Source: Afipia sp. GAS231
GTDB lineage: Bacteria > Pseudomonadota > Alphaproteobacteria > Rhizobiales > Xanthobacteraceae
NCBI RefSeq assembly: GCF_900103365.1
Contig: NZ_LT629703.1
Span: 5,070,501-5,134,500, forward strand
Direction of reading: 5' to 3'
Length of the DNA stretch: 64,000 nt
Shown here: positions 1 to 64,000 of the stretch, in pieces
Layout: each line of letters opens with the position of its first letter
Position numbering within the stretch: the stretch's first letter is position 1
Notes under the pieces: model-generated
Database searches by the model: none
Told to the model about the DNA's origin: nothing
The model's input: the letters and a program-made list of their open reading frames with translations, nothing else
Made by a program: the position numbers and the translations under genes

Positions 1-114
1 GATATGACCCCAGGGCAGCCTCTCGACGACATGGCGCGGCCAGACCGCATTCATCAGCGGTTCGACCGTTTTCCACGACGCGTCCCCGTTCAGGACGTCG
101 ATCTCAATGCTCAT
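1..114 (-). CDS. N-terminal part of a GNAT-like N-acetyltransferase
   Basis: Only the first 38 codons are inside the window; the gene continues beyond base 1. It starts with ATG at 114 on the minus strand and reads MSIEIDVLNG, with Trp-rich spacing (AVWP and LPWGH) that resembles the start of GNAT acetyltransferases related to aminoglycoside 2'-N-acetyltransferases. The acetyl-CoA motif is not visible, so the family call is tentative. It is divergent from the caspase-like gene, with about 140 bases between them. Confidence 0.45.
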   Translation of the reverse strand, partial: MSIEIDVLNGDASWKTVEPLMNAVWPRHVVERLPWGHI

Positions 115-251
115 GCCGGTTTAGCCCTCTGTTGGCGCGTTGACCGTGGTCTTGATCGCGATCCGTGATCGCAATCACAGACCCGCGCCGTGCGCCTTGC
201 TGTCATAATGCCAAATGCTATGGTTGTCGCGATCGGGACTTGGGAACGTCG

Positions 252-2027
252 ATGCGTCGGCTCGCCGCCTTTTTATTCATGGCTTCAATCGCTTGCCTGG
301 CCGGCCAACCGGCCTTGGCGGACAAGCGCGTCGCATTCGTGATCGGCAATTCCAACTATCAGAACGTCGGCGCCCTGACCAATCCGGCCAATGACGCCGC
401 CGCGATCACCGAGATGTTCAAGAAGGCCGCGTTCGACGTCGTCGAATCCCGGCGCGACCTGAAAAATACCGAGATGCGACGCGCGCTGCGCGACTTCACC
501 GAGAAGGCGCGCGATGCCGACATCGCGGTGATCTACTATGCCGGTCACGGCATCGAGGTCGATGGAACCAACTATCTGATTCCGGTGGACGCCGCGCTCG
601 AGCGCGATACCGACGCCTATGACGAGGCGATCGCGCTCGACCGGATCCTGCAGGCGATCGAACCTGCCAAGCAATTGCGCCTCGTCATACTCGATGCCTG
701 CCGCGACAATCCGTTCGCCAAGAGCATGAAACGGACCGTGGCGTCGCGCTCGCTCGGCCGCGGCCTTGCCGGTGTCGAACCGTCGAGGCCGAACACGCTG
801 ATCGCGTTCGCGGCGAAGGGCGGCTCGACGGCTTCCGATGGCGACAGCAAGAACAGCCCGTTCACGACAGCGCTGCTGAGATATCTCGTCAAGCCGGGCC
901 TGGAACTCGGCAAGGCGTTCCGCCTGGTGCGGGATGACGTCATGAATGCCACCGCCAACAAGCAGGAGCCGTTCGTCTACGGCTCGCTCGGCGGCAACGA
1001 CGTGGCGCTGGTGCCCGCGCCTGCCGCGCCGCCCCCGGCCGGCAACGCCAACGCCAACGCCGATCTTCGCCGCGACTATGAACTGGCCGAACGCGTCGGC
1101 ACCAAGGAGGCCTGGGACTCCTTCATTCTGGCCAACCCGTCGGGCTTCTATACTGATCTGGCCAAGGCGCAGCGCAACAAGCTCGCCGCCGAAGCCGCGC
1201 GGATTGCCGCGACCGAAAAAGCCCGCGAGGCCGCGGAAGAGCGGACGAGGCTTGCCGCCGAAGGCGCCAAGGCCGCCGAACAGGCCAAGGCTGCCGCACA
1301 GTCGAAGGCTGCCGAAGAGGCAAGGCTCGCAGCCGAAAAGAAGAAGCAGGTCGAGGACGCCAAAGTTGTCGCCGCCGAACAGGCCAAGGTCGCGGCGCAG
1401 GCCAAAGCCGCCGAAGAGGCCGAAAAAGCCAGACTCGCGGCCGAGAAGAAAAAGCAGACGGAGGATGCGAAGCTCGCCGCGGCGGAGCAGGCGAAAGCTG
1501 TCGAGCAGCAGAACCGCGCAGCGGAAGAAGCCAGAAAGTTGGAAGGGGCCAAACTCGAAGGGGCCAAGGTCGCTGCGGTTGAACCCGCCAAAGAGACGGT
1601 GAAGTCAGATGGGCCCGCGCAGGATATTCCGCGATTGCTGCAGTCCGAACTGAAACGGGTCGGCTGCAAGACCGGCGAGATCAACGGCGAATGGAACGCA
1701 TCGTCGCGCCAGGCGCTGGCGTCCTTCAACGACAAGGCCGGCACCAAATTCGACGTCAAGGTCGCCAGTATCGATGCACTGGATGCGGTCAAGGCGAAGC
1801 CCGGCCGCGTGTGTCCGCTGGAATGCGAGCGCGGCACCCGCGCGAATGGCGATAGCTGCGTGAAGATTACCTGCGACGACGGCTATGTGCTCGGATCGAG
1901 CGGCAGTTGCGAGAAGCGCCCCGAGCGCAAGCCGGCGGTCGCCCAACGCGAGCGCCGGGCACCGGCCGCGGCGGGGCGCCGCGGCGGCAAGTGCTTCATG
2001 TATAACGGCACGTCATTCTGCGAATAA
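252..2027 (+). CDS. Secreted caspase-like (peptidase C14) protein with coiled-coil and C-terminal Cys-containing region
   Basis: The protein has 591 residues from the ATG at 252, chosen because a signal peptide (hydrophobic core, cleavage after PALA near residue 23) follows directly. Residues 24-260 form a caspase/metacaspase p20 domain: the catalytic His lies in YYAGHG (about residue 99) and the Cys in LDACRDNPF (about residue 150). Residues about 310-470 are a long Ala/Glu/Lys-rich stretch with repeated AEEARLAAEKKK-type units, likely a coiled coil. Residues about 480-530 (LLQSELKRVG..GEWNASSRQALASFN) look like a peptidoglycan-binding repeat, followed by a tail with several Cys. The family is common in rhizobia, but substrates are unknown. 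A cell-envelope role is inferred from the export signal and the PG-binding-like repeat. Confidence 0.85.
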   Translation: MRRLAAFLFMASIACLAGQPALADKRVAFVIGNSNYQNVGALTNPANDAAAITEMFKKAAFDVVESRRDLKNTEMRRALRDFTEKARDADIAVIYYAGHGIEVDGTNYLIPVDAALERDTDAYDEAIALDRILQAIEPAKQLRLVILDACRDNPFAKSMKRTVASRSLGRGLAGVEPSRPNTLIAFAAKGGSTASDGDSKNSPFTTALLRYLVKPGLELGKAFRLVRDDVMNATANKQEPFVYGSLGGNDVALVPAPAAPPPAGNANANADLRRDYELAERVGTKEAWDSFILANPSGFYTDLAKAQRNKLAAEAARIAATEKAREAAEERTRLAAEGAKAAEQAKAAAQSKAAEEARLAAEKKKQVEDAKVVAAEQAKVAAQAKAAEEAEKARLAAEKKKQTEDAKLAAAEQAKAVEQQNRAAEEARKLEGAKLEGAKVAAVEPAKETVKSDGPAQDIPRLLQSELKRVGCKTGEINGEWNASSRQALASFNDKAGTKFDVKVASIDALDAVKAKPGRVCPLECERGTRANGDSCVKITCDDGYVLGSSGSCEKRPERKPAVAQRERRAPAAAGRRGGKCFMYNGTSFCE

Positions 2028-2071
2028 CCAGGACGCCGGCGTTTGCGCCGACGCCTTCGATCGCGGTTCGC

Positions 2072-2575
2072 TCAATAACTCTCGCAAGCAGTCTGCGTAA
2101 TGGTTGGACGCGTGCAGATCGAGATCCCGGAACCGTTATAGAAGGTATATTCCCGCTTGCCGGGCTTCAGCCGCTGGTCGATCTTCATCGTGCAGGCGCC
2201 GCCGCGAACGGTCATGGTGATGATGATCTGGTTGTTCGGATAATCCCGCACCGCGCGCAAGGTCTGCCTTCCGACCACATGGAGCGCCGCCGAGCCGGCG
2301 GGTGCTTCCTGCGGCGCGCCGCCGAGCTTCGCGCGATATTCCACCCGTCCCTCGATGGTGCTGTTCATGTCCAGCGATGCGCTGCGATCGGCCGACAGCA
2401 CGCCGGTGCCTTCGCCATGGATGGGAAAATTGGTGACCGGCGGATTTTGGCAGGTGGCGAGGCCATCGAAGGTGAATTTGACCCGCAATTGTCCCGCGGC
2501 CTCACTGGAAGCCGGCAGCATCGGCAATATCAGGGCGGCAAGCGTTGCGATCGCAAAAGCAATTCTGGTTTTCAT
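2072..2575 (-). CDS. Secreted protein of unknown function, paralogue of the next gene
   Basis: This is a 167-residue product from the ATG at 2575; the start was chosen because a clear signal peptide (MKTRIAFAIATLAALILP, cleavage after SEAAG) follows. The mature part has four Cys. It shares long segments with the neighbouring upstream gene (2642-3148): a CQ-P---NFPIH-EGT core, LRAVRDYPNN, and RLKPGK--YTF. The two are therefore tandem duplicates. I do not recognise a characterised family. Export to the periplasm or outside is inferred from the signal peptide. Confidence 0.75.
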   Translation of the reverse strand: MKTRIAFAIATLAALILPMLPASSEAAGQLRVKFTFDGLATCQNPPVTNFPIHGEGTGVLSADRSASLDMNSTIEGRVEYRAKLGGAPQEAPAGSAALHVVGRQTLRAVRDYPNNQIIITMTVRGGACTMKIDQRLKPGKREYTFYNGSGISICTRPTITQTACESY

Positions 2576-2641
2576 GGCTTCAATCCTTGAAGTATCGGGT
2601 TTCAACAATATTGCTGGTTGACGACATCGGTGACACAGGCA

Positions 2642-3148
2642 TCAAAAACTGACGCATTCGGTTCGGGTAATCTGCGGGCGCGCGCAGTATGACACGCTGC
2701 CTGAGCCGCTCACGAAGGTGTAGACCTTCTTGCCCGGCTTGAGCCGGTTATCGAGGGTCATGGCGCAAGACGATCCGCGGATGGTCATCGTCACGATCGC
2801 AACGTTGTTCGGGTAATCCCGCACGGCCCGCAGGGTGTGACTGCCGATGACTTTCAGACTGGTTGAGCCGCCCGGCGCTTCGGTGGGCTTGCCGCCCAGC
2901 GTCGCTTTCAGCTGCGAACGTCCACCCGTGCTAGAGGTCATGTCGATGCTGGCGTTCCGATCGGTGGAAAGCACCGCCGTGCCTTCGGCGTGAATCGGAA
3001 AATTCCGGATCGCCGGTTGCTGGCAGTTGGCGATGCCGTCGTAGCTGAAGCGCCCCCGGATGGTGGCGCCGGCGGCTTCAACGGATACCGGGATTGCAAG
3101 GATAGCGACGATGATCGCCGCACTTGCGCAGATCGTGCTGATTTTCAC
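2642..3148 (-). CDS. Secreted protein of unknown function, tandem paralogue
   Basis: The product has 168 residues if it starts at the GTG at 3148, which places a signal peptide (VKISTICASAAIIVAILAIP, cleavage after VEAAG) at the N-terminus; no ATG fits as well. It carries the same Cys pattern and the same LRAVRDYPNN and RLKPGKKVYTF blocks as the downstream copy, with 66 bases between the genes. The promoter probably lies in the AT-rich stretch around 3160-3200. Function is unknown; two diverged copies kept side by side suggest both are used. Confidence 0.7.
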   Translation of the reverse strand: MKISTICASAAIIVAILAIPVSVEAAGATIRGRFSYDGIANCQQPAIRNFPIHAEGTAVLSTDRNASIDMTSSTGGRSQLKATLGGKPTEAPGGSTSLKVIGSHTLRAVRDYPNNVAIVTMTIRGSSCAMTLDNRLKPGKKVYTFVSGSGSVSYCARPQITRTECVSF

Positions 3149-3343
3149 TGGCAAATTCCATAAACAATTCAATTTCAATAGTATTTTGGATTTAATTCGA
3201 TCTCGCGGGCTTTGACAATATCGGCCGCTCGCTATGCCGCCGGCGGCGCTCGGTTGGCCCAAATTGCTTGTGTTTAAGACCGATGGAACCTTCTATAAGG
3301 GTCCCCGTTAGATCACGTCTCCCACCAGTTCGGACATCACCCC

Positions 3344-3940
3344 ATGACCTTCACGCTGCCCAATCTGCCCTATGCCCATGACGCCCTTGCGCCCTATATG
3401 TCCAAGGAAACGCTGGAATTCCACCACGACAAGCATCACCAGGCTTACGTGACCAACGGAAACAACGCGATCAAGGGGACCGAATTCGAGGGCAAATCCC
3501 TCGAGGAAATCGTCAAGGCTTCGTTCGGCAAGAACCCGGCCGTGTTCAACAATGCCGGCCAGCACTACAACCATCTGCATTTCTGGAGCTGGATGAAGCC
3601 GAATGGCGGCGGCAGCAAGCTGCCCGGCCGTCTCGAAAAGAAGATCAACGAGGACCTCGGCGGGCTTGAAAAGTTCAAGACCGATTTCGCCGCCGCCGGC
3701 GTCGGCCAGTTCGGCTCCGGCTGGTGCTGGCTCCAGGTCAAGAACGGCAAGCTCGAAATCTCCAAGACCGCGAACGGCGAAAGCCCGCTGGTCCATGGCG
3801 CCACGCCGATCCTCGGCTGCGACGTCTGGGAGCACTCCTACTACATCGACTACCGCAATCGCCGTCCCGACTATCTGAAGGCGTTCGTCGATCATCTCGT
3901 CAACTGGGACTATGTCGACGAGCTGTTCGGCAAGGTTTGA
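3344..3940 (+). CDS. sodB: Superoxide dismutase [Fe/Mn]
   Basis: The 198-residue product converts superoxide to oxygen and hydrogen peroxide in the cytoplasm. It has the complete Fe/Mn-SOD architecture: an N-terminal helical hairpin with the metal ligands in LEFHHDKHHQAYV (His about 27) and NNAGQHYNHLHFW (His about 74), and the C-terminal DVWEHSYYIDY block with the Asp and His ligands. Length is normal for the family. There is no signal peptide. The metal cannot be decided with certainty from sequence alone; iron is the usual assignment for alphaproteobacterial proteins of this type. It is transcribed alone and followed by a palindromic repeat and a terminator-like hairpin. Confidence 0.95.
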   Translation: MTFTLPNLPYAHDALAPYMSKETLEFHHDKHHQAYVTNGNNAIKGTEFEGKSLEEIVKASFGKNPAVFNNAGQHYNHLHFWSWMKPNGGGSKLPGRLEKKINEDLGGLEKFKTDFAAAGVGQFGSGWCWLQVKNGKLEISKTANGESPLVHGATPILGCDVWEHSYYIDYRNRRPDYLKAFVDHLVNWDYVDELFGKV

Positions 3941-3950
3941 TCGCCACGCC

Positions 3951-4031
3951 GTCATTCCGGGATGGTGCGTTAGCACCAGACCCGGAATCTCGAACTTCCG
4001 GGTCTGGTCCTTCGGACCATCCCGGAATGAC
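3951..4031. repeat. Palindromic intergenic repeat, family 1 (copy 1)
   Basis: The ends GTCATTCCGGGATGG and CCATCCCGGAATGAC are inverted copies, with CCCGGAATCTCGAACTTCCGGG forming the inner palindrome (positions about 3981-4002). Related copies lie at 18816-18893, 41092-41182 and 58233-58339. It sits between sodB and its terminator. Confidence 0.85.
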
Positions 4032-4052
4032 GTGATGGAAAAATTCGCAAGG

Positions 4053-4079
4053 GGCGGCAGCACAAGCGGCCGCCTTTTT
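4053..4079 (+). terminator. Rho-independent terminator after sodB
   Basis: The stem GGCGGC (4053-4058) pairs with GCCGCC (4069-4074), followed by five T. It is placed after sodB and before crcB. Confidence 0.6.
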
Positions 4080-4170
4080 CGTTTCAGGCGTTTGCCAATC
4101 CTTGCCGCGGCCGCGCGCTTGCGGCACAAGCTTAGCGCCGGATGACATTCGCTGAGGCGGGAATGCTGCG

Positions 4171-4545
4171 ATGAGCTATCTGTTGGTCTTTTTCGGTGGC
4201 GGCCTTGGCGCAATGCTGCGCCATCTCATCAACGTCACTTGCGCGCGCTGCATCGGCACTGGATTTCCGTGGGGCACCTTCATCATCAACATCACTGGCT
4301 CGACCGTGATGGGGCTGATTGCGGGCTATCTCGCCTTCAAGGGCGAGGCGTCGCAGCCGTGGCGGCTGTTCGTGATGACCGGTATTCTCGGCGGCTACAC
4401 CACGTTTTCCGCCTTCTCGCTCGACACCGCGCTGCTCTACGAGCGGGGCGAGTTGATGCTGGCGGCAATCTACGTGCTGGGATCGGTCGTGCTCTCGATC
4501 GCCGGCCTTTTCGCAGGCCTCGCGCTGGTGCGCTCGCTCACCTGA
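4171..4545 (+). CDS. crcB: Fluoride-specific ion channel CrcB/FluC
   Basis: This 124-residue membrane protein exports fluoride from the cytoplasm as a dual-topology dimer. Four hydrophobic segments are visible. Family hallmarks are present: GGGLGAMLRH near the N-terminus, the GTFIINITGS motif (about residues 31-42) with the conserved Asn, and GGYTTFSAFS (about residues 73-82), which supplies the phenylalanine box and sodium site. Length is typical. I saw no fluoride riboswitch immediately upstream. Confidence 0.93.
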   Translation: MSYLLVFFGGGLGAMLRHLINVTCARCIGTGFPWGTFIINITGSTVMGLIAGYLAFKGEASQPWRLFVMTGILGGYTTFSAFSLDTALLYERGELMLAAIYVLGSVVLSIAGLFAGLALVRSLT

Positions 4546-4691
4546 ACGTTGGATTAAGCCTGTGTGACGCCTTCGCATGGGCATGCCTTGAAGGCGCATG
4601 GGTGGAGCCCAGCTTCCGTTTGCTTCGGTAGGGGGCCGGGACTAAGCAAGGTCAATTCTCATCACCCGCCCGACTCATTGCCTTTCAGAAC

Positions 4692-5306
4692 TTGGCCTTG
4701 TCCGAATCTCCCGTCAAAGACCCGGCGCCTGCCGACGACGCTGCAGACGCCGAGCAGCGGCCGCGGCGCGCCCGCAAGCCGGTCGGCTGGTCGATGATCA
4801 TGATCGGCGTGCTGGTCGTGGTCTCGGCCACGCTGGTCTGGCGGCGCGACGGCATCGATGGTGTGCTGGAAATTCTCTTTCATGATCTGGCGCTGTTCGG
4901 CGGCATCCTGCCGCGCGTGCTGGCCGGCTGCCTGCTCGGCGCGTTCATCGCCGAGGTGCTGCCGCACGAGAAAGTATCGCGAGCGCTCGGGCCGAATTCC
5001 GGCTTGAAGGGATTGCTGATCGGAACCGCGTTCGGCGCCATCCTGCCCGGTGGTCCGTTCACCGCCTATCCGGTGGCGGCTGCACTGCTCACGGTCGGCG
5101 CTGACTTTGGCGCGACCATCGCGATGGTGGTGAGCTGGACGCTGATCGGCTACGGCCGGGCGGTGGCTTGGGAACTGCCGATCCTCGGCGTCGACTTCAC
5201 GCTGTGGCGGATCGTGATCTCGCTGCCGATCCCGGTGCTGGCCGGCGCGCTCGGGCGTTTCGTTTTCGCGCGGATGTATCCGAAAGGCGCGGAGCCGCCG
5301 TCATGA
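4692..5306 (+). CDS. Permease, UPF0718/DUF318 (ArsP-like), first half-size subunit
   Basis: This is a 204-residue membrane protein with a TTG start at 4692; the soluble N-terminus is charged and Pro/Ala-rich, then about five hydrophobic segments follow. The block GTAFGAILPGGPFTAYPVAA resembles the conserved loop of DUF318 permeases, but with PGGP in place of the Cys-containing P-C-S-C-G of ArsP. The stop overlaps the ATG of the next gene (ATGA), so the two are translationally coupled. Together they probably form one transporter. Substrate is unknown; organoarsenical export is known for relatives with the Cys motif and should not be assumed here. Confidence 0.6.
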   Translation: MALSESPVKDPAPADDAADAEQRPRRARKPVGWSMIMIGVLVVVSATLVWRRDGIDGVLEILFHDLALFGGILPRVLAGCLLGAFIAEVLPHEKVSRALGPNSGLKGLLIGTAFGAILPGGPFTAYPVAAALLTVGADFGATIAMVVSWTLIGYGRAVAWELPILGVDFTLWRIVISLPIPVLAGALGRFVFARMYPKGAEPPS

Positions 5307-5803
5307 CCGCGGCGCTGATCATCGATCTCACGCTGTGGGGCTCGGTCGCAGCCCTGGCGTTTCTGGTCTGGCGGCGCGGCCGGCCGGTGCTGGTGTCGGC
5401 GGCGCGCGAAGGCACCATGGACTTCATCAACATCGTGCCCCGGATCGGGCTCGGCGTGATCGGATCGGGCTACATCGCCGCCGTGATTCCCCAGGAGGTC
5501 ATCACCGGCTGGCTCGGGCCGGACTCTGGCTGGCTCGGCGTGTTGACCGCCGTGATCGCAGGTGCGGCGACCCCCGGCGGCCCGGTGGTCGGCTTTTCGA
5601 TCGGTGCGGTGGCCCTGAAGGTCGGCGGCGGCCCACCACAGGTGATCGCCTATGTCGTCGCCTGGGCGCTGTTTGCCTTTCAGCGGCTGATTCTATGGGA
5701 AATCCCGTTCATGCCGGCCAAATTCGTCTGGTTCCGCGCCGCGGTGTCGCTGCCATTTCCGTTCCTGGCGGCGGCCCTGGCGATGGCGATCGGGAAGCCG
5801 TGA
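5303..5803 (+). CDS. Permease, UPF0718/DUF318 (ArsP-like), second half-size subunit
   Basis: The 166-residue product starts at the ATG at 5303, which overlaps the stop of the preceding gene. It has four to five hydrophobic segments and its own copy of the conserved loop, GAATPGGPVVGFSIG, again PGGP without cysteine. The parallel with the upstream protein suggests two halves of a permease that is usually one longer chain. The next gene follows only after a Zur-type palindrome, so this pair is probably a separate unit from the zinc operon. Confidence 0.6.
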   Translation: MTAALIIDLTLWGSVAALAFLVWRRGRPVLVSAAREGTMDFINIVPRIGLGVIGSGYIAAVIPQEVITGWLGPDSGWLGVLTAVIAGAATPGGPVVGFSIGAVALKVGGGPPQVIAYVVAWALFAFQRLILWEIPFMPAKFVWFRAAVSLPFPFLAAALAMAIGKP

Positions 5804-5826
5804 GGGGGCGTCGGTAGACTTGAGTT

Positions 5827-5843
5827 ATGTTATAATATAACAT
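5827..5843. promoter_or_regulatory. Zur-box palindrome overlapping a -10 element
   Basis: ATGTTATAATATAACAT is a perfect 17-base palindrome around 5835 and matches the core of the known Zur consensus (ATGTTATANTATAACAT). It contains TATAAT (5831-5836), so repressor binding would cover the promoter. It ends six bases before the ATG at 5850, and no Shine-Dalgarno fits in between. Zinc-bound Zur is therefore expected to repress the znu operon under zinc-replete conditions. Confidence 0.85.
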
Positions 5844-5849
5844 CTTTCG

Positions 5850-6050
5850 ATGGCTCACTCCCATTCCCACGACCACCCTCACGACCACTCCCATCACCAC
5901 GGCCATGCCCATAGCCATGGTCCGGAGACGCCGCATCCGTCGCAGCCGGCGCCCTGGTCGATCCTGCGGATGACGGTGCTGTCCCGGCTTGGCGCCGCCG
6001 TGGCGGTCAGCGCCGGGCTGTGGGCGGTCGTGTGGCTGGCGATGAGGTGA
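5850..6050 (+). CDS. Small His-rich membrane-anchored protein, first gene of the zinc-uptake operon
   Basis: The 66-residue product begins with a His/Asp/Ser-rich stretch (residues 2-25, 12 His) and ends with one transmembrane helix (LGAAVAVSAGLWAVVWLAM). It is the first gene after the Zur palindrome and is two bases from znuC. The His-rich tail is expected to bind zinc; its side of the membrane is not certain. The partner ZnuA in this operon lacks an obvious His-rich loop, so this peptide may supply that function separately (inference). No ribosome binding site is visible, and translation may be leaderless. Confidence 0.75.
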   Translation: MAHSHSHDHPHDHSHHHGHAHSHGPETPHPSQPAPWSILRMTVLSRLGAAVAVSAGLWAVVWLAMR

Positions 6051-6052
6051 GC

Positions 6053-6811
6053 ATGGCAGCCCAAGTGCAATTTCGCGACGTCACGCTCGGCTACGACCGC
6101 CACCCGGCGGTGCATCACCTCGATGGCGAGGTCGCGCAGGGCGCGCTGCTGGCCGTGATCGGGCCGAATGGCGCCGGCAAATCGACGCTGTTTCGCGGGC
6201 TCGCCGGCATCCTCAAACCGCTGGCGGGATCGATCGATCTCGGCGCGCTCGACATCCGCGACATCGCCTATCTGCCGCAGACCGCCGATATCGACCGCAC
6301 GTTTCCGATCTCGGTGTTCGATTTCGTCGGCACTGGTCTTTGGCGCGCCACCGGATTTTTCGGCGGCATGGGCAAGGCGGCGCGGGACAAAATCGCGCAG
6401 GCGCTGGCCGCGGTCGGTCTCAACGGCTTTGAGAACCGCTCGATCGGCACGCTGTCCGGCGGCCAGATGCAGCGCATGCTGTTCGCGCGGGTGCTGCTGC
6501 AGGACGCGCGGCTGATCGTGCTGGACGAACCCTTCAACGCCATTGACGCCAAAACCTCGGCCGACCTCGTGGCGCTGGTGCGGCGCTGGCACGCCGAGGG
6601 GCGCACCGTGCTGGCGGCGCTGCACGACATGGAACTGGTGCGCGCGAATTTTCCGGAAACCTTGCTGTTGGCCCGCGGGCCGGTGGCGTGGGGCGCAACG
6701 GCGCAAGTGCTGACCGCGGAAAATCTCGCGGAGGCGCGGCGGATGTGCGAGGCGTTCGACGATACGGCCGGGGCCTGCGTGGTGCACGATCTACCGTCGC
6801 GGGCGGCTTGA
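6053..6811 (+). CDS. znuC: Zinc ABC transporter ATP-binding protein
   Basis: The 252-residue ATPase energises zinc import through ZnuB. Start is the ATG at 6053, two bases after the stop of the His-rich gene. Walker A GPNGAGKST (about residues 37-45), the signature LSGGQMQR (about 137) and Walker B LIVLDEP (about 158) are all present, followed by the switch His (ALHDME). The family 3.A.1.15 assignment (Zn/Mn/Fe) follows from the C-B-A gene set and the Zur box. It is six bases from znuB. Confidence 0.88.
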   Translation: MAAQVQFRDVTLGYDRHPAVHHLDGEVAQGALLAVIGPNGAGKSTLFRGLAGILKPLAGSIDLGALDIRDIAYLPQTADIDRTFPISVFDFVGTGLWRATGFFGGMGKAARDKIAQALAAVGLNGFENRSIGTLSGGQMQRMLFARVLLQDARLIVLDEPFNAIDAKTSADLVALVRRWHAEGRTVLAALHDMELVRANFPETLLLARGPVAWGATAQVLTAENLAEARRMCEAFDDTAGACVVHDLPSRAA

Positions 6812-6817
6812 GCTCCC

Positions 6818-7687
6818 ATGATCTTTGACGCGCTGATCGCGCCCTTCACCGAATTCGAATTCATGCGCCGCGCGCTCGCGGCCGTGATCGCGCTGTCGCT
6901 CGGCGGCGCGCCGATCGGCGTGTTCCTGATGCTGCGGCGGATGAGTCTGGTCGGCGACGCCATGGCGCATGCGATCCTGCCGGGGGCGGCGATCGGCTTC
7001 CTGATTTCGGGGCTCAATTTGTTCGCGATGACGACCGGCGGACTGATCGCGGGCTTTGCGGTCGCGCTGCTCGCGGGCCTCGTCGCGCGCAACACCGAGA
7101 TCAAGGAAGACGCCTCGCTGGCGGCGTTCTACCTGGTGTCGCTGGCGCTCGGCGTTACCATCGTCTCCATCAAGGGCACCAATATCGATTTGCTGCACGT
7201 GCTGTTCGGCAACATCCTGGCGATGGACGACCAGACGCTGCTGGTGATCGCCTTCAACGCCACCATCACGCTGTTGCTGCTGGCGGTGATCTATCGTCCA
7301 CTGGTGATCGAATGCGTCGATCCGGTGTTCTTGCGCACCGTCAGCCGCGCCGGCGCGCCCGCGCATCTGGCATTCCTGGCGCTGGTCGTGATCAACCTCG
7401 TCAACGGTTTTCACGCGCTTGGCACGCTGCTCGGCGTCGGCCTGATGATTTTGCCCGCGGGCATCGCGCGGTTCTGGTCGCGCGATATCACCGGCATGAT
7501 CTGCATCGCGGTCGCAAGCGCCATGGTCTCCGGCTATTTTGGATTGGTGCTGTCGTTCCAGACCCGGATTCCCTCAGGGCCTGCGATCATTCTGGTGGCG
7601 GCGGCGATCTATGTGGTTTCGGTGCTGTTCGGCAATGTCAGCGGCCTGGTCCGGCAGTTGTTTCCCGGCCGCCACCTCGAGGCGTAA
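6818..7687 (+). CDS. znuB: Zinc ABC transporter permease
   Basis: This 289-residue ABC-3 family membrane subunit has about eight hydrophobic segments. The N-terminus FMRRALAAVIALSLGGAPIGVFLMLRRMSLVGDAMAHAILPG is the classic opening of ZnuB/MntB-type permeases. It lies between the ATPase and the binding protein with short spacers (6 and 2 bases), so it is co-transcribed. Zinc rather than manganese is inferred from the upstream Zur box. Confidence 0.88.
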   Translation: MIFDALIAPFTEFEFMRRALAAVIALSLGGAPIGVFLMLRRMSLVGDAMAHAILPGAAIGFLISGLNLFAMTTGGLIAGFAVALLAGLVARNTEIKEDASLAAFYLVSLALGVTIVSIKGTNIDLLHVLFGNILAMDDQTLLVIAFNATITLLLLAVIYRPLVIECVDPVFLRTVSRAGAPAHLAFLALVVINLVNGFHALGTLLGVGLMILPAGIARFWSRDITGMICIAVASAMVSGYFGLVLSFQTRIPSGPAIILVAAAIYVVSVLFGNVSGLVRQLFPGRHLEA

Positions 7688-7689
7688 CG

Positions 7690-8556
7690 ATGCGCAGGTT
7701 CTGGCTCATCGTTCTCGCCCTGATAGCGGTCACCGCTCCCGCGCGGGCCGAGCGCCTCAACGTCGTCGCCAGTTTTTCGATCCTCGGCGATCTCGTCCGC
7801 AATGTCGGCGGCAACAGCGTCAATGTCACGACGCTGGTCGGCCCCGACGGCGATGCGCATGTCTATGTGCCGACACCGGCGGATGCCAAGAAGATCGCCG
7901 ACGCCAGACTGGTGTTCGTCAACGGCTTCGGCCTCGAAGGCTGGCTGCCGCGGCTGGTGCAGTCGGCGGGCAACAAGGCCACGATCATCACCGCGACCTC
8001 AGGTATCGCGCCGCTCAAGCTTGGCTCCGACGCCGATCCGCACGCCTGGCAATCGCCGCTCAACGCCAAAATCTATGTTGGCAATATCCGCGATGCGCTG
8101 ATGGCGGCCGATCCCGCCGATGCCGAGGCGTTCAAGTCCAATGCGAACGCCTATCTGGCGAAACTTGACGCGCTGGATGGCGAGGTGCGGCAGGCGGTGG
8201 CGCAAATTCCGGAAAACCGCCGCAAGGTGATTTCGACCCACCGCGCCTTCGGCTATTTCGAGGCCGCCTATGGCGTCCAGTTCATCGCGCCCCTGGGCGT
8301 CTCGACCGAATCCGAGGCCAGCGCCCGCGATATTGCCGGGATTATCACCCAGATCAGATCAGCGAAAATACCGGCGGTTTTCCTGGAAAATATCAGCGAC
8401 CCCCGGTTGATCCGCCAAATCGCGGCCGAGACCGGCGCCAGGGTCGGCGGCACCCTCTATTCGGACAGTCTGACCGGCGAAAAGGGCGATTCTCCCACTT
8501 ACATTGACATGGTCAGGCACAATATAAAGGCCCTGACCAGCGCGCTGGGCCAATAG
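7690..8556 (+). CDS. znuA: Periplasmic zinc-binding protein of the ABC transporter
   Basis: The 288-residue product begins with a signal peptide (MRRFWLIVLALIAVTAPARA). Metal ligands typical of the cluster A-I family are visible: His in DAHVYVP (about residue 57), His in DPHAWQSP (about 118), His in STHRAFG (about 184) and Asp in YSDSL near the C-terminus (about 258). The long His-rich loop of many ZnuA proteins is absent, while a separate His-rich peptide opens the operon. The start at 7690 lies two bases after the znuB stop. Confidence 0.87.
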   Translation: MRRFWLIVLALIAVTAPARAERLNVVASFSILGDLVRNVGGNSVNVTTLVGPDGDAHVYVPTPADAKKIADARLVFVNGFGLEGWLPRLVQSAGNKATIITATSGIAPLKLGSDADPHAWQSPLNAKIYVGNIRDALMAADPADAEAFKSNANAYLAKLDALDGEVRQAVAQIPENRRKVISTHRAFGYFEAAYGVQFIAPLGVSTESEASARDIAGIITQIRSAKIPAVFLENISDPRLIRQIAAETGARVGGTLYSDSLTGEKGDSPTYIDMVRHNIKALTSALGQ

Positions 8557-8609
8557 GCAGGGGCCTCCCTGCCAGAGCTGGCGTTGCGAGAAATTCCCTC
8601 GGAGTTGTG

Positions 8610-9662
8610 ATGCCTGAAACTACTTCCCAAAAAATTCCAGTGACCGTGCTGACGGGCTATCTCGGCGCCGGCAAGACCACGCTGCTGAACCGGATCCTGT
8701 CGGAAAACCACGGCAAGAAATACGCCGTCATCGTCAACGAATTCGGCGAGATCGGCATCGACAACGACCTGATCATCGGCGCCGACGAAGAAGTGTTCGA
8801 AATGAACAACGGCTGCGTCTGCTGCACCGTGCGCGGCGACCTCGTCCGCATTCTCGACGGCCTGATGAAACGTAAGGGCAAGTTCGACGCCATCATCGTC
8901 GAGACCACGGGGCTGGCCGATCCGGCGCCGGTGGCGCAAACCTTCTTCGTCGACGAGGACGTGCAGAAGAACGCGCGGCTCGATGCCGTCGTCACGGTGG
9001 CCGACGCCAAATGGCTGAGCGATCGCCTCAAGGACGCGCCGGAAGCCAAGAACCAGATCGCGTTCGCCGACGTCATCGTGCTCAACAAGACCGATCTGGT
9101 CTCCAAGGCCGAACTCGCCGAGGTCGAAGCCCGGATCCGCGGCATCAACCCCTATGCCAAACTGCATCGCACCGAGCGCTGCCAGGTCGCGATATCAGAC
9201 GTGCTGGAGCGCGGCGCGTTCGATCTCGATCGCATTCTCGAAATCGAGCCGGAATTCCTCGACGCCGGCGACGATCATCACCATGACCACGATCATCATC
9301 ATGGCCATGGCCACGACCATCACCACGATCACAATCACGGCGGCCTCAAGCATTACCACGACGAGGACATGCAATCGCTGTCGCTGCGCTCGGCCAAGCC
9401 GCTCGACGCCACGAAATTCATGCCGTGGCTGCAGAACCTCGTCGCCAGCGAGGGTCAGAAGATTTTGCGCTCGAAGGGCATCCTCGCCTTCAGCGACGAT
9501 GACGACCGCTACGTGTTCCAGGGCGTGCATATGATGCTGGAAGGCGATCATCAGCGTAAATGGAAGGACGGCGAGGCGCGCGAGAGCCGCGTCGTCTTCA
9601 TCGGTCGCGAATTGCCGGAGCAGATGATCCGCGACGGTTTTGAAAGCTGTATCACCACGTGA
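8610..9662 (+). CDS. CobW/COG0523-family metal-chaperone GTPase with His-rich segment
   Basis: This is a 350-residue G3E-family GTPase. P-loop GYLGAGKTTLLN (residues 15-26), the CxCC metal site GCVCCTVRGD (about residue 70), the NKTD guanine motif (about 159) and a C-terminal CobW domain are present. Residues about 223-246 alternate His and Asp and should bind metal. A good GGAG ribosome site precedes the ATG at 8610. It follows znuA after 53 bases without its own Zur palindrome, so read-through from the zinc operon is likely. Members of this family near Zur targets move zinc to client proteins under limitation; the client here is not known. Confidence 0.88.
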   Translation: MPETTSQKIPVTVLTGYLGAGKTTLLNRILSENHGKKYAVIVNEFGEIGIDNDLIIGADEEVFEMNNGCVCCTVRGDLVRILDGLMKRKGKFDAIIVETTGLADPAPVAQTFFVDEDVQKNARLDAVVTVADAKWLSDRLKDAPEAKNQIAFADVIVLNKTDLVSKAELAEVEARIRGINPYAKLHRTERCQVAISDVLERGAFDLDRILEIEPEFLDAGDDHHHDHDHHHGHGHDHHHDHNHGGLKHYHDEDMQSLSLRSAKPLDATKFMPWLQNLVASEGQKILRSKGILAFSDDDDRYVFQGVHMMLEGDHQRKWKDGEARESRVVFIGRELPEQMIRDGFESCITT

Positions 9663-10678
9663 TGACACAGTTCGATCCGGGCGACAGCCCCTCCATCGCT
9701 TCGATTACCGACAAGGTGCGGCCGCTTGCCGTGGGCATGCCGGTCAGCGCGATCCATTTCCTCGGCGATACCGCGGTGTTCGTCGGCACCGAAGAGAACG
9801 CGGCGCTGGTCAGTGCCGCCGGTGAAATTTCATCCGTCGCCATTCACGGCGGCGCCATTCTGTGCGCGGCCTCCGACGGCGGACGCATCGTCACCGGCGG
9901 CGATGACGGCAAGGTCGTGGCGCTCGATGCCAAGGGCGCGGTGACGGTGCTGGCGACCGACTCCAAGCGGCGCTGGGTCGACAATGTCGCGCTGCATCCC
10001 GACGGCGCGGTGGCGTGGTCATCCGGCAAGACCGCCTTCGTTCGCAGCGGCAAAGGCGAAGAAAAATCCTTCGATGCGCCGACGACGGTCGGCGGTTTGG
10101 CGTTTGCGCCAAAAGGCCTGCGCCTGGCCATCGCCCATTACAACGGCGTGACGCTGTGGTTTCCCAACATGGCGGCCAAGCCGGAATTCCTGGAATGGGC
10201 CGGCTCGCATCTCGGCGTCACCTTCAGCCCGGACAACAAGTTCCTGGTCACCATGATGCACGAGCCGGCGCTGCATGGCTGGCGGCTGGCGGATAACCGG
10301 CACATGCGGATGTCGGGCTATCCCGGTCGGGTCCGCTCTATCTCGTGGAGCGCAGGCGGCAAGGGACTGGCGACGTCAGGCGCCGACTCCGTGATCGTGT
10401 GGCCGTTCACCAGCAAGGACGGCCCGATGGGCAAGGAGCCGGCGATGCTGGCGCCGTTGCAGGCGCGGGTCTCCATGGTGGCCTGCCATCCGAAGCAGGA
10501 CGTCATGGGGGTCGGCTACAGCGACGGCACCGTGCTGATGGTGCGGCTTGAGGACGGCGCGGAAATTCTGGTACGCCGTAACGGCGGCGAGGCCGTCTCC
10601 GCGCTGGCCTGGGGCGCCAAGGGCACCCAGCTTGCTTTCGCGACCGAGGACGGCGATGCGGGGATGGTCGAGCTTTAG
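9662..10678 (+). CDS. WD40-repeat protein coupled to the CobW GTPase
   Basis: The 338-residue product starts at the ATG at 9662, which overlaps the preceding stop (TGATG); a GTG one codon earlier is also possible. The chain shows regularly spaced beta-propeller blades (GGDDGKVVALDAKG, VGYSDGTVLMVRL, FATEDGDAGMVEL). There is no signal peptide. Co-translation with the GTPase suggests a shared role, possibly as a scaffold; this is inference only. Confidence 0.75.
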   Translation: MTQFDPGDSPSIASITDKVRPLAVGMPVSAIHFLGDTAVFVGTEENAALVSAAGEISSVAIHGGAILCAASDGGRIVTGGDDGKVVALDAKGAVTVLATDSKRRWVDNVALHPDGAVAWSSGKTAFVRSGKGEEKSFDAPTTVGGLAFAPKGLRLAIAHYNGVTLWFPNMAAKPEFLEWAGSHLGVTFSPDNKFLVTMMHEPALHGWRLADNRHMRMSGYPGRVRSISWSAGGKGLATSGADSVIVWPFTSKDGPMGKEPAMLAPLQARVSMVACHPKQDVMGVGYSDGTVLMVRLEDGAEILVRRNGGEAVSALAWGAKGTQLAFATEDGDAGMVEL

Positions 10679-10697
10679 CGCGATTGTCATCCGCGTA

Positions 10698-10746
10698 GCG
10701 TTTTCGAGCGAAGTGGATTCCGGTTCGCGTGAAGAAAACGTGTCAA
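10698..10746. repeat. Short palindromic repeat, family 4 (copy 1)
   Basis: The GCGTTTTCGAGCGAAGTGG core and CGTGAAGAAAACG form imperfect inverted arms just upstream of the mgtC-like gene. Related copies occur at 11487-11575, 14515-14564, 24377-24410 and, more diverged, 33037-33085; the first four lie upstream of a gene on the plus strand. Confidence 0.7.
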
Positions 10747-10769
10747 ATAGAAGAATCTAGGAAGGGCCA

Positions 10770-11483
10770 ATGCGTTTTCTCGAAACCTTCCAGACCGCCG
10801 ATTTCATCGACACGCTGGTCAGCCTCGGCGCGGCATTCGTGCTGGGCACGCTGATCGGCGCCGAGCGGCAATACCGGCTGCGCAGCGCGGGCCTGCGCAC
10901 CAACGTGCTGGTCGCGGTGGGGGCTTCGGCATTCGTCGATCTCGCGATGCATCTGGCCGCCGCCGACGGCGCGGTACGGGTGATCGCCTATGTGGTCTCC
11001 GGCATCGGCTTTCTCGGCGCCGGTGTCATCATGAAAGAGGGGACCAATGTGCGCGGCCTCAATACGGCTGCGACGTTGTGGGCCTCCGCCGCGGTCGGAA
11101 GCTGCGCCGGCGCCGACATGCTGGCACAGGCGGCGGCGCTGACCGTGTTCGTACTCGCCGGCAACACCCTGCTGCGGCCGCTGGTGAATGCCATCAACCG
11201 CGCGCCGATCGACGAGCAGGCGTCGGAAGCGACCTATTTCGTCAAGCTGCTGGTGGATGCGCCGGCGGGCGCCGGATTGCGCGACCAGGTGGTCGAGCGG
11301 CTCGAAGCCGCGCACTACCCGGTGGCCGATGTCGAAGCGATTGAGCGTGGCGATCTGCAGGAGATCATCGCAACCCTCGTCAGCACGGCCGTCGAAGCCA
11401 AGGAACTCGATCAGGTGGTGGCTGATTTGCGGCAGAAGCCTCGCGTGCGCCATGTCACCTGGGAAGCCAGCACGAAGGATTAG
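10770..11483 (+). CDS. MgtC/SapB family membrane protein
   Basis: The 237-residue product has four N-terminal hydrophobic segments with the family motif LIGAERQYR (about residues 29-37) and RTNVLVAVGASAF, then GIGFLGAGVIMKEG (about 75-88). A soluble C-terminal domain of about 80 residues resembles an ACT-like fold. MgtC-type proteins are linked to growth in low magnesium and to ATP synthase control in other bacteria; the longer C-terminal form is the YhiD/SapB branch. A good AGGAAGG ribosome site precedes the ATG. Confidence 0.85.
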   Translation: MRFLETFQTADFIDTLVSLGAAFVLGTLIGAERQYRLRSAGLRTNVLVAVGASAFVDLAMHLAAADGAVRVIAYVVSGIGFLGAGVIMKEGTNVRGLNTAATLWASAAVGSCAGADMLAQAAALTVFVLAGNTLLRPLVNAINRAPIDEQASEATYFVKLLVDAPAGAGLRDQVVERLEAAHYPVADVEAIERGDLQEIIATLVSTAVEAKELDQVVADLRQKPRVRHVTWEASTKD

Positions 11484-11486
11484 TAG

Positions 11487-11575
11487 CGTTTTCGAGCGAA
11501 GTGGACCCGGTTCGCATAGCAATCAAGTTTACGCAGATTGCGTAGACTTATCTGCGGTAGAAAACGCGTCAAAAC
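11487..11575. repeat. Short palindromic repeat, family 4 (copy 2)
   Basis: GCGTTTTCGAGCGAAGTGG and GAAAACGCGTCAAAAC arms flank an inserted imperfect palindrome (ACGCAGATTGCGTAGACTTA). It follows the mgtC-like stop directly. Confidence 0.65.
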
Positions 11576-11655
11576 AAATGCTGGCGTTCCTGCCATCGGA
11601 ACCTTTCGTTTCGCCGGCCGTTGATCTCGCGAACGATTTTTGCGAGGCGAACGAC

Positions 11656-11991
11656 ATGTCTGCCGACGACCGCAAGCGCGAGTACCGGGAAAAACTGATG
11701 TTCGCGTCCACGCTGATCGCGGCAGGGCTCGCAATATCGGCGCTTTCGCTGAACCAGATCAGGGCCAATGACCGGCATCATCTGGCGCAGGCGACGCCGC
11801 CGCTGCAGTCCACGCCGGGCGCGGAGAGCAAGCCGTCGGCGCCATCCGAGCCGGTGACGACAGGTAGCCGGCCATCCGGCGTTCCGCCGGAACCGGCCCG
11901 GCCAGATGCCGAGGCACAGAAGGCCGGCGCCCAGCCGGTGCTACCGCCGGCGCCGGCAGAAAAGACCGCGCCACCGATCCAGCAAAAATAA
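11656..11991 (+). CDS. Small single-span membrane protein with Pro/Ala-rich tail
   Basis: The protein has 111 residues from the ATG at 11656. A charged N-terminus (SADDRKREYREK) precedes one transmembrane helix (LMFASTLIAAGLAISALSL), then a low-complexity Pro/Ala/Glu/Ser tail of about 75 residues. An alternative start at 11578 would add 26 residues. No family is recognised. The composition fits a periplasmic spacer or anchor, and coding status is supported only by frame length and the helix. Confidence 0.5.
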   Translation: MSADDRKREYREKLMFASTLIAAGLAISALSLNQIRANDRHHLAQATPPLQSTPGAESKPSAPSEPVTTGSRPSGVPPEPARPDAEAQKAGAQPVLPPAPAEKTAPPIQQK

Positions 11992-12221
11992 TCCGGCCCT
12001 CGACTCTTCCGACCTGCAAGATTTGTGGGCAAGAATACTGGGATGGCGCCGCGCATTTTGTGCGTGCGCGGCTTCGCCGCGATGCGGCGGCGGTCGGCTG
12101 CTAGCAATTGGTCCAAGGAGGCGTCGGCGCAGCCCGCGAAGCCTTGTGCTAATCCCCAATCCCCGGTTAGGCTTACGGCAACAATAGCCGGCGAACAGCC
12201 GGGAGGTTAGGGGAGACGCGT
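11992..12221. other. Non-coding interval before the dioxygenase operon
   Basis: I see no convincing gene here. A GC-rich imperfect palindrome (GCGCGGCTTCGCCGCGATGC, about 12067-12086) occupies the middle. The promoter of the dioxygenase operon is presumably in the last 100 bases, and GGGAG near 12211 serves as its ribosome site. Confidence 0.5.
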
Positions 12222-13154
12222 GTGCGCGAGCTGACGCCGGAAACGATCACCGACGCCGTTCTGGACCAGATGGCGACAACGCCGGACCCGCGCCTGAAGG
12301 CGATCATGGCGGCGGCGGTGAAGCACCTGCATGCCTTCGCCCGCGAGGTCAACCTGACCCCCGGCGAATGGATCAAGGGCATCGAATTCATGACTTTGGC
12401 GGGCAAGATGTGCTCGCCGGAACGCCAGGAATTCATCCTGCTTTCCGATACGCTCGGTCTGTCGGCGCTGGTCAACGGCCTGCATGACAAGACCGCGATC
12501 GAGGAAGGCACCCATACCAGCCTGCTCGGCCCGTTCTACCGCGAGGCGACGCCGACGCTGCAGGCCGGCAGCTCGATCGCCCAAAATCCGAAACCGGGCA
12601 GCGAATGCGTGCTTTACGGTCACGTCACCGACGCCGGCGGCCAGCCGGTCGCCAACGCCACGGTCTCGATCTGGCAGACCGGCGCCGACGGTCTCTATGA
12701 CATTCAGTCGAGCGCCACCTCGGTCGACTATCGCGGCGTATTCACGACAGACGCGGAGGGCGTCTACGTGCTGCGCACCGTCAGGCCGCTCGGCTATTCG
12801 ATCCCGATGGACGGGCCGGTCGGCGCCATGGTCAAGGCGCAGGCGCGCCATGGCATGCGGCCGGCGCATATTCATTTCCTGGTCGGCGCGCCAGGCTATC
12901 GCGAACTGGTGACGGCGCTCTATCTGCGCGACGACCCGCATCTGGCCGACGACGTCGTGTTCGGTTCGTCGGGCGATCTCGCAGTCGATGTCGTGCCCAG
13001 TGATCCGGATTGCCCGATCAAGGGCATGCCAAGCATCCGCTTCGACATGCGGCTGTCGCGCGAAAGCGAAGCCGACAAGACCTCAGGACGCGTCGGCGCC
13101 GATCCGGCGGCGATCATGAAGCAGGCCCGCAGCAGCGAGAAAGCGACAGCCTGA
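12222..13154 (+). CDS. Intradiol ring-cleavage dioxygenase (catechol/hydroxyquinol 1,2-dioxygenase type)
   Basis: The 310-residue product starts at GTG. The N-terminal helical dimerisation domain (residues about 1-100) is followed by LLGPFYRE and the catalytic beta-sandwich. All four Fe(III) ligands can be placed: Tyr in DGLYDIQ (about 164), Tyr in PLGYSIP (about 198), and two His in RPAHIHF (about 222 and 224). It opens aromatic rings between the two hydroxylated carbons. The N-terminal domain rules out the protocatechuate type. The choice between catechol and hydroxyquinol is open. A binding-protein gene starts 76 bases downstream, so it is probably co-transcribed with an uptake system. Confidence 0.88.
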   Translation: MRELTPETITDAVLDQMATTPDPRLKAIMAAAVKHLHAFAREVNLTPGEWIKGIEFMTLAGKMCSPERQEFILLSDTLGLSALVNGLHDKTAIEEGTHTSLLGPFYREATPTLQAGSSIAQNPKPGSECVLYGHVTDAGGQPVANATVSIWQTGADGLYDIQSSATSVDYRGVFTTDAEGVYVLRTVRPLGYSIPMDGPVGAMVKAQARHGMRPAHIHFLVGAPGYRELVTALYLRDDPHLADDVVFGSSGDLAVDVVPSDPDCPIKGMPSIRFDMRLSRESEADKTSGRVGADPAAIMKQARSSEKATA

Positions 13155-13230
13155 TACCATACCATCCTACTCAACAGCCGGACCGAGATCCGGCGCAACG
13201 ACAACAGACAATGGGAATAAGGGGAGATCA

Positions 13231-14475
13231 ATGAAACGCAGAACGTTTCTCGGCGGAGCAGTAGCTGTCGCGGCGCTTGGCAAGGGCTCAATCGCCTCGG
13301 CGCAGCAGCCGCCGATCAAGATCGGCATGTCGATGGCGCAGACCGGTGGCCTGGCGGGCGGCGGCAAGGCCTCGCAACTCGGTACCGAGATCTGGCGCGA
13401 CGACATCAATGCCAAGGGCGGCCTGCTCGGCCGCAAGGTCGAACTCATCGTCTATGACGACAAGTCGAGCGCGTCCGAGACGCCCGCGATCTACGCCAAG
13501 CTGGTCGACGTCGACAAGGTCGATATTCTGTTCGCGCCCTATGCGACGGTGCCGACCGCGCCGATCATGCCGTTCGTCAAGCAGCGTGGCCTGCTGCTGA
13601 TGGGGAATTTCTCGTTCCAGGTGAACAGCAAGGTCGGCCACGACATGTGGTTCAACAATGCGCCATGGGGGCCGGCCGACAGTTGGGCGTCCTCGTTCCT
13701 CGATATCGGCCAGGGCGCCGGCGGCAAGACCATGGCGCTGCTCTCGTCAGATCAGGAGTTTGCCCAGAATCTCGTGCTGACCGCGCGGGATGTCGCCAAG
13801 AAGCGCAACATTCCGGTCGTGTTCGACCAGAACTATCCGCCCAACACGGTGGAATTCTCCTCGATCATCCGCTCGCTCAAGGCCGCCAAGCCCGACATGG
13901 TCTATGTCGCGTCCTATCCGCCGGATTCGGCCGGCATTCTGCGCGCCGTCAACGAGATCGGGATCGGCAACGACGTCAAGATCTTCGGCGGCGGCATGGT
14001 CGGTCTGCAGTTCGCGGCCGTGATGGCCAATCTGGGATCGCTGCTCAACGGCGTCGTCAACTACAATACCTGGCTGCCCGAGCCGAGCATGTATTTCGAC
14101 GGCACCAAGACCTTCTTCGAGACCTACACCAAGCGTGCGGTGGAGGCGAAGATCGATCCGCTCGGTTATTACCTGGCGCCGTTCGGTTATGCCCAGGGCC
14201 AGATGATCGAGGCAGCGGTCAACGCCACCAAGTCGCTCGACCAGAAGGGGCTGGCAAAATACCTGCGGGAGAACGAGCACAAGACCATCGTCGGGCCGAT
14301 CTCATTTTCGGCCGATGGCGAGCGCAAGGAAACCGCGACGTTGCAGGCCCAGTTCCGTGGCGTCAAGGACAAGGATGTCGAACAGTTCAGGTCTTCCGGC
14401 AAGCAGGTGATCCTGTTCCCCGACAGACTGAAAACCGGAACGCTCGTCAGCCCGTTCGAGGCTGCGCGCTCATAG
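13231..14475 (+). CDS. Periplasmic substrate-binding protein of a branched-chain amino acid type ABC transporter
   Basis: The 414-residue product starts with a twin-arginine-like signal (MKRRTFLGGAVAVAALGKG, cleavage after ASA). It has the Peripla_BP_6 fold: KIGMSMAQTGGLAGGG at the mature N-terminus, GRKVELIVYDDKSS, and repeated alpha/beta elements. GGGGAG precedes the ATG. It sits between a ring-cleavage dioxygenase and the matching permease and ATPase genes, so an aromatic acid is a more likely ligand than leucine (inference). Confidence 0.87.
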   Translation: MKRRTFLGGAVAVAALGKGSIASAQQPPIKIGMSMAQTGGLAGGGKASQLGTEIWRDDINAKGGLLGRKVELIVYDDKSSASETPAIYAKLVDVDKVDILFAPYATVPTAPIMPFVKQRGLLLMGNFSFQVNSKVGHDMWFNNAPWGPADSWASSFLDIGQGAGGKTMALLSSDQEFAQNLVLTARDVAKKRNIPVVFDQNYPPNTVEFSSIIRSLKAAKPDMVYVASYPPDSAGILRAVNEIGIGNDVKIFGGGMVGLQFAAVMANLGSLLNGVVNYNTWLPEPSMYFDGTKTFFETYTKRAVEAKIDPLGYYLAPFGYAQGQMIEAAVNATKSLDQKGLAKYLRENEHKTIVGPISFSADGERKETATLQAQFRGVKDKDVEQFRSSGKQVILFPDRLKTGTLVSPFEAARS

Positions 14476-14514
14476 GCCGCAAGGGCTTTTTTCCCCAGGT
14501 AGGGAAAAGCCAAT

Positions 14515-14564
14515 CGCGTCTTCGAACGAAGTGGACTCCGGTTCGCGGGAAGAAGCGCGTTAAA
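14515..14564. repeat. Short palindromic repeat, family 4 (copy 3)
   Basis: The CGCGTCTTCGAACGAAGTGG and CGGGAAGAAGCGCG arms lie between the binding-protein gene and the first permease gene of the transporter. Confidence 0.65.
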
Positions 14565-14628
14565 GACAGAGGACTAGAGCCCGGTTCTGATGCCGTCAGG
14601 ACCGGTCAGGCTCTAAGGGGGATCTGAC

Positions 14629-15504
14629 GTGTTTTCAATGGACCTGCTGCTGGGAGCGGTGGTGCTCGGGGTGCTGCTCGGCTGCTTCTATGCAGCCGTC
14701 AGCGTCGGGCTGTCCGTTTCGTTCGGACTGCTCGACGTGCCCCATGTCGCGCATCCGGCGTTTCTGGTGCTGGCCTCCTATGGCGTGTTCCTGCTCAACG
14801 ACCGCTATGACATCGACCCGCTGGTCGCGGGGCTGATCATCACGCCGCTGTTCTTCGTGTTCGGCTTGGTCGCCTATCGGATCTACTACGAAATCTTCGA
14901 GAAACGCGGCACCGATGCCGCCGTCCGTGGCATCGCGTTCTTCTTCGGCATTGCCTTCATCATCGAGGTGCTGATCATCCTGCAGTTCGGCGTCGACCAG
15001 CAATCGGTCTCGGCGAGCTATATTGGAAAGTCGTGGCGGTTCGGTGAGTTCCGGATCCCGATCCGGCAACTGGTCGCGTTCGCGGTGGCGCTCGGACTCA
15101 CGGGCGTGCTCGCGGTTTATCTGTCGAAAACCTTCATGGGCCGCGCGATCCGCGCCGTCGCGCAGGACGAAGAAGCGCTGCGGCTGATGGGCGCCAACCC
15201 GGTCCGGATCAAGCAATTTGCCTTCGGCATCGCCACGGCGGTTCTCGGCATGGCCGGCGCACTGCTGATTATCGTGGCGCCGGTCGAGCCGACGCTCGAC
15301 CGCGCCTATATCGGGCGGACGTTCTGCGTCGTTGTGATGGCCGGGCTCGGCAGCATGACCGGCACGCTGGTCGCAGCCATCATCCTCGGTGTCGCCGAAA
15401 CTATCGTGCTCACCCTGTTCGGGGCCTCCTGGGCGCCGGCGATCTCGTTCGCAATGCTGCTCGCCGTACTCGCCGTCCGGCCGCAAGGGTTGCTCGGCCG
15501 ATGA
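14629..15504 (+). CDS. LivH-type permease of the ABC transporter
   Basis: The 291-residue product starts at GTG 14629 (ATG 14638 is an alternative). It has about eight hydrophobic segments. The conserved EAA-like loop of LivH proteins, GRAIRAVAQDEEALRLMGANPVRIK (about residues 166-190), and the closing AVRPQGLLGR are present. Its stop overlaps the next ATG. It partners with the LivM-type subunit at 15501. Confidence 0.87.
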   Translation: MFSMDLLLGAVVLGVLLGCFYAAVSVGLSVSFGLLDVPHVAHPAFLVLASYGVFLLNDRYDIDPLVAGLIITPLFFVFGLVAYRIYYEIFEKRGTDAAVRGIAFFFGIAFIIEVLIILQFGVDQQSVSASYIGKSWRFGEFRIPIRQLVAFAVALGLTGVLAVYLSKTFMGRAIRAVAQDEEALRLMGANPVRIKQFAFGIATAVLGMAGALLIIVAPVEPTLDRAYIGRTFCVVVMAGLGSMTGTLVAAIILGVAETIVLTLFGASWAPAISFAMLLAVLAVRPQGLLGR

Positions 15505-16466
15505 CCAAGCGAAGCAACAGCATCGCGTTCTGGGCCGGCATTGCGGTGTTTCTCGTCGCCGTGGTGGCGATGACGCAGATCGTCCGCAACGAATACCCGT
15601 TCTTTGCCGGCTATGTGATCCTGCAGTTCGTCGCGCTGTCGGTCGCCTGGAGCATCCTCGGCGGCTACGCCGGTTACGTCAATTTCGGCACCAACGCCTT
15701 CTTCGGCGTCGGGGTCTATACTGCGGTGGCGCTGTTCAAGGTGTCGGGCGCGCCGCTGGTGGTGCAGATATCAGCGGCCGCCGTCGTCGGCATGCTGCTC
15801 GGGCTTGCGGTCGGCCTGCTCACCTTGCGCATGCGGGGCATCTTCTTTTCGATCGCGACCATTGCGCTCGCCATCATCATCGAGACCACGGTCATGAACT
15901 GGCGGTTCGTCGGCGGCGCGGCCGGCATCCAGTTGGCGCGGCCGCCGGTCACGGCGCCGTTCGACAGTTACGTGAAAATGCTGTTCTTCGTGCAGGGCGT
16001 GCTGGTGGTGATTGCGGTCGCAATCGCGCGCTATATCCAGAACTCCCGGATCGGCCGCGGCCTGCAGGCGTTGCGGGACGACGAACTCGCCGCCGAATGC
16101 ACCGGCGTGCCGACGCTGAAACTCAAACTGGTCGCCTGCATGATCTCGGGCGGGCTGATTTCGGCGGCCGGCGCGCCGGCGGCGATGTATCTGCAATACG
16201 CCGACCCGTCGTCGGCCTTCAATCTCAGCTACTCGGTCTCGGTGCTGGCGATGGCGCTGATCGGCGGCACCGCGCACTGGATCGGCCCGGTATTAGGGGC
16301 GATCCTGCTCGGCACCACGCAGCAGCTTCTGGCGGTCACCATCTCGTCGGAAGTCAACGTGCTGGTGCTCGGCATCATGCTGGTCGTGTTCGTGGTGGCG
16401 GCGCCCAAGGGCATCATCGGATTGCTGCGGCCGCGCTACCGCTTGCGCGCGGGAGGCAAGACATGA
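15501..16466 (+). CDS. LivM-type permease of the ABC transporter
   Basis: The 321-residue membrane protein has about ten hydrophobic segments. GGYAGYVNFGTNAFFGVG (about residues 54-71) and GRGLQALRDDELAAECTGV (about 184-202) are LivM hallmarks, as is the end APKGIIGLLRPRY. It overlaps the previous gene by four bases and the next by four (ATGA), giving tight coupling of the permease and ATPase genes. Confidence 0.87.
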   Translation: MTKRSNSIAFWAGIAVFLVAVVAMTQIVRNEYPFFAGYVILQFVALSVAWSILGGYAGYVNFGTNAFFGVGVYTAVALFKVSGAPLVVQISAAAVVGMLLGLAVGLLTLRMRGIFFSIATIALAIIIETTVMNWRFVGGAAGIQLARPPVTAPFDSYVKMLFFVQGVLVVIAVAIARYIQNSRIGRGLQALRDDELAAECTGVPTLKLKLVACMISGGLISAAGAPAAMYLQYADPSSAFNLSYSVSVLAMALIGGTAHWIGPVLGAILLGTTQQLLAVTISSEVNVLVLGIMLVVFVVAAPKGIIGLLRPRYRLRAGGKT

Positions 16467-17209
16467 CGCACGACTCCACGTCGGTCGACACCCCCCTGCT
16501 GCAGATCGAAGGCCTGACCAAGACCTTCGGCGGCTTCACCGCGCTCGACAATATCAGCGTCGACATCAAAAAAGGCGAACGCTTCGGTCTGATCGGCCCG
16601 AACGGCTCGGGCAAGACCACGCTGATCAACTGCATTTCCGGCGCGTTGCGTCAAAATGCAGGGAGCGTGATGTTCTGCGGCGAGGACGTCACCCAATTGC
16701 CGCCGCACCTGCGCGCGCGCCGCGGTATCGCCCGCTCGTTCCAGATTCCGCGGCCGTTCAAGAGCATGACGGTGCTGGAAAATCTCATGGTCGGCCTCGA
16801 CTTCACCGCCGGGCATCGCGTCTCGGGCCTGCCGGAAGAAGAAGCGGCAATGTCGATTTTGACGCGGATGGGGCTGGCGGCCAAGGCCGGCGCGCCCACG
16901 GATACGCTGAGCCAGGTGGAATTGCGCAAGATGGAGCTGGCGCGCGCCATGGCGATGCGCCCAAAGCTGTTGATATCAGACGAAGCCATGGCCGGGCTGT
17001 CGCATTCCGAGGTCGACGAGGTGCTGGACCTCCTGATCAGCCTCGGCGACGAGGACATCACCATCATCATGATCGAGCACATCATGCAGGCGGTGATGCG
17101 CTTTTCGAAGCGGATGATGTGCCTCGATGCCGGCCGGATCATCGCCCTCGGCGCGCCGGACGAGGTGATGGCGAACAAGCGGGTGCAGGAGGCCTACCTT
17201 GGCACTTAG
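16463..17209 (+). CDS. LivG-type ATPase of the ABC transporter
   Basis: The 248-residue ATPase starts at the ATG at 16463. Walker A is GPNGSGKTT (about residues 44-52). IARSFQIPRPF is typical of LivG. The signature region reads LSQVELRKMELARAMAMRP, a degenerate form of LSGGQ, and Walker B is LLISDEAMAGLS rather than D-E-P. The degenerate signature is worth noting, but ABC dimers with one atypical site are known. Confidence 0.85.
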   Translation: MTHDSTSVDTPLLQIEGLTKTFGGFTALDNISVDIKKGERFGLIGPNGSGKTTLINCISGALRQNAGSVMFCGEDVTQLPPHLRARRGIARSFQIPRPFKSMTVLENLMVGLDFTAGHRVSGLPEEEAAMSILTRMGLAAKAGAPTDTLSQVELRKMELARAMAMRPKLLISDEAMAGLSHSEVDEVLDLLISLGDEDITIIMIEHIMQAVMRFSKRMMCLDAGRIIALGAPDEVMANKRVQEAYLGT

Positions 17210-17936
17210 CCTCGCCATCGATGGTCTCCATGCCGGCTACGGCGCCGTCAAGGCGCTGCGCGGCGTTACGCTCGGTGTTGAGGCCGGCGAGACCGTAGCC
17301 CTGCTCGGCACCAACGGCAACGGCAAGAGCACGTTGATGAAATGCGTGATGGGCCTGGTCCGCCCCGAGCGCGGCACCATCACGCTGACTGTCGACGGCG
17401 CGGCGCATGACCTGACCAAACTCTCGACCGAGCAGATCGTCGATCTCGGCGTGGCGCTGGTGCCGGAGGGACGGCGGCTGTTTCCAAAACTGACGGTCAC
17501 GGAAAACCTGATGCTCGGCGCCTTCCGCAAGATCGCCCGCGGTGCCATCGACCGCAACATCGCGCTCGCCTTCGAGACCTTTCCGGTGCTGAAGGAGCGC
17601 GCCAACCAGCTCGCCGGCACCATGTCCGGCGGACAGCAGCAGATGCTGGCGATCGCGCGTGCGCTGATGTCGTCACCACGGCTGCTCCTGATCGACGAGC
17701 CGTCGGTCGGGCTGTCGCCGCTATTGGTGTCGCAAACCATCGCCAAGATCGGCGAGCTCAAGGAGCGCGTCGGGCTGACGGTGCTGATGGCCGAGCAGAA
17801 TTTCAATCAGGCGATCCGGATCGCCGACCGCGGTTACATCATCGTCCATGGCGAGATCGCGGTGGCGGCCCGTTCGGTCGACGAGCTGAAAGCCAACGAC
17901 ATCGTCAAGCGGCTCTATCTCGGCGGCGTCGCCTGA
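17199..17936 (+). CDS. LivF-type ATPase of the ABC transporter
   Basis: The 245-residue product starts at TTG 17199, overlapping the LivG gene by 11 bases. Walker A GTNGNGKST (about residues 36-44), signature MSGGQQQM (about 142) and Walker B LLLIDEPSVGLSP (about 164) are intact, unlike the partner ATPase. It completes the five-gene transporter. Confidence 0.87.
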   Translation: MALSLAIDGLHAGYGAVKALRGVTLGVEAGETVALLGTNGNGKSTLMKCVMGLVRPERGTITLTVDGAAHDLTKLSTEQIVDLGVALVPEGRRLFPKLTVTENLMLGAFRKIARGAIDRNIALAFETFPVLKERANQLAGTMSGGQQQMLAIARALMSSPRLLLIDEPSVGLSPLLVSQTIAKIGELKERVGLTVLMAEQNFNQAIRIADRGYIIVHGEIAVAARSVDELKANDIVKRLYLGGVA

Positions 17937-18068
17937 CCGTTGTGACAGGGCGATGAATGGCTGGCGATGATTTGATCGTCTGCCGGTTTTACAGCCTCGC
18001 CTGCCGCCGTCGGTTGCTCCATAATCTCCCGATCGGCGCGTACGCGCAGGCGACAAACGAGGGCAGCC

Positions 18069-18809
18069 ATGAAGATCGACGACGTCAGGCGAACCGCTTA
18101 TTCGATGCCGCTGACCAACCCGTCATTTCCGCCGGCGCCCTATCGCTTCTTCAACCGCGAATATTTCATCATCACCTATCGCACCGATCCGGAAGCGCTG
18201 GCTGCGGTGGTGCCTGAGCCGCTCGAAGTCACCGAGCCGCTGGTCAAATACGAGTTCATCCGCATGCCCGACTCGACCGGCTTCGGCGACTACACCGAAA
18301 CCGGGCAGGTGATCCCGGTGCGCTACAAGGGCGAGGACGGCGGCTACGTGCATTCGATGTATCTGGACGACGAAGCGCCGATTGCAGGCGGCCGTGAGCT
18401 GTGGGGTTTTCCGAAGAAACTGGCGTCGCCGAAGATCGCGGTCGAGAGCGACGTGCTGGTCGGCACGCTGCATTACGGCTCGGTGCTCTGCGCCAGCGCG
18501 ACGATGGGCTACAAACACCGCAAGATCGACCACGACGCGGTGCTGAAGTCGATGAAGGCGCCGAACTTCATGCTGAAGATCATCCCGCATGTCGACGGCA
18601 CCCCGCGGATCTGCGAACTGGTGCGCTATTATCTCGAGGACATCACGCTGAAGGAGGCGTGGACCGGTCCGGGCGCGCTCGGGCTGTTCCCGCATGCGCT
18701 CGCCGACGTGGCGCGGCTGCCGGTGCGCGAAGTCGTCTCCGCGACGCATTTCAAGGCCGACCTGACGCTTGGCCTCGGTACAGTCGATTTCGATTATCTG
18801 GCTAAATAG
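18069..18809 (+). CDS. Acetoacetate decarboxylase family protein
   Basis: The 246-residue product has the family motif [15 protein letters not shown] (about residues 106-120), whose lysine pair contains the Schiff-base lysine of acetoacetate decarboxylase. The true enzyme yields acetone and CO2 from acetoacetate. Length is normal. It follows the aromatic ABC transporter after 132 bases on the same strand, so a role in handling ring-cleavage or ketone products is possible. Members of this family also include non-decarboxylating enzymes, so the exact reaction is not proven. Confidence 0.85.
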
Positions 18810-18815
18810 TTGCGA

Positions 18816-18893
18816 GTCATTCCGGGGCGCGCAAAGCGCGAACCCGGAAGTTCGAGATTCCGGGTTCGATGCTGCGCATCGCCCCGGAATGAC
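18816..18893. repeat. Palindromic intergenic repeat, family 1 (copy 2)
   Basis: GTCATTCCGGGGCGC and GCCCCGGAATGAC are the inverted ends, with CCCGGAAGTTCGAGATTCCGGG in the centre. It lies between the convergent decarboxylase-like gene and the lipoprotein gene and may act as a bidirectional terminator. Confidence 0.85.
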
Positions 18894-18903
18894 AACTAGT
18901 CCC

Positions 18904-19125
18904 TCAGTGCGCGCCCTTCAGCGTGCAGGAGGTGTAGCAGGTCGTGGTCACGCCGCGCTCGCAGGCGATGCACGCGGCGACGCACTGCTTCATGTCCTTG
19001 GGATTGAAGGCGCTGTAAAGCTGCCGGGTGCAGATTCCGATCGAGCCGGTGATCTCGTTGCTGTTTTCGGGCGTGCAGGCAGCCAACGCGGCTGCGCACA
19101 ACACGATGATGATGATGGCGCGCAT
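18904..19125 (-). CDS. Small Cys-rich lipoprotein
   Basis: The 73-residue product starts at the ATG at 19125 with a lipoprotein signal (MRAIIIIVLCAAALAAC; lipobox LAAC). The mature part contains six further Cys in the pattern C-x-Q-L, C-V-A-A-C-I-A-C, C-Y-T-S-C, suggesting disulfides or metal binding in the periplasm. No known family was recognised. Confidence 0.65.
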   Translation of the reverse strand: MRAIIIIVLCAAALAACTPENSNEITGSIGICTRQLYSAFNPKDMKQCVAACIACERGVTTTCYTSCTLKGAH

Positions 19126-19329
19126 GGTGCTCGCTCCGCTGAGGGAGCCGTGGCTCAAATGGAGCTGCGACGACGGGCCTTGGCCCCCGCAATGAATTTA
19201 CCCCTCAGCGTGGCGCGAACAGATTAAGCGACCGTTACGGCGAAATGCCGCCCGGATCGGTAGTTCTACCCGTCGAATCAGCCAGTTAACGGCCCGGCTG
19301 TGTCGTGCACAGCCGGGTTTCGGGTTCCC

Positions 19330-20772
19330 TCAGCGCACCAGGACGTTGCGGAACTGCCAGGGGTCCGAGGTGTCGATGTCTTCCGGGAACAGGCCGGGCC
19401 GGTCCGTGAGCGGGGTCCAGTCGGTGTAATAGCCCTTCACCGGGCCGAGATAGGGCATCTGGATTTCCAGCAGACGATCGAAATCCATCTCGTCGGCTTC
19501 GACGATGCCTGCGTTCGGGTTTTCCAGCGCCCACACCATGCCGCCGAGCACGGCGGAGGTCACTTGCAGGCCGGTGGCGTTCTGATAGGGCGCGAGTTTG
19601 CGGGTCTCTTCGATGGAGAGCTGCGAGCCGTACCAGTAGGCATTGTTGTCATGGCCGTACAGCAGCACCCCGAGTTCGTCGATGCCATCGACGATTTCGT
19701 TCTCATCGAGGATGTGGTGCTTTTCCTGCATCTTGGCGGCGCGGCCGAACATTTCATGCAGCGACAGCACGGCATCGTCAGCCGGATGATAGGCATAGTG
19801 GCAGGTCGGCCGATAGATCGCCGTGCCCGATGCGTCACGCACCGTGAAGTAGTCGGAGATCGAGATCGACTCGTTGTGGGTGACGAGGAAGCCATACTGC
19901 GCGCCGCGGGTCGGGCACCAGGTGCGCACGCGCGTGTTGGCGCCGGGCTGCATCAGATAGATGGCGGCGCCGCAGCCGGCTTCGTGGGTGTGCGCATTCT
20001 CGGGCATCCATTTTTCATGGGTGCCCCAACCGAGTTCGGACGGCTGCACGCCTTCCGACAGGAAACCTTCCACCGACCAGGTGTTGACGAATACATCAGG
20101 CTCTTTCGGCGACCTGGAGCGCTGGGTGTCGCGTTCGGCGATGTGGATACCCTTGACGCCTGCCTGCCGCATCAGGTCCGCCCATTCGGCTTTGGTCTTC
20201 GGCTTGGGGGCATTGAGCTTCAGATCAGCGGCGACATTGAGCAGCGCCTGCTTGGCGAAAAAGGAGACCATGCCGGGATTGGCGCCACAGCAGGAGACGG
20301 CCGTCGTCGAGCCCGCGGGGCGCGCCTTCTTGGCGGCCAGCGTCACTTCGCGAAGCGCGTAGTTGGAGCGTGCTTCCGGGCCTTTCGAAGCATCGAAATA
20401 GAAGCCGAGCCAGGGCTCGTTGACGGTGTCGATATAAAGAGCGCCGAGTTCGTTGCAGAGCTCCATGATGTCGGTAGAGCCGGTATCGACCGAGAGATTG
20501 ACGCAAAAACCCTGGCCGCCGCCTTCGGTGAGCAGCGGGGTCAGCAAGTCGCGATAATTGTCTTTGGTCACGCCCTGCTGGATGAACCTGACATTGTGCT
20601 TCTCGCAATGTGCCTTGCGGCCCTCGTCCTTGGGATCGATCACGGTGATGCGCGACTTGTCGTAATCGAGATGCCGCTCGATCATCGGCAATGTGCCTTT
20701 GCCGATGGAGCCGAACCCGACCATAACGATGGGGCCGGTGATCTTCGCGTAGATCTGCGAGGCGGGACTCAT
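19330..20772 (-). CDS. hss: Homospermidine synthase
   Basis: This 480-residue NAD-dependent enzyme makes homospermidine from two putrescines. Start is the ATG at 20772. The N-terminal Rossmann motif is VMVGFGSIGKG (about residues 16-26). Downstream blocks SVDTGSTDIMELCNELGALYIDT, VSCCGANPGMVS and NEPWLGFYFD agree with the bacterial enzyme from Blastochloris-type organisms, and length is normal. It is the last gene of a leftward series with ornithine decarboxylase, GNAT and RidA, placing putrescine synthesis and use in one block. Confidence 0.92.
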   Translation of the reverse strand: MSPASQIYAKITGPIVMVGFGSIGKGTLPMIERHLDYDKSRITVIDPKDEGRKAHCEKHNVRFIQQGVTKDNYRDLLTPLLTEGGGQGFCVNLSVDTGSTDIMELCNELGALYIDTVNEPWLGFYFDASKGPEARSNYALREVTLAAKKARPAGSTTAVSCCGANPGMVSFFAKQALLNVAADLKLNAPKPKTKAEWADLMRQAGVKGIHIAERDTQRSRSPKEPDVFVNTWSVEGFLSEGVQPSELGWGTHEKWMPENAHTHEAGCGAAIYLMQPGANTRVRTWCPTRGAQYGFLVTHNESISISDYFTVRDASGTAIYRPTCHYAYHPADDAVLSLHEMFGRAAKMQEKHHILDENEIVDGIDELGVLLYGHDNNAYWYGSQLSIEETRKLAPYQNATGLQVTSAVLGGMVWALENPNAGIVEADEMDFDRLLEIQMPYLGPVKGYYTDWTPLTDRPGLFPEDIDTSDPWQFRNVLVR

Positions 20773-20820
20773 GGGATGGTTTCTCCGGAAATGGCTGGCG
20801 GACAACGGGTGAGGGGTGGA

Positions 20821-21210
20821 TCAGGCGCTGCGGCGCTTGGCGGTCACTTCGATCTCGACCTTCATCTCGGGTCTGGCGAGCGCGGCGACGACCAGCAGGG
20901 TGGCTGCGGGGCGGATCTCGCTGAGGAACTCGCCGCAGACGGCGAAATGGGCATCGATATACTCAGCGTCGGTGACGTAGTAGGTCGCGCGGACGATATC
21001 GGCCATCGCGAAGCCGCCCTCTTTCAGCGCAGCCTCGATGGTCTTGAAGCAGTTCCGTGACTGGCTGGTGACATCGGATGGCATGATCATGGTGGCGTAG
21101 TCGTAACCAGTGGTGCCGGCGACAAAAGCGAAATCGCCGTCGATCACGGCGCGGCTGTAGCCGACGGTCTTCTCAAGCGGCGAGCCGGTGGAAATCAGGC
21201 GTCGGGGCAT
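20821..21210 (-). CDS. RidA/YjgF family protein
   Basis: This 129-residue protein has the RidA fold: VAGTTGYD near the centre and ATYYVTDAEYIDAHFAV, ending with RPAATLLVVAALARPEMKVEIEVTA, which includes the conserved Arg that binds the substrate carboxylate. RidA enzymes hydrolyse reactive imine/enamine intermediates from PLP enzymes. Its position 48 bases before homospermidine synthase and in line with a PLP decarboxylase fits that role. Confidence 0.85.
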   Translation of the reverse strand: MPRRLISTGSPLEKTVGYSRAVIDGDFAFVAGTTGYDYATMIMPSDVTSQSRNCFKTIEAALKEGGFAMADIVRATYYVTDAEYIDAHFAVCGEFLSEIRPAATLLVVAALARPEMKVEIEVTAKRRSA

Positions 21211-21314
21211 CGGGACCTCGATCCGGGGGAATGATCTGAAAGAGCGGATAGGGCGCGGTTTAAGGGCTTTTCGCCCGGTCGCGCAACCCCGGGGACTGCA
21301 GCGAAACCCCGGGA

Positions 21315-21917
21315 TCAGGCCGCGTGCGACACGCCCAGCAGCGCCTTGCGGGCGCGGATTGCCCGCGATTTAGCCACCGGCCTGCCGGTCGCCGAGATCA
21401 TGCCCCAGGCGCCGTCGAGCGCGCCTTCGACGAGTTCGAGGCCGAGCAGCCGGTCGCGCTCGAACGGACCCGGCAGCAACAGCTCGCCGGTCTTCTCAGT
21501 CGAGAAGCCGAAGCGCGCATAATAGGGGGCGTCACCGAGCAGAATGACCGCGCGATGGCCACGCGCTTTCGCCGCCGCGAGCGCGTGGTCCATCAGCGCA
21601 GCCCCAGCACCAGACTTGCGGGAGGATGCCTCTACCGCAAGCGGGCCGAGCATGAGCGCCGGGATGCCCCCGGCGCTGACGTGCCACAACCGCACGGTGC
21701 CCACCAGGCGGCCTCGCACCAACGCCGACAAGGCAAGGCCTTCGGCGGGCGCACGTCCGTCGCGCAGGCGCTGGCAGGTGCGGCTAAGGCGATTCTCGCC
21801 AAAGCAGGCATCCAGCAGCGCTTCACGCGCAACGACGTCCGATGCCCGTTCCGCACGGATCGCGAACGGAGCGGCATCGGAGGAGAGGGCGATGGTGGTC
21901 TTCCGCAGAGCAGTCAT
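21315..21917 (-). CDS. GNAT family N-acetyltransferase
   Basis: The 200-residue product has a YhbS-like GNAT core: LSALVRGRLVGTVRLWHV, LGPLAVEASSRKSGAGAALMDHAL (motif A acetyl-CoA loop, about residues 91-113) and YYARFGFS (about 131-138). Substrate is unknown; location between ornithine decarboxylase and homospermidine synthase makes a polyamine or amine substrate worth testing. Confidence 0.82.
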   Translation of the reverse strand: MTALRKTTIALSSDAAPFAIRAERASDVVAREALLDACFGENRLSRTCQRLRDGRAPAEGLALSALVRGRLVGTVRLWHVSAGGIPALMLGPLAVEASSRKSGAGAALMDHALAAAKARGHRAVILLGDAPYYARFGFSTEKTGELLLPGPFERDRLLGLELVEGALDGAWGMISATGRPVAKSRAIRARKALLGVSHAA

Positions 21918-22024
21918 GGCACGTCAGTCTCCACTCCCGACGGCGGTTCACACCGCAGGGAGCGTTGTCGAAAAAACAGCAAAAGAAGGGGAGGGAGCCG
22001 GCGCACCGGCTCCTGATTTTTCTG

Positions 22025-22176
22025 CTCCCTCTCCCGCTTGCGGGGGAGGGCCGGGGTGGGGGTGCCTCCGCAAGCACGAAGCCAGCGGAGAGAGTTTCCC
22101 CCACCCGGCACGCTCTTGCGAGCGTGCCGACCTAAGAGCGAGCTTCGCTCGTCTCGCCCCCCGCAAGCGGGAGAGG
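22025..22176. repeat. Long palindromic repeat, family 2 (copy 1)
   Basis: Outer arms CTCTCCCGCTTGCGGGGGAGG and CCCCGCAAGCGGGAGAG and inner GGGGTGGGGG/CCCCCACCC arms form a nested palindrome. It ends ten bases before the stop of the ornithine decarboxylase gene. Copies lie at 27346-27470 and 34354-34477. Confidence 0.88.
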
Positions 22177-22185
22177 TAAGAGGAC

Positions 22186-23328
22186 TCAGATGTGGTAGGT
22201 CCGCAGCGGCGGGATGCCGTTGAACGCCACCGACGAGTAGGTCGACGTATAGGCCCCGGTGCCTTCGATCAGCAGCTTGTCGCCGATCTCGAGCGTCACC
22301 GGGAGCGGATACGGCATCTTCTCGTACAGCACGTCGGCCGAGTCGCAGGTCGGACCTGCGAGCACGCACGGTGTCATGTCCGCGCCGTCATGCGGGGTGC
22401 GGATGGCGTAACGGATCGACTCGTCCATCGTCTCGGCGAGACCGCCGAACTTGCCGATGTCGAGATACACCCAGCGCACCTCGTCCTCGTCGCTCTTCCT
22501 GGAGATCAGGACGACTTCGGTCTCGATGATGCCGGCATTGCCGACCATGCCGCGGCCCGGTTCGATGATGGTTTCCGGGATCTGGTTGCCGAAATGCTTG
22601 CGCAGCGCACGGAAGATCGACCGGCCGTACTGCACGACCGGAGGAACGTCCTTGAGGTACTTGGTCGGGAATCCGCCGCCCATGTTGACCATGGTGAGGT
22701 TGATCCCGCGCTCCGCGCAGTCCCGGAACACCGTCGAGGCCATCGACAGCGCACGGTCCCACGCCTTCACCTTGCGCTGCTGCGAGCCGACGTGGAACGA
22801 GATCCCGCACGGCTCCAGCCCTAGGCGCTTGGCGAGGTCGAGCACATCGACCGCCATCTCCGGATCGCAGCCGAACTTGCGCGACAGCGGCCACTCGGCG
22901 CCTGCGCAATCATAGAGAATGCGGCAGAACACCTTGGCGCCGGGGGCGGCCCGGGCGATCTTCTCGACTTCGGCGGCGCAGTCGACCGCAAACAGGCGAA
23001 TGCCGAGCGCGAAGGCGCGCGCGATGTCGCGCTCCTTCTTGATCGTATTGCCATAGGAGATGCGGTCCGCCGTCGCACCGGCAGCCAGCGCCATTTCGAT
23101 TTCGGCGACGGTTGCGGTGTCGAAGCACGAGCCCATCGAGGCCAGAAGCTGCAGCACCTCGGGCGACGGATTTGCCTTCACCGCGTAGAACACGCGGCTG
23201 TCCGGCAACGCCTTCGAAAAGGTCTGGTAGTTGTCGCGCACGACTTCGAGGTCGACCACGAGGCACGGCTCGGTGTCCTGGCCTTCGCTGCGGCGGTTGC
23301 GCAGGAATTCCTGAATACGTTCGGTCAT
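22186..23328 (-). CDS. Ornithine/lysine decarboxylase, PLP fold type III
   Basis: The 380-residue product decarboxylates ornithine to putrescine. The PLP lysine is in YAVKANPSP (about residue 50), the phosphate-binding GGGFP is about 218-222, HVGSQ about 179, and the active-site Cys in CDSADVLYEK about 330, all as in eukaryotic-type ODC. Relatives in alphaproteobacteria can also accept lysine. A strong GGGAGAG ribosome site precedes the ATG at 23328. A long structured leader lies upstream. Confidence 0.92.
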   Translation of the reverse strand: MTERIQEFLRNRRSEGQDTEPCLVVDLEVVRDNYQTFSKALPDSRVFYAVKANPSPEVLQLLASMGSCFDTATVAEIEMALAAGATADRISYGNTIKKERDIARAFALGIRLFAVDCAAEVEKIARAAPGAKVFCRILYDCAGAEWPLSRKFGCDPEMAVDVLDLAKRLGLEPCGISFHVGSQQRKVKAWDRALSMASTVFRDCAERGINLTMVNMGGGFPTKYLKDVPPVVQYGRSIFRALRKHFGNQIPETIIEPGRGMVGNAGIIETEVVLISRKSDEDEVRWVYLDIGKFGGLAETMDESIRYAIRTPHDGADMTPCVLAGPTCDSADVLYEKMPYPLPVTLEIGDKLLIEGTGAYTSTYSSVAFNGIPPLRTYHI

Positions 23329-23522
23329 AGCACTCTCCCAAACGGCCCAGCGACGGGGTCCCGTTCAAAAAATGATGTCGGGTATGAGTGCCCGGCCCAA
23401 TTGCGCGATGGAGGCGCAACGAAGCCAAAAAACTCAGACCAGACTGTGCTGCCGTGGATTGGTTGGGAATTTTCCCGCCCGCACACCTGGCAATGAAGGA
23501 CAAGCCTTTTCAGTAGCCCGCG

Positions 23523-23800
23523 CCGGCGTTGGAATGCCGGTAGAGACCAAAAAAGCCCGATCCGTCGTTGCTTTAAGTCGCGTCCCCCGTTGAGAGCGGG
23601 GTGCGCCGGTTCGCCTCCGGCTGCCAGTCACGGTTGCAACAGATGAAGAGACCTTCAACGGCATCTCTTGAGAGAGATGCTGGCCATCCAATGAGGAGGA
23701 CCCTCGGTTCTTCATCCCTTGGCGGCTGTCCGGCCTCTTGTCCGGATACCTACCGACTGACACACGACCACAGGCACGTGCGAAATTGGGCAAAAGTGCA
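23523..23800 (-). ncRNA. Structured leader of ornithine decarboxylase, speF-type candidate
   Basis: About 480 bases without a gene separate the decarboxylase from any upstream element. On the minus strand the stretch folds into successive hairpins: 23729-23746 (TCCGG stem), 23661-23680 (8-bp stem GCATCTCT/AGAGATGC), 23605-23621 (GCCGG/CCGGC), 23585-23601 (CCCCG/CGGGG) and 23523-23540 (CCGGC/GCCGG), with a U6 run at 23549-23554. An RNA motif named speF is known upstream of this gene in alphaproteobacteria. I assign it by position and structure, not by a covariance search. Confidence 0.6.
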
Positions 23801-24007
23801 AATAAGGTATTTGAATCCGCTTCGCAACATTTTTTTTAGGTTGATGGCAAATTTACCTAACACCTGCTTACAGCGCCGCGTGCGCGGCCTGCTTGCTGAG
23901 TCAAACATGAACGGCTGTTAAGATTTTGCCGGCGAGCGCGTGTGCATTTTGCGCCTGTGCCGCAGCGGTTTCTCGGATTCGTAGAATCCGTCGCGCTTGG
24001 AGAGCGT

Positions 24008-24268
24008 TCAGGCCCGCTTGAAAAACGGCTCGATGCGCTGAGCCGCGCGGATGAAGCCCACCATGATCAGCACGCCGAGCCCAAACAGCACGGCCTGCAG
24101 GATGTGCGCGCCGGTGTCGTCGAGCCCGAACAGAATCGCGAGCGCCCAGCCGCCGGCAAACGCCGCGCCGAACACCTCCGCGCCGATCAGGATCGCCGCC
24201 GAAAGCACGGTGACGACGCTCGGCCAGACGATCTCGCGGGTGGGCTTGGAGGCGGGCAGTTGGCTCAT
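24008..24268 (-). CDS. Small two-span membrane protein
   Basis: The 86-residue product has two hydrophobic segments (about residues 17-48 and 56-75) separated by a short DDTGAH loop and ends with a basic tail RIEPFFKRA. No family is recognised. It is divergent from the M3 oligopeptidase gene. Confidence 0.6.
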   Translation of the reverse strand: MSQLPASKPTREIVWPSVVTVLSAAILIGAEVFGAAFAGGWALAILFGLDDTGAHILQAVLFGLGVLIMVGFIRAAQRIEPFFKRA

Positions 24269-24376
24269 CGATCAGGTCCTGTTTGAGGCCGCAATCTCTC
24301 CGAAAAGCCCCTCTCTATCAAGCGCAAAAGGCCCAAAAAGGCCGCATCGCGTGATATAGATTGCCGCAGATTTCAG

Positions 24377-24410
24377 GGCGTTTTCGCGTGAAGCGAAACG
24401 CGTCAAAACC
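24377..24410. repeat. Short palindromic repeat, family 4 (copy 4)
   Basis: GGCGTTTTCGCGTGAAGCGAAACGCGTC is a compact version of the arms seen at 10698 and 11487, placed just upstream of the oligopeptidase gene. Confidence 0.6.
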
Positions 24411-24455
24411 AAGGCGGAAGCCCACGCGGGCTCCGCGGTAAGAATGGGAAGCGAG

Positions 24456-26540
24456 ATGTCAGAAACCCCGCAAAATGCCGGTGATCCCAAGGCCAATCCG
24501 CTGCTGACGCCGTGGCAGACGCCGTTCGAGACGCCGCCGTTTGCCGAGATTTCGCCTGAGCACTTCCTGCCGGCGTTCGAGCGGGCCTTTGCCGACCACT
24601 CGGCCGAGGTCGCGGCGATCACCCACGATCCGTCCACGCCCGACTTCGCCAACACCATCACCGCGCTGGAGCGCTCGGGAAAACTGCTCTCGAAGGTATC
24701 GGCGGTGTTCTACGACCTGGTTTCGGCGAACTCCAATCCGGAAATCCTTGCGATCGACAAGGAGGTCTCGCCACGGATGGCGCGGCACTGGAACCCGATC
24801 ATGATGAACGCCGTGCTGTTCGGCCGGATCGCGCTGATCCACAACAACCGCGCCACGCTGGGGCTCACGACCGAGCAGATGCGGCTGCTGGAGCGCACCT
24901 ACAACAACTTCCACCGCGCCGGCGCCGGCCTCGACGAGGCCGCCAAGGCGCGCCGCGCCGCGATCAACGAGCGGCTGGCGGAGCTCGGGACGTCCTTCAG
25001 CCACCATCTGCTCGGCGACGAACAGGACTGGTTCATGGAGCTCGGCGAGAACGACTTCGGCGGCCTCTCCGAAGCGTTCGTCGCGTCGGCGAAGGCCGCG
25101 GCGGAAGAGCGCGGGCTGGCCGGCAAGGCGATCGTGACGCTGTCGCGCTCCTCGGTCGAGCCGTTCCTGAAGAGCTCGTCCCGCCGCGACCTGCGCGAGA
25201 AGGCGTTCAGGGCATTCACCGCGCGCGGTGACAACGGCAACGCCAACGACAACAACGCCACCATCGTCGAGATCCTCAGCCTGCGCGAGGAAGCAGCCAA
25301 GATCATGGGCTATCCGACCTACGCCGCCTACCGGCTGGAGGATTCCATGGCCAAGACGCCGGACGCCGTGCGAAGCCTGCTGGAGCGGGTCTGGAAGCCG
25401 GCGCGGGCCCGGGCGCTCGCCGACCGCGACGCCCTGCAGGCGCTGATCGCGGAGGAGGGCGGCAATTTCGCGCTGGCGCCATGGGACTGGCGCTACTACG
25501 CCGAGAAGCTGCGGCAACGCCGCGCCAATTTCGATGACGCCGCCATAAAGCCCTATCTGGTGCTCGACCACATGATCGACGCCGCCTTCGACTGCGCCAC
25601 GCGTCTGTTCGGCGTCACCTTCTCCGAGCGCAAGGACGTCCCGGTCTGGCACCCCGACGTGCGGGTCTGGGAGGTCAGGGATCCCGCTGGCAAGCACAAG
25701 GCGCTGTTCTACGGCGACTACTTCGCCCGGCCCTCGAAACGCTCCGGCGCCTGGATGACCTCGCTGCGCGACCAGCAGAAGCTCGACGGCGAGATCGCGC
25801 CGCTGGTGATCAATGTCTGCAACTTCTCCAAGGGAAGTGGCAGCGAACCGTCGCTATTGTCGCCCGACGACGCGCGAACCCTGTTCCACGAGTTCGGCCA
25901 CGGCCTGCACGGCATGATGTCTGATGTGACTTATCCGTCGCTGTCGGGGACCTCAGTATTCACCGACTTCGTCGAGCTGCCGTCGCAGCTCTACGAGCAC
26001 TGGCAGGAGCAGCCGCAGGTGCTCCGGCAATTTGCCAAGCATTACCAGACCGGCGAGCCGCTGCCCGACGACCTGCTCAAGCGCTTCCTGGCCGCGCGAA
26101 AGTTCAACCAGGGCTTTGCCACCGTCGAGTTCGTCTCCTCGGCGCTGATCGATCTGGAATTCCACACCCAGCCGGCCGCTGCCAGCCGCGATGTCGGAGC
26201 GTTCGAGAAGGCCGAACTGGAAAAAATTGGAATGCCCGCGGAAATCGCGCTGCGGCACCGGCCGACCCAGTTCGGGCACATCTTCTCCGGCGATCACTAT
26301 GCGTCCGGCTATTACAGCTACATGTGGTCGGAAGTGATGGACGCCGATGCGTTCGGTGCCTTCGAGGAAGCCGGCAACATCTTCGACCCCGCCACCGCCA
26401 AGCGCCTGCTCGACGACATCTATTCGTCGGGCGGTTCGGTCGACCCTGAAGACGCCTACGTCGCCTTCCGCGGCCGCGAGCCCGAGCCCGACGCGCTCTT
26501 GCGCCGCCGCGGCCTGCTCGAAACGCCGGAAGCGGCGTGA
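24456..26540 (+). CDS. M3 family zinc oligopeptidase (oligopeptidase A/Dcp type)
   Basis: This 694-residue cytoplasmic metallopeptidase degrades short peptides. The zinc motif HEFGH lies in TLFHEFGHGLHGMM (about residues 477-490), with the distal Glu in the following helix region. The C-terminal SGYYSYMWSEVMDADAFGAFEE block is diagnostic for M3 enzymes. Start ATG 24456 follows a GGGAAGCGAG site; ATG 24444 is an alternative. The length fits the family. Confidence 0.93.
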   Translation: MSETPQNAGDPKANPLLTPWQTPFETPPFAEISPEHFLPAFERAFADHSAEVAAITHDPSTPDFANTITALERSGKLLSKVSAVFYDLVSANSNPEILAIDKEVSPRMARHWNPIMMNAVLFGRIALIHNNRATLGLTTEQMRLLERTYNNFHRAGAGLDEAAKARRAAINERLAELGTSFSHHLLGDEQDWFMELGENDFGGLSEAFVASAKAAAEERGLAGKAIVTLSRSSVEPFLKSSSRRDLREKAFRAFTARGDNGNANDNNATIVEILSLREEAAKIMGYPTYAAYRLEDSMAKTPDAVRSLLERVWKPARARALADRDALQALIAEEGGNFALAPWDWRYYAEKLRQRRANFDDAAIKPYLVLDHMIDAAFDCATRLFGVTFSERKDVPVWHPDVRVWEVRDPAGKHKALFYGDYFARPSKRSGAWMTSLRDQQKLDGEIAPLVINVCNFSKGSGSEPSLLSPDDARTLFHEFGHGLHGMMSDVTYPSLSGTSVFTDFVELPSQLYEHWQEQPQVLRQFAKHYQTGEPLPDDLLKRFLAARKFNQGFATVEFVSSALIDLEFHTQPAAASRDVGAFEKAELEKIGMPAEIALRHRPTQFGHIFSGDHYASGYYSYMWSEVMDADAFGAFEEAGNIFDPATAKRLLDDIYSSGGSVDPEDAYVAFRGREPEPDALLRRRGLLETPEAA

Positions 26541-26553
26541 GCTTGCCCCATCC

Positions 26554-26671
26554 GTCGTCCCCGCGAAAGCGGGGACCCATACTCCGCGGCGTTTGTCGTG
26601 AAGGAAGGCCTCTGCCACATCGCCTAACAACGACGGCACGGCGTATGGGTCCCCGCGTTCGCGGGGACGAC
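26554..26671. repeat. Palindromic repeat, family 3 (copy 1)
   Basis: The unit GTCGTCCCCGCGAAAGCGGG plus GACCCATAC is mirrored by GTATGGGTCCCCGCGTTCGCGGGGACGAC about 60 bases later. The related copy near 47113 is interrupted by an IS110 element; another relative is at 31252-31352. Confidence 0.88.
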
Positions 26672-26680
26672 ACGCTGCGT

Positions 26681-27310
26681 ATGTTGTTCGGCGTCTTGGC
26701 GCTCATCGTCGCTCTATCGGCCAGCCCATCCCCCGCCGCCGCCCACCCCCACGTCTGGATCACAGCCAAAAGCCAGATCCTCTACGCCCCCGACGGCACG
26801 ATCACCGGCGTGCGTCACGCCTGGACCTTCGACGACATGTTCTCAACCTACGCGCTGCAGGGCTTCGAGCCCAAGGTCAAAGGCGCCTACAGCCACGAGG
26901 AGCTGGCGCCGCTGGCGCAGACCAATGTGGAATCGCTCAAGGAGTTCGGCTTCTTTACCTTTGCCAAGGCCGACGGCAGCAAGCAGCGCTTCCTCGAGCC
27001 GGTGGATTACTTCCTCGACTACAAGGACAGTCTCCTGACCCTGCATTTCACGCTGCCGGCGAAGACGCCGTTCAAGGCCAGGCAACTCCAGCTCGAAGTA
27101 TTCGACCGCGCCTTCTTCATCGACTTCAAATATGTCGAGACGGATCCGGTGACGCTCGTTGGTGCGCCCGCCGCGTGCCGGATGCAGTTCCAGCGGCCGA
27201 ACGACGGCACGGCCAGTGCGCAAAAACTCGGCGAGCAGAATTTTCTGGGCGGCGAGGGTGGCAATTTCGGAATGATGTTCGCCAACAAGATCACGGTGGA
27301 TTGCCCGTGA
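26681..27310 (+). CDS. DUF1007 family periplasmic protein
   Basis: The 209-residue product starts at the ATG at 26681 with a signal peptide (MLFGVLALIVALSASPSPAAA) and then HPHVWI, the standard start of mature DUF1007 proteins; the N-terminal His pair may bind metal. GVRHAWTFDDMFSTY is the family core. DUF1007 genes are usually found next to NicO-type nickel/cobalt transporters, as here. Function is not established; a periplasmic partner in metal export is likely. Confidence 0.83.
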   Translation: MLFGVLALIVALSASPSPAAAHPHVWITAKSQILYAPDGTITGVRHAWTFDDMFSTYALQGFEPKVKGAYSHEELAPLAQTNVESLKEFGFFTFAKADGSKQRFLEPVDYFLDYKDSLLTLHFTLPAKTPFKARQLQLEVFDRAFFIDFKYVETDPVTLVGAPAACRMQFQRPNDGTASAQKLGEQNFLGGEGGNFGMMFANKITVDCP

Positions 27311-28599
27311 CGGTGTACGCGAGGCTTGTCGGCTTGGTCGCTTCGCCTCTCCCGCTTGCGGGGGAGGCCGACGCGCTCGAAGAGCGTGGCGGGTGGGGGC
27401 TCTCTCCACACGGGGAATCCCGATGTGGAAGCACCCCCACCCCAACCCTCCCACGCAAGCGGGAGAGGGGGCGCAGTGCCGATGTCGGTGCAGTTCGGAC
27501 CTCAATTCAATTTCATCGCGCATTGGCGGTCTTTGTAGCGGCGCTTGCTGCCGTTCTTGTTCTCGACGGAGCGCTGCATGTCCTGCTGGCGCAGAATCCG
27601 TTCGGCGGCCCGCGTCCGGCCGCCGCCGAACCACAGGTCGGCGGCATCGTCGGATGGCTGTTGGCAAAACAGTCGGAATTCTATCGCGAGATGTCGGCGA
27701 CGATCCGCGCCGCGAAATCCGACGGCTCGGCGGTCTGGACGCTGCTGGCGATCTCCTTTGCCTACGGCATCTTCCACGCCGCCGGCCCCGGCCACGGCAA
27801 GGCTGTCATTTCGTCCTACCTCGTCGCCAACCGCGAGACCGCTCGGCGCGGCATTGTGCTGTCGTTTGCCTCGGCGCTGCTGCAGGCGTTGGTCGCGGTG
27901 GTGGTGGTCGGCATCTGCGCCTGGCTGCTCAACGCCACCGCCAAGACCATGTGCGGGGCGGAGAAGGCGATCGAGATCGCAAGCTACGCGCTGATCGTGG
28001 CGTTCGGCGCCCGGCTGGTCTGGACCAAGGGCGGCGGTTTTATGCGCGCGCTTTCCGCGAAGCCAGAGCCGGCCTTAGCGATGGCGGCGGCGCCCGGCCA
28101 TCATGGTCATGACAACGCGCACGGCCATCACGATCACGGCCATCACCACCATGATCACGATCATGGACATGATCACGATCATCACCACGACCACGCCCAC
28201 GTGCATGACGAGCATTGCGGCCACTCGCACGGCCCGACGCCGGATCAGCTCGCCGGCCCCGGCGGCTGGCAGCGCGGGCTCGGCGCGATCTTCGCGGTAG
28301 GCTTGCGGCCCTGTTCGGGCGCGATCCTGGTGCTGGTGTTTGCGCTGGCGCAAGGCCTGTTCTGGGCCGGCATCGCCGCCACCTTCGTGATGGGGCTGGG
28401 CACCGCGATCACGGTCGCCACCATCGCCGTACTCGCGGTCTCCGCACGCGGCCTCGCCCAGCGCCTCTCTGGCGGCAGCAACGGCCGCGGCACGCTGATC
28501 ATGCGCGGCATCGAATTCGCTGCGGCCGGTTTGGTGCTGCTGTTCGGTATCGGCCTGCTGTTCGGCTATCTCGCGGCCGAGCGGGTGACGTGTTTATAG
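27307..28599 (+). CDS. NicO/RcnA-type nickel/cobalt efflux protein, N-terminus uncertain
   Basis: This membrane protein has about six hydrophobic segments. AYGIFHAAGPGHGKAVISSYL carries the NicO His-x4-Asp-like transport signature region, and a very His/Asp-rich loop (nucleotides about 28093-28230) precedes GLRPCSGAILVLVFAL. The start is unclear: a GTG at 27307 overlaps the DUF1007 stop (GTGA) but then about 40 residues are encoded by a palindromic repeat (27346-27470); a TTG at 27523 would skip the repeat and give 358 residues. Both lack a good ribosome site. Confidence 0.78.
   Translation: MTVYARLVGLVASPLPLAGEADALEERGGWGLSPHGESRCGSTPTPTLPRKRERGRSADVGAVRTSIQFHRALAVFVAALAAVLVLDGALHVLLAQNPFGGPRPAAAEPQVGGIVGWLLAKQSEFYREMSATIRAAKSDGSAVWTLLAISFAYGIFHAAGPGHGKAVISSYLVANRETARRGIVLSFASALLQALVAVVVVGICAWLLNATAKTMCGAEKAIEIASYALIVAFGARLVWTKGGGFMRALSAKPEPALAMAAAPGHHGHDNAHGHHDHGHHHHDHDHGHDHDHHHDHAHVHDEHCGHSHGPTPDQLAGPGGWQRGLGAIFAVGLRPCSGAILVLVFALAQGLFWAGIAATFVMGLGTAITVATIAVLAVSARGLAQRLSGGSNGRGTLIMRGIEFAAAGLVLLFGIGLLFGYLAAERVTCL
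27346..27470. repeat. Long palindromic repeat, family 2 (copy 2), read through in frame
   Basis: CCTCTCCCGCTTGCGGGGGAGG and its inverse CACGCAAGCGGGAGAGG bound the element, which also has GACGCGCTCGAAGAGCG. It lies in the open frame between the DUF1007 stop and the first membrane segment of the NicO protein and contains no stop in that frame. Confidence 0.88.
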
Positions 28600-28607
28600 T
28601 TCTGCGG

Positions 28608-28700
28608 TCCTCATCCTGAGGAGCCGCGAAGCGGCGTCTCGAAGGATGGCCACGGGCCTCATGGTTCGAGACGGCGCTGCGCGCCTCCTCACCATGAGGA
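28608..28700. repeat. Palindromic intergenic repeat, family 6
   Basis: TCCTCATCCTGAGGAGCCGC and GCGCCTCCTCACCATGAGGA are the imperfect inverted ends, with GTCTCGAAGGATGG/CATGGTTCGAGAC inside. It is the only copy of this type seen in the window. Confidence 0.75.
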
Positions 28701-28732
28701 GTTGATACGATCGCAACGCGGGAGCACTGACT

Positions 28733-29398
28733 GTGAGTTTCTTCGAGCGCCTCAAGACGGCAGCGTCGGCCGAATGGCGGGCCTACACCGGGCACCCCTT
28801 CACCGACGCGATGGCCGACGGTTCGCTCGCCGAGGCGGCGTTTCGTCATTACCTCGTGCAGGATTATCTGTTCCTGATCGAGTTCGCCCGTGCTTACGCG
28901 CTCGCGATCTACAAGTCGCCGGGTCTCGCCGATATGCGGGAGTCGGCGGCCGGCCTTTCGGCCATCCTCGACGTCGAGATGGACCTGCACATCAAACTCT
29001 GCGCCGGCTGGGGGCTGTCGCCCGCCGACCTCGAGCACGCACCGCCCGCGGTCGAGATGCTGGCCTATACGCGGTATGTGCTCGATGCGGGCATGCGCGG
29101 CGATCTGCTGGCGCTCAAGGTGGCGCTAGCGCCTTGCGTGATCGGCTACGCCGAGATTGCAACCCGGCTCGCCTCAAAGCCCGGTGCCCTCGCAGCGACG
29201 AATCCCTACAGCGTCTGGATCGCGGAATATGCGGGTGCGCCATACCAGGAGGTCGCGGCCCATGCGCGCGCGCAACTGGAGGGGCTCGCGGATCGCTACG
29301 CTACGCCGGCCCGCGAGGCTGAATTGATCGCGATCTTCCGGGAAGCCACCCGGCTCGAGGCCGATTTCTGGGAAATGGGCTGGCGCGTGAGGTCATGA
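28733..29398 (+). CDS. tenA: TenA family protein (thiaminase II type)
   Basis: The 221-residue protein starts at GTG after a GGGAG site. TenA enzymes hydrolyse aminopyrimidine products of thiamine breakdown for salvage. The fold is all-alpha; HYLVQDYLFLIEFARAYA (about residues 38-55) and LAPCVIGYAEI with the catalytic Cys (about 134) match the family, as does the C-terminal EADFWEMGW with the conserved Glu. No thiamine riboswitch was seen upstream, where a palindromic repeat lies instead. Confidence 0.87.
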   Translation: MSFFERLKTAASAEWRAYTGHPFTDAMADGSLAEAAFRHYLVQDYLFLIEFARAYALAIYKSPGLADMRESAAGLSAILDVEMDLHIKLCAGWGLSPADLEHAPPAVEMLAYTRYVLDAGMRGDLLALKVALAPCVIGYAEIATRLASKPGALAATNPYSVWIAEYAGAPYQEVAAHARAQLEGLADRYATPAREAELIAIFREATRLEADFWEMGWRVRS

Positions 29399-29556
29399 GT
29401 CGCGTGCGCTGGCAAGGACGATGTTGAGGGCGCCGCTGCGACAAACTAGCCCGACGGGCAAATCACCAAAAGTCTGTCCAGTCCTTCGGATAAAAATATT
29501 CCGCTGGCTCCGTCGGGCAAATCAGATCTAGGACTCCCGCCATCCTGTCCCACCAG
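29399..29556. other. Left remnant of a repetitive non-coding element interrupted by IS110-A
   Basis: This interval has no gene. It contains GACAAACTAGCCCGACGGGC, later echoed by CTCCGTCGGGCAAATCAG, and ends at the IS110-A insertion point. Its style, and that of the other flank at 30867-31240, agrees with a repeat I recall from Bradyrhizobium genomes; this is memory, not a search. Confidence 0.5.
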
Positions 29557-29715
29557 AGCAACTGTGCTGAAGTAAACCGGCGATCGGCCGGGCCTCAAGG
29601 CTGGTGCGGGGCGCGCCCCGCCTTCGGCGGCTTACGGCCTTGACCCCGTCCGCTCTCCGGTCTGTTGGCTTGGCATGCGCTCGGTCATCGACCGAGCGCG
29701 GTGAGGTGCGCTCGC

Positions 29716-30675
29716 TCAGTTCAGTGCGTAACGGCTGGGATCCCATTTCTGCCGTCGTGCGATCATGATGTTGAGGATGACGATGAGCTTGCGCATGCAG
29801 GCGACAAGCACCACTTTCGGCTTCTTTCCCTTGGCAATCAGGCGGTCGTAGAAGGCCTTGAGCACCGGGTTGTTCTGCGTGGCTGCGCCGAGGCAGGGCA
29901 TGTAGATGGCGTTGCGGACCCAGCGGCGGCCACCCTTGATATGACGCTCACCGCGCCGATGGCCGCTATCGTCGTCGTACGGGGCGGCGCCTAATAACGC
30001 ACCGGCGATCTTGTTGCTCACCTGCCCAAGCTCCGGCATCCCCGCAATGAGGTTGGCGGAGGTCGTTTCGGCGAGGCCCGGCACGCTCTCGATGATCTCG
30101 GCACGCTCGGCAAGGTGTGGCGAGGCCTTGATCTTGGCCGCAATTGCCGCCTCGAGCTTGGCAATTTCACTGACCAGATTCTTCAAGACGCGGGCATGCG
30201 TTTTCTGAACCAGTCCTGGTGCAGCATGCTCGTTTTGGCTTTGCAAGCGCGTCTTGAGATCACCCAGACCGATGCGCGCTTTCACCAGCGCCAGCAACTC
30301 CTCGCGTGCGGCATCGTGGGTCTGGCTCGGCGCCTCGGTAAATATCTCGGCGAACCAGGCGATCATCTCCGCGTCGATCACATCGTTCTTTGCCAGCCGG
30401 CCGGCCGATAGCGCGAAGCTGCGGACGCGTTTGGGGTCGACGATCCGCACCTCGACACCGGCCTGGCGCAGTAGCTTGGCCCAGTCACGCTCGTAACCGC
30501 CGCTCGCCTCCATCACAGCCCTGGTTGCCTTGTACTTGCGAAGCCAGGCCACCAGCTTGCGGTGGCCTTGTCCCGTGTTCGGACAGACCTGACGCAATGA
30601 CAGCGAGCGAATGCACGCATCCACCTTGTCCTTTGCCACATCGATGCCCACGACAATGCGATCATCTTGTGCCAT
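29716..30675 (-). CDS. IS110-family transposase (DEDD recombinase)
   Basis: The 319-residue protein starts at the ATG at 30675, after an adjacent ATG at 30678. The N-terminal RuvC-like DEDD domain has the acids in VVGIDVAKDK, VMEASGGYER and KNDVIDAEMIAWFA. The C-terminal transposase_20 domain contains the catalytic Ser region APYDDDSGHRRGERHIKGGR and VPGLAETTSANLIA. IS110 recombinases use a bridge RNA to pair donor and target DNA. The frame is intact, so the element may be active. Confidence 0.93.
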   Translation of the reverse strand: MAQDDRIVVGIDVAKDKVDACIRSLSLRQVCPNTGQGHRKLVAWLRKYKATRAVMEASGGYERDWAKLLRQAGVEVRIVDPKRVRSFALSAGRLAKNDVIDAEMIAWFAEIFTEAPSQTHDAAREELLALVKARIGLGDLKTRLQSQNEHAAPGLVQKTHARVLKNLVSEIAKLEAAIAAKIKASPHLAERAEIIESVPGLAETTSANLIAGMPELGQVSNKIAGALLGAAPYDDDSGHRRGERHIKGGRRWVRNAIYMPCLGAATQNNPVLKAFYDRLIAKGKKPKVVLVACMRKLIVILNIMIARRQKWDPSRYALN

Positions 30676-30689
30676 CATCCACTCCCTTC

Positions 30690-30840
30690 CTTGCTCGGTA
30701 CGGGCTCGAAGCCCTTGCAACTGTTCGGGTTGAGGAAGACGCCGGAGCTGTCCCTCGCTCTGGTACAGGCTCTGTCGCCTTTGGGGCGTACGGGCTCAGT
30801 TCCAGCAACGGGCGGTTGGTCCGCAACCGCCCGTTCGCTC
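30690..30840 (-). ncRNA. Candidate bridge RNA of IS110-A
   Basis: The region upstream of the recombinase has a perfect 11-bp hairpin (30807-30835, AACGGGCGGTT paired across a 7-base loop) followed by two looped regions. Segment 30783-30789 equals the outer flank 30866-30872 (GGGGCGT). Segment 30757-30764 is the reverse complement of the other flank 29553-29560. Segment 30717-30724 (GCAACTGT) equals the element's own right end 29558-29565. This is the order expected for target and donor guides. Confidence 0.65.
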
Positions 30841-30866
30841 ATTCTGCCAAATTTTTTGGACACAAG

Positions 30867-31240
30867 GGGCGTTGGCCATCGTCGCAAACGAGGGACAGGG
30901 AGCGGTGGACGCGGCAGCACGCGAGACGAACGGGCTGCAGCGTACGGCGAAATCGTTTGGGTCCGACGCCCCGGTGCTGGCGTCAAGTCGGCGGAAGCGA
31001 AAGCCGATGCCGACGATGGTGGCAAGAAAGCCGGTCACCAGGACGATTACGTATAAGCCGTAAAGCCATTGCGCAGGGAAGGCCGGAGGCTTCCGCCAAA
31101 CCTGTATGCTCGTGCGCAAATCTTGTTGCAACTATCGCGTACGAGACCGCGGGTGCGGCGCGCACCCGGTCTTCCCTGCGCCCTCTGATATCGAGGGCAA
31201 GGTTTTCTTGCAAAACTCCGGGCGCATCGCGCCGCGAGAA
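30867..31240. other. Right remnant of the repetitive element, no gene
   Basis: No convincing reading frame is present. GACGCCCCGGTGCTGGCGTC (30964-30983) and GACCGCGGGTGCGGCGCGCA with its complement (about 31146-31172) form strong hairpins, so the stretch is palindrome-rich rather than coding. It continues the repeat interrupted at 29556. Confidence 0.5.
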
Positions 31241-31251
31241 CAATCTCCGCT

Positions 31252-31352
31252 GTCATCGCCCGCGAAGGCGGGCGACCCAGTATTCCAGAGGCGCTTGTGA
31301 TTGAACCGATAAGCCGCGGCGTACTGGATCCCCCGCCTTCGCGGGGGATGAC
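31252..31352. repeat. Palindromic repeat, family 3-like (copy 3)
   Basis: GTCATCGCCCGCGAAGGCGG plus GCGACCCAGTA is mirrored by TACTGGATCCCCCGCCTTCG and GGGGGATGAC. It is a diverged member of the family at 26554-26671. Confidence 0.8.
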
Positions 31353-31381
31353 GAACATGGGGAGCCTCCACTCTCTCATCC

Positions 31382-31491
31382 GTCATTGCCTGCAACAAAC
31401 GCAAAGCGTTTGTGCAAGGGAGCGAAGCGACGCGGCAATCCATCTTGCCGCGCTAAGAAAGACTGGATTGCTTCGCTTCGCTCGCAATGAC
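31382..31491. repeat. Palindromic intergenic repeat, family 5
   Basis: The ends GTCATTGCCTGCAACAAACG and GCTCGCAATGAC are inverted, with GCGGCAATCCATCTTGCCGC as an inner hairpin (about 31433-31452). It lies between the repeat zone and the MAPEG gene. Confidence 0.75.
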
Positions 31492-31509
31492 GTGGAGAGG
31501 GCGGAGGCA

Positions 31510-31908
31510 TCACCCCGGCAAATATCCCTTGATCAGCGGCAGAAAGAAAATCGCGACATTGATCGTGAATCCGATGTTCCACAGGATCGATCGCAGCCGC
31601 GGGCGGTTGCCGAGATAGGTGAAGACATAGGCAATCCGCACGATCAGAAACAACACCGCCAGTTCGTCGATCAGGCGCAGCGGCCCGAGGCGAAACTCCG
31701 CCAGCAGCACGGCGACCGCAAAGAACGGAAACGCCTCGATGCCGTTGAGGTGGGCGCCCAGCGCGCGGGCGCGGATGGCGTCGTCGTAAAACGCGGGGTC
31801 GCGCGGCTTGGCGTTGTCATATTTGCGATAGCCGATCCATTTGACCGGCACGATGGTCAAGAGATAGAGCGCCACCACCCCGAAAACGCAGAATTCGGCG
31901 ACCGTCAT
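31510..31908 (-). CDS. MAPEG family membrane protein
   Basis: The 132-residue product starts at the ATG at 31908 behind a GGGAGGAA ribosome site. It has four hydrophobic helices; NGIEAFPFFAVAVLLAE (about residues 54-70) is the conserved MAPEG helix-2 motif with the Asn/Glu glutathione-site residues, and RIAYVFTYLGNRPRLRS follows. Members include glutathione transferases of the membrane. The substrate is unknown. It is divergent from hemH. Confidence 0.8.
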   Translation of the reverse strand: MTVAEFCVFGVVALYLLTIVPVKWIGYRKYDNAKPRDPAFYDDAIRARALGAHLNGIEAFPFFAVAVLLAEFRLGPLRLIDELAVLFLIVRIAYVFTYLGNRPRLRSILWNIGFTINVAIFFLPLIKGYLPG

Positions 31909-31998
31909 GGTTCCTCCCGCCCGCGGCAATATGCGCAAGCGTACCGAACGGACGGTTATCTTGACAAGGATGGTGCAACGCGCGAAGCCACTGAAATC

Positions 31999-33036
31999 AT
32001 GACCGTGGTCGTTCCCATTGGAAGCGCGAAGCCTGAGCCGGCCGCCCGGCCGGAGCGTGTCGGCGTGCTGCTGGTCAACCTCGGCACGCCCGATACGGCG
32101 GATGCCCGGGGCGTGCGGGTCTACCTGAAGGAATTCCTCTCCGACCCGCGCGTTATCGAGGACCAGGGCCTGAAGTGGAAGCTGATCCTCAACGGCGTCA
32201 TCCTGCGCATCCGCCCCCGCCGCAAGGCCCGCGATTACCGCAAGATCTGGAACACCGAAAAGAACGAGTCCCCGCTCAAGACCATTACGCGGGCGCAGGC
32301 CGAGAAGCTCGCGGCCGGGATCGCCGACCATGACCATGTCGTCGTCGACTGGGCGATGCGCTACGGCAATCCCTCGATCCGCTCGCGCATCGACGCTTTG
32401 ACCGCGCAAGGCTGCGACCGCCTGCTGGTGGTGCCGCTCTATCCGCAATATTCGGCCGCGACCTCGGCCACCGTCTGCGACGAGGTGTTCAAGGTGCTGG
32501 CCGGCATGCGCGCGCAGCCGACGTTGCGGGTGACGCCGCCTTATTACGACGATCCCGACTATATCGATGCGCTCGCTTTATCGATCAACGCCCATCTGGC
32601 GACGCTGCCGTTTCAACCCGAACTGATCGTGGCGTCGTTTCACGGCATGCCGCAGAAATATGTCGACAAAGGCGATCCGTACCAGGCGCAGTGCGTCGCA
32701 ACAACGGAAGCGCTGCGCAAGCGCATGGGGCTTGATGCCACAACACTGATGCTTACGTTTCAGTCGCGCTTCGGCTTCGACGCGTGGTTGCAGCCCTATA
32801 CGGACAAGACCATCGCGCAGCTTGCCAAGGATGGGGTGCGGCGCATTGCCGTCGTGACGCCCGGCTTCTCCGCCGATTGCCTGGAGACGCTGGAAGAGAT
32901 CGCGCAGGAAAACGCCGAGATCTTCAAGCACAATGGCGGCGAGCAATTCGCGGCTATCCCCTGCCTCAACGACAGCGATCCCGGCATGGACGTCATCCGC
33001 CAGCTCGTGCTGCGCGAGCTACAGGGATGGATTTAG
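31999..33036 (+). CDS. hemH: Ferrochelatase
   Basis: The 345-residue enzyme inserts Fe2+ into protoporphyrin IX, the last step of heme b synthesis. VGVLLVNLGTPD marks the N-terminus, the metal-site His is in SFHGMPQKYVDKGDPY (about residue 215), and the acidic FSADCLETLEEIAQEN block (about 291-306) provides the Glu. Start ATG 31999 has no clear Shine-Dalgarno. TTGACA at 31961-31966 may be a -35 element. Confidence 0.94.
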   Translation: MTVVVPIGSAKPEPAARPERVGVLLVNLGTPDTADARGVRVYLKEFLSDPRVIEDQGLKWKLILNGVILRIRPRRKARDYRKIWNTEKNESPLKTITRAQAEKLAAGIADHDHVVVDWAMRYGNPSIRSRIDALTAQGCDRLLVVPLYPQYSAATSATVCDEVFKVLAGMRAQPTLRVTPPYYDDPDYIDALALSINAHLATLPFQPELIVASFHGMPQKYVDKGDPYQAQCVATTEALRKRMGLDATTLMLTFQSRFGFDAWLQPYTDKTIAQLAKDGVRRIAVVTPGFSADCLETLEEIAQENAEIFKHNGGEQFAAIPCLNDSDPGMDVIRQLVLRELQGWI

Positions 33037-33085
33037 AGCATGATCCGGAAAAGTGGATACCGGTTTTCCGAAAAGATCATGCTCA
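33037..33085. repeat. Palindromic repeat following hemH, family 4-like (copy 5)
   Basis: AGCATGATCCGGAAAAGTGG and CCGAAAAGATCATGCT form an almost perfect palindrome of about 48 bases directly after the hemH stop. It may work as a terminator. The rest of the interval to 33312 holds a possible -10 TATAAT at 33269-33274 and no gene. Confidence 0.8.
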
Positions 33086-33312
33086 AACAAGAGCGCTGGA
33101 TTTGACGATTATGTGAAGCCGGTTGCTTCATGAACGAAACGAGGCACTTGGACGCTGTTCTTGGCCGCTGTTCTTCAGGGCGGATACATCTGGCGGCCCC
33201 GAAACTCCCCCTTACCTATATTGGTGAAGTTGCACTGAACCGTCGCGGCGGGCATTCAGACCAAATAATATAATACGTCCGCGGACATGGTGATGCGGCT
33301 TTGGAGGACTTT

Positions 33313-34311
33313 ATGACTGGTTTCGATATTTTCGCGATTGCGTTTGTACTGCTCGTCATCGTCACGCTGTTTGCAGGCGTCAAGACGGTGGCGCAGGGCT
33401 ACGACTGGACCATCGAACGGTTCGGCAAATATACCCGCACGCTGTCGCCGGGACTGAACATCATCGTTCCCTATTTCGACCGCGTCGGCCGCAAGATGAA
33501 CATGATGGAGCAGGTGATTTCCATTCCCGAGCAGGAAGTGATCACCAAGGACAACGCCACCGTGACGGTGGACGGCGTCGCGTTCTTCCAGGTGTTCGAC
33601 GCCGCCAAGGCCAGTTATGAGGTCTCCAATCTCGATCAGGCGATCATCGTGCTGACCATGACCAACATCCGTTCGGTGATGGGCTCGATGGATCTCGACC
33701 AGGTGCTGTCGCATCGCGACGAGATCAACGAGCGCCTGCTGCGCGTGGTCGATGCCGCGGTGTCACCGTGGGGTCTCAAGGTCAACCGCATCGAGATCAA
33801 GGATATCGTGCCGCCGGCCGACCTGGTCGAGGCGATGGGACGCCAGATGAAGGCCGAGCGCGTCAAGCGCGCCGACATTCTGCAGGCCGAAGGCCAGCGG
33901 CAATCTGAAATCCTTCGTGCCGAAGGCGCCAAGCAGGGCCAGATCCTGCAGGCCGAAGGCCGCAAGGAAGCCGCGTTCCGCGACGCCGAGGCGCGCGAAC
34001 GCTCCGCCGAAGCCGAGGCCAAGGCGACGCAGATGGTCTCCGACGCCATCGCCAAGGGCGACGTCGCGGCGCTGAACTATTTTATCGCCGACAAGTACAT
34101 CAAGGCGTTCGGGCAGTTTGCGGATTCGCCGAACCAGAAGATCATCATGCTGCCGATCGAGGCGACCAGCCTTCTCGGCTCGCTCGCCGGCATCGGTGAA
34201 ATCGCCAAGGCCACCTTCGGCGAAAGCGCAGCCTCGGCCACAGCCGCCGCCCGGCGCGGTTCAGTGCCGCCGGCCGGCCCGACCCCGCCGCCGTTCACGC
34301 CGCAGCGGTGA
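33313..34311 (+). CDS. SPFH/Band 7 membrane protein (paraslipin/QmcA type)
   Basis: The 332-residue protein starts at the ATG at 33313 behind GGAGGA. One N-terminal transmembrane helix (FDIFAIAFVLLVIVTLFAGV) is followed by the Band 7 domain (ERFGKYTRTLSPGLNIIVPYFD, then IRSVMGSMDLDQVLSHRDEIN) and a long helical stretch of repeated ILQAEG units (about residues 200-245), then a Pro/Ala-rich tail. Such proteins form membrane scaffolds. The NfeD-like gene downstream is the usual partner. Confidence 0.88.
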   Translation: MTGFDIFAIAFVLLVIVTLFAGVKTVAQGYDWTIERFGKYTRTLSPGLNIIVPYFDRVGRKMNMMEQVISIPEQEVITKDNATVTVDGVAFFQVFDAAKASYEVSNLDQAIIVLTMTNIRSVMGSMDLDQVLSHRDEINERLLRVVDAAVSPWGLKVNRIEIKDIVPPADLVEAMGRQMKAERVKRADILQAEGQRQSEILRAEGAKQGQILQAEGRKEAAFRDAEARERSAEAEAKATQMVSDAIAKGDVAALNYFIADKYIKAFGQFADSPNQKIIMLPIEATSLLGSLAGIGEIAKATFGESAASATAAARRGSVPPAGPTPPPFTPQR

Positions 34312-34353
34312 GGAGGAATTGATCTTGTTCAGTCTATCTCCGAACTCTGCTTA

Positions 34354-34477
34354 CCTCTCCCGCTTGCGGGGGAGGTCGACGCGCTCGAAGAGCGCGGCGG
34401 GTGGGGGAATTTCTCCACTTGCGCCGGTGTTCGTAGCGGCACCCCCACCCCGACCCTCCCCCGCAAGCGGGAGAGGG
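34354..34477. repeat. Long palindromic repeat, family 2 (copy 3)
   Basis: ACCTCTCCCGCTTGCGGGGG and CCCCGCAAGCGGGAGAGG bound the element, with GACGCGCTCGAAGAGCG as in the copy at 27346. It is inserted between the SPFH and NfeD genes, which otherwise look like one operon. Confidence 0.88.
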
Positions 34478-34534
34478 AGCGCACCGCCGTTTTGTTATCG
34501 AGATCGACTGACAAGATAATTGAAAGGTCGTGTC

Positions 34535-34981
34535 ATGGCCGAGATGTTTGTGACGTTAGGCACCTGGAACTGGCTGATCTTCGGATTCGTCCTGATGGCG
34601 CTGGAGCTGCTCGCGCCGGGTGTGTTCCTGTTCTGGCTCGGGCTCGCCGCCCTGCTGGTCGGGCTGCTGTCGTTTGCGATCAACCCGGCATGGCAGACGC
34701 AGCTTCTGATGTTTGCGCTATTCGCCGCTGCCGCCGTGCCGGCATGGCGCTACTTCGCCCGCAGCGCCTCCAGCCACAGCGTCAGCAATCCGTTCCTCAA
34801 CAAGCGCACCGAAGCCATGATCGGCCGGGAGTTCACGCTGGAAAAGCCGATCGTCGACGGCGCCGGTACGGTGCGGATCGACGACACCATCTGGCGCGTC
34901 GCCGGGCCGGACACGCCGGCCGGGAGCCGGGTTAGAATCGTGCAGGCCGACGGCGCCAGCCTGACGGTGGCGGCGGCCTAG
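34535..34981 (+). CDS. NfeD-family membrane protein
   Basis: The 148-residue product starts at the ATG at 34535. Three to four hydrophobic segments (about residues 8-72, with ALELLAPGVFLFWLGLAALLVG) precede an OB-fold domain (EFTLEKPIVDGAGTVRIDDTIWRVAGPD, about 97-124). This short form is the usual partner of paraslipin-type SPFH proteins, and the pair is adjacent here. The last four bases overlap the convergent HxlR gene. Confidence 0.87.
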   Translation: MAEMFVTLGTWNWLIFGFVLMALELLAPGVFLFWLGLAALLVGLLSFAINPAWQTQLLMFALFAAAAVPAWRYFARSASSHSVSNPFLNKRTEAMIGREFTLEKPIVDGAGTVRIDDTIWRVAGPDTPAGSRVRIVQADGASLTVAAA

Positions 34982-35325
34982 TTCGAGCCGTTCACGTGCC
35001 TGCTCCAGCGCTCGGCAAAGCGGTGGAGGGGCAGGAACGTCTGCTCGAGCTCGCGGCCCAGGGCCGTCAGGCGATAGCCGTCGCCCTGTTCGAGTTCGAC
35101 CAGGCCGGCTTCGCGCAGTTCGGTCAGCCGGGCCTGAACGATGGTCGGCGAGGCGTCGTCGCAGGCGGTGCGCAGCGCGCGGGAGGTCAAGGGGGCGTCG
35201 CGCAGCTCCCAGACGATCCGCAAGGTCCAGCGCCGGCCGAGCAGATCGAGCAGCGCCATGATCGGCCGGCCCGATCGGGAGCCGCGCACGGCTTGTTTCT
35301 TCGGGGTGGAGGCCGGTTTCGCCAT
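34978..35325 (-). CDS. HxlR-family winged-helix transcriptional regulator
   Basis: The 115-residue protein has the HxlR core: LLDLLGRRWTLRIVWELRDAPLTSRALRTACDDASPTIVQARLTELREAGLVEL, then LTALGREL. It probably binds the two GCTAC-N7-GTAGC palindromes in the divergent promoter (35346-35384) and controls the neighbouring carboxymuconolactone decarboxylase-like gene and itself. Confidence 0.87.
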   Translation of the reverse strand: MAKPASTPKKQAVRGSRSGRPIMALLDLLGRRWTLRIVWELRDAPLTSRALRTACDDASPTIVQARLTELREAGLVELEQGDGYRLTALGRELEQTFLPLHRFAERWSRHVNGSN

Positions 35326-35345
35326 CGAAAGCCCTCTTGCGTATT

Positions 35346-35384
35346 GCTACAGATATTGTAGCGTAGTGCTACGTTTAGTGTAGC
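35346..35384. promoter_or_regulatory. Tandem 17-base palindromes, probable HxlR operators
   Basis: GCTAC-AGATATT-GTAGC (35346-35362) and GCTAC-GTTTAGT-GTAGC (35368-35384) have the same arms and spacer length and are 22 bases apart, two helical turns. They lie between the divergent HxlR regulator and CMD-family genes. Confidence 0.75.
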
Positions 35385-35397
35385 ACGGGAGACGACG

Positions 35398-35949
35398 ATG
35401 TCACAGGCCATGCCGCGCCTCGCGCCGCTGGAGCCGCCTTATGCACCGGAGATCCAGGCGCAGTTCGACCGCATCATGCGCGGCGCGCCGCCGCTGCTGC
35501 TGTTCCGGGTGATGGCGGGGCACGCCCGTGCCTGGGAGAAGTTTCGCGGCGGCAGCCTGCTGGACCGCGGGCCGTTGTCGCTGCGCGAGCGTGAAATCGT
35601 CATCGACCGCACCTGCGCGAAAAATGCCTGCGAATACGAATGGGGCGTGCATGTCGCGGCGTTCGCGGAAGCCGCCGATCTGACGACAGAACAGGTCCGC
35701 GCCACCGTGCGGGATAAAGCCGATGCCGCGTGCTGGTCACCCGCCGAGCAGGCGCTGATCGCAGCCGTCGACGCGCTGCATGAGCGGGCGACGCTCGGCG
35801 ATGCCGAATTCAAGTCGCTGTCGGCGCATTACAACGAGGCGCAGATTCTCGAAATCATCATGCTGTGCGGATTCTATCGCACCGTGTCGTATCTGGCGAA
35901 CACCATGGCGCTGCCGCTGGAGACGAGCGCGGCGCGGTTTCCGAAGTAG
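35398..35949 (+). CDS. Carboxymuconolactone decarboxylase family (AhpD-like) protein
   Basis: The 183-residue protein is alpha-helical. LSLREREIVIDRTCAKNACEYEWGVHVAAF (about residues 60-89) is the CMD signature with the two Cys, the conserved Glu and the His of AhpD-type proteins; here the two cysteines are separated by four residues rather than two, so redox chemistry by a CxxC motif is doubtful. Start ATG 35398 follows GGGAGACG. Control by the divergent HxlR regulator is likely. Confidence 0.82.
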   Translation: MSQAMPRLAPLEPPYAPEIQAQFDRIMRGAPPLLLFRVMAGHARAWEKFRGGSLLDRGPLSLREREIVIDRTCAKNACEYEWGVHVAAFAEAADLTTEQVRATVRDKADAACWSPAEQALIAAVDALHERATLGDAEFKSLSAHYNEAQILEIIMLCGFYRTVSYLANTMALPLETSAARFPK

Positions 35950-35964
35950 CCGTCGTTGCGAGGA

Positions 35965-36055
35965 CGTAGGGTGGGTTAGCGAAGCGTAACCCACCAACTA
36001 CGTACGGCGCATTTGATAACGCGGTGGGTTACGGCTTCGCCTAACCCACCCTACG
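35965..36055. repeat. Palindromic intergenic repeat, family 7
   Basis: CGTAGGGTGGGTTAGCGAAG and CTTCGCCTAACCCACCCTACG are long inverted ends, with GTAACCCACC/GGTGGGTTAC inside. It sits between convergent genes and may stop transcription from both sides. Confidence 0.88.
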
Positions 36056-36071
36056 CAGCATGTCGGTGACT

Positions 36072-37088
36072 TTACGCCACGCCCGCGCGAAGCAGATCGT
36101 GCAGATGCACGATGCCGACCGGCTTGCCGGCGTCGGTGATGATCAGCGCCGTGATCTTCGAGGAGTTGAGGATCTCCAGCGCCTCGCTGGCCAGCATATC
36201 GCGGCCGATCGTCTTCGGATTCTTGGTCATCACGTCGTCGACGCTGGCGGTCATCAGGTCCGGCCGAAGCATGTGGCGGCGCAGATCGCCGTCGGTGACG
36301 ATGCCGACGATATGGCCGCGCCCGTCGATGATGCCGACGCAGCCAAAGCCTTTCGACGTCATCTCGACCAGCGCATCCGACATTTTGGTGCCGAGCGGCT
36401 TCAGCGGCACGCTATCGCCCGCATGCATGAGGTCTCGGATGTATTTCAGCAGCGCGCCGAGCTTGCCGCCGGGATGCAGCACGCTGAAATCGACCGAGGT
36501 GAAGCCGCGGCCTTCCAACAGCGCGATCGCCAGCGCATCGCCGAGCGCCAGCATCATCAGCGAGGAGGTGGTCGGCGCGAGATTATGCGGGCAGGCCTCG
36601 CGCGCCTTCGGCAAGGTCAGCGCGACGTCGGCGGCCTTGGCGAGCGAGGACTCCCGCTCCGCGCTGATCGCGATCACCGGAATCCGGAACCGCTTGGCGT
36701 AGGTGATCAGATTCTTCATCTCCGGCTGCTCGCCGGACCATGACAGCGCCAGGATGACGTCGTCGGCGGTGATCATGCCGAGATCGCCGTGGCTCGCCTC
36801 GGCGGCGTGGACGAAAAATGCCGGCGTGCCGGTCGAGGCGAACGTCGCCGCGATCTTGCGGCCGATATGGCCTGATTTGCCGAGCCCGGTGACGATCAGC
36901 CGGCCCTTGGCGTTGTTGATCAGGTCGGTGGCCGCGACGAACGGCGCCCGCAGATCGGATTGCAGCGCCGCCGTGATCGCGGCGATGCCGCTGCCTTCCG
37001 CGTCCAACGTGCGCAGGGCCGACTGGATGGCGGCGTCAGCGTGATCGGTGCCGGATGATTTTGCCATCAGCGGATTCGGATTGGCCAT
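36072..37088 (-). CDS. kdsD: Arabinose-5-phosphate isomerase (KdsD/KpsF/GutQ)
   Basis: The 338-residue product converts ribulose 5-phosphate to arabinose 5-phosphate, the precursor of Kdo for lipopolysaccharide. The N-terminal SIS domain (GRLIVTGLGKSGHIGRKIAATFASTGTPAFFVHAAEASHGDLG, about residues 62-104) is followed by LHPGGKLG and two CBS domains (about 216-270 and 282-338). Length and domain order are standard. Confidence 0.92.
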   Translation of the reverse strand: MANPNPLMAKSSGTDHADAAIQSALRTLDAEGSGIAAITAALQSDLRAPFVAATDLINNAKGRLIVTGLGKSGHIGRKIAATFASTGTPAFFVHAAEASHGDLGMITADDVILALSWSGEQPEMKNLITYAKRFRIPVIAISAERESSLAKAADVALTLPKAREACPHNLAPTTSSLMMLALGDALAIALLEGRGFTSVDFSVLHPGGKLGALLKYIRDLMHAGDSVPLKPLGTKMSDALVEMTSKGFGCVGIIDGRGHIVGIVTDGDLRRHMLRPDLMTASVDDVMTKNPKTIGRDMLASEALEILNSSKITALIITDAGKPVGIVHLHDLLRAGVA

Positions 37089-37300
37089 GTCTGCCTTAAC
37101 GAGATGTCTGCTTCCAGGGAGGAGGGGCTGCAGCCCCCGGACCCCTCCTTAGCATGGCCGGCGCGGTGATGCGACGCGCGCCCACCCGCTCTCAACGGCT
37201 CATTAACCATAATTGTTTTAACTCCATTAACGACGTTTTCCGCTGCATTCGGGGTGCGTCACGCAAGTATCTGACGTTGTTGGGGTATTTTTTTATCGTG

Positions 37301-39013
37301 ATGGCGGGTCCAGCAAGGGTCCGAGGCCTGTGCGCGCTGTCCCTTCGCGCGGCCTTGTCATGCCTTGTGCTGATCGCCCTGGGCGGCACCAGGGCTCATG
37401 CCCAGACCGTCACATCAGACCTGTTCAGCCCGACCCGCTCCAGCCAGATCACATCGGCGGATTCGCCGTTGCGGCGGACGACGGCTGATGCCGGCACCCA
37501 AACCGGCGATGCCGGCAGCGACACGCGGCTGCGCGGTCAGGACGCGCCCGCGCCGTCGCGGATTGGACAGATCCCGCGCTACGGCAACGCCGCCGCCAGC
37601 GGCGCATCGGACTGGGGCTACGACTCGCTGAACCGCAAACGCAGGCAGACGAAATACTATCCGGGTCAGGCCAAACCGAAGCCGCCGGTCGGACCCGGCA
37701 ATCCGCCGCCACCGCTGGCATCGGCCACGCTGCGGCTTTCGGTTCCGCCGTCGCAGTCCGCCAACAAGACGCCGATCGCACCCGCGATGGCCGGCACGGT
37801 GGTTGGCCAGCCCTTGCGCAAGCGGCTCAAGGTCGACGACGATCCGTTCGGCGCGGTCGGCGACTACGCCGGCGCCTTCCTGATCAAATCGGCGCTCGAA
37901 CTCTCGGCCGGCTACGACACCAACCCGGCCCGCACGGCGGTGCCCCGCGGCTCGCCGTTCTATGTGGTCGCGCCCGAATTCCTCGCCGTCTCCGACTGGG
38001 AGCGCCACGCGCTGGTCGCCGACCTCAGAGGATCGTTCACCGGCTACGGCAACACCTTTCCGCCGCCGGCCGACGGCACGGTCTCGCCGGCGCCGGTCAA
38101 TATCGATCGTCCGAATTTCACCGGCCATGTCGACGGCCGCCTCGACGTCACCAACGATACGCGCCTGCTGGCGCAGACGCGGTTGCAGGTCGCGACCGAC
38201 AATCCCGGCAGCCCGAACATCCAGGCGGGGCTTGCCAGATATCCGGTCTATGCGTCGTTCGGCGGCACCTTCGGCGTCGACCACAACTTCAACCGGCTGC
38301 AGATCTCGGCCGGCGCCACCGTTGACCGTACCGCCTACACCGACTCCAAGCTGACCGACGGCACGTTCTCCAGCAACGACGACCGCAACTTCAACCAGTT
38401 CGGCGGCATCGGCCGCGTCAGCTACGACCTGATGCCGGGCCTCAAGCCGTTCATGGAAGTCGAGGGCGACAGCCGCGTGCATGACCTCAGGCTCGATCGC
38501 AACGGCTATGCGCGCGACTCCAGTGGCGGCTACATCAAGGGCGGCACCAGCTTCGAGTTCTCGCGGCTCTTGATCGGCGAAATCGGCGTCGGCTACGCCG
38601 CGCGCGACTATGTCGATCCCAGGCTCAACCGGCTCGAGGGCCTGCTGGTGTCATCCTCGCTGACCTGGACCGTGACGCCGCTGACGACGGCCAAATTCAA
38701 TTCCGACACCGCGATCTCGGAGACCACGCTGCCCGGCACTTCGGGCGTGCTGACGCATACCTACACCGTCGAAGTCGATCACGACTTCCGCCGCTGGCTG
38801 ACCGGGATCGGCAGGTTCACCTGGGGTTCGCTCGACTACCAGGGCGACAGCCGCCACGACAAGTTCTACTCGCTGTCCGGCGACGTGATCTACAAGATGA
38901 GCCGCAACATCTGGCTCAAGGGCACCCTGCGCCGCGACTGGCTGGATTCGAATCTGCCCGGCAACAGCACCGCGTCGACAGTGGTGATGCTGGGTGTGAG
39001 GTTGCAGAATTAG
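37301..39013 (+). CDS. Outer-membrane beta-barrel protein
   Basis: The product has 570 residues from the ATG at 37301, chosen because a signal peptide follows (ALSLRAALSCLVLIALGGTRAHAQ). Residues about 35-180 are disordered, rich in Pro, Asn and Arg. From about residue 190 on, alternating hydrophobic strands occur (ALELSAGYDTNPART, RNIWLKGTLRRDWLDSNLP) and the chain ends MLGVRLQN, as expected for a beta-barrel of the OMP_b-brl_2 type. Substrate is unknown; related proteins are linked to exopolysaccharide or are of unknown role. Confidence 0.75.
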   Translation: MAGPARVRGLCALSLRAALSCLVLIALGGTRAHAQTVTSDLFSPTRSSQITSADSPLRRTTADAGTQTGDAGSDTRLRGQDAPAPSRIGQIPRYGNAAASGASDWGYDSLNRKRRQTKYYPGQAKPKPPVGPGNPPPPLASATLRLSVPPSQSANKTPIAPAMAGTVVGQPLRKRLKVDDDPFGAVGDYAGAFLIKSALELSAGYDTNPARTAVPRGSPFYVVAPEFLAVSDWERHALVADLRGSFTGYGNTFPPPADGTVSPAPVNIDRPNFTGHVDGRLDVTNDTRLLAQTRLQVATDNPGSPNIQAGLARYPVYASFGGTFGVDHNFNRLQISAGATVDRTAYTDSKLTDGTFSSNDDRNFNQFGGIGRVSYDLMPGLKPFMEVEGDSRVHDLRLDRNGYARDSSGGYIKGGTSFEFSRLLIGEIGVGYAARDYVDPRLNRLEGLLVSSSLTWTVTPLTTAKFNSDTAISETTLPGTSGVLTHTYTVEVDHDFRRWLTGIGRFTWGSLDYQGDSRHDKFYSLSGDVIYKMSRNIWLKGTLRRDWLDSNLPGNSTASTVVMLGVRLQN

Positions 39014-39021
39014 TTCCCCTC

Positions 39022-39092
39022 TATCCCTCCCCCTTGTGGGGAGGGTGGCGCGAAGCGCCGGGTGGGGGTAGCGCACGGCAGTGCGCGAAAAA
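39022..39092. repeat. Left inverted repeat of the DUF559 cassette
   Basis: The 71-base segment runs from TATCCCTCCCCCTTGTGGGG to GCAGTGCGCGAAAAA and is repeated in inverted form at 39516-39586 with about four mismatches. It begins nine bases after the outer-membrane protein stop. Confidence 0.88.
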
Positions 39093-39120
39093 GTGAATAT
39101 GCGGAGAGAACCGCAATCCG

Positions 39121-39462
39121 TCACATCGCTTGCTTCAGCACTCTCAAAATCTCTTCCATCACGCCAGTGAGATTGGCATCGATGTCTGAATTCCAGAATC
39201 GAAGAACCATGAAGCCTTGTGATTTCAGAAACGCATCGCGCTCCTGGTCCGACCGCGCGCCGTCCGGCATGCCATGTTGACCGCCATCGGCTTCAATGAC
39301 GAGTCGTGAGCGAAAAGAAACGAAATCGACGATATAAGGTCCGATCGGCGCCTGCCGCCGGAAATGAAAGCCAAGCGTTTTGATTTCGCGCAGCTTGACC
39401 CATAGTTTGACTTCCTGCGGCGTCAGCCGCTTGCGAAGTGCGCGGGCGTTCTCGTTGGCCAA
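39121..39462 (-). CDS. DUF559 domain protein (Vsr-like endonuclease fold)
   Basis: The 113-residue product has the DUF559 pattern: RLTPQEVKLWVKLR, FHFRRQAPIGPYIVDFVSF (with the catalytic Asp), LVIEADGGQH (Glu and Asp) and a Gln/Glu-Arg-Asp end, FLKSQGFMVLRFWNSDI. The family is related to very-short-patch repair endonucleases (PD-(D/E)XK fold). Substrate and biological role are unknown. It is enclosed by 71-base inverted repeats, so the unit may be a mobile or repeat-derived cassette. Confidence 0.85.
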   Translation of the reverse strand: MANENARALRKRLTPQEVKLWVKLREIKTLGFHFRRQAPIGPYIVDFVSFRSRLVIEADGGQHGMPDGARSDQERDAFLKSQGFMVLRFWNSDIDANLTGVMEEILRVLKQAM

Positions 39463-39515
39463 GTCAACCTCCCGGAAGCGATTGGCCGAAGGTCGGAGAT
39501 GATTGAGCTAAGGCA

Positions 39516-39586
39516 TTTTTTGCACACTGCCGTGCGCGACCCCCACCCGGCGCTGCGCGCCACCCTCCCCACAAGGGGGAGGGATA
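39516..39586. repeat. Right inverted repeat of the DUF559 cassette
   Basis: TTTTTTGCACACTGCCGTGC to ACAAGGGGGAGGGATA is the inverse of 39022-39092 (about 67 of 71 positions equal). It ends 16 bases before the gltD stop. Confidence 0.88.
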
Positions 39587-39601
39587 AAGTAAGGCGAAGA
39601 G

Positions 39602-41059
39602 TTACCGCGGCAGCGTCGTCGACCCCATCAGGAACTGATCGATCGCGCGGGCGCAGAGGCGGCCTTCGCGGATCGCCCATACCACCAGCGACTGGCCGCG
39701 GCGCATGTCGCCGGCGGCGAACACGTTCGGCAGCGAGGTCTGGTAGTCCTGCAGGTTGGCGCGGACGTTGCCGCGCTGGTCGAGGTCGACGCCGAGCGTC
39801 TTCAACATGCCCTCGTGCACCGGATGCACGAATCCCATCGCCAGCAGCACCAGCTGGGCGTCGATATCGAATTCGGTGCCGGCGATCGGCTTGAACTTGT
39901 CGTCGACCTGCACGCAGTGCAGCTTCTGCACCTTGCCGTCCACGCCCGAAAATTTCTGCGTCAGCACTGCGAATTCGCGGCGCGCGCCTTCGGCCTGGCT
40001 CGACGAGGTCCGCATCTTCAGCGGCCAGTTCGGCCAGGTCAGGCCCTTGTTCTCATGCTCGGGCGGCGCCGGCATGATTTCGAGCTGGGTCACGGATTTC
40101 GCGCCCTGACGGAACGAGGTGCCGATGCAGTCCGAGCCGGTGTCGCCGCCGCCAATCACGACGACATGCTTGCCGTCGGCGAGGATGTCCTTGACGCCGC
40201 TCACCGGCTCCGAAGAGACGCGGCGGTTTTGTTGCGGCAGGAAGTCCATCGCGAAGTGAATGCCGTCGAGGTCGCGGCCGGGGATCGGCAGGTCGCGGCC
40301 GGCTTCGGCGCCGCCGGTCAGCGCCACCGCGTCATACTGGGTCATGAGTTCGCGCGGATCGAGCGCGCCCGAAACGTTGCCGCCGACATGGACGCCGTAA
40401 TGGAAGGTGACGCCCTCGGCCTCCATCTGCGCCACGCGGCGGTCGATGATGTGCTTTTCCATCTTGAAGTCGGGAATGCCGTAACGGAGCAAACCGCCGG
40501 CCTTGGCGAACTTCTCGTAGACATGGACGTCATGGCCGGCGCGCGCGAGTTGTTGGGCTGCGGCAAGGCCCGCAGGACCGGAGCCGACGATCGCGACCTT
40601 CTTGCCGGACTTGGTCGCCGCGATCTCGGGCGGCAGCCAGCCATTGTCCCAGGCGCGATCGACGATGGCGCATTCGATGGTCTTGATGGTGACCGGGTTG
40701 TCGTCGATGTTGAGCGTGCAGGACGCTTCGCACGGCGCCGGGCAGATGCGGCCGGTGAATTCCGGGAAATTGTTGGTCGAATGCAGGTTGCGCGAGGCCT
40801 CTTCCCAGTTGTTCTGGTAGACGAGGTCGTTGAAATCGGGGATCTGGTTGTTGACCGGACAGCCCGGCGTACCCGGCTGAACCGAACCGGTGCCGTGGCA
40901 ATAGGGGATGCCGCAATTCATGCAGCGCGCGGCCTGGTCGCGGGTGTCTTTCTCGCTCAGGGGAATGACGAATTCGCGATAGTGCTTCACGCGGTCGGCG
41001 ACCGGCGCATACTTGCGGTCATGCCGGTCGATTTCCAGAAAACCTGTGATCTTGCCCAT
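39602..41059 (-). CDS. gltD: Glutamate synthase small subunit
   Basis: The 485-residue flavoprotein passes electrons from NADPH to the large subunit for glutamate synthesis from glutamine and 2-oxoglutarate. The N-terminal iron-sulfur region has [11 protein letters not shown] and CPVNNQIPD (about residues 47-76) and CPAPCEASC (about 107-115). The FAD motif [11 protein letters not shown] is about 157-167, and the NADPH motif [11 protein letters not shown] about 299-309. It is downstream of gltB in the same direction, with a palindromic repeat between them. Confidence 0.95.
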
Positions 41060-41091
41060 AACGCCCCTGCGACTTCTGCTTCGTCGTTCCC

Positions 41092-41182
41092 GTCATTCCA
41101 GGATGCGCCGCCGGCGCAGACCCGGAATCTCGATGATGATTTGCGAGGTTCCGGGTTCGCGCGGTGCGTGCCCCGGAACGAC
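41092..41182. repeat. Palindromic intergenic repeat, family 1 (copy 3)
   Basis: GTCATTCCAGGATGC and GCCCCGGAACGAC are the degenerate ends, with CCCGGAATCTCG and CGAGGTTCCGGG inside. It lies between gltB and gltD. Confidence 0.8.
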
Positions 41183-41194
41183 GCGTGGTGATGT

Positions 41195-45934
<4,740 letters not shown>

Positions 45935-46153
45935 CACAATCCTCTTAACTAGGTAAGGGCCACCGTTTGATCGACGCACCTTGGACGTTTGCGGCACCCA
46001 CCGGGCCACCGCTCGTCCTCCGCGAGCCGTAATTTCCTAAATTCAGGCTTGGGCGTTCAACGTCCCTGAGGAACGGCCTTGCCTGTACTTCCCTGGAGCT
46101 CGAAGCACCCAGATTTCGTTGCAATCCCTGTGCCGGGACCGCCGCGCAATTGA

Positions 46154-46168
46154 GACAGTGATACTGTC
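46154..46168. promoter_or_regulatory. Perfect palindrome in the gltB upstream region
   Basis: GACAGTGATACTGTC has six-base arms around GAT. It lies about 220 bases upstream of gltB and 265 upstream of the divergent secreted-protein gene. The remainder of 45935-46432 shows no gene. A regulator cannot be named. Confidence 0.35.
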
Positions 46169-46432
46169 CTAACTCTGACCATGCCAAATTTTTGTCTATC
46201 ACACAAGCACGTGAGAGTCCTTGCCCGCATGGCTGATCCGTGCCGTTCGCGGGCTGAAACCGCCGCCCCGGATTTGAAGCAAACGCGCCGCGATCCGGCC
46301 CAAGGTCCGCCGGATTTTGCGACGAAATTCGCGAGGGGGACGAATGAATTCGCCCCCGGGAATGGCAGGCAAGAGGGCGAAAAGCTCGGGCCTTCGCATT
46401 CAGAGGCGTTGGGACTTACAGGAGCACTCACG

Positions 46433-47110
46433 ATGAAGTTGTTCACCGGATGTTTGGCGGCGAGCCTGGTTCTGTTCGCGGCCGGCGCGCAGGCGCAGAG
46501 GTTGGCGCCCTATACGCCCGTCTCCGATTTTGGCGGTCCCTATGCGGCGATGCCGGATGCCCCAGGCGCGCCTTACGGCTCCGGCCCGCGGCTGCTGCCA
46601 CCGGAAGAGGTTTATACGGTGGTGCGCGAGAACGGGTTCTCGCCGCTGGGCATCCCCCGGCAGCGCGGCTTCGTCTACGCGATCGAGGTGGTCGATCGCA
46701 GCGGTGAGAGCGGCCGGCTGATCGTCGATGCCCGTGACGGGCGGATCATCCGCTTCAGGCCCGGTTACACCATCGGGAACAATTTCAGCGAGGAGCCGGC
46801 GGTGATCCACGGCCAAAGCGGTCCGTTGCCGCCCGGCACCCCTGTCAGGGGCGAGCCGCGGCCGCCACGGGCGATCCCGCATGTGGCCAGCCGCACCGTG
46901 CCGGTGCCGAAGGCGAGCCCGCTCGCCGCCAAGCCGGACGTCAAGCCCGATGCCCAGCCTGAACCACAGCAGCAATCGGCGGCAGCGCAGTCGAAGCCGG
47001 CGGAGGCGCCAGCGGCTCCGCCGGCCGTCACGACCGGTCAGGCTCCGGCAAAGCCCGTGGCCGAGATTGCGCCGACCAAGGACCTGCCGAAGGTGCAGGG
47101 GCTGGAGTAG
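46433..47110 (+). CDS. Secreted Pro/Ala-rich protein of unknown function
   Basis: The 225-residue product starts at the ATG at 46433 behind AGGAG. A signal peptide (MKLFTGCLAASLVLFAAGAQA) is followed by a small globular part (about residues 50-120) with EVYTVVRENGFSPLG and RGFVYAIEVVDRSGESGRLIVDARDGRIIRF, which resembles a PepSY-like beta/alpha unit. Then comes a Pro/Ala/Lys-rich tail to the end. Such proteins are frequent in Bradyrhizobium; function is unknown. Confidence 0.7.
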   Translation: MKLFTGCLAASLVLFAAGAQAQRLAPYTPVSDFGGPYAAMPDAPGAPYGSGPRLLPPEEVYTVVRENGFSPLGIPRQRGFVYAIEVVDRSGESGRLIVDARDGRIIRFRPGYTIGNNFSEEPAVIHGQSGPLPPGTPVRGEPRPPRAIPHVASRTVPVPKASPLAAKPDVKPDAQPEPQQQSAAAQSKPAEAPAAPPAVTTGQAPAKPVAEIAPTKDLPKVQGLE

Positions 47111-47138
47111 CTGTCGTCCCTGCGAAAGCAGGCAACTG

Positions 47139-48083
47139 TTATGAAGGCCGTGGTGCGAGGTAGGCTTTCCGGTCTCGCACCATGGCGTTGAGGGTCGTGA
47201 GGAGTTTTCGGGCTACGGCGATCAGGGCAAGTTTGGCGGGTTTACCGGCGGTGCGGAGCTTTTGGTAAAAAGCTTTAACCGAACCATCGCGGCGTACGGC
47301 GTTGAGAGCGGCCATGTAGAGAGCGTCGCGGACCCGCTTGCGGCCGCCACCGATGGCTCGTTTGCCGCGATATAGGCCGCTATCGACGTTAAGCGGAGCC
47401 AGACCAGCCAACGCAGCCACCTGCTTAGGCCCGACGCGACCGAGTTCGGGCATCTGGGCGATGAGCTGCATACAGGCGACAGGCCCGACGCCTGGTGCCG
47501 ATCGTATCAGACGCGCGTCGTCGGATATCGTCGGCTCGGCCTTGATGAGGGTTTTGATCCTGGCCTCGATCGCCTTGACCTCGCCGTTGAGGAAGTCGAT
47601 GAGGCGCGCAATGCTTTCGATCATGGCGGGATCACGCGTCTCGCTGCGCCGGTTCTTCTCCTGAGCCCGCATGTGGACCAGTTGATCGCGGCGTTTTGCG
47701 AGGAGTGACAGGGCGTTCCGGGCTGGATCTGGCGCCTGTTCGGAAGCCGGCGCCATCGTCCGCGCAAAGCCGGCGAGCATGTGGGCGTCAATCGCATCGG
47801 TTTTAGCCAGCCGTCCTCGCGCGCGGGCAAAGTCGCGAGCGCGGGCGGGATTGATGCGGGCAAACCGGATCCTGGCCCGATGCAACGCTTCGGCAAGTTC
47901 TCGGTCGTAGACGCCTGTGGCTTCGAATACGACAAAGACATTGCCGCATCGCCAACGCGCCACCTGCTCCGTGATGGCCTGTAGCGCGTTGGCGATGCGC
48001 TCGGGTTTGCCGACGGCATCATCAAAAATGTCGAGCGTATGCTTGGAGACGTCGATTCCGACGCAGCGAAGGGATAAGATCAT
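47139..48083 (-). CDS. IS110-family transposase (DEDD recombinase)
   Basis: The 314-residue protein has the RuvC-like acids in CVGIDVSKHTLD, VVFEATGVYDRELAE and KTDAIDAHMLAGFA. The transposase_20 domain includes APGVGPVACMQLIAQMPELG and the Ser region LAPLNVDSGLYRGKRAIGGGRKRVRDALYMAAL. It is only distantly similar to the recombinase at 29716. The frame is complete. Confidence 0.93.
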   Translation of the reverse strand: MILSLRCVGIDVSKHTLDIFDDAVGKPERIANALQAITEQVARWRCGNVFVVFEATGVYDRELAEALHRARIRFARINPARARDFARARGRLAKTDAIDAHMLAGFARTMAPASEQAPDPARNALSLLAKRRDQLVHMRAQEKNRRSETRDPAMIESIARLIDFLNGEVKAIEARIKTLIKAEPTISDDARLIRSAPGVGPVACMQLIAQMPELGRVGPKQVAALAGLAPLNVDSGLYRGKRAIGGGRKRVRDALYMAALNAVRRDGSVKAFYQKLRTAGKPAKLALIAVARKLLTTLNAMVRDRKAYLAPRPS

Positions 48084-48240
48084 GGGGCCTGTCCCTGTGA
48101 TGCGAGGTCTGTTGGCGCAGCCTCGTGCAACTGTTCAGGTTAATGGTCGAAACGGGCGGGAGACCGAGCCGGCTTACGGCGTCATGCGCCAGGGACCCAA
48201 CGGCTTCCCGCCCACCCCATCATGACAGACCCTGCACACA
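48084..48240 (-). ncRNA. Candidate bridge RNA of IS110-B
   Basis: Arms TCCCGCCC (48206-48213) and GGGCGGGA (48154-48161) can close a loop that contains CAGGGACCCA (48190-48199), identical over ten bases to the insertion flank 48241-48250. Further on, GCAACTGTT (48127-48135) is identical over nine bases to the element's own right end (47132-47140). These are the expected target and donor guide positions. Confidence 0.68.
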
Positions 48241-48369
48241 CAGGGACCCATACCGCGTGATCTAACGATAAGGCGGGATGGGAGAGACCTTTCGTAAAAC
48301 GACTGCCGGTGGCTATGGGTTCCTGCGCCCGTGCGCAATTGCGCACTAGGCAGGGACGACGGCTGCAAC

Positions 48370-48394
48370 AAAAAATGCCCCGGTTTCCCGGGGC
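48370..48394 (-). terminator. Rho-independent terminator of hsp20
   Basis: GCCCCGG (48377-48383) pairs with CCGGGGC (48388-48394) across TTTC. On the minus strand the stem is followed by A then six T, about 45 bases after the hsp20 stop. Confidence 0.8.
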
Positions 48395-48435
48395 GTTTTC
48401 GTTTCGGCCAATATCTGCCGAAAGCCTTGATCGCG

Positions 48436-48903
48436 TTACGCGGCTACCGAAGCGTCGACCACCTGCGGGGCCTTGTTGCTGGACGAGATCGGAATGCTGC
48501 GGGGCTTCTTGGCCTCGGGAATCTCGCGGACGAGATCGACGTGAAGCAGGCCGTTCTCGAGCGAGGCGTTTTTCACCTGGACGAAGTCGGCGAGCTGGAA
48601 GGCGCGTTCGAAGGCGCGGGCGGCGATGCCGCGGTAAAGCACTTCGGATTTCTCGGCGCCGTTTTCGTTGGCGGATTTCTCGCCCTTGATCGTCAGGGTG
48701 TTTTCCTTGGCGACGATCGAAAGCTCGCCCTGCGAGAAGCCGGAGACCGCGACGCTGATGCGGTAGGCGTTCTCACCGGTGCGCTCGATATTGTAGGGGG
48801 GATAACCGGGGCTGCCGTCTGCGGTGGCCTGATCCAGCAGGTTGAAGAAGCGGTCGAAGCCGACGGTGGAACGATAGAACGGGGTGAGATCGTAGGTACG
48901 CAT
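48436..48903 (-). CDS. Small heat-shock protein, Hsp20/IbpA family
   Basis: The 155-residue ATP-independent chaperone starts at the ATG at 48903, seven bases after GGAGGA; an earlier ATG at 48918 overlaps that site and is unlikely. The N-terminus MRTYDLTPFYRSTVGFDRFF is typical of class A rhizobial IbpA-like proteins. The alpha-crystallin domain (about residues 35-125) includes YRISVAVSGFSQGEL and LYRGIAARAFERAFQLAD, and the closing L-x-I/V-like motif is PRSIPIS. Expression is probably controlled by a thermometer in the leader. Confidence 0.92.
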   Translation of the reverse strand: MRTYDLTPFYRSTVGFDRFFNLLDQATADGSPGYPPYNIERTGENAYRISVAVSGFSQGELSIVAKENTLTIKGEKSANENGAEKSEVLYRGIAARAFERAFQLADFVQVKNASLENGLLHVDLVREIPEAKKPRSIPISSSNKAPQVVDASVAA

Positions 48904-49016
48904 AGGGTAGTCCTCCATTGAGCGACTGTTGCAATTAACCCGCCCGCCATCGGGCCGGGCTTTCGTCTTGTGCAGCCTTCAGGTCCCGGTTCCGAAACAC
49001 TGGTAGCGGCCTGCAC
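48904..49016 (-). promoter_or_regulatory. ROSE-like RNA thermometer in the hsp20 leader
   Basis: Immediately before the start, the leader reads TCGCT-CAAT-GGAGGA (48925 down to 48911). This is the UYGCU pentamer facing the Shine-Dalgarno across a four-base loop, as in rhizobial ROSE elements. A GC-rich hairpin (GCCCG-ATGG-CGGGC, outer CCC/GGG) precedes it at about 48938-48960. Heat is expected to melt the last hairpin and free the ribosome site. Confidence 0.75.
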
Positions 49017-49023
49017 AGAAGTG

Positions 49024-49051
49024 ATATGGGAGGGGACAAACGGCGTTCAAG
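49024..49051 (-). promoter_or_regulatory. Candidate RpoH (sigma-32) promoter of hsp20
   Basis: On the minus strand CTTGAA (49051-49046) is followed after about 15 bases by CCCATAT (49030-49024), close to the sigma-32 pattern. A start near 49016 would give a leader of about 113 bases. Confidence 0.5.
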
Positions 49052-49124
49052 AGGGCCGCAAAGGCCTCCCTTTTTCGCCCTCCCGCCTTGATTTCCAGCC
49101 CTTTTCACCTATCCGGTTCCGGTC

Positions 49125-50072
49125 ATGACGCTCGTCTCGATTCCCGCCAATCCGGTTCCGGAGGATGTTGTCTCGGGCACCATCAAGACGCCCGACGGCG
49201 CCGAATTGCGGTTTGCGCGCTGGGCGCCGCCGGCGGGCCGCAAGGGCACGGTCTGCGTCTTCACCGGGCGCAGCGAATCGATCGAGAAATATTTCGAGAC
49301 GGTGCGCGACCTGCGCGACCGCGGTTTTGCGGTGGCGATGATCGACTGGCGCGGCCAGGGGCATTCGTCGCGGCGGTTGCGCGATCCGCGCAAGGGCTAT
49401 GTCCGCGATTTCTCCGATTTCGAAGTCGACGTCGAGACCTTCGTGCAGCAGGTGGTGCTGCCGGATTGTCCGCCGCCCTATTTCGCGCTGGCGCATTCGA
49501 TGGGCGGCGCCGTCATGCTGCGGATCGCGCATGCGGGCAAACGCTGGTTCGATCGCATGGTGCTGTCGGCGCCGATGATCGACCTGCCGGGCCGCGCCAC
49601 TTCGTTTCCGGCGCGTGCGCTGCTTCGGATCATGCGGCTGACCGGCCAGGGCGGCCGCTACGTGCCCGGCGGCAGCGACGCGCTGACCGGTTCGGAATCC
49701 TTCGTCAACAATCCCTTCACCAGCGATCCCGTGCGCTTCGCCCGCAACGCCGCGATCCTCGAAGAAGACCCGACGCTCGGCATCGGTTCGCCGACGGTGG
49801 CCTGGGCCGATACCGCGTTCCGGGCGATGCACACCTTTCGCGGCGCCAACTACCCGTCGGAAATCCGCCAGCCGATCCTGATGCTGGCCGCCAGCAACGA
49901 CAGCATCGTCTCGACCTCGGCGATCGAGGAGTTCGCCTATCACCTGCGCGCCGGCTCGCATCTGGTGATCGCGGGCTCCAAGCACGAAATCCTGCAGGAG
50001 CAGGACCGCTACCGCGCGCAATTCTGGGCGGCGTTCGACGCCTTCGTGCCCGGTACGCCGCTGTTCAAGTGA
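49125..50072 (+). CDS. Alpha/beta hydrolase, lysophospholipase (PldB) type
   Basis: The 315-residue protein has an alpha/beta-hydrolase fold: VCVFTGRSESIEKYFETVRDL at the start, MIDWRGQGHSSR (about residues 72-83), the nucleophile in LAHSMGGAVML (Ser about 129), and a late His in AGSKHEILQE. COG2267 members act on lysophospholipids or monoacylglycerols. It is divergent from hsp20 and ends directly before the convergent gene at 50073. Confidence 0.85.
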   Translation: MTLVSIPANPVPEDVVSGTIKTPDGAELRFARWAPPAGRKGTVCVFTGRSESIEKYFETVRDLRDRGFAVAMIDWRGQGHSSRRLRDPRKGYVRDFSDFEVDVETFVQQVVLPDCPPPYFALAHSMGGAVMLRIAHAGKRWFDRMVLSAPMIDLPGRATSFPARALLRIMRLTGQGGRYVPGGSDALTGSESFVNNPFTSDPVRFARNAAILEEDPTLGIGSPTVAWADTAFRAMHTFRGANYPSEIRQPILMLAASNDSIVSTSAIEEFAYHLRAGSHLVIAGSKHEILQEQDRYRAQFWAAFDAFVPGTPLFK

Positions 50073-50699
50073 TCAACTTGCCGGCGGTGACGGCAGGCGC
50101 GCGACGATCCGGGCCGGGAAACGCCGCTCGACGAACAGCGTTTTGACCTCGGCGACGCTAAGATAACGCTCGTCGCCGTCGCCCTTGCCCATGATACGCA
50201 ACAGCACCGGCCATTCGCCCTTCATCAGTATGGGATAATAAAAGCGCGCTGCGTCGCCGGCGCGCTCGAGATTGGCCGCCATGTAGGTTTCGATTTCCTT
50301 GGCGTTGAGTCCGAGTTCCATGCCGCCGGCACCGTCAGGCCGATTCTTGCCGAACGTGCCGAGACGGACGATTTCGTCCTCATGCACATGCGCTTCGACG
50401 TCGAGAATGCGCGAGCCGGCGCCATGCTTGTCGAGCGGGCCGTTGCGCAACTCGTCCAGCACCGCGCCGAAGATGAAGCTCTTCAACGGATTGCCGTTCG
50501 CCATCTGCGCGACGCCGAAGGTCTCCATCCACACCTTGATCTTGCCGGCGCCGGTCTCGCCGCTGGCGAGGGTGATAGTTTCGGCGATCTTGGAAAGCGG
50601 CACGACGTGGCCGCCGACATAGCCGTTCGCGACCAGCGCGCGCAGGAACGGGCAGGGATTGTTGGGCGAAACGGCGGCGGCAGGTGCGGCGTCTGTCAT
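50073..50699 (-). CDS. Conserved protein of unknown function
   Basis: The 208-residue product lacks a signal peptide. Its opening NPCPFLRALVANGYVGGHVVPLSKIAETI vaguely recalls the Cys-Pro proximal motif of heme-thiolate haloperoxidases, which bind heme through the Cys, but no further conserved motif was recognised. The C-terminal part has WPVLLRIMGKGDGDERYLSVAEVKTLFVERRFP, with an EF-hand-like DGDERYLSVAEV stretch. I do not assign a function. Confidence 0.65.
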   Translation of the reverse strand: MTDAAPAAAVSPNNPCPFLRALVANGYVGGHVVPLSKIAETITLASGETGAGKIKVWMETFGVAQMANGNPLKSFIFGAVLDELRNGPLDKHGAGSRILDVEAHVHEDEIVRLGTFGKNRPDGAGGMELGLNAKEIETYMAANLERAGDAARFYYPILMKGEWPVLLRIMGKGDGDERYLSVAEVKTLFVERRFPARIVARLPSPPAS

Positions 50700-50833
50700 G
50701 GCTCCAAATCCCTCAAAAGCAGCGGATGAAAAATATCCATCTGAGATGATGGACGGTGTTGAAAAGGCGAATTTATGGTCGTCGCACTACTTCTGGATGC
50801 AAGCCAAGTTTTCGCGGAATTCGAAGCCGTGTC

Positions 50834-50878
50834 AACTCAAGGCCTCACAACTCAGGGCCTCACAACTCAAGGCTTGGC
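50834..50878. repeat. Three tandem 15-base units
   Basis: AACTCAAGGCCTCAC, AACTCAGGGCCTCAC and AACTCAAGGCTTGGC follow one another between the cyclase stop and the start of the gene at 50699. No role is evident. Confidence 0.8.
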
Positions 50879-50893
50879 AGGAACGATCCGCGA

Positions 50894-52705
50894 TCAGGAA
50901 TCCGCGGCGAGCCTGGGCGAAGATTCGATCAGCGCCACCTTACCGAAGGGGATGCCGGCCTTCAAAAGGCCCTCGCGGTAATGGGCGACGTCGCCTGCGG
51001 CTTTCCAGTGCAGATGCCGCATCATGCGCTCGACCGTCAGGTTCGGATAGTTGCTCAGCAGCACCTCGGCTGCGTTTTTCGCTTCCGCGGTCCGCCCCAA
51101 TTGCGCGAGCGCCGCCGACCGTATCGCCAGCGCCTGCATCTGGTTGGGATTGAGATACAGTTCCTCGCGCGCCCAGGACAAAGCAGCGTCATATTGCCCC
51201 AGCAGATAATGACTGAACGCGTTCACGGCCGCCCATTGATATCGGGGGTCGGAGTTGCCGCGCTGCGCCGCCATCGAGAACATTTCGATGGCGTGCCGGT
51301 GTTCGCCGATCACGAGATGGCACATGCCGAGCACGCCACGGGCGCCCATGTCGTACGGGTTGAGGGCGACCGCCCGTTTGGCGGCGTCCATCGCCGCCTC
51401 GTAATGCCCCTGTACCGCGCTCACATAAGCGAGGATCTGAAACGCAAACGACGAACGCGGATCGAGCCGGACGCTGCTCTGCGCCAGCGACATCGCGGAA
51501 TCCCACAATTCGCGCGTGCTGTGAATCCATCCGAACTGGATGCCCTGGATCTGGATGGTGGCGAGATAGGCGCGCGCGATCGACAGCGTCGGATCGAGCG
51601 CGATGGCTTCGCGGAACAGGCCGATCGAGGTTTCCCAGTCGTCCTTGGTCTGCAGATAGTAGTAGGACAGCCCCTTCAGGAAGCGATCCCACGCCGTCAG
51701 GTCGTTCGAGGACGGCCGCGGCGGCGCGGAGGCTTCCGCGCGGTAGATCTCGGCCGCGATCGCCGCCGACAGGCTGGTGGTGATTTCGTCCTGCATCGCG
51801 AACAGGTCGCCGATGTCGCGGTCAAACCGGCCGGTCCATAATTGTTCGCCGGTCTCGGGTGCGATCAGCTCCGAGGTGACGCGGATCTTGGTTCCGGCCC
51901 GCCGCACCGATCCCTGGATCAGGTAGGTGGCGTCGATTTCGCGGGCGATCAGCCGCGTGCTCTGGTTGTTACCCTTGAACGCGAAGGTCGAGTTGCGGCT
52001 GAGCACCCGGTAAAACGATTGCAGCGACAGCGCGTGGATCAGGTCCTCGGTCAGGCCGTCGGAAAAATATTCGTCGGCACCGTCGCTGAGATTGGCAAAC
52101 GGCAGCACACCCACGATCGCGGTTCGATACTGGGCCGCGAGATTCGAGGTCTCGCTGGGAACCAGCCTGGATCCACGGCCGGCGCTGTCGGAGCCTTCGG
52201 GCTGCCAGGTCCAGACTTCGATCGGTTCCTCGATGTTCTTGAACCGGTGCGGCCCGGAATCGATCAGGGTCACGCTGAGCCGTTTGCCGGCCTCATGGCA
52301 GGCCTTGCCGGAAACCGCGATTCCGCCGGGGGCTGCGACCGATTCGAGGCGGACGGCGATGTTGACGTCGTCGCCGAACACCTCGTCTTCGTCGGCCATC
52401 ACGTCGCCCATGTGGATGCCCATGCGGAACTGCATGACGCGATCGCCGGGGATGTGATTGTTGCGTTCGGCCATCAGCCCCTGCATCGCGATCGCCGCCT
52501 CGATGGCGCCGACGATGCTCGGAAATTCCAGCAGGAAGCCGTCGCCGGTATTCTTTACCAGCCGGCCGCCATGGTTGAGAATGACGGGGTAGATCGCGCC
52601 GCGATGGGCCTTGAACGTGGCATGCGTCCCCGCCTCGTCGGCTCCCATCATGCGGGAATAGCCGGCGACGTCAGCGCAGACGATGGCAGCCAGGCGTCTT
52701 TCCAT
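50894..52705 (-). CDS. Class III adenylate/guanylate cyclase with TPR repeats
   Basis: The 603-residue protein starts at the ATG at 52705. The cyclase domain (residues 1-170) has the metal Asp in IVCADVAGYSRMMG, LVKNTGDGFLLEF with the second Asp, and VFGDDVNIAVRLES. A TolB-like beta domain (about 205-330; VLPFANLSDGADEYFSDGLTEDLI) follows, then TPR-type helices to the end (about 350-590). This three-part layout is common in Bradyrhizobium and Mesorhizobium. The signal sensed is unknown. It is divergent from a LysE-type gene. Confidence 0.88.
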   Translation of the reverse strand: MERRLAAIVCADVAGYSRMMGADEAGTHATFKAHRGAIYPVILNHGGRLVKNTGDGFLLEFPSIVGAIEAAIAMQGLMAERNNHIPGDRVMQFRMGIHMGDVMADEDEVFGDDVNIAVRLESVAAPGGIAVSGKACHEAGKRLSVTLIDSGPHRFKNIEEPIEVWTWQPEGSDSAGRGSRLVPSETSNLAAQYRTAIVGVLPFANLSDGADEYFSDGLTEDLIHALSLQSFYRVLSRNSTFAFKGNNQSTRLIAREIDATYLIQGSVRRAGTKIRVTSELIAPETGEQLWTGRFDRDIGDLFAMQDEITTSLSAAIAAEIYRAEASAPPRPSSNDLTAWDRFLKGLSYYYLQTKDDWETSIGLFREAIALDPTLSIARAYLATIQIQGIQFGWIHSTRELWDSAMSLAQSSVRLDPRSSFAFQILAYVSAVQGHYEAAMDAAKRAVALNPYDMGARGVLGMCHLVIGEHRHAIEMFSMAAQRGNSDPRYQWAAVNAFSHYLLGQYDAALSWAREELYLNPNQMQALAIRSAALAQLGRTAEAKNAAEVLLSNYPNLTVERMMRHLHWKAAGDVAHYREGLLKAGIPFGKVALIESSPRLAADS

Positions 52706-52914
52706 GTCCCCAAGATATCCCAAAGGCTCCAGAACCGGCAGATACCAGTACGTGGTCGGTTACGTGATTCCAATGCTTATAAAATACGTCGCTTCCGGGG
52801 GAAGCCCAATCCGGCCACGATAGTATCATGATAGTAATGCAATTCGCCCGGAAATGGCACGGGGCAATCGGGCGCAAGGCTGCAGGGACAAGGGTTCCGG
52901 GAAACGGTCAGACG

Positions 52915-53559
52915 ATGGACGGGACGCTCGGTATTCACCAATTGTGGCTCTTTATCCTCTCCGGATTGCTGCTCAATGTCACACCGGGGCCGGACACCGC
53001 CTATATTGTCGGGCGCAGCGTTCAGCTCGGCTGGCGCGGCGGGGCGGCGGCTGCGCTGGGGATAAGTTGCGGCTGCCTGGTTCATGTGTTTGGCGCCGCC
53101 ATCGGCCTGTCGGCGCTGCTGATGGCGTCTTCGGCGGCGTTCGCTGTCGTAAAAATGGTCGGTGCTGCCTATCTGCTGTTCGCCGGCGTCCAGATGCTGC
53201 TGTCGCGGGCCCGTCCCGTCGCGGAGCCTTCGGCGAAAGCAGGCGAGACGTCACTGCGCCGGGTGTTCTGGCAGGGCGTCCTGACCTGTGCGCTCAATCC
53301 GAAGGTGGCGCTGTTTTTTCTCGCATTCCTGCCGCAATTTGTCGCGGCGGATTCGCCGCACAAGGCACTCGCGTTCCTGACGCTCGGCCTGATCTTCATC
53401 TCCAACGGCACGCTATGGTGCTTCACCGTGGCGGCGTTCGCGGCGCGGGCCGCCGGCCGGATCCGGCAATCGGCGGGCGCGATGGCCTGGATCAACCGCC
53501 TGCTCGGCGGGATGTTCGTCTATCTCGGTGTCCGCGTCGCCATGATGGATACGCGCTGA
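52915..53559 (+). CDS. LysE/RhtB family amino acid exporter
   Basis: The 214-residue membrane protein starts at the ATG at 52915. It has about six hydrophobic segments, with LLNVTPGPDTAYIVGRSVQLGWRGG (about residues 19-43) as the family signature, then QGVLTCALNPKVALFFLAFLPQF. Exported substrate is unknown. Confidence 0.85.
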   Translation: MDGTLGIHQLWLFILSGLLLNVTPGPDTAYIVGRSVQLGWRGGAAAALGISCGCLVHVFGAAIGLSALLMASSAAFAVVKMVGAAYLLFAGVQMLLSRARPVAEPSAKAGETSLRRVFWQGVLTCALNPKVALFFLAFLPQFVAADSPHKALAFLTLGLIFISNGTLWCFTVAAFAARAAGRIRQSAGAMAWINRLLGGMFVYLGVRVAMMDTR

Positions 53560-53594
53560 AGTCAGCCGTCACCGTTCGTTTCGGCCGTCACGTT

Positions 53595-54347
53595 TCAGGT
53601 GGTTATTTTCAGCAACGCATTGCCGGCAAGATAGACCCCGAGAACGATCATCGCGATCTGGAACCAGACCCGGAACATATCCGGCCGCAGCCGCGTGCGG
53701 ACGGCCTGGCCGACGAACATGCCGGCGAAGGAGCACACCATCGCGACCGCACCCGGCAGCGCGGTGGCTGACGTCAGCAGGCCCTCGCTGGTCAGGTTGA
53801 AGCCGAGTGCCAGGGTCGCGACCGTGAAGAAGACGCCGAGCGCCTGGATCAGCTCTTCCTTCTCCATGCCGATCGCCTGCAGGTACGGCACCGAGGGAAT
53901 GACCTGGACGCCGCTCGCCGCCGAAATCATGCCGGTGACGACGCCGACGATGCCGCCGACCCATTTCTCGTTCGCCGGCGCGACGGAGAAATTGAATTTG
54001 CTCAGGCTGATGATCGCATTGATCGCCAGCAACAGGCCGAGCACGATCGCCGTATAGCGCGCATAGGGGCCGGTCAGCGCACCGCCGTTCAGCCAGATGC
54101 CGGCCGCGGTTCCGATCAGGAGCGGCCACAGCCGCCGGAGAATGTCGCGCAGATAGGGGCCGCCGAAGGTCTGCCAGATATTGGTGACGATCGCGGGCAC
54201 GATGACGATGGCGATGGCCTGGGCCGGCGGCATCGACACCGCGAGCAGGCCCATCGACACCGTCGGCAGGCCGAGCCCGAGGGCGCCCTTGACGAAGCCC
54301 GCCGTCAGGAAAGCGAACGCGATGAGAATGAGGAGGGAATCGAACAT
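53595..54347 (-). CDS. TauE/SafE family permease
   Basis: The 250-residue membrane protein starts at the ATG at 54347. About eight hydrophobic segments are visible; FVKGALGLGLPTVSMGLLA (about residues 17-35) and IVGVVTGMISAASGVQVIPSVPYLQAIG (about 128-155) are the two internally repeated family motifs. Members export sulfite or sulfonates or transport other anions. The LysR gene next door is divergent and may control it. Confidence 0.82.
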   Translation of the reverse strand: MFDSLLILIAFAFLTAGFVKGALGLGLPTVSMGLLAVSMPPAQAIAIVIVPAIVTNIWQTFGGPYLRDILRRLWPLLIGTAAGIWLNGGALTGPYARYTAIVLGLLLAINAIISLSKFNFSVAPANEKWVGGIVGVVTGMISAASGVQVIPSVPYLQAIGMEKEELIQALGVFFTVATLALGFNLTSEGLLTSATALPGAVAMVCSFAGMFVGQAVRTRLRPDMFRVWFQIAMIVLGVYLAGNALLKITT

Positions 54348-54472
54348 GGCGGATACATTGACCGATCGAACATGACGGCACAATCTGGAGATTACGGAGA
54401 TAGCCTTCGTTCAGGCCGAAGCCTGACCGTCGTTGGCTCGCAATGACGGCCTAACGTGTGAAGGAGTGCGCC

Positions 54473-55369
54473 ATGTCCCTGCGTTTCGATCTGGTCGACC
54501 TTCAACTCTTCATCGCGGTGGCCGAGACGCGCAGCATCACCAACGGCGCGCAGCGGCTTCATCTGGCGCTGGCGTCGGCCAGTGAGCGGATCAAGGGACT
54601 GGAACAGGCGCTCGGCGTCGTGCTGCTGGTGCGCGGCCGCCGCGGCGTCGAACTGACGCCGGCGGGCGAAAGCCTGCTCGATCATGCCCGGATCGTGATC
54701 CATAATGTCGAGACGTTGCGCGGCGATCTGCTGGCGTTTGCCCGCGGCGTCAAGGCCACCGTGCGCTTCCTCGCCAACACCTCGGGCCTGTCGGAATATC
54801 TGCCGAAGACGCTGGCGGCCTTCCTCGGCCAACACCCGCACATCTCGATCGACGTCGAGGAGCGCGAAAGCGGCGACATCGCCCATGCCATCCTGACCGG
54901 CGCCGCCGATCTTGGCCTCGCCGCCGAGCACGCGCTGCCGGACAATATTGAACGCATCCCGTTCAGCGAAGACCGCTTGGTGCTGGTCACCGCGCGCGGC
55001 GACGAACTGGCGGGCAGGCGGCAGGTCGATTTCAGCGAGGTGGTCGAGCGGGATTTCGTTGGCTTGATCACTTCGAGCGCGCTGCACGCCCATGTCACCG
55101 GCCATGCCGCGCGGCTCGGCGCCCGGCTGCGGTTTCGGGCGCGAATGAACAATTTCGACGCCATCGGCGAGATGGTCGCCGCCGGCATCGGCGTCGCGGT
55201 GATGCCGGAGGTCGCGGCGAAGCGCTGCGCGCGCGCGATGAAGATCAACGTTGTCAGGATCAGGGATCCCTGGGCCAACCGGCGGCTGGCGATTTGCGCC
55301 CGCAGCTTCAAGGCACTGCCGCGGCCGGCGAAACAGCTCGCCGACCATCTGCGTGCGGCCGCACCGTAA
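54473..55369 (+). CDS. LysR-family transcriptional regulator
   Basis: The 298-residue protein starts at the ATG at 54473 behind AAGGAG. The N-terminal helix-turn-helix (FDLVDLQLFIAVAETRSITNGAQRLHLALASASERIKGLEQALGVVLLVRGRRGVELTPAG) is followed by a LysR substrate domain. It is divergent from the TauE gene and convergent with the Bug-type gene; the TauE promoter is the likely target. Confidence 0.88.
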   Translation: MSLRFDLVDLQLFIAVAETRSITNGAQRLHLALASASERIKGLEQALGVVLLVRGRRGVELTPAGESLLDHARIVIHNVETLRGDLLAFARGVKATVRFLANTSGLSEYLPKTLAAFLGQHPHISIDVEERESGDIAHAILTGAADLGLAAEHALPDNIERIPFSEDRLVLVTARGDELAGRRQVDFSEVVERDFVGLITSSALHAHVTGHAARLGARLRFRARMNNFDAIGEMVAAGIGVAVMPEVAAKRCARAMKINVVRIRDPWANRRLAICARSFKALPRPAKQLADHLRAAAP

Positions 55370-55372
55370 CGT

Positions 55373-56344
55373 TTACTTCATCGCCGTCTCAAGCCCTGCC
55401 GCCTTGATGACCCGCGCCCACTTTTGGCTCTCGGCCGTGATGTAATCACGGAAATGCTTCGGCCGGTCACCGGCGACCGTGAGGCCCTGATCGGCCAGTT
55501 TCTGCTTCACCTGCGGATCGTCCATCGCCTGGTTGGCGACGGCATTGAGGATGTTGACGATATTTTCAGGCGTCCCGCCCGGGGCGATCATGCCGTACCA
55601 GTTCTGGATCAGGAGATCCGGCATGCCGACCTCGGCGGTGGTCGGCACGTCGGGCGCGGTCGGCGCGCGTTCGGGCGCACCGAGCGCAATGGGGCGCAGG
55701 CTGCCGGCCTTGATGTGCGGCAAGATCACCGGCAGGTCGAGGAACGCCATTTGCACCTGCTGGCCGAGCAGATCGTTGATGGCGGGCGCGGCACCCCGAT
55801 AGGGGATGTGGACGATGTCGATGTTGGCCGTCAGCTTGAGCAGTTCGCCGGCCAGATGCGGCAGGCCGCCGACGCCGGCGGACGCGAAATTGAGCTTTCC
55901 GGGTTGGGCTTTGGCGAGCGCGACCAGCTCGTCCATGTTTTTGGCGGGAACGTTGCTGGCAACGACCAGCATCTCCGGCACCGTCGTCACCAGGGTGATC
56001 GGCGCGAAATCCGTATTGACGTTATACGGCACCCTTTCCATGGTCGGGTTGATCACGAGCGAACTCGCGCTCACGATTCCGATCGTGTAGCCGTCGGGTG
56101 CCGCCTTCGCGACCGCATCGGTGCCGAGCACGCCGCCCTGGCCGCCGCGGTTGTCGATAATGATCGGTTGCTTGGTGATCTCCGACATTCGCTGGCCGAC
56201 CACGCGCGCGATGATGTCGTTGGGTCCGCCGGCCGGGAACGGCACGATCAGTTTGATCGGCTTGGTCGGAAAATCCTGCGCTGCGGCCAGCGCCGGCAAC
56301 AGCACAAGCGACAATCCGGCCGCCAGTGCCCCCAAAATCCTCAT
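55373..56344 (-). CDS. Bug-family (TctC-type) periplasmic binding protein
   Basis: The 323-residue product starts at the ATG at 56344 behind GGGAGG with a signal peptide (MRILGALAAGLSLVLLPALAAA). QDFPTKPIKLIVPFPAGGPNDIIAR at the mature N-terminus, DNRGGQGGVLGTDAVAKAAPDGYTIG and PHLAGELLKL are diagnostic of the Bug family, which binds carboxylates such as citrate or nicotinate. No TctA/TctB permease is adjacent, so it is an orphan receptor in this window. It is three bases from the stop of the convergent LysR gene. Confidence 0.88.
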   Translation of the reverse strand: MRILGALAAGLSLVLLPALAAAQDFPTKPIKLIVPFPAGGPNDIIARVVGQRMSEITKQPIIIDNRGGQGGVLGTDAVAKAAPDGYTIGIVSASSLVINPTMERVPYNVNTDFAPITLVTTVPEMLVVASNVPAKNMDELVALAKAQPGKLNFASAGVGGLPHLAGELLKLTANIDIVHIPYRGAAPAINDLLGQQVQMAFLDLPVILPHIKAGSLRPIALGAPERAPTAPDVPTTAEVGMPDLLIQNWYGMIAPGGTPENIVNILNAVANQAMDDPQVKQKLADQGLTVAGDRPKHFRDYITAESQKWARVIKAAGLETAMK

Positions 56345-56429
56345 GCAAGCCTCCCTGCGCAGATGTCTGATGCGTCTGTCGCGTCGATGTCTGTATAGCA
56401 AATTTCAGCCGATGGGTTGCGTCATCTCG

Positions 56430-56960
56430 CTAATCGCGCAGGAGTTCATCGGTTGCAGCGAGCCGGACCGGCTTTGGCGTGATGAGGTTGCTCCAGACCC
56501 AATGATGATGGCGCATGACGCCGATCGCGTCGAGATGCGGGCGGTCGCTCAGCGTATGGGCGTCGGTCACCACGACGACGTTGTGATGGCGGGAGACCGC
56601 CGACCGGATGGTCGCATCGATGCACAGATCGGTGGCCCAACCGGTCACCAGGACCCGATCCGGCGCGATGGCGTCGAGGCGGGCCTGCAGGTCGGCGCCG
56701 GCGAACGGATCGTTCATGGTCTTTTGAACGACGATGTCGGCTGGATCGCGAACCAGTTCGGGAAGCAGCGCCCAGCCCGGCCTTTGCGGCTCGAAGTCGT
56801 CGCCCTTGTCGCCGCAGTGCTGAACGAAGATGACCGTGCCGGATTGGTTGCGAACCCGGGCGGCGAGCCGATTGATGCGATCGATGACGCCGGGCAGGTC
56901 GTGTTTGGGGGCGCCGCTGAGAAGCCCGACCTGCATATCGACGACGAGCATTGCGTCCAT
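56430..56960 (-). CDS. Isochorismatase-family cysteine hydrolase
   Basis: The 176-residue protein has the catalytic triad of the family: Asp in MLVVDMQVG (about residue 8), Lys in VVQKTMNDPF (about 79) and Cys in VTGWATDLCIDATIRSA (about 113). It hydrolyses amide or ether bonds of small molecules; the substrate is not known. The gene lies upstream of the Bug protein and downstream of hisN, all on the minus strand. Confidence 0.85.
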   Translation of the reverse strand: MDAMLVVDMQVGLLSGAPKHDLPGVIDRINRLAARVRNQSGTVIFVQHCGDKGDDFEPQRPGWALLPELVRDPADIVVQKTMNDPFAGADLQARLDAIAPDRVLVTGWATDLCIDATIRSAVSRHHNVVVVTDAHTLSDRPHLDAIGVMRHHHWVWSNLITPKPVRLAATDELLRD

Positions 56961-56984
56961 CGGGTACCTGTTTGGTCGGGGGCC

Positions 56985-57764
56985 CTAGCTATTGAGCAGT
57001 TTCAGCGCTGCCTCGTGCACGCGGGCGTCGCCGGCGGCGACGATGCGGCCGCCGTTCTGGGCGGGCTTGCCTTCCCAGTTGGTGACGACGCCACCGGCGC
57101 CGGTGATGATCGGGATCAGGGCTGCGATGTCATAGGGCTTCAGTTCGGTTTCGACCACGAGGTCGAGGTGGCCGGCTGCCAGCATGCAGTAGGAGTAGCA
57201 ATCGCCGCCGTAGCGCGACAGCCGCACTTCTTTTTCGATGCGGCCGAAAACCTCGCGGTCGGCGGCGTTCATCAATAGCGGGCTGGTGGTGTAGGAGGTC
57301 GCTTCCTTCAGCGAGGCGCAGCGCCGCACCGACAATTTTCGTTCGCCCGACGGTCCGGAATAATGCGCCGAGCCAGAGTCGCCGTAAAAGCGCTCGCCGA
57401 TATAGGGTTGGTGCATCATGCCGAACACCGGCGTGCTCTTGTGCAGCAGTGCGATCAGTGTGCCCCAGATCGGAAAGCCCGCGATGAAGGATTTGGTGCC
57501 GTCGATCGGATCGAGCACCCAGACATACTCTGCATCCTCGCGCTCGCTGCCGAATTCCTCGCCGACGATGCCGTGCTGGGGAAAGTTGGCCTTGATCAGG
57601 CGGCGCATGACGGCTTCGGCGGCGCGGTCGGCCTCCGTGACAGGATCGAAATCGCTGGTGCTCTTGTTGTCGACCAGGAGCGAAGTCCGGAAAAACGGCA
57701 AAATGGTTTCGCCGGAGGAGGTGGCAAGGCGGCCGATGAAGGCTGTAAAATCGATGACCGTCAC
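56985..57764 (-). CDS. hisN: Histidinol-phosphatase, inositol monophosphatase family
   Basis: The 259-residue enzyme starts at GTG 57764. Metal-site residues are in GIVGEEFGSE (about residues 66-75) and WVLDPIDGTKSFIAGFPIWGTLIAL (about 82-106), and the late Asp in ELKPYDIAALIPIITGAGGVVTNWEG. The last block and the overall similarity to actinobacterial/alphaproteobacterial HisN support histidinol phosphate as substrate, rather than inositol phosphate. Confidence 0.85.
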   Translation of the reverse strand: MTVIDFTAFIGRLATSSGETILPFFRTSLLVDNKSTSDFDPVTEADRAAEAVMRRLIKANFPQHGIVGEEFGSEREDAEYVWVLDPIDGTKSFIAGFPIWGTLIALLHKSTPVFGMMHQPYIGERFYGDSGSAHYSGPSGERKLSVRRCASLKEATSYTTSPLLMNAADREVFGRIEKEVRLSRYGGDCYSYCMLAAGHLDLVVETELKPYDIAALIPIITGAGGVVTNWEGKPAQNGGRIVAAGDARVHEAALKLLNS

Positions 57765-58096
57765 GGCTGATCCCTGGAAAAGCGCGGGGGGCCCGCGCGC
57801 GCGAATTCTCGTTCTTGCCTAGCTCAATCCTGCGGCGTGCGCACGAATAACGGTGCGTTTTCCCACCCCCATCGGGGATGTCTGGCTTTCGAATCAGCTT
57901 CGCTTTGGCGTTTATTTTCAGTGACTCCGTCAATCACGAAAGCGAGATGTCTGTGGATCATGGCTGATCTGCAACACCCGCGGGGCGACAAATGTGAAAA
58001 TAAGTATTTGAAAATACTAAAGAAAATATCATTTAGCCGACCTGTTGCATATTCGCCAGCCCGGCCAGGAATGCGCAGCAAATGTTTCGAAAACTC
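57765..58096. other. Intergenic region without a recognised gene
   Basis: This AT-richer stretch between hisN and the small RNA shows no convincing gene. The segment around 57990-58030 (AAATAAGTATTTGAAAATAC) is the most AT-rich of the area. Confidence 0.5.
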
Positions 58097-58125
58097 TTGC
58101 GTTTTGTGCAGCGCGGTCGCATATT
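58097..58125 (+). promoter_or_regulatory. Promoter of the candidate small RNA
   Basis: TTGCGT (58097-58102) and CATATT (58120-58125) are separated by 17 bases, a good match to a housekeeping promoter. The predicted start is near 58131-58133. Confidence 0.55.
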
Positions 58126-58130
58126 GTTGC

Positions 58131-58219
58131 GGTGCGGTAGCGCCTCGCGCTATCGCTGCCCTCCTTGGGCGTTTCCTCCCTAGACTTGGGCCGCTTGTTC
58201 ATTCAAGCGGCCCTTTTTT
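58131..58219 (+). ncRNA. Candidate trans-acting small RNA with CCUCC motifs
   Basis: The unit has a promoter and a strong terminator about 90 bases apart and no reading frame. Hairpin 1 (58136-58154) has stem GGTAGCGC/GCGCTATC with loop CTC. Hairpin 2 (58158-58170) is GCCC-TCCTT-GGGC. An unpaired GTTTCCTCCC follows (58171-58180), then the terminator. Exposed UCCUCC-type segments can pair with Shine-Dalgarno sequences. GTTTCCTCCC differs by one base from the CUUUCCUCCC motif of the cuckoo-type small RNAs known in alphaproteobacteria. Confidence 0.65.
58188..58219 (+). terminator. Rho-independent terminator of the small RNA
   Basis: A perfect 10-bp stem, GGGCCGCTTG (58188-58197) with CAAGCGGCCC (58204-58213), loop TTCATT, is followed by six T. 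Confidence 0.92.
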
Positions 58220-58232
58220 CTTTGGGCTAGTT

Positions 58233-58339
58233 GTCATTCCGGGGCGCGCGTAGCGCGAACCTCAGATGCGCAATGTCGAGGTTCCCCGATGCGCAATTGC
58301 GCATCTAAGGTTCGATGCTTCGCATCGCTCCGGAACGAC
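58233..58339. repeat. Palindromic intergenic repeat, family 1 (copy 4)
   Basis: GTCATTCCGGGGCGC and CGATGCTTCGCATCG with CGGAACGAC are the inverted arms; GATGCGCAATTGCGCATC is an inner perfect palindrome (58288-58305). Confidence 0.82.
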
Positions 58340-58351
58340 GACCAAGAGTCT

Positions 58352-59239
58352 CTACTCCGCGGCGGCCTGGAACGGGCCGAGATCGCCGAGCGGAACTTTT
58401 GCCAGCGCGTCGGCCAGTGTGGTGAAATCGGCGGCCACCTGCGCAAAGCGCGCCGATCGTTCGCGGCGACGTTCATCCATATAGATCGCGCGGTTGAGTT
58501 CGAGTTGCACGGTGTGCAATCCGCTCGCCGGGTTGCCGTAATGCTCGGTGATGAAGCCGCCGGCATAGGGCTTGTTTCGCCCGATCGAATAGCCAAGCCC
58601 GCTCATGATTTCCTCGACGAGGTCAGGCAGCACGCTGGCGCAACTGGTGCCGTAGCGGTCGCCGATCACGATATCGGGCCGCCGCGGTTCGTCGCGCGAC
58701 ACGCCGACCGACGGCATCGAATGACAATCCATCAGGATCACGGTGCCGAACGCCTGGTGGGCCTTGTTGATCAGCCGCCTCAGCGCGCGGTGATAGGGCT
58801 TGTAGAGCGCCTCGATCCGTCCCAGCGCCTCGTCGACATTGATCCGCTCGCGGTAGATTTCCTGCCCGTCACCGACCACGCGCGGGATGGTGCCCAGCCC
58901 GCCGGCGACCCGCATCGAGCGGGTGTTGGCAAAGCTCGGCAGCCGGCCGTTGAACATGCGCGGATCGAGTTCATAGGGCTCCCGGTTCACGTCGACATAG
59001 GAGCGCGGGAAATTGACCCGCACGGTCGGAAAACCGCGGTCGGAGAGATCGGCGATCAGCTCGTCCATGAAGGAATCCTCGGAGCGGCGCAGGCTCGCGA
59101 GGTCGATGCGGGAAGCGTTGAGAAAATCCGGCGGATAGACCGAGCCGGAATGCGGTGAGTTGAAGATGATCGGCGCCCGCCAGTCGGCCGGCTCCATGAT
59201 CTCGAACGGAGGCGATAATTCACCTTCAAACTGGGTCAT
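58352..59239 (-). CDS. N-formylglutamate amidohydrolase family protein
   Basis: The 295-residue product belongs to the FGase family, which in histidine breakdown releases formate and glutamate. FNSPHSGSVYP (about residues 26-36), DCHSMPS (about 170) and GFITEHYG are the conserved blocks with likely zinc-binding His and Asp. No hut genes are adjacent, so histidine use is not shown by context; cleavage of other N-formyl compounds is possible. Confidence 0.87.
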   Translation of the reverse strand: MTQFEGELSPPFEIMEPADWRAPIIFNSPHSGSVYPPDFLNASRIDLASLRRSEDSFMDELIADLSDRGFPTVRVNFPRSYVDVNREPYELDPRMFNGRLPSFANTRSMRVAGGLGTIPRVVGDGQEIYRERINVDEALGRIEALYKPYHRALRRLINKAHQAFGTVILMDCHSMPSVGVSRDEPRRPDIVIGDRYGTSCASVLPDLVEEIMSGLGYSIGRNKPYAGGFITEHYGNPASGLHTVQLELNRAIYMDERRRERSARFAQVAADFTTLADALAKVPLGDLGPFQAAAE

Positions 59240-59569
59240 CGCCGGGCGCTATCCCTGAGATCCGCATTTCCCTGAGCTTAATCGACAAACCAGCCGATTC
59301 TGCCGGAAAACGGAAGTTTTATGTGGGCGGCATTGTCGGTAATCGCAATCATTCTGCCAAGCGAAAAAAGCCGCAAAGCTGTTGGAACAGGTCTCAAACG
59401 CGCCAAACCGCCCGCCAATGTTGATCTCAGGTGCATTCGGGTACAGAAATAGCCGCTCGCGCCATCCTCTGCGTGCCGCCCCTTCACCCGATATTTACCG
59501 TCTGTCGGGCTTAGTGGGCGGAGCGATCTTCCAGCCGGATTCGACGACAGTCAGAGTAGTCAGAGTACC
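59240..59569. other. Interval between the amidohydrolase gene and cpdR, no gene seen
   Basis: About 330 bases without a credible gene. I looked for a CtrA-type site (TTAA-N7-TTAA) upstream of cpdR and did not find one. The cpdR promoter must lie here, but no consensus boxes stand out. Confidence 0.5.
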
Positions 59570-59929
59570 ATGCATAAAATCCTTCTCGCCGAAGACGACA
59601 ACGACATGCGCCGCTTCCTGGTGAAGGCGCTGGAAAACGCCGGATTTCAGGTCTCGCCCCACGACAACGGCATGTCGGCCTATCAACGGCTGCGGGAGGA
59701 GCCGTTCGAGATGCTGCTGACCGACATCGTGATGCCGGAAATGGACGGCATCGAGCTGGCGCGCCGCGCCTCGGAACTCGATCCAGACATCAAGATCATG
59801 TTCATCACCGGCTTTGCCGCAGTCGCCCTGAACTCCGATTCGGATGCGCCGAAGAACGCCAAGGTGCTGGCCAAGCCCGTCCACCTCCGCGAATTGGTCA
59901 GCGAAGTGAACAAGATGCTGGCGGCCTGA
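59570..59929 (+). CDS. cpdR: Single-domain response regulator CpdR
   Basis: The 119-residue receiver domain has the acidic pocket in LLAEDDNDMRRFLVKALENAG (about residues 5-25), the phosphoacceptor Asp in LLTDIVMPEMDGIEL (about 52) and the Lys in KVLAKPVHLREL (about 102). The sequence and length match CpdR, which in Caulobacter, when unphosphorylated, directs ClpXP to degrade CtrA and other cell-cycle proteins. No output domain is present. Confidence 0.92.
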   Translation: MHKILLAEDDNDMRRFLVKALENAGFQVSPHDNGMSAYQRLREEPFEMLLTDIVMPEMDGIELARRASELDPDIKIMFITGFAAVALNSDSDAPKNAKVLAKPVHLRELVSEVNKMLAA

Positions 59930-60067
59930 TTCGGCGCCATTTCGGGTCGAAAACACTGCAGAAATTAGCTCCAAGCGTCCTTGCCGGGGCGCTTTGGAGC
60001 CGATATACGGACCCGACCCAATACGGACTAATAGCTAGGTTGGGATGACCAAGGTCATCCTGGGCTA

Positions 60068-60142
60068 GGGCGCGTAGCTCAGCGGGAGAGCACTACCTTG
60101 ACATGGTAGGGGTCACAGGTTCGATCCCTGTCGCGCCCACCA
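60068..60142 (+). tRNA. tRNA-Val (GAC)
   Basis: The acceptor stem GGGCGCG pairs with CGCGCCC, the anticodon stem CTACC/GGTAG encloses TTGACAT with anticodon GAC, and the T-arm is ACAGGTTCGATCCCTGT. CCA is encoded at 60140-60142. The 75-base length is normal. Confidence 0.95.
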
Positions 60143-60338
60143 CGCTTCGCCCTGACGGGCTACGCGTGGCGCAGCCACGCAAGAGACCGCCAGGACGAGG
60201 CGTGTCCGGCGTAGCTGTAGCGAAGCGAAAGCGTAGACGGACTTCCTCAGCCGAAGCCACTTGGCGAAAGCGGGCTTTCGGCCGCGAGCTACGGCTCGGC
60301 AAGTCACGCATTGATCCCAAAGATCGACGCCCTGGACG
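60143..60338. other. Palindrome-rich interval between tRNA-Val and gguB
   Basis: It contains CGTGGCGCAGCCACG (60165-60179) and GCGAAAGCGGGCTTTCGGC (about 60263-60281) hairpins and no gene. It may include the transcript end of gguB (minus strand). Confidence 0.5.
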
Positions 60339-61561
60339 CTATCCCTTGTTCTTCTGGTAGCCGTCGACATAGACCGCCGCCAGCAGCACCAGTCCCTTGA
60401 CGACGTATTGCCAGTAGATCCCGATGCCGAGGATCGACATGCCGTTGTTCATCACGCCCATGACGAAGGCGCCGATCACGACCCCCATCACCTTGCCGAC
60501 GCCGCCGGAAGCGGAGGCGCCGCCGATGAAGCAGGCCGCGATGACGTCGAGTTCGAAGGAATTGCCGGCGCTCGGCGTTGCCGAGTTCAATCGTGCCGCG
60601 ACGATCAACCCGGCAAGGCCGGCCAGCGCGCCCATATTGACGAAGGTCAGGAAGATCAGCCGCTCGGTCCGGATGCCGGAGAGCTGCGCCGCCATCCGGT
60701 TGCCGCCGAGCGCATAGATGCGGCGTCCGATCGTCATGCGCTGCGTCACGAACATATAAAGCAGGATCAGCGCGCTCATGATGATCAGCACATTGGGCAG
60801 GCCGCGATAGGAGGCCAGCAGATAGCAAAATGCAACGATGAGAATGGCGAACACGGCGTTCTTGGCGATGAACAGCGCCAGCGGTTCGGTCTCCATCGTA
60901 TGCGCCCTGGCCCGGCGCCAGCGGCGCGCGCTGGTGAAGATCAGCAAGGCGGCGCCGACGAGGCCGATCAGCATCGAGGTCCAGCGGAAGTTGGCGCCCA
61001 AGGCGTCGCCGAACAGCGCCAGCAGCGGCGCGCTGACGAAATCAGGGATGAAGCCGGAGCTGATGCTCTGGAAATCCTTCGGGAACGGACCGACGAACTG
61101 GCCGAGCAGGATGTTGCCGGTGAGCCCGCGAAACACCAGCATGCCGCCGAGCGTCACGATGAAGGACGGAATTCTGGCGTAGGCAACGAAATAGCCCTGC
61201 GCCGCGCCGATCAGGCCGCCGGCCACCAGCGAAATGCCGACCACCGGAACCCACGGGATCTTGTAATCGACCATCATGGTCGCGGCGATGGCGCCGACAA
61301 AGCCGACGATCGAACCGACCGACAGGTCAATGTTGCCGCCGACGATGATCAAGAGCATGCCGAGCGCCATGATCACGATATAGCTGTTCTGCAGAATCAG
61401 GTTGGTGATGTTGACCGGCGCCAGCAGCACACCGTTGGTCAGATATTGGAACAGCGCCATGATCACCAGCAATGAACCGAGCAGGCCGTAGTCGCGCAAA
61501 TTGCTGGTCCAGACGCCGGCGCCGTTGGTATTGTTGCCGGAATTTTTGGCCGCGTCCTGTT

Positions 61562-61565
<4 letters not shown>
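60339..61565 (-). CDS. gguB: Sugar ABC transporter permease GguB/MmsB
   Basis: The 408-residue membrane protein has about ten hydrophobic segments. [23 protein letters not shown] (about residues 74-96) and [19 protein letters not shown] are signatures of ribose/xylose-type (RbsC) permeases. Size above 400 and the gguA-gguB order match the ChvE-MmsAB multiple-sugar system. Its ATG overlaps the gguA stop (ATGA). Confidence 0.87.
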
Positions 61566-63097
<1,532 letters not shown>

Positions 63098-63137
63098 TGC
63101 CGACCCGTCAACCCGACCACAACGATTTCCTCAGCGC

Positions 63138-64000
63138 TCACTTGAACTGGTCATCCTTGTAATAGCCGGTGTCGATCAGTGCGGTCTTCCAGTTATCGAG
63201 ATCGACCGCCACCGGCTTCAGCAGATAGGACGGAACCACCTTGACGCCGTTGTTATAGGTCTTGGTGTCGTTGATCTCCGGCTGGCCGCCGGACAGCACC
63301 GCGTCGACCATGCCGGCTGCAATCTTGGCAAGGTCACGGGTGTCCTTGAAGATCGTCGAATACTGCTCGTGATTGACGATGGATTTGACCGACGGCACCT
63401 CGGCATCCTGGCCCGAGATCACAGGCATCGGCATTTCCTTGGAACCGTAACCGACGCCCCTGAGTGCTGCAATAATGCCGATGCTCAGCCCGTCATAGGG
63501 CGACAGCACCGCGTCGACATGCTTAGAGGTGTAGAACGCGCTGAGCAGGTTTTCCATGCGGGCCTGGGCGACGGAGGCTTCCCAGCGCAAGGTCGACACC
63601 TTGTCCATCCCGACCTGTTTGCTCTGCACCACGAGCTTGCCGCCGTCGATATAGGGTTTCAGCACCGACATCGCGCCGTCGTAGAAGAAGAAGGCGTTGT
63701 TGTCGTCGGGCGAGCCGCCGAACAGCTCGATGTTGAACGGGCCCTTGCCCTCCTTCAAGCCAAGTCCCTTTTCGATGCTGGCCGCCTGCAGCACGCCGAC
63801 CTGGAAATTGTCGAAGGTGGCGTAGTAGTCGACATTGGCCGAACCGCGAATCAGGCGGTCGTAGGAAATCACTTTGGTGCCGGCATCGGCCGCGCGCTGC
63901 AGCGCGTCGGACAAAGTGGTGCCGTCGATCGCGGCGATCACCAGCGCCTTCTCCTTCTTGGTGATCATGTTCTCGATCTGCGCGAGCTGGTTGGGAATGT
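63138..64000 (-). CDS. chvE: Periplasmic multiple-sugar-binding protein ChvE (5' end missing)
   Basis: The open frame runs past base 64000, so the signal peptide and first part are outside the window; 286 codons are visible. [29 protein letters not shown], the first visible part, and the closing [25 protein letters not shown] match ChvE-type sugar-binding proteins, which in Agrobacterium also signal plant sugars to VirA. It is the first gene of chvE-gguA-gguB, 40 bases before gguA. Confidence 0.9.

Follow-up and report, generated by a model that had tools for sequence, protein, structure and literature searches.

We describe an insertion sequence of the IS110 group which interrupts one arm of a palindromic repeat and was very probably placed there by recombination guided by a bridge RNA. 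It is a new member of the group, with a known mechanism and an unusual core dinucleotide. This reading draws on features legible in the DNA: the ends of the element, the interrupted repeat, the match between guides and targets together with their joint change in relatives, and the conserved catalytic residues. Among the papers listed by literature searches on IS110 elements with REP or palindromic targets, or in Bradyrhizobium, none was apparently concerned with this element.

The window, i.e. the whole stretch of 64,000 nucleotides analyzed here (G000:C1:5070501-5134500), is part of a 7.58-Mb genome and has a GC content of 63.5%. The features discussed below are collected in Table 1.

Table 1. 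Positions, in the window, of the element, its predicted RNA features and its target
Feature	Position	Strand	Basis or remark
IS110-group element, 1,112 bp plus one extra copy of the CC core	47131..48244	-	differently flanked copies in the genome (four); same-genus copies (70 of 71)
Left end of element	48244	-	minus-strand element
Right end of element	47131	-	minus-strand element
CC core, left end	48243..48244	-	target-to-element transition immediately follows CC
CC core, right end	47131..47132	-	element-to-target transition immediately follows CC
Recombinase gene, 314 aa	47139..48083	-	PF01548 and PF02371; aligns with IS621 and ISCro4
Left target TGGGTC, in interrupted repeat arm	48245..48250	-	also in intact arms
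Right part of interrupted arm, TGCTTTCGCAGGGACGAC on minus strand	47113..47130	-	five intact copies of joined arm
Second, opposite arm of same repeat pair, uninterrupted	48313..48360	+	
Possible -10 hexamer CATGAT	48219..48224	-	inferred; with TTGCCT made by end joining, 17 bp apart
Predicted target-binding loop	48154..48213	-	stem 48213..48206 with 48161..48154; inner hairpin 48190..48178; folds, pair changes
Left target guide UGGGUCCC	48192..48199	-	matches left target; co-changes in relatives
Right target guide AAGCCGG, complement of CCGGCTT	48169..48175	-	one mismatch (T for G) to target of window copy
Predicted donor-binding loop	48088..48139	-	stem 48139..48136 with 48091..48088; single-sequence folds
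Predicted inner hairpin of donor loop	48125..48121 with 48107..48103	-	single-sequence folds and consensus fold
Left donor guide AACAGUUG, equal to right end of element	48128..48135	-	
Right donor guide CACAGG, complement of CCTGTG at left end	48094..48099	-	invariance with left end

Extent and copies of the element

In the window sequence, GTCGTCCCTGCGAAAGCAG stops at 47131 and GGACCCATAC picks up at 48244. Four copies of 1,112 bp are present in the genome (L001, L002, L003 and L004, the last being the window copy) and, since their flanks differ, the ends of the element can be read. All four are cut after TGGGTC plus CC, the left junction being TGGGTC CC TGTGTG; at the right junction, AACAGTTG CC is followed by GGCTC, GGCTC, GGCGT and TGCTT. 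L001, L002 and L004 are identical, and L003 differs by a single base within the right target guide (AAGCC to AAACC), the remainder of the element being unchanged: its target may have been picked before the guide mutated. The non-coding end is much longer on the left than on the right (about 160 against 6 bases, the core being excluded on the right), a trait of the IS110 group.

Relatives were collected from 265 genomes of the same genus at E <= 1e-90, which gave 71 copies in 16 genomes, those outside the host genome being 74–77% identical. A family-wide search of 296 genomes at E <= 1e-70 produced matches in 8, and the six of these lying outside the genus contain ten copies at 52–56% identity. 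Seventy of the 71 same-genus copies were taken by an anchor pattern, on which the end reading, guide match, stem and core counts are based; the one missed, L080, was inspected separately and fits (TGGGTC CC on the left, CC GGCTT on the right). L098 is an incomplete element with no right junction. L031, from a scan of public genome contigs with the protein, has a left end equal to that of L046 and is excluded from the counts.

The host genome is rich in IS110 elements: 40 places match the recombinase at E <= 0.001, and they fall into several subfamilies. A second IS110-type element is found in the window itself, at 29746-30654 (L018); its recombinase is about 39% identical, and it has many copies in the genome (L012-L026). 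Most of those listed adjoin the same repeat (GTTTGCGACGATGGCC to the left, CTGGTGGGACAGGATGGCGGGA to the right); this second element therefore probably targets another repeat.

Recombinase

Judged by its domains and by the DEDD and serine residues, the protein is a member of the IS110 family. PF01548 (1.3e-18) and PF02371 (4.2e-17) both pass their curated cut-offs, and the sequence aligns with the IS621 recombinase over residues 5-301 (E 4.7e-38) and with that of ISCro4 (PDB 9t56) over residues 4-301 (E 6.6e-38). By alignment to the IS621 motifs, D11, E54, D96, D99 and S235 are the DEDD residues and the catalytic serine; those named for IS621 in the excerpts of PMC11208158 are D11, E60, D102, D105 and S241. 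Of 8,000 sequences scored in a protein search, 3,194 were relatives at E <= 1e-60, with no IS name among the 120 matches listed. The preliminary description of this DNA had recognized an IS110 recombinase with a bridge-RNA-like left end, and the two domains, together with the predicted fold considered next, bear this out.

Non-coding left end: predicted loops and guides

The predicted fold of the left end contains two modules, the first carrying UGGGUCCC on its 5' side and AAGCCGG on its 3' side, the second AACAGUUG and CACAGG in the corresponding places. Order and strand of the guides agree with the rule reported for IS621 in the excerpts of PMC11208160; the predicted structure and the guide matches fit an IS110-group two-loop RNA with guides for target and donor. 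The two left guides, one for target and one for donor, had already been proposed, and the sequences named in their support lie where they were said to lie: GCAACTGTT at both 48127-48135 and 47132-47140, GGGCGGGA/TCCCGCCC closing the loop, and CAGGGACCCA at 48190-48199 and 48241-48250. The ten-base identity represented by the last of these is present but composite, consisting of target (TGGGTC), the shared CC, and a TG that we assign to the element's side of the exchange, the window target also having TG. The right guides, and the natural re-targeting described below, are additions to that proposal.

In an alignment of 12 sequences, double changes preserve 5 of the 34 predicted pairs. Two of these belong to the target loop's inner hairpin, another two adjoin the outer stem of that loop, and the fifth is in the donor loop's inner hairpin. 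Between the two groups, MAFFT places some of the outer target stem wrongly. Two further pairings appear in the consensus fold, built from 12 of the 29 aligned donor-guide sequences, so the stretches involved could partly be RNA stems. One joins the left and right target guides and may reflect the near-palindromic target; the other joins the right donor guide to the element's left end and is the guide-donor match occurring on a single strand. Over the 29 aligned sequences, the right donor guide and the left end are invariant, with a single-base exception in L103.

At the gathering threshold, no Rfam family is matched at the element. Elsewhere in the window Rfam matches a speF leader adjoining sRNA ar45, at 23383-23542 and 23551-23791 (-), and a suhB/mmgR sRNA at 58151-58227 (+).

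Target repeats and empty sites

The element had been said to sit inside a repeat arm, and this is confirmed: once 1,112 bp are removed at the window copy, TGGGTCCCTGCTTTCGCAGGGACGAC remains, of which the genome has five intact occurrences at other places. The rejoined targets of L001 and L003 have six intact occurrences each, all of them, with the window form, among 56 intact arms, and the rejoined L002 target has 14 exact occurrences. Since the joined forms are found intact in the genome, TGGGTC is target and not element. Exact TGGGTC is present at the left target in 65 of 70 usable same-genus copies; its chance at a random place is about 3e-4, assuming 64% GC. The TATGGGTCCNNGC pattern matches the genome 94 times, against 3 for a reversed control pattern.

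All four targets in the genome are repeats. The earlier expectation that every copy would occupy the same base of a single repeat family holds for the base, TGGGTC CC preceding the element in all four, but not fully for the family: L002 lies in a different, longer palindrome, several palindrome types are used in the wider set, and 3 of 79 sites show none across the insertion point. Similarly, the arm beginning at 26554, offered as the picture of the unoccupied site, is indeed intact, but it is of the CCCGC type, with a right half that mismatches the right guide, and so is not the most suitable model of the empty target.

A perfect stem of at least 5 bp spans the insertion point in 76 of the 79 reconstructed sites, a count made without random control, and it might be argued that the recombinase reads the palindrome, as cruciform or hairpin, rather than a sequence matched by a guide. 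We consider this very improbable. The palindromes used vary in their stems and have very different loops, yet at the listed sites it is always the TGGG-type arm that is entered, never the GTCGTCCC or GTGTCCC arm, and targets co-vary with guides. Only L035, L045 and L046 have no palindrome across the insertion point: the first two nevertheless match their left guides at 5/6 and 6/6 bases, and the third combines a poor match with a stop in the recombinase frame. Guide-free recognition of palindromes is thus disfavoured by the stem survey. Since the stemless L045 matches its guide in full while the stemless L046 matches poorly, it seems that sequence is recognized, and that repeats are used as sites because they carry it many times.

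Inspection of about 330 bases beside the hsp20-like gene showed no TGGGTCCC arm in 12 other same-genus genomes (L110-L121), and the empty site therefore rests on the intact repeats elsewhere in the host genome. A related palindrome, with GTCGTCCC in both arms, is found beside this gene in L117, and TGGGTCCC occurs elsewhere within the 3.4–3.6 kb loci of L119, L120 and L121. In L112-L115 the same intergenic region contains other palindromic repeats, without IS, as if the spot collects repeats.

Guides and targets across relatives

Over 80 sites, 469 of 480 positions in the left target (six bases) and 313 of 395 in the right target (five bases) match the guide of the element concerned. In 10,000 shuffles of the guides among 24 genome/guide clusters, the left value was reached in 3, the right value in 3 and their sum in none; the shuffles, like the Fisher tests given below, ignore relatedness between genomes. 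In same-genus relatives outside the host genome the guide match covers only seven bases, TGGGTCC. In the relatives from outside the genus, a differing guide mostly goes with a target that differs likewise: guide and target have changed together to GGGGTC in L099, to TGGGCC in L101, L107 and L108, and to TGGATC in L103; on the right, L100 has guide AGGCG with target CGCCT. L106 has a TGGGCC guide at a TGGGTC site, and the left match is reduced to 4/6 in L105 and 2/6 in L046.

The right match is loose: GAGCC guides are found at GGCCT (20 sites) more often than at the exact GGCTC (14) or at GGATC (13). The third base after the core is nonetheless related to the guide, being A in 12 of 13 sites with GAUCC guides and in 13 of 61 with GAGCC guides (p = 2.5e-6) and, within the genus, in 5 of 6 versus 12 of 59 (p = 0.004), both tests treating as independent sites that are not.

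A match of 7-8 bases within a region of 160 is weak by itself, and might be due to chance or to captured target DNA devoid of function. This explanation is hardly credible, as the match reappears at an unchanged position within the loop in relatives of 52–77% protein identity, with both guides co-changing. The guides of the preliminary description appear correct, and are now well supported by the relatives. Many insertions by a near-identical guide, intact empty targets and co-changing relatives amount to a natural test of the bridge-RNA rules, and suggest how such elements could multiply with little harm, by aiming at repeats present in many copies.

The core dinucleotide

CCTG is found at both ends of the window copy, and CT had been predicted as the core. 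The comparison of copies does not support this: the window target carries TG after CC by chance, and the other copies narrow the shared segment to CC. On the target side, GG follows CC in 67 of 69 same-genus copies; the exceptions are the window copy, with TG, and L046, with GC. On the left of the copies CC is followed by the T of the element and on the right by the G of the target, with no T/G mixture on either side. Both C's are covered by the right guides (CCGG, CACAGG). The left guides are a poorer fit: the core of the left target guide is CU in all same-genus copies outside this genome (66 sites), and no more than one base of the core is paired by the left donor guide. In IS621, according to the excerpts of PMC11208158, the top strand is cut directly after the core; the switch here follows CC, and the core is therefore placed at CC. 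As read from these sequences, CC is most likely right and CT most likely wrong.

The same bridge-RNA mechanism acting on a CT core is, in our view, unlikely. It would agree with the window copy, which has CT at both ends, and with the excerpted IS621 paper, where the core of IS621 and its relatives is CT with an almost invariant T. It would also imply a target CG facing an element CT, a second-base mismatch in nearly all insertions that was always repaired one way, whereas the junctions show no mixture and the right guides extend over both C's. A CT core is made less likely by the finding that T follows CC in the target of one genus copy out of 69, that of the window.

Taking CC as the core, the clade departs from the almost invariant T of the IS621 relatives. 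We lean towards the view that, in Bradyrhizobium and its family, one IS110 clade has CC as its core, lacks the T contacted in IS621, and tracks host palindromes by altering its target guides. If so, CC sites would become accessible to a bridge recombinase, and the clade would document guide re-targeting as it occurs in nature. Confirmation of the CC core would make T at the second core position dispensable across the family, which bears on the sites open to bridge recombinases.

Proposed mechanism

RNA production, the circle and the position of cleavage are steps that we infer. The two ends of the element would join in an excised circle, probably creating a promoter. Joined ends would give TTGCCT, 17 bp, and then CATGAT (35 copies), CAGGAT (26), CATGGT (8), CATAAT (2) or CAGAAT (2), as read in 73 copies of 80 sites at positions preset in the script and without control; of the seven sites missed, four entered the donor-guide alignment and three were left out. 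This arrangement suggests a promoter formed at the joined ends. If it is one, transcription would begin near the target-loop stem, little space being left between this stem and the candidate -10 hexamer, and would yield an RNA of about 130 bases.

The left end would be transcribed into an RNA with two loops, the guides of the first pairing with the target, and the second pairing with the joined ends of the element through AACAGUUG and through CACAGG with CCTGTG. The recombinase would exchange strands directly after the shared CC, and for this reason the insertion point would be a single base, with fixed polarity, within one arm of several types of palindromic repeat.

Comparison with known systems

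Among the closest known systems is IS621, as described in the excerpts of PMC11208160 and PMC11208158. Shared with it are a DEDD plus serine recombinase, a long left end with target loop followed by donor loop, pairing of the left guides to the bottom and of the right guides to the top strand, insertion into REP palindromes, and a short right end. The two differ in the core, the IS621-type CT of target and donor being replaced here by a shared CC, in the left end (191 bases in IS621, about 160 here), and in the RNA, of 177 bases in IS621 and predicted at about 130 here, probably without the 5' stem-loop. ISCro4 (PDB 9t56), compared by protein alone, has a homologous recombinase over the aligned residues given above.

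In the IS1111 group, which likewise combines a recombinase of the DEDD family with an RNA guide, the non-coding region lies downstream of the gene, with subterminal inverted repeats (7-17 bp). Such a downstream region is absent here, the stop codon of the recombinase being 6 bases from the right core.

ISEc21 and the seekRNA elements, as excerpted from PMC11187229, resemble the present element in the IS110-type order of target matches and in an RNA derived from upstream of the recombinase gene. ISEc21 has other targets, and the recombinases of its cluster are longer (345-385 aa). Natural redirection in relatives has been reported for seekRNA elements in the same source.
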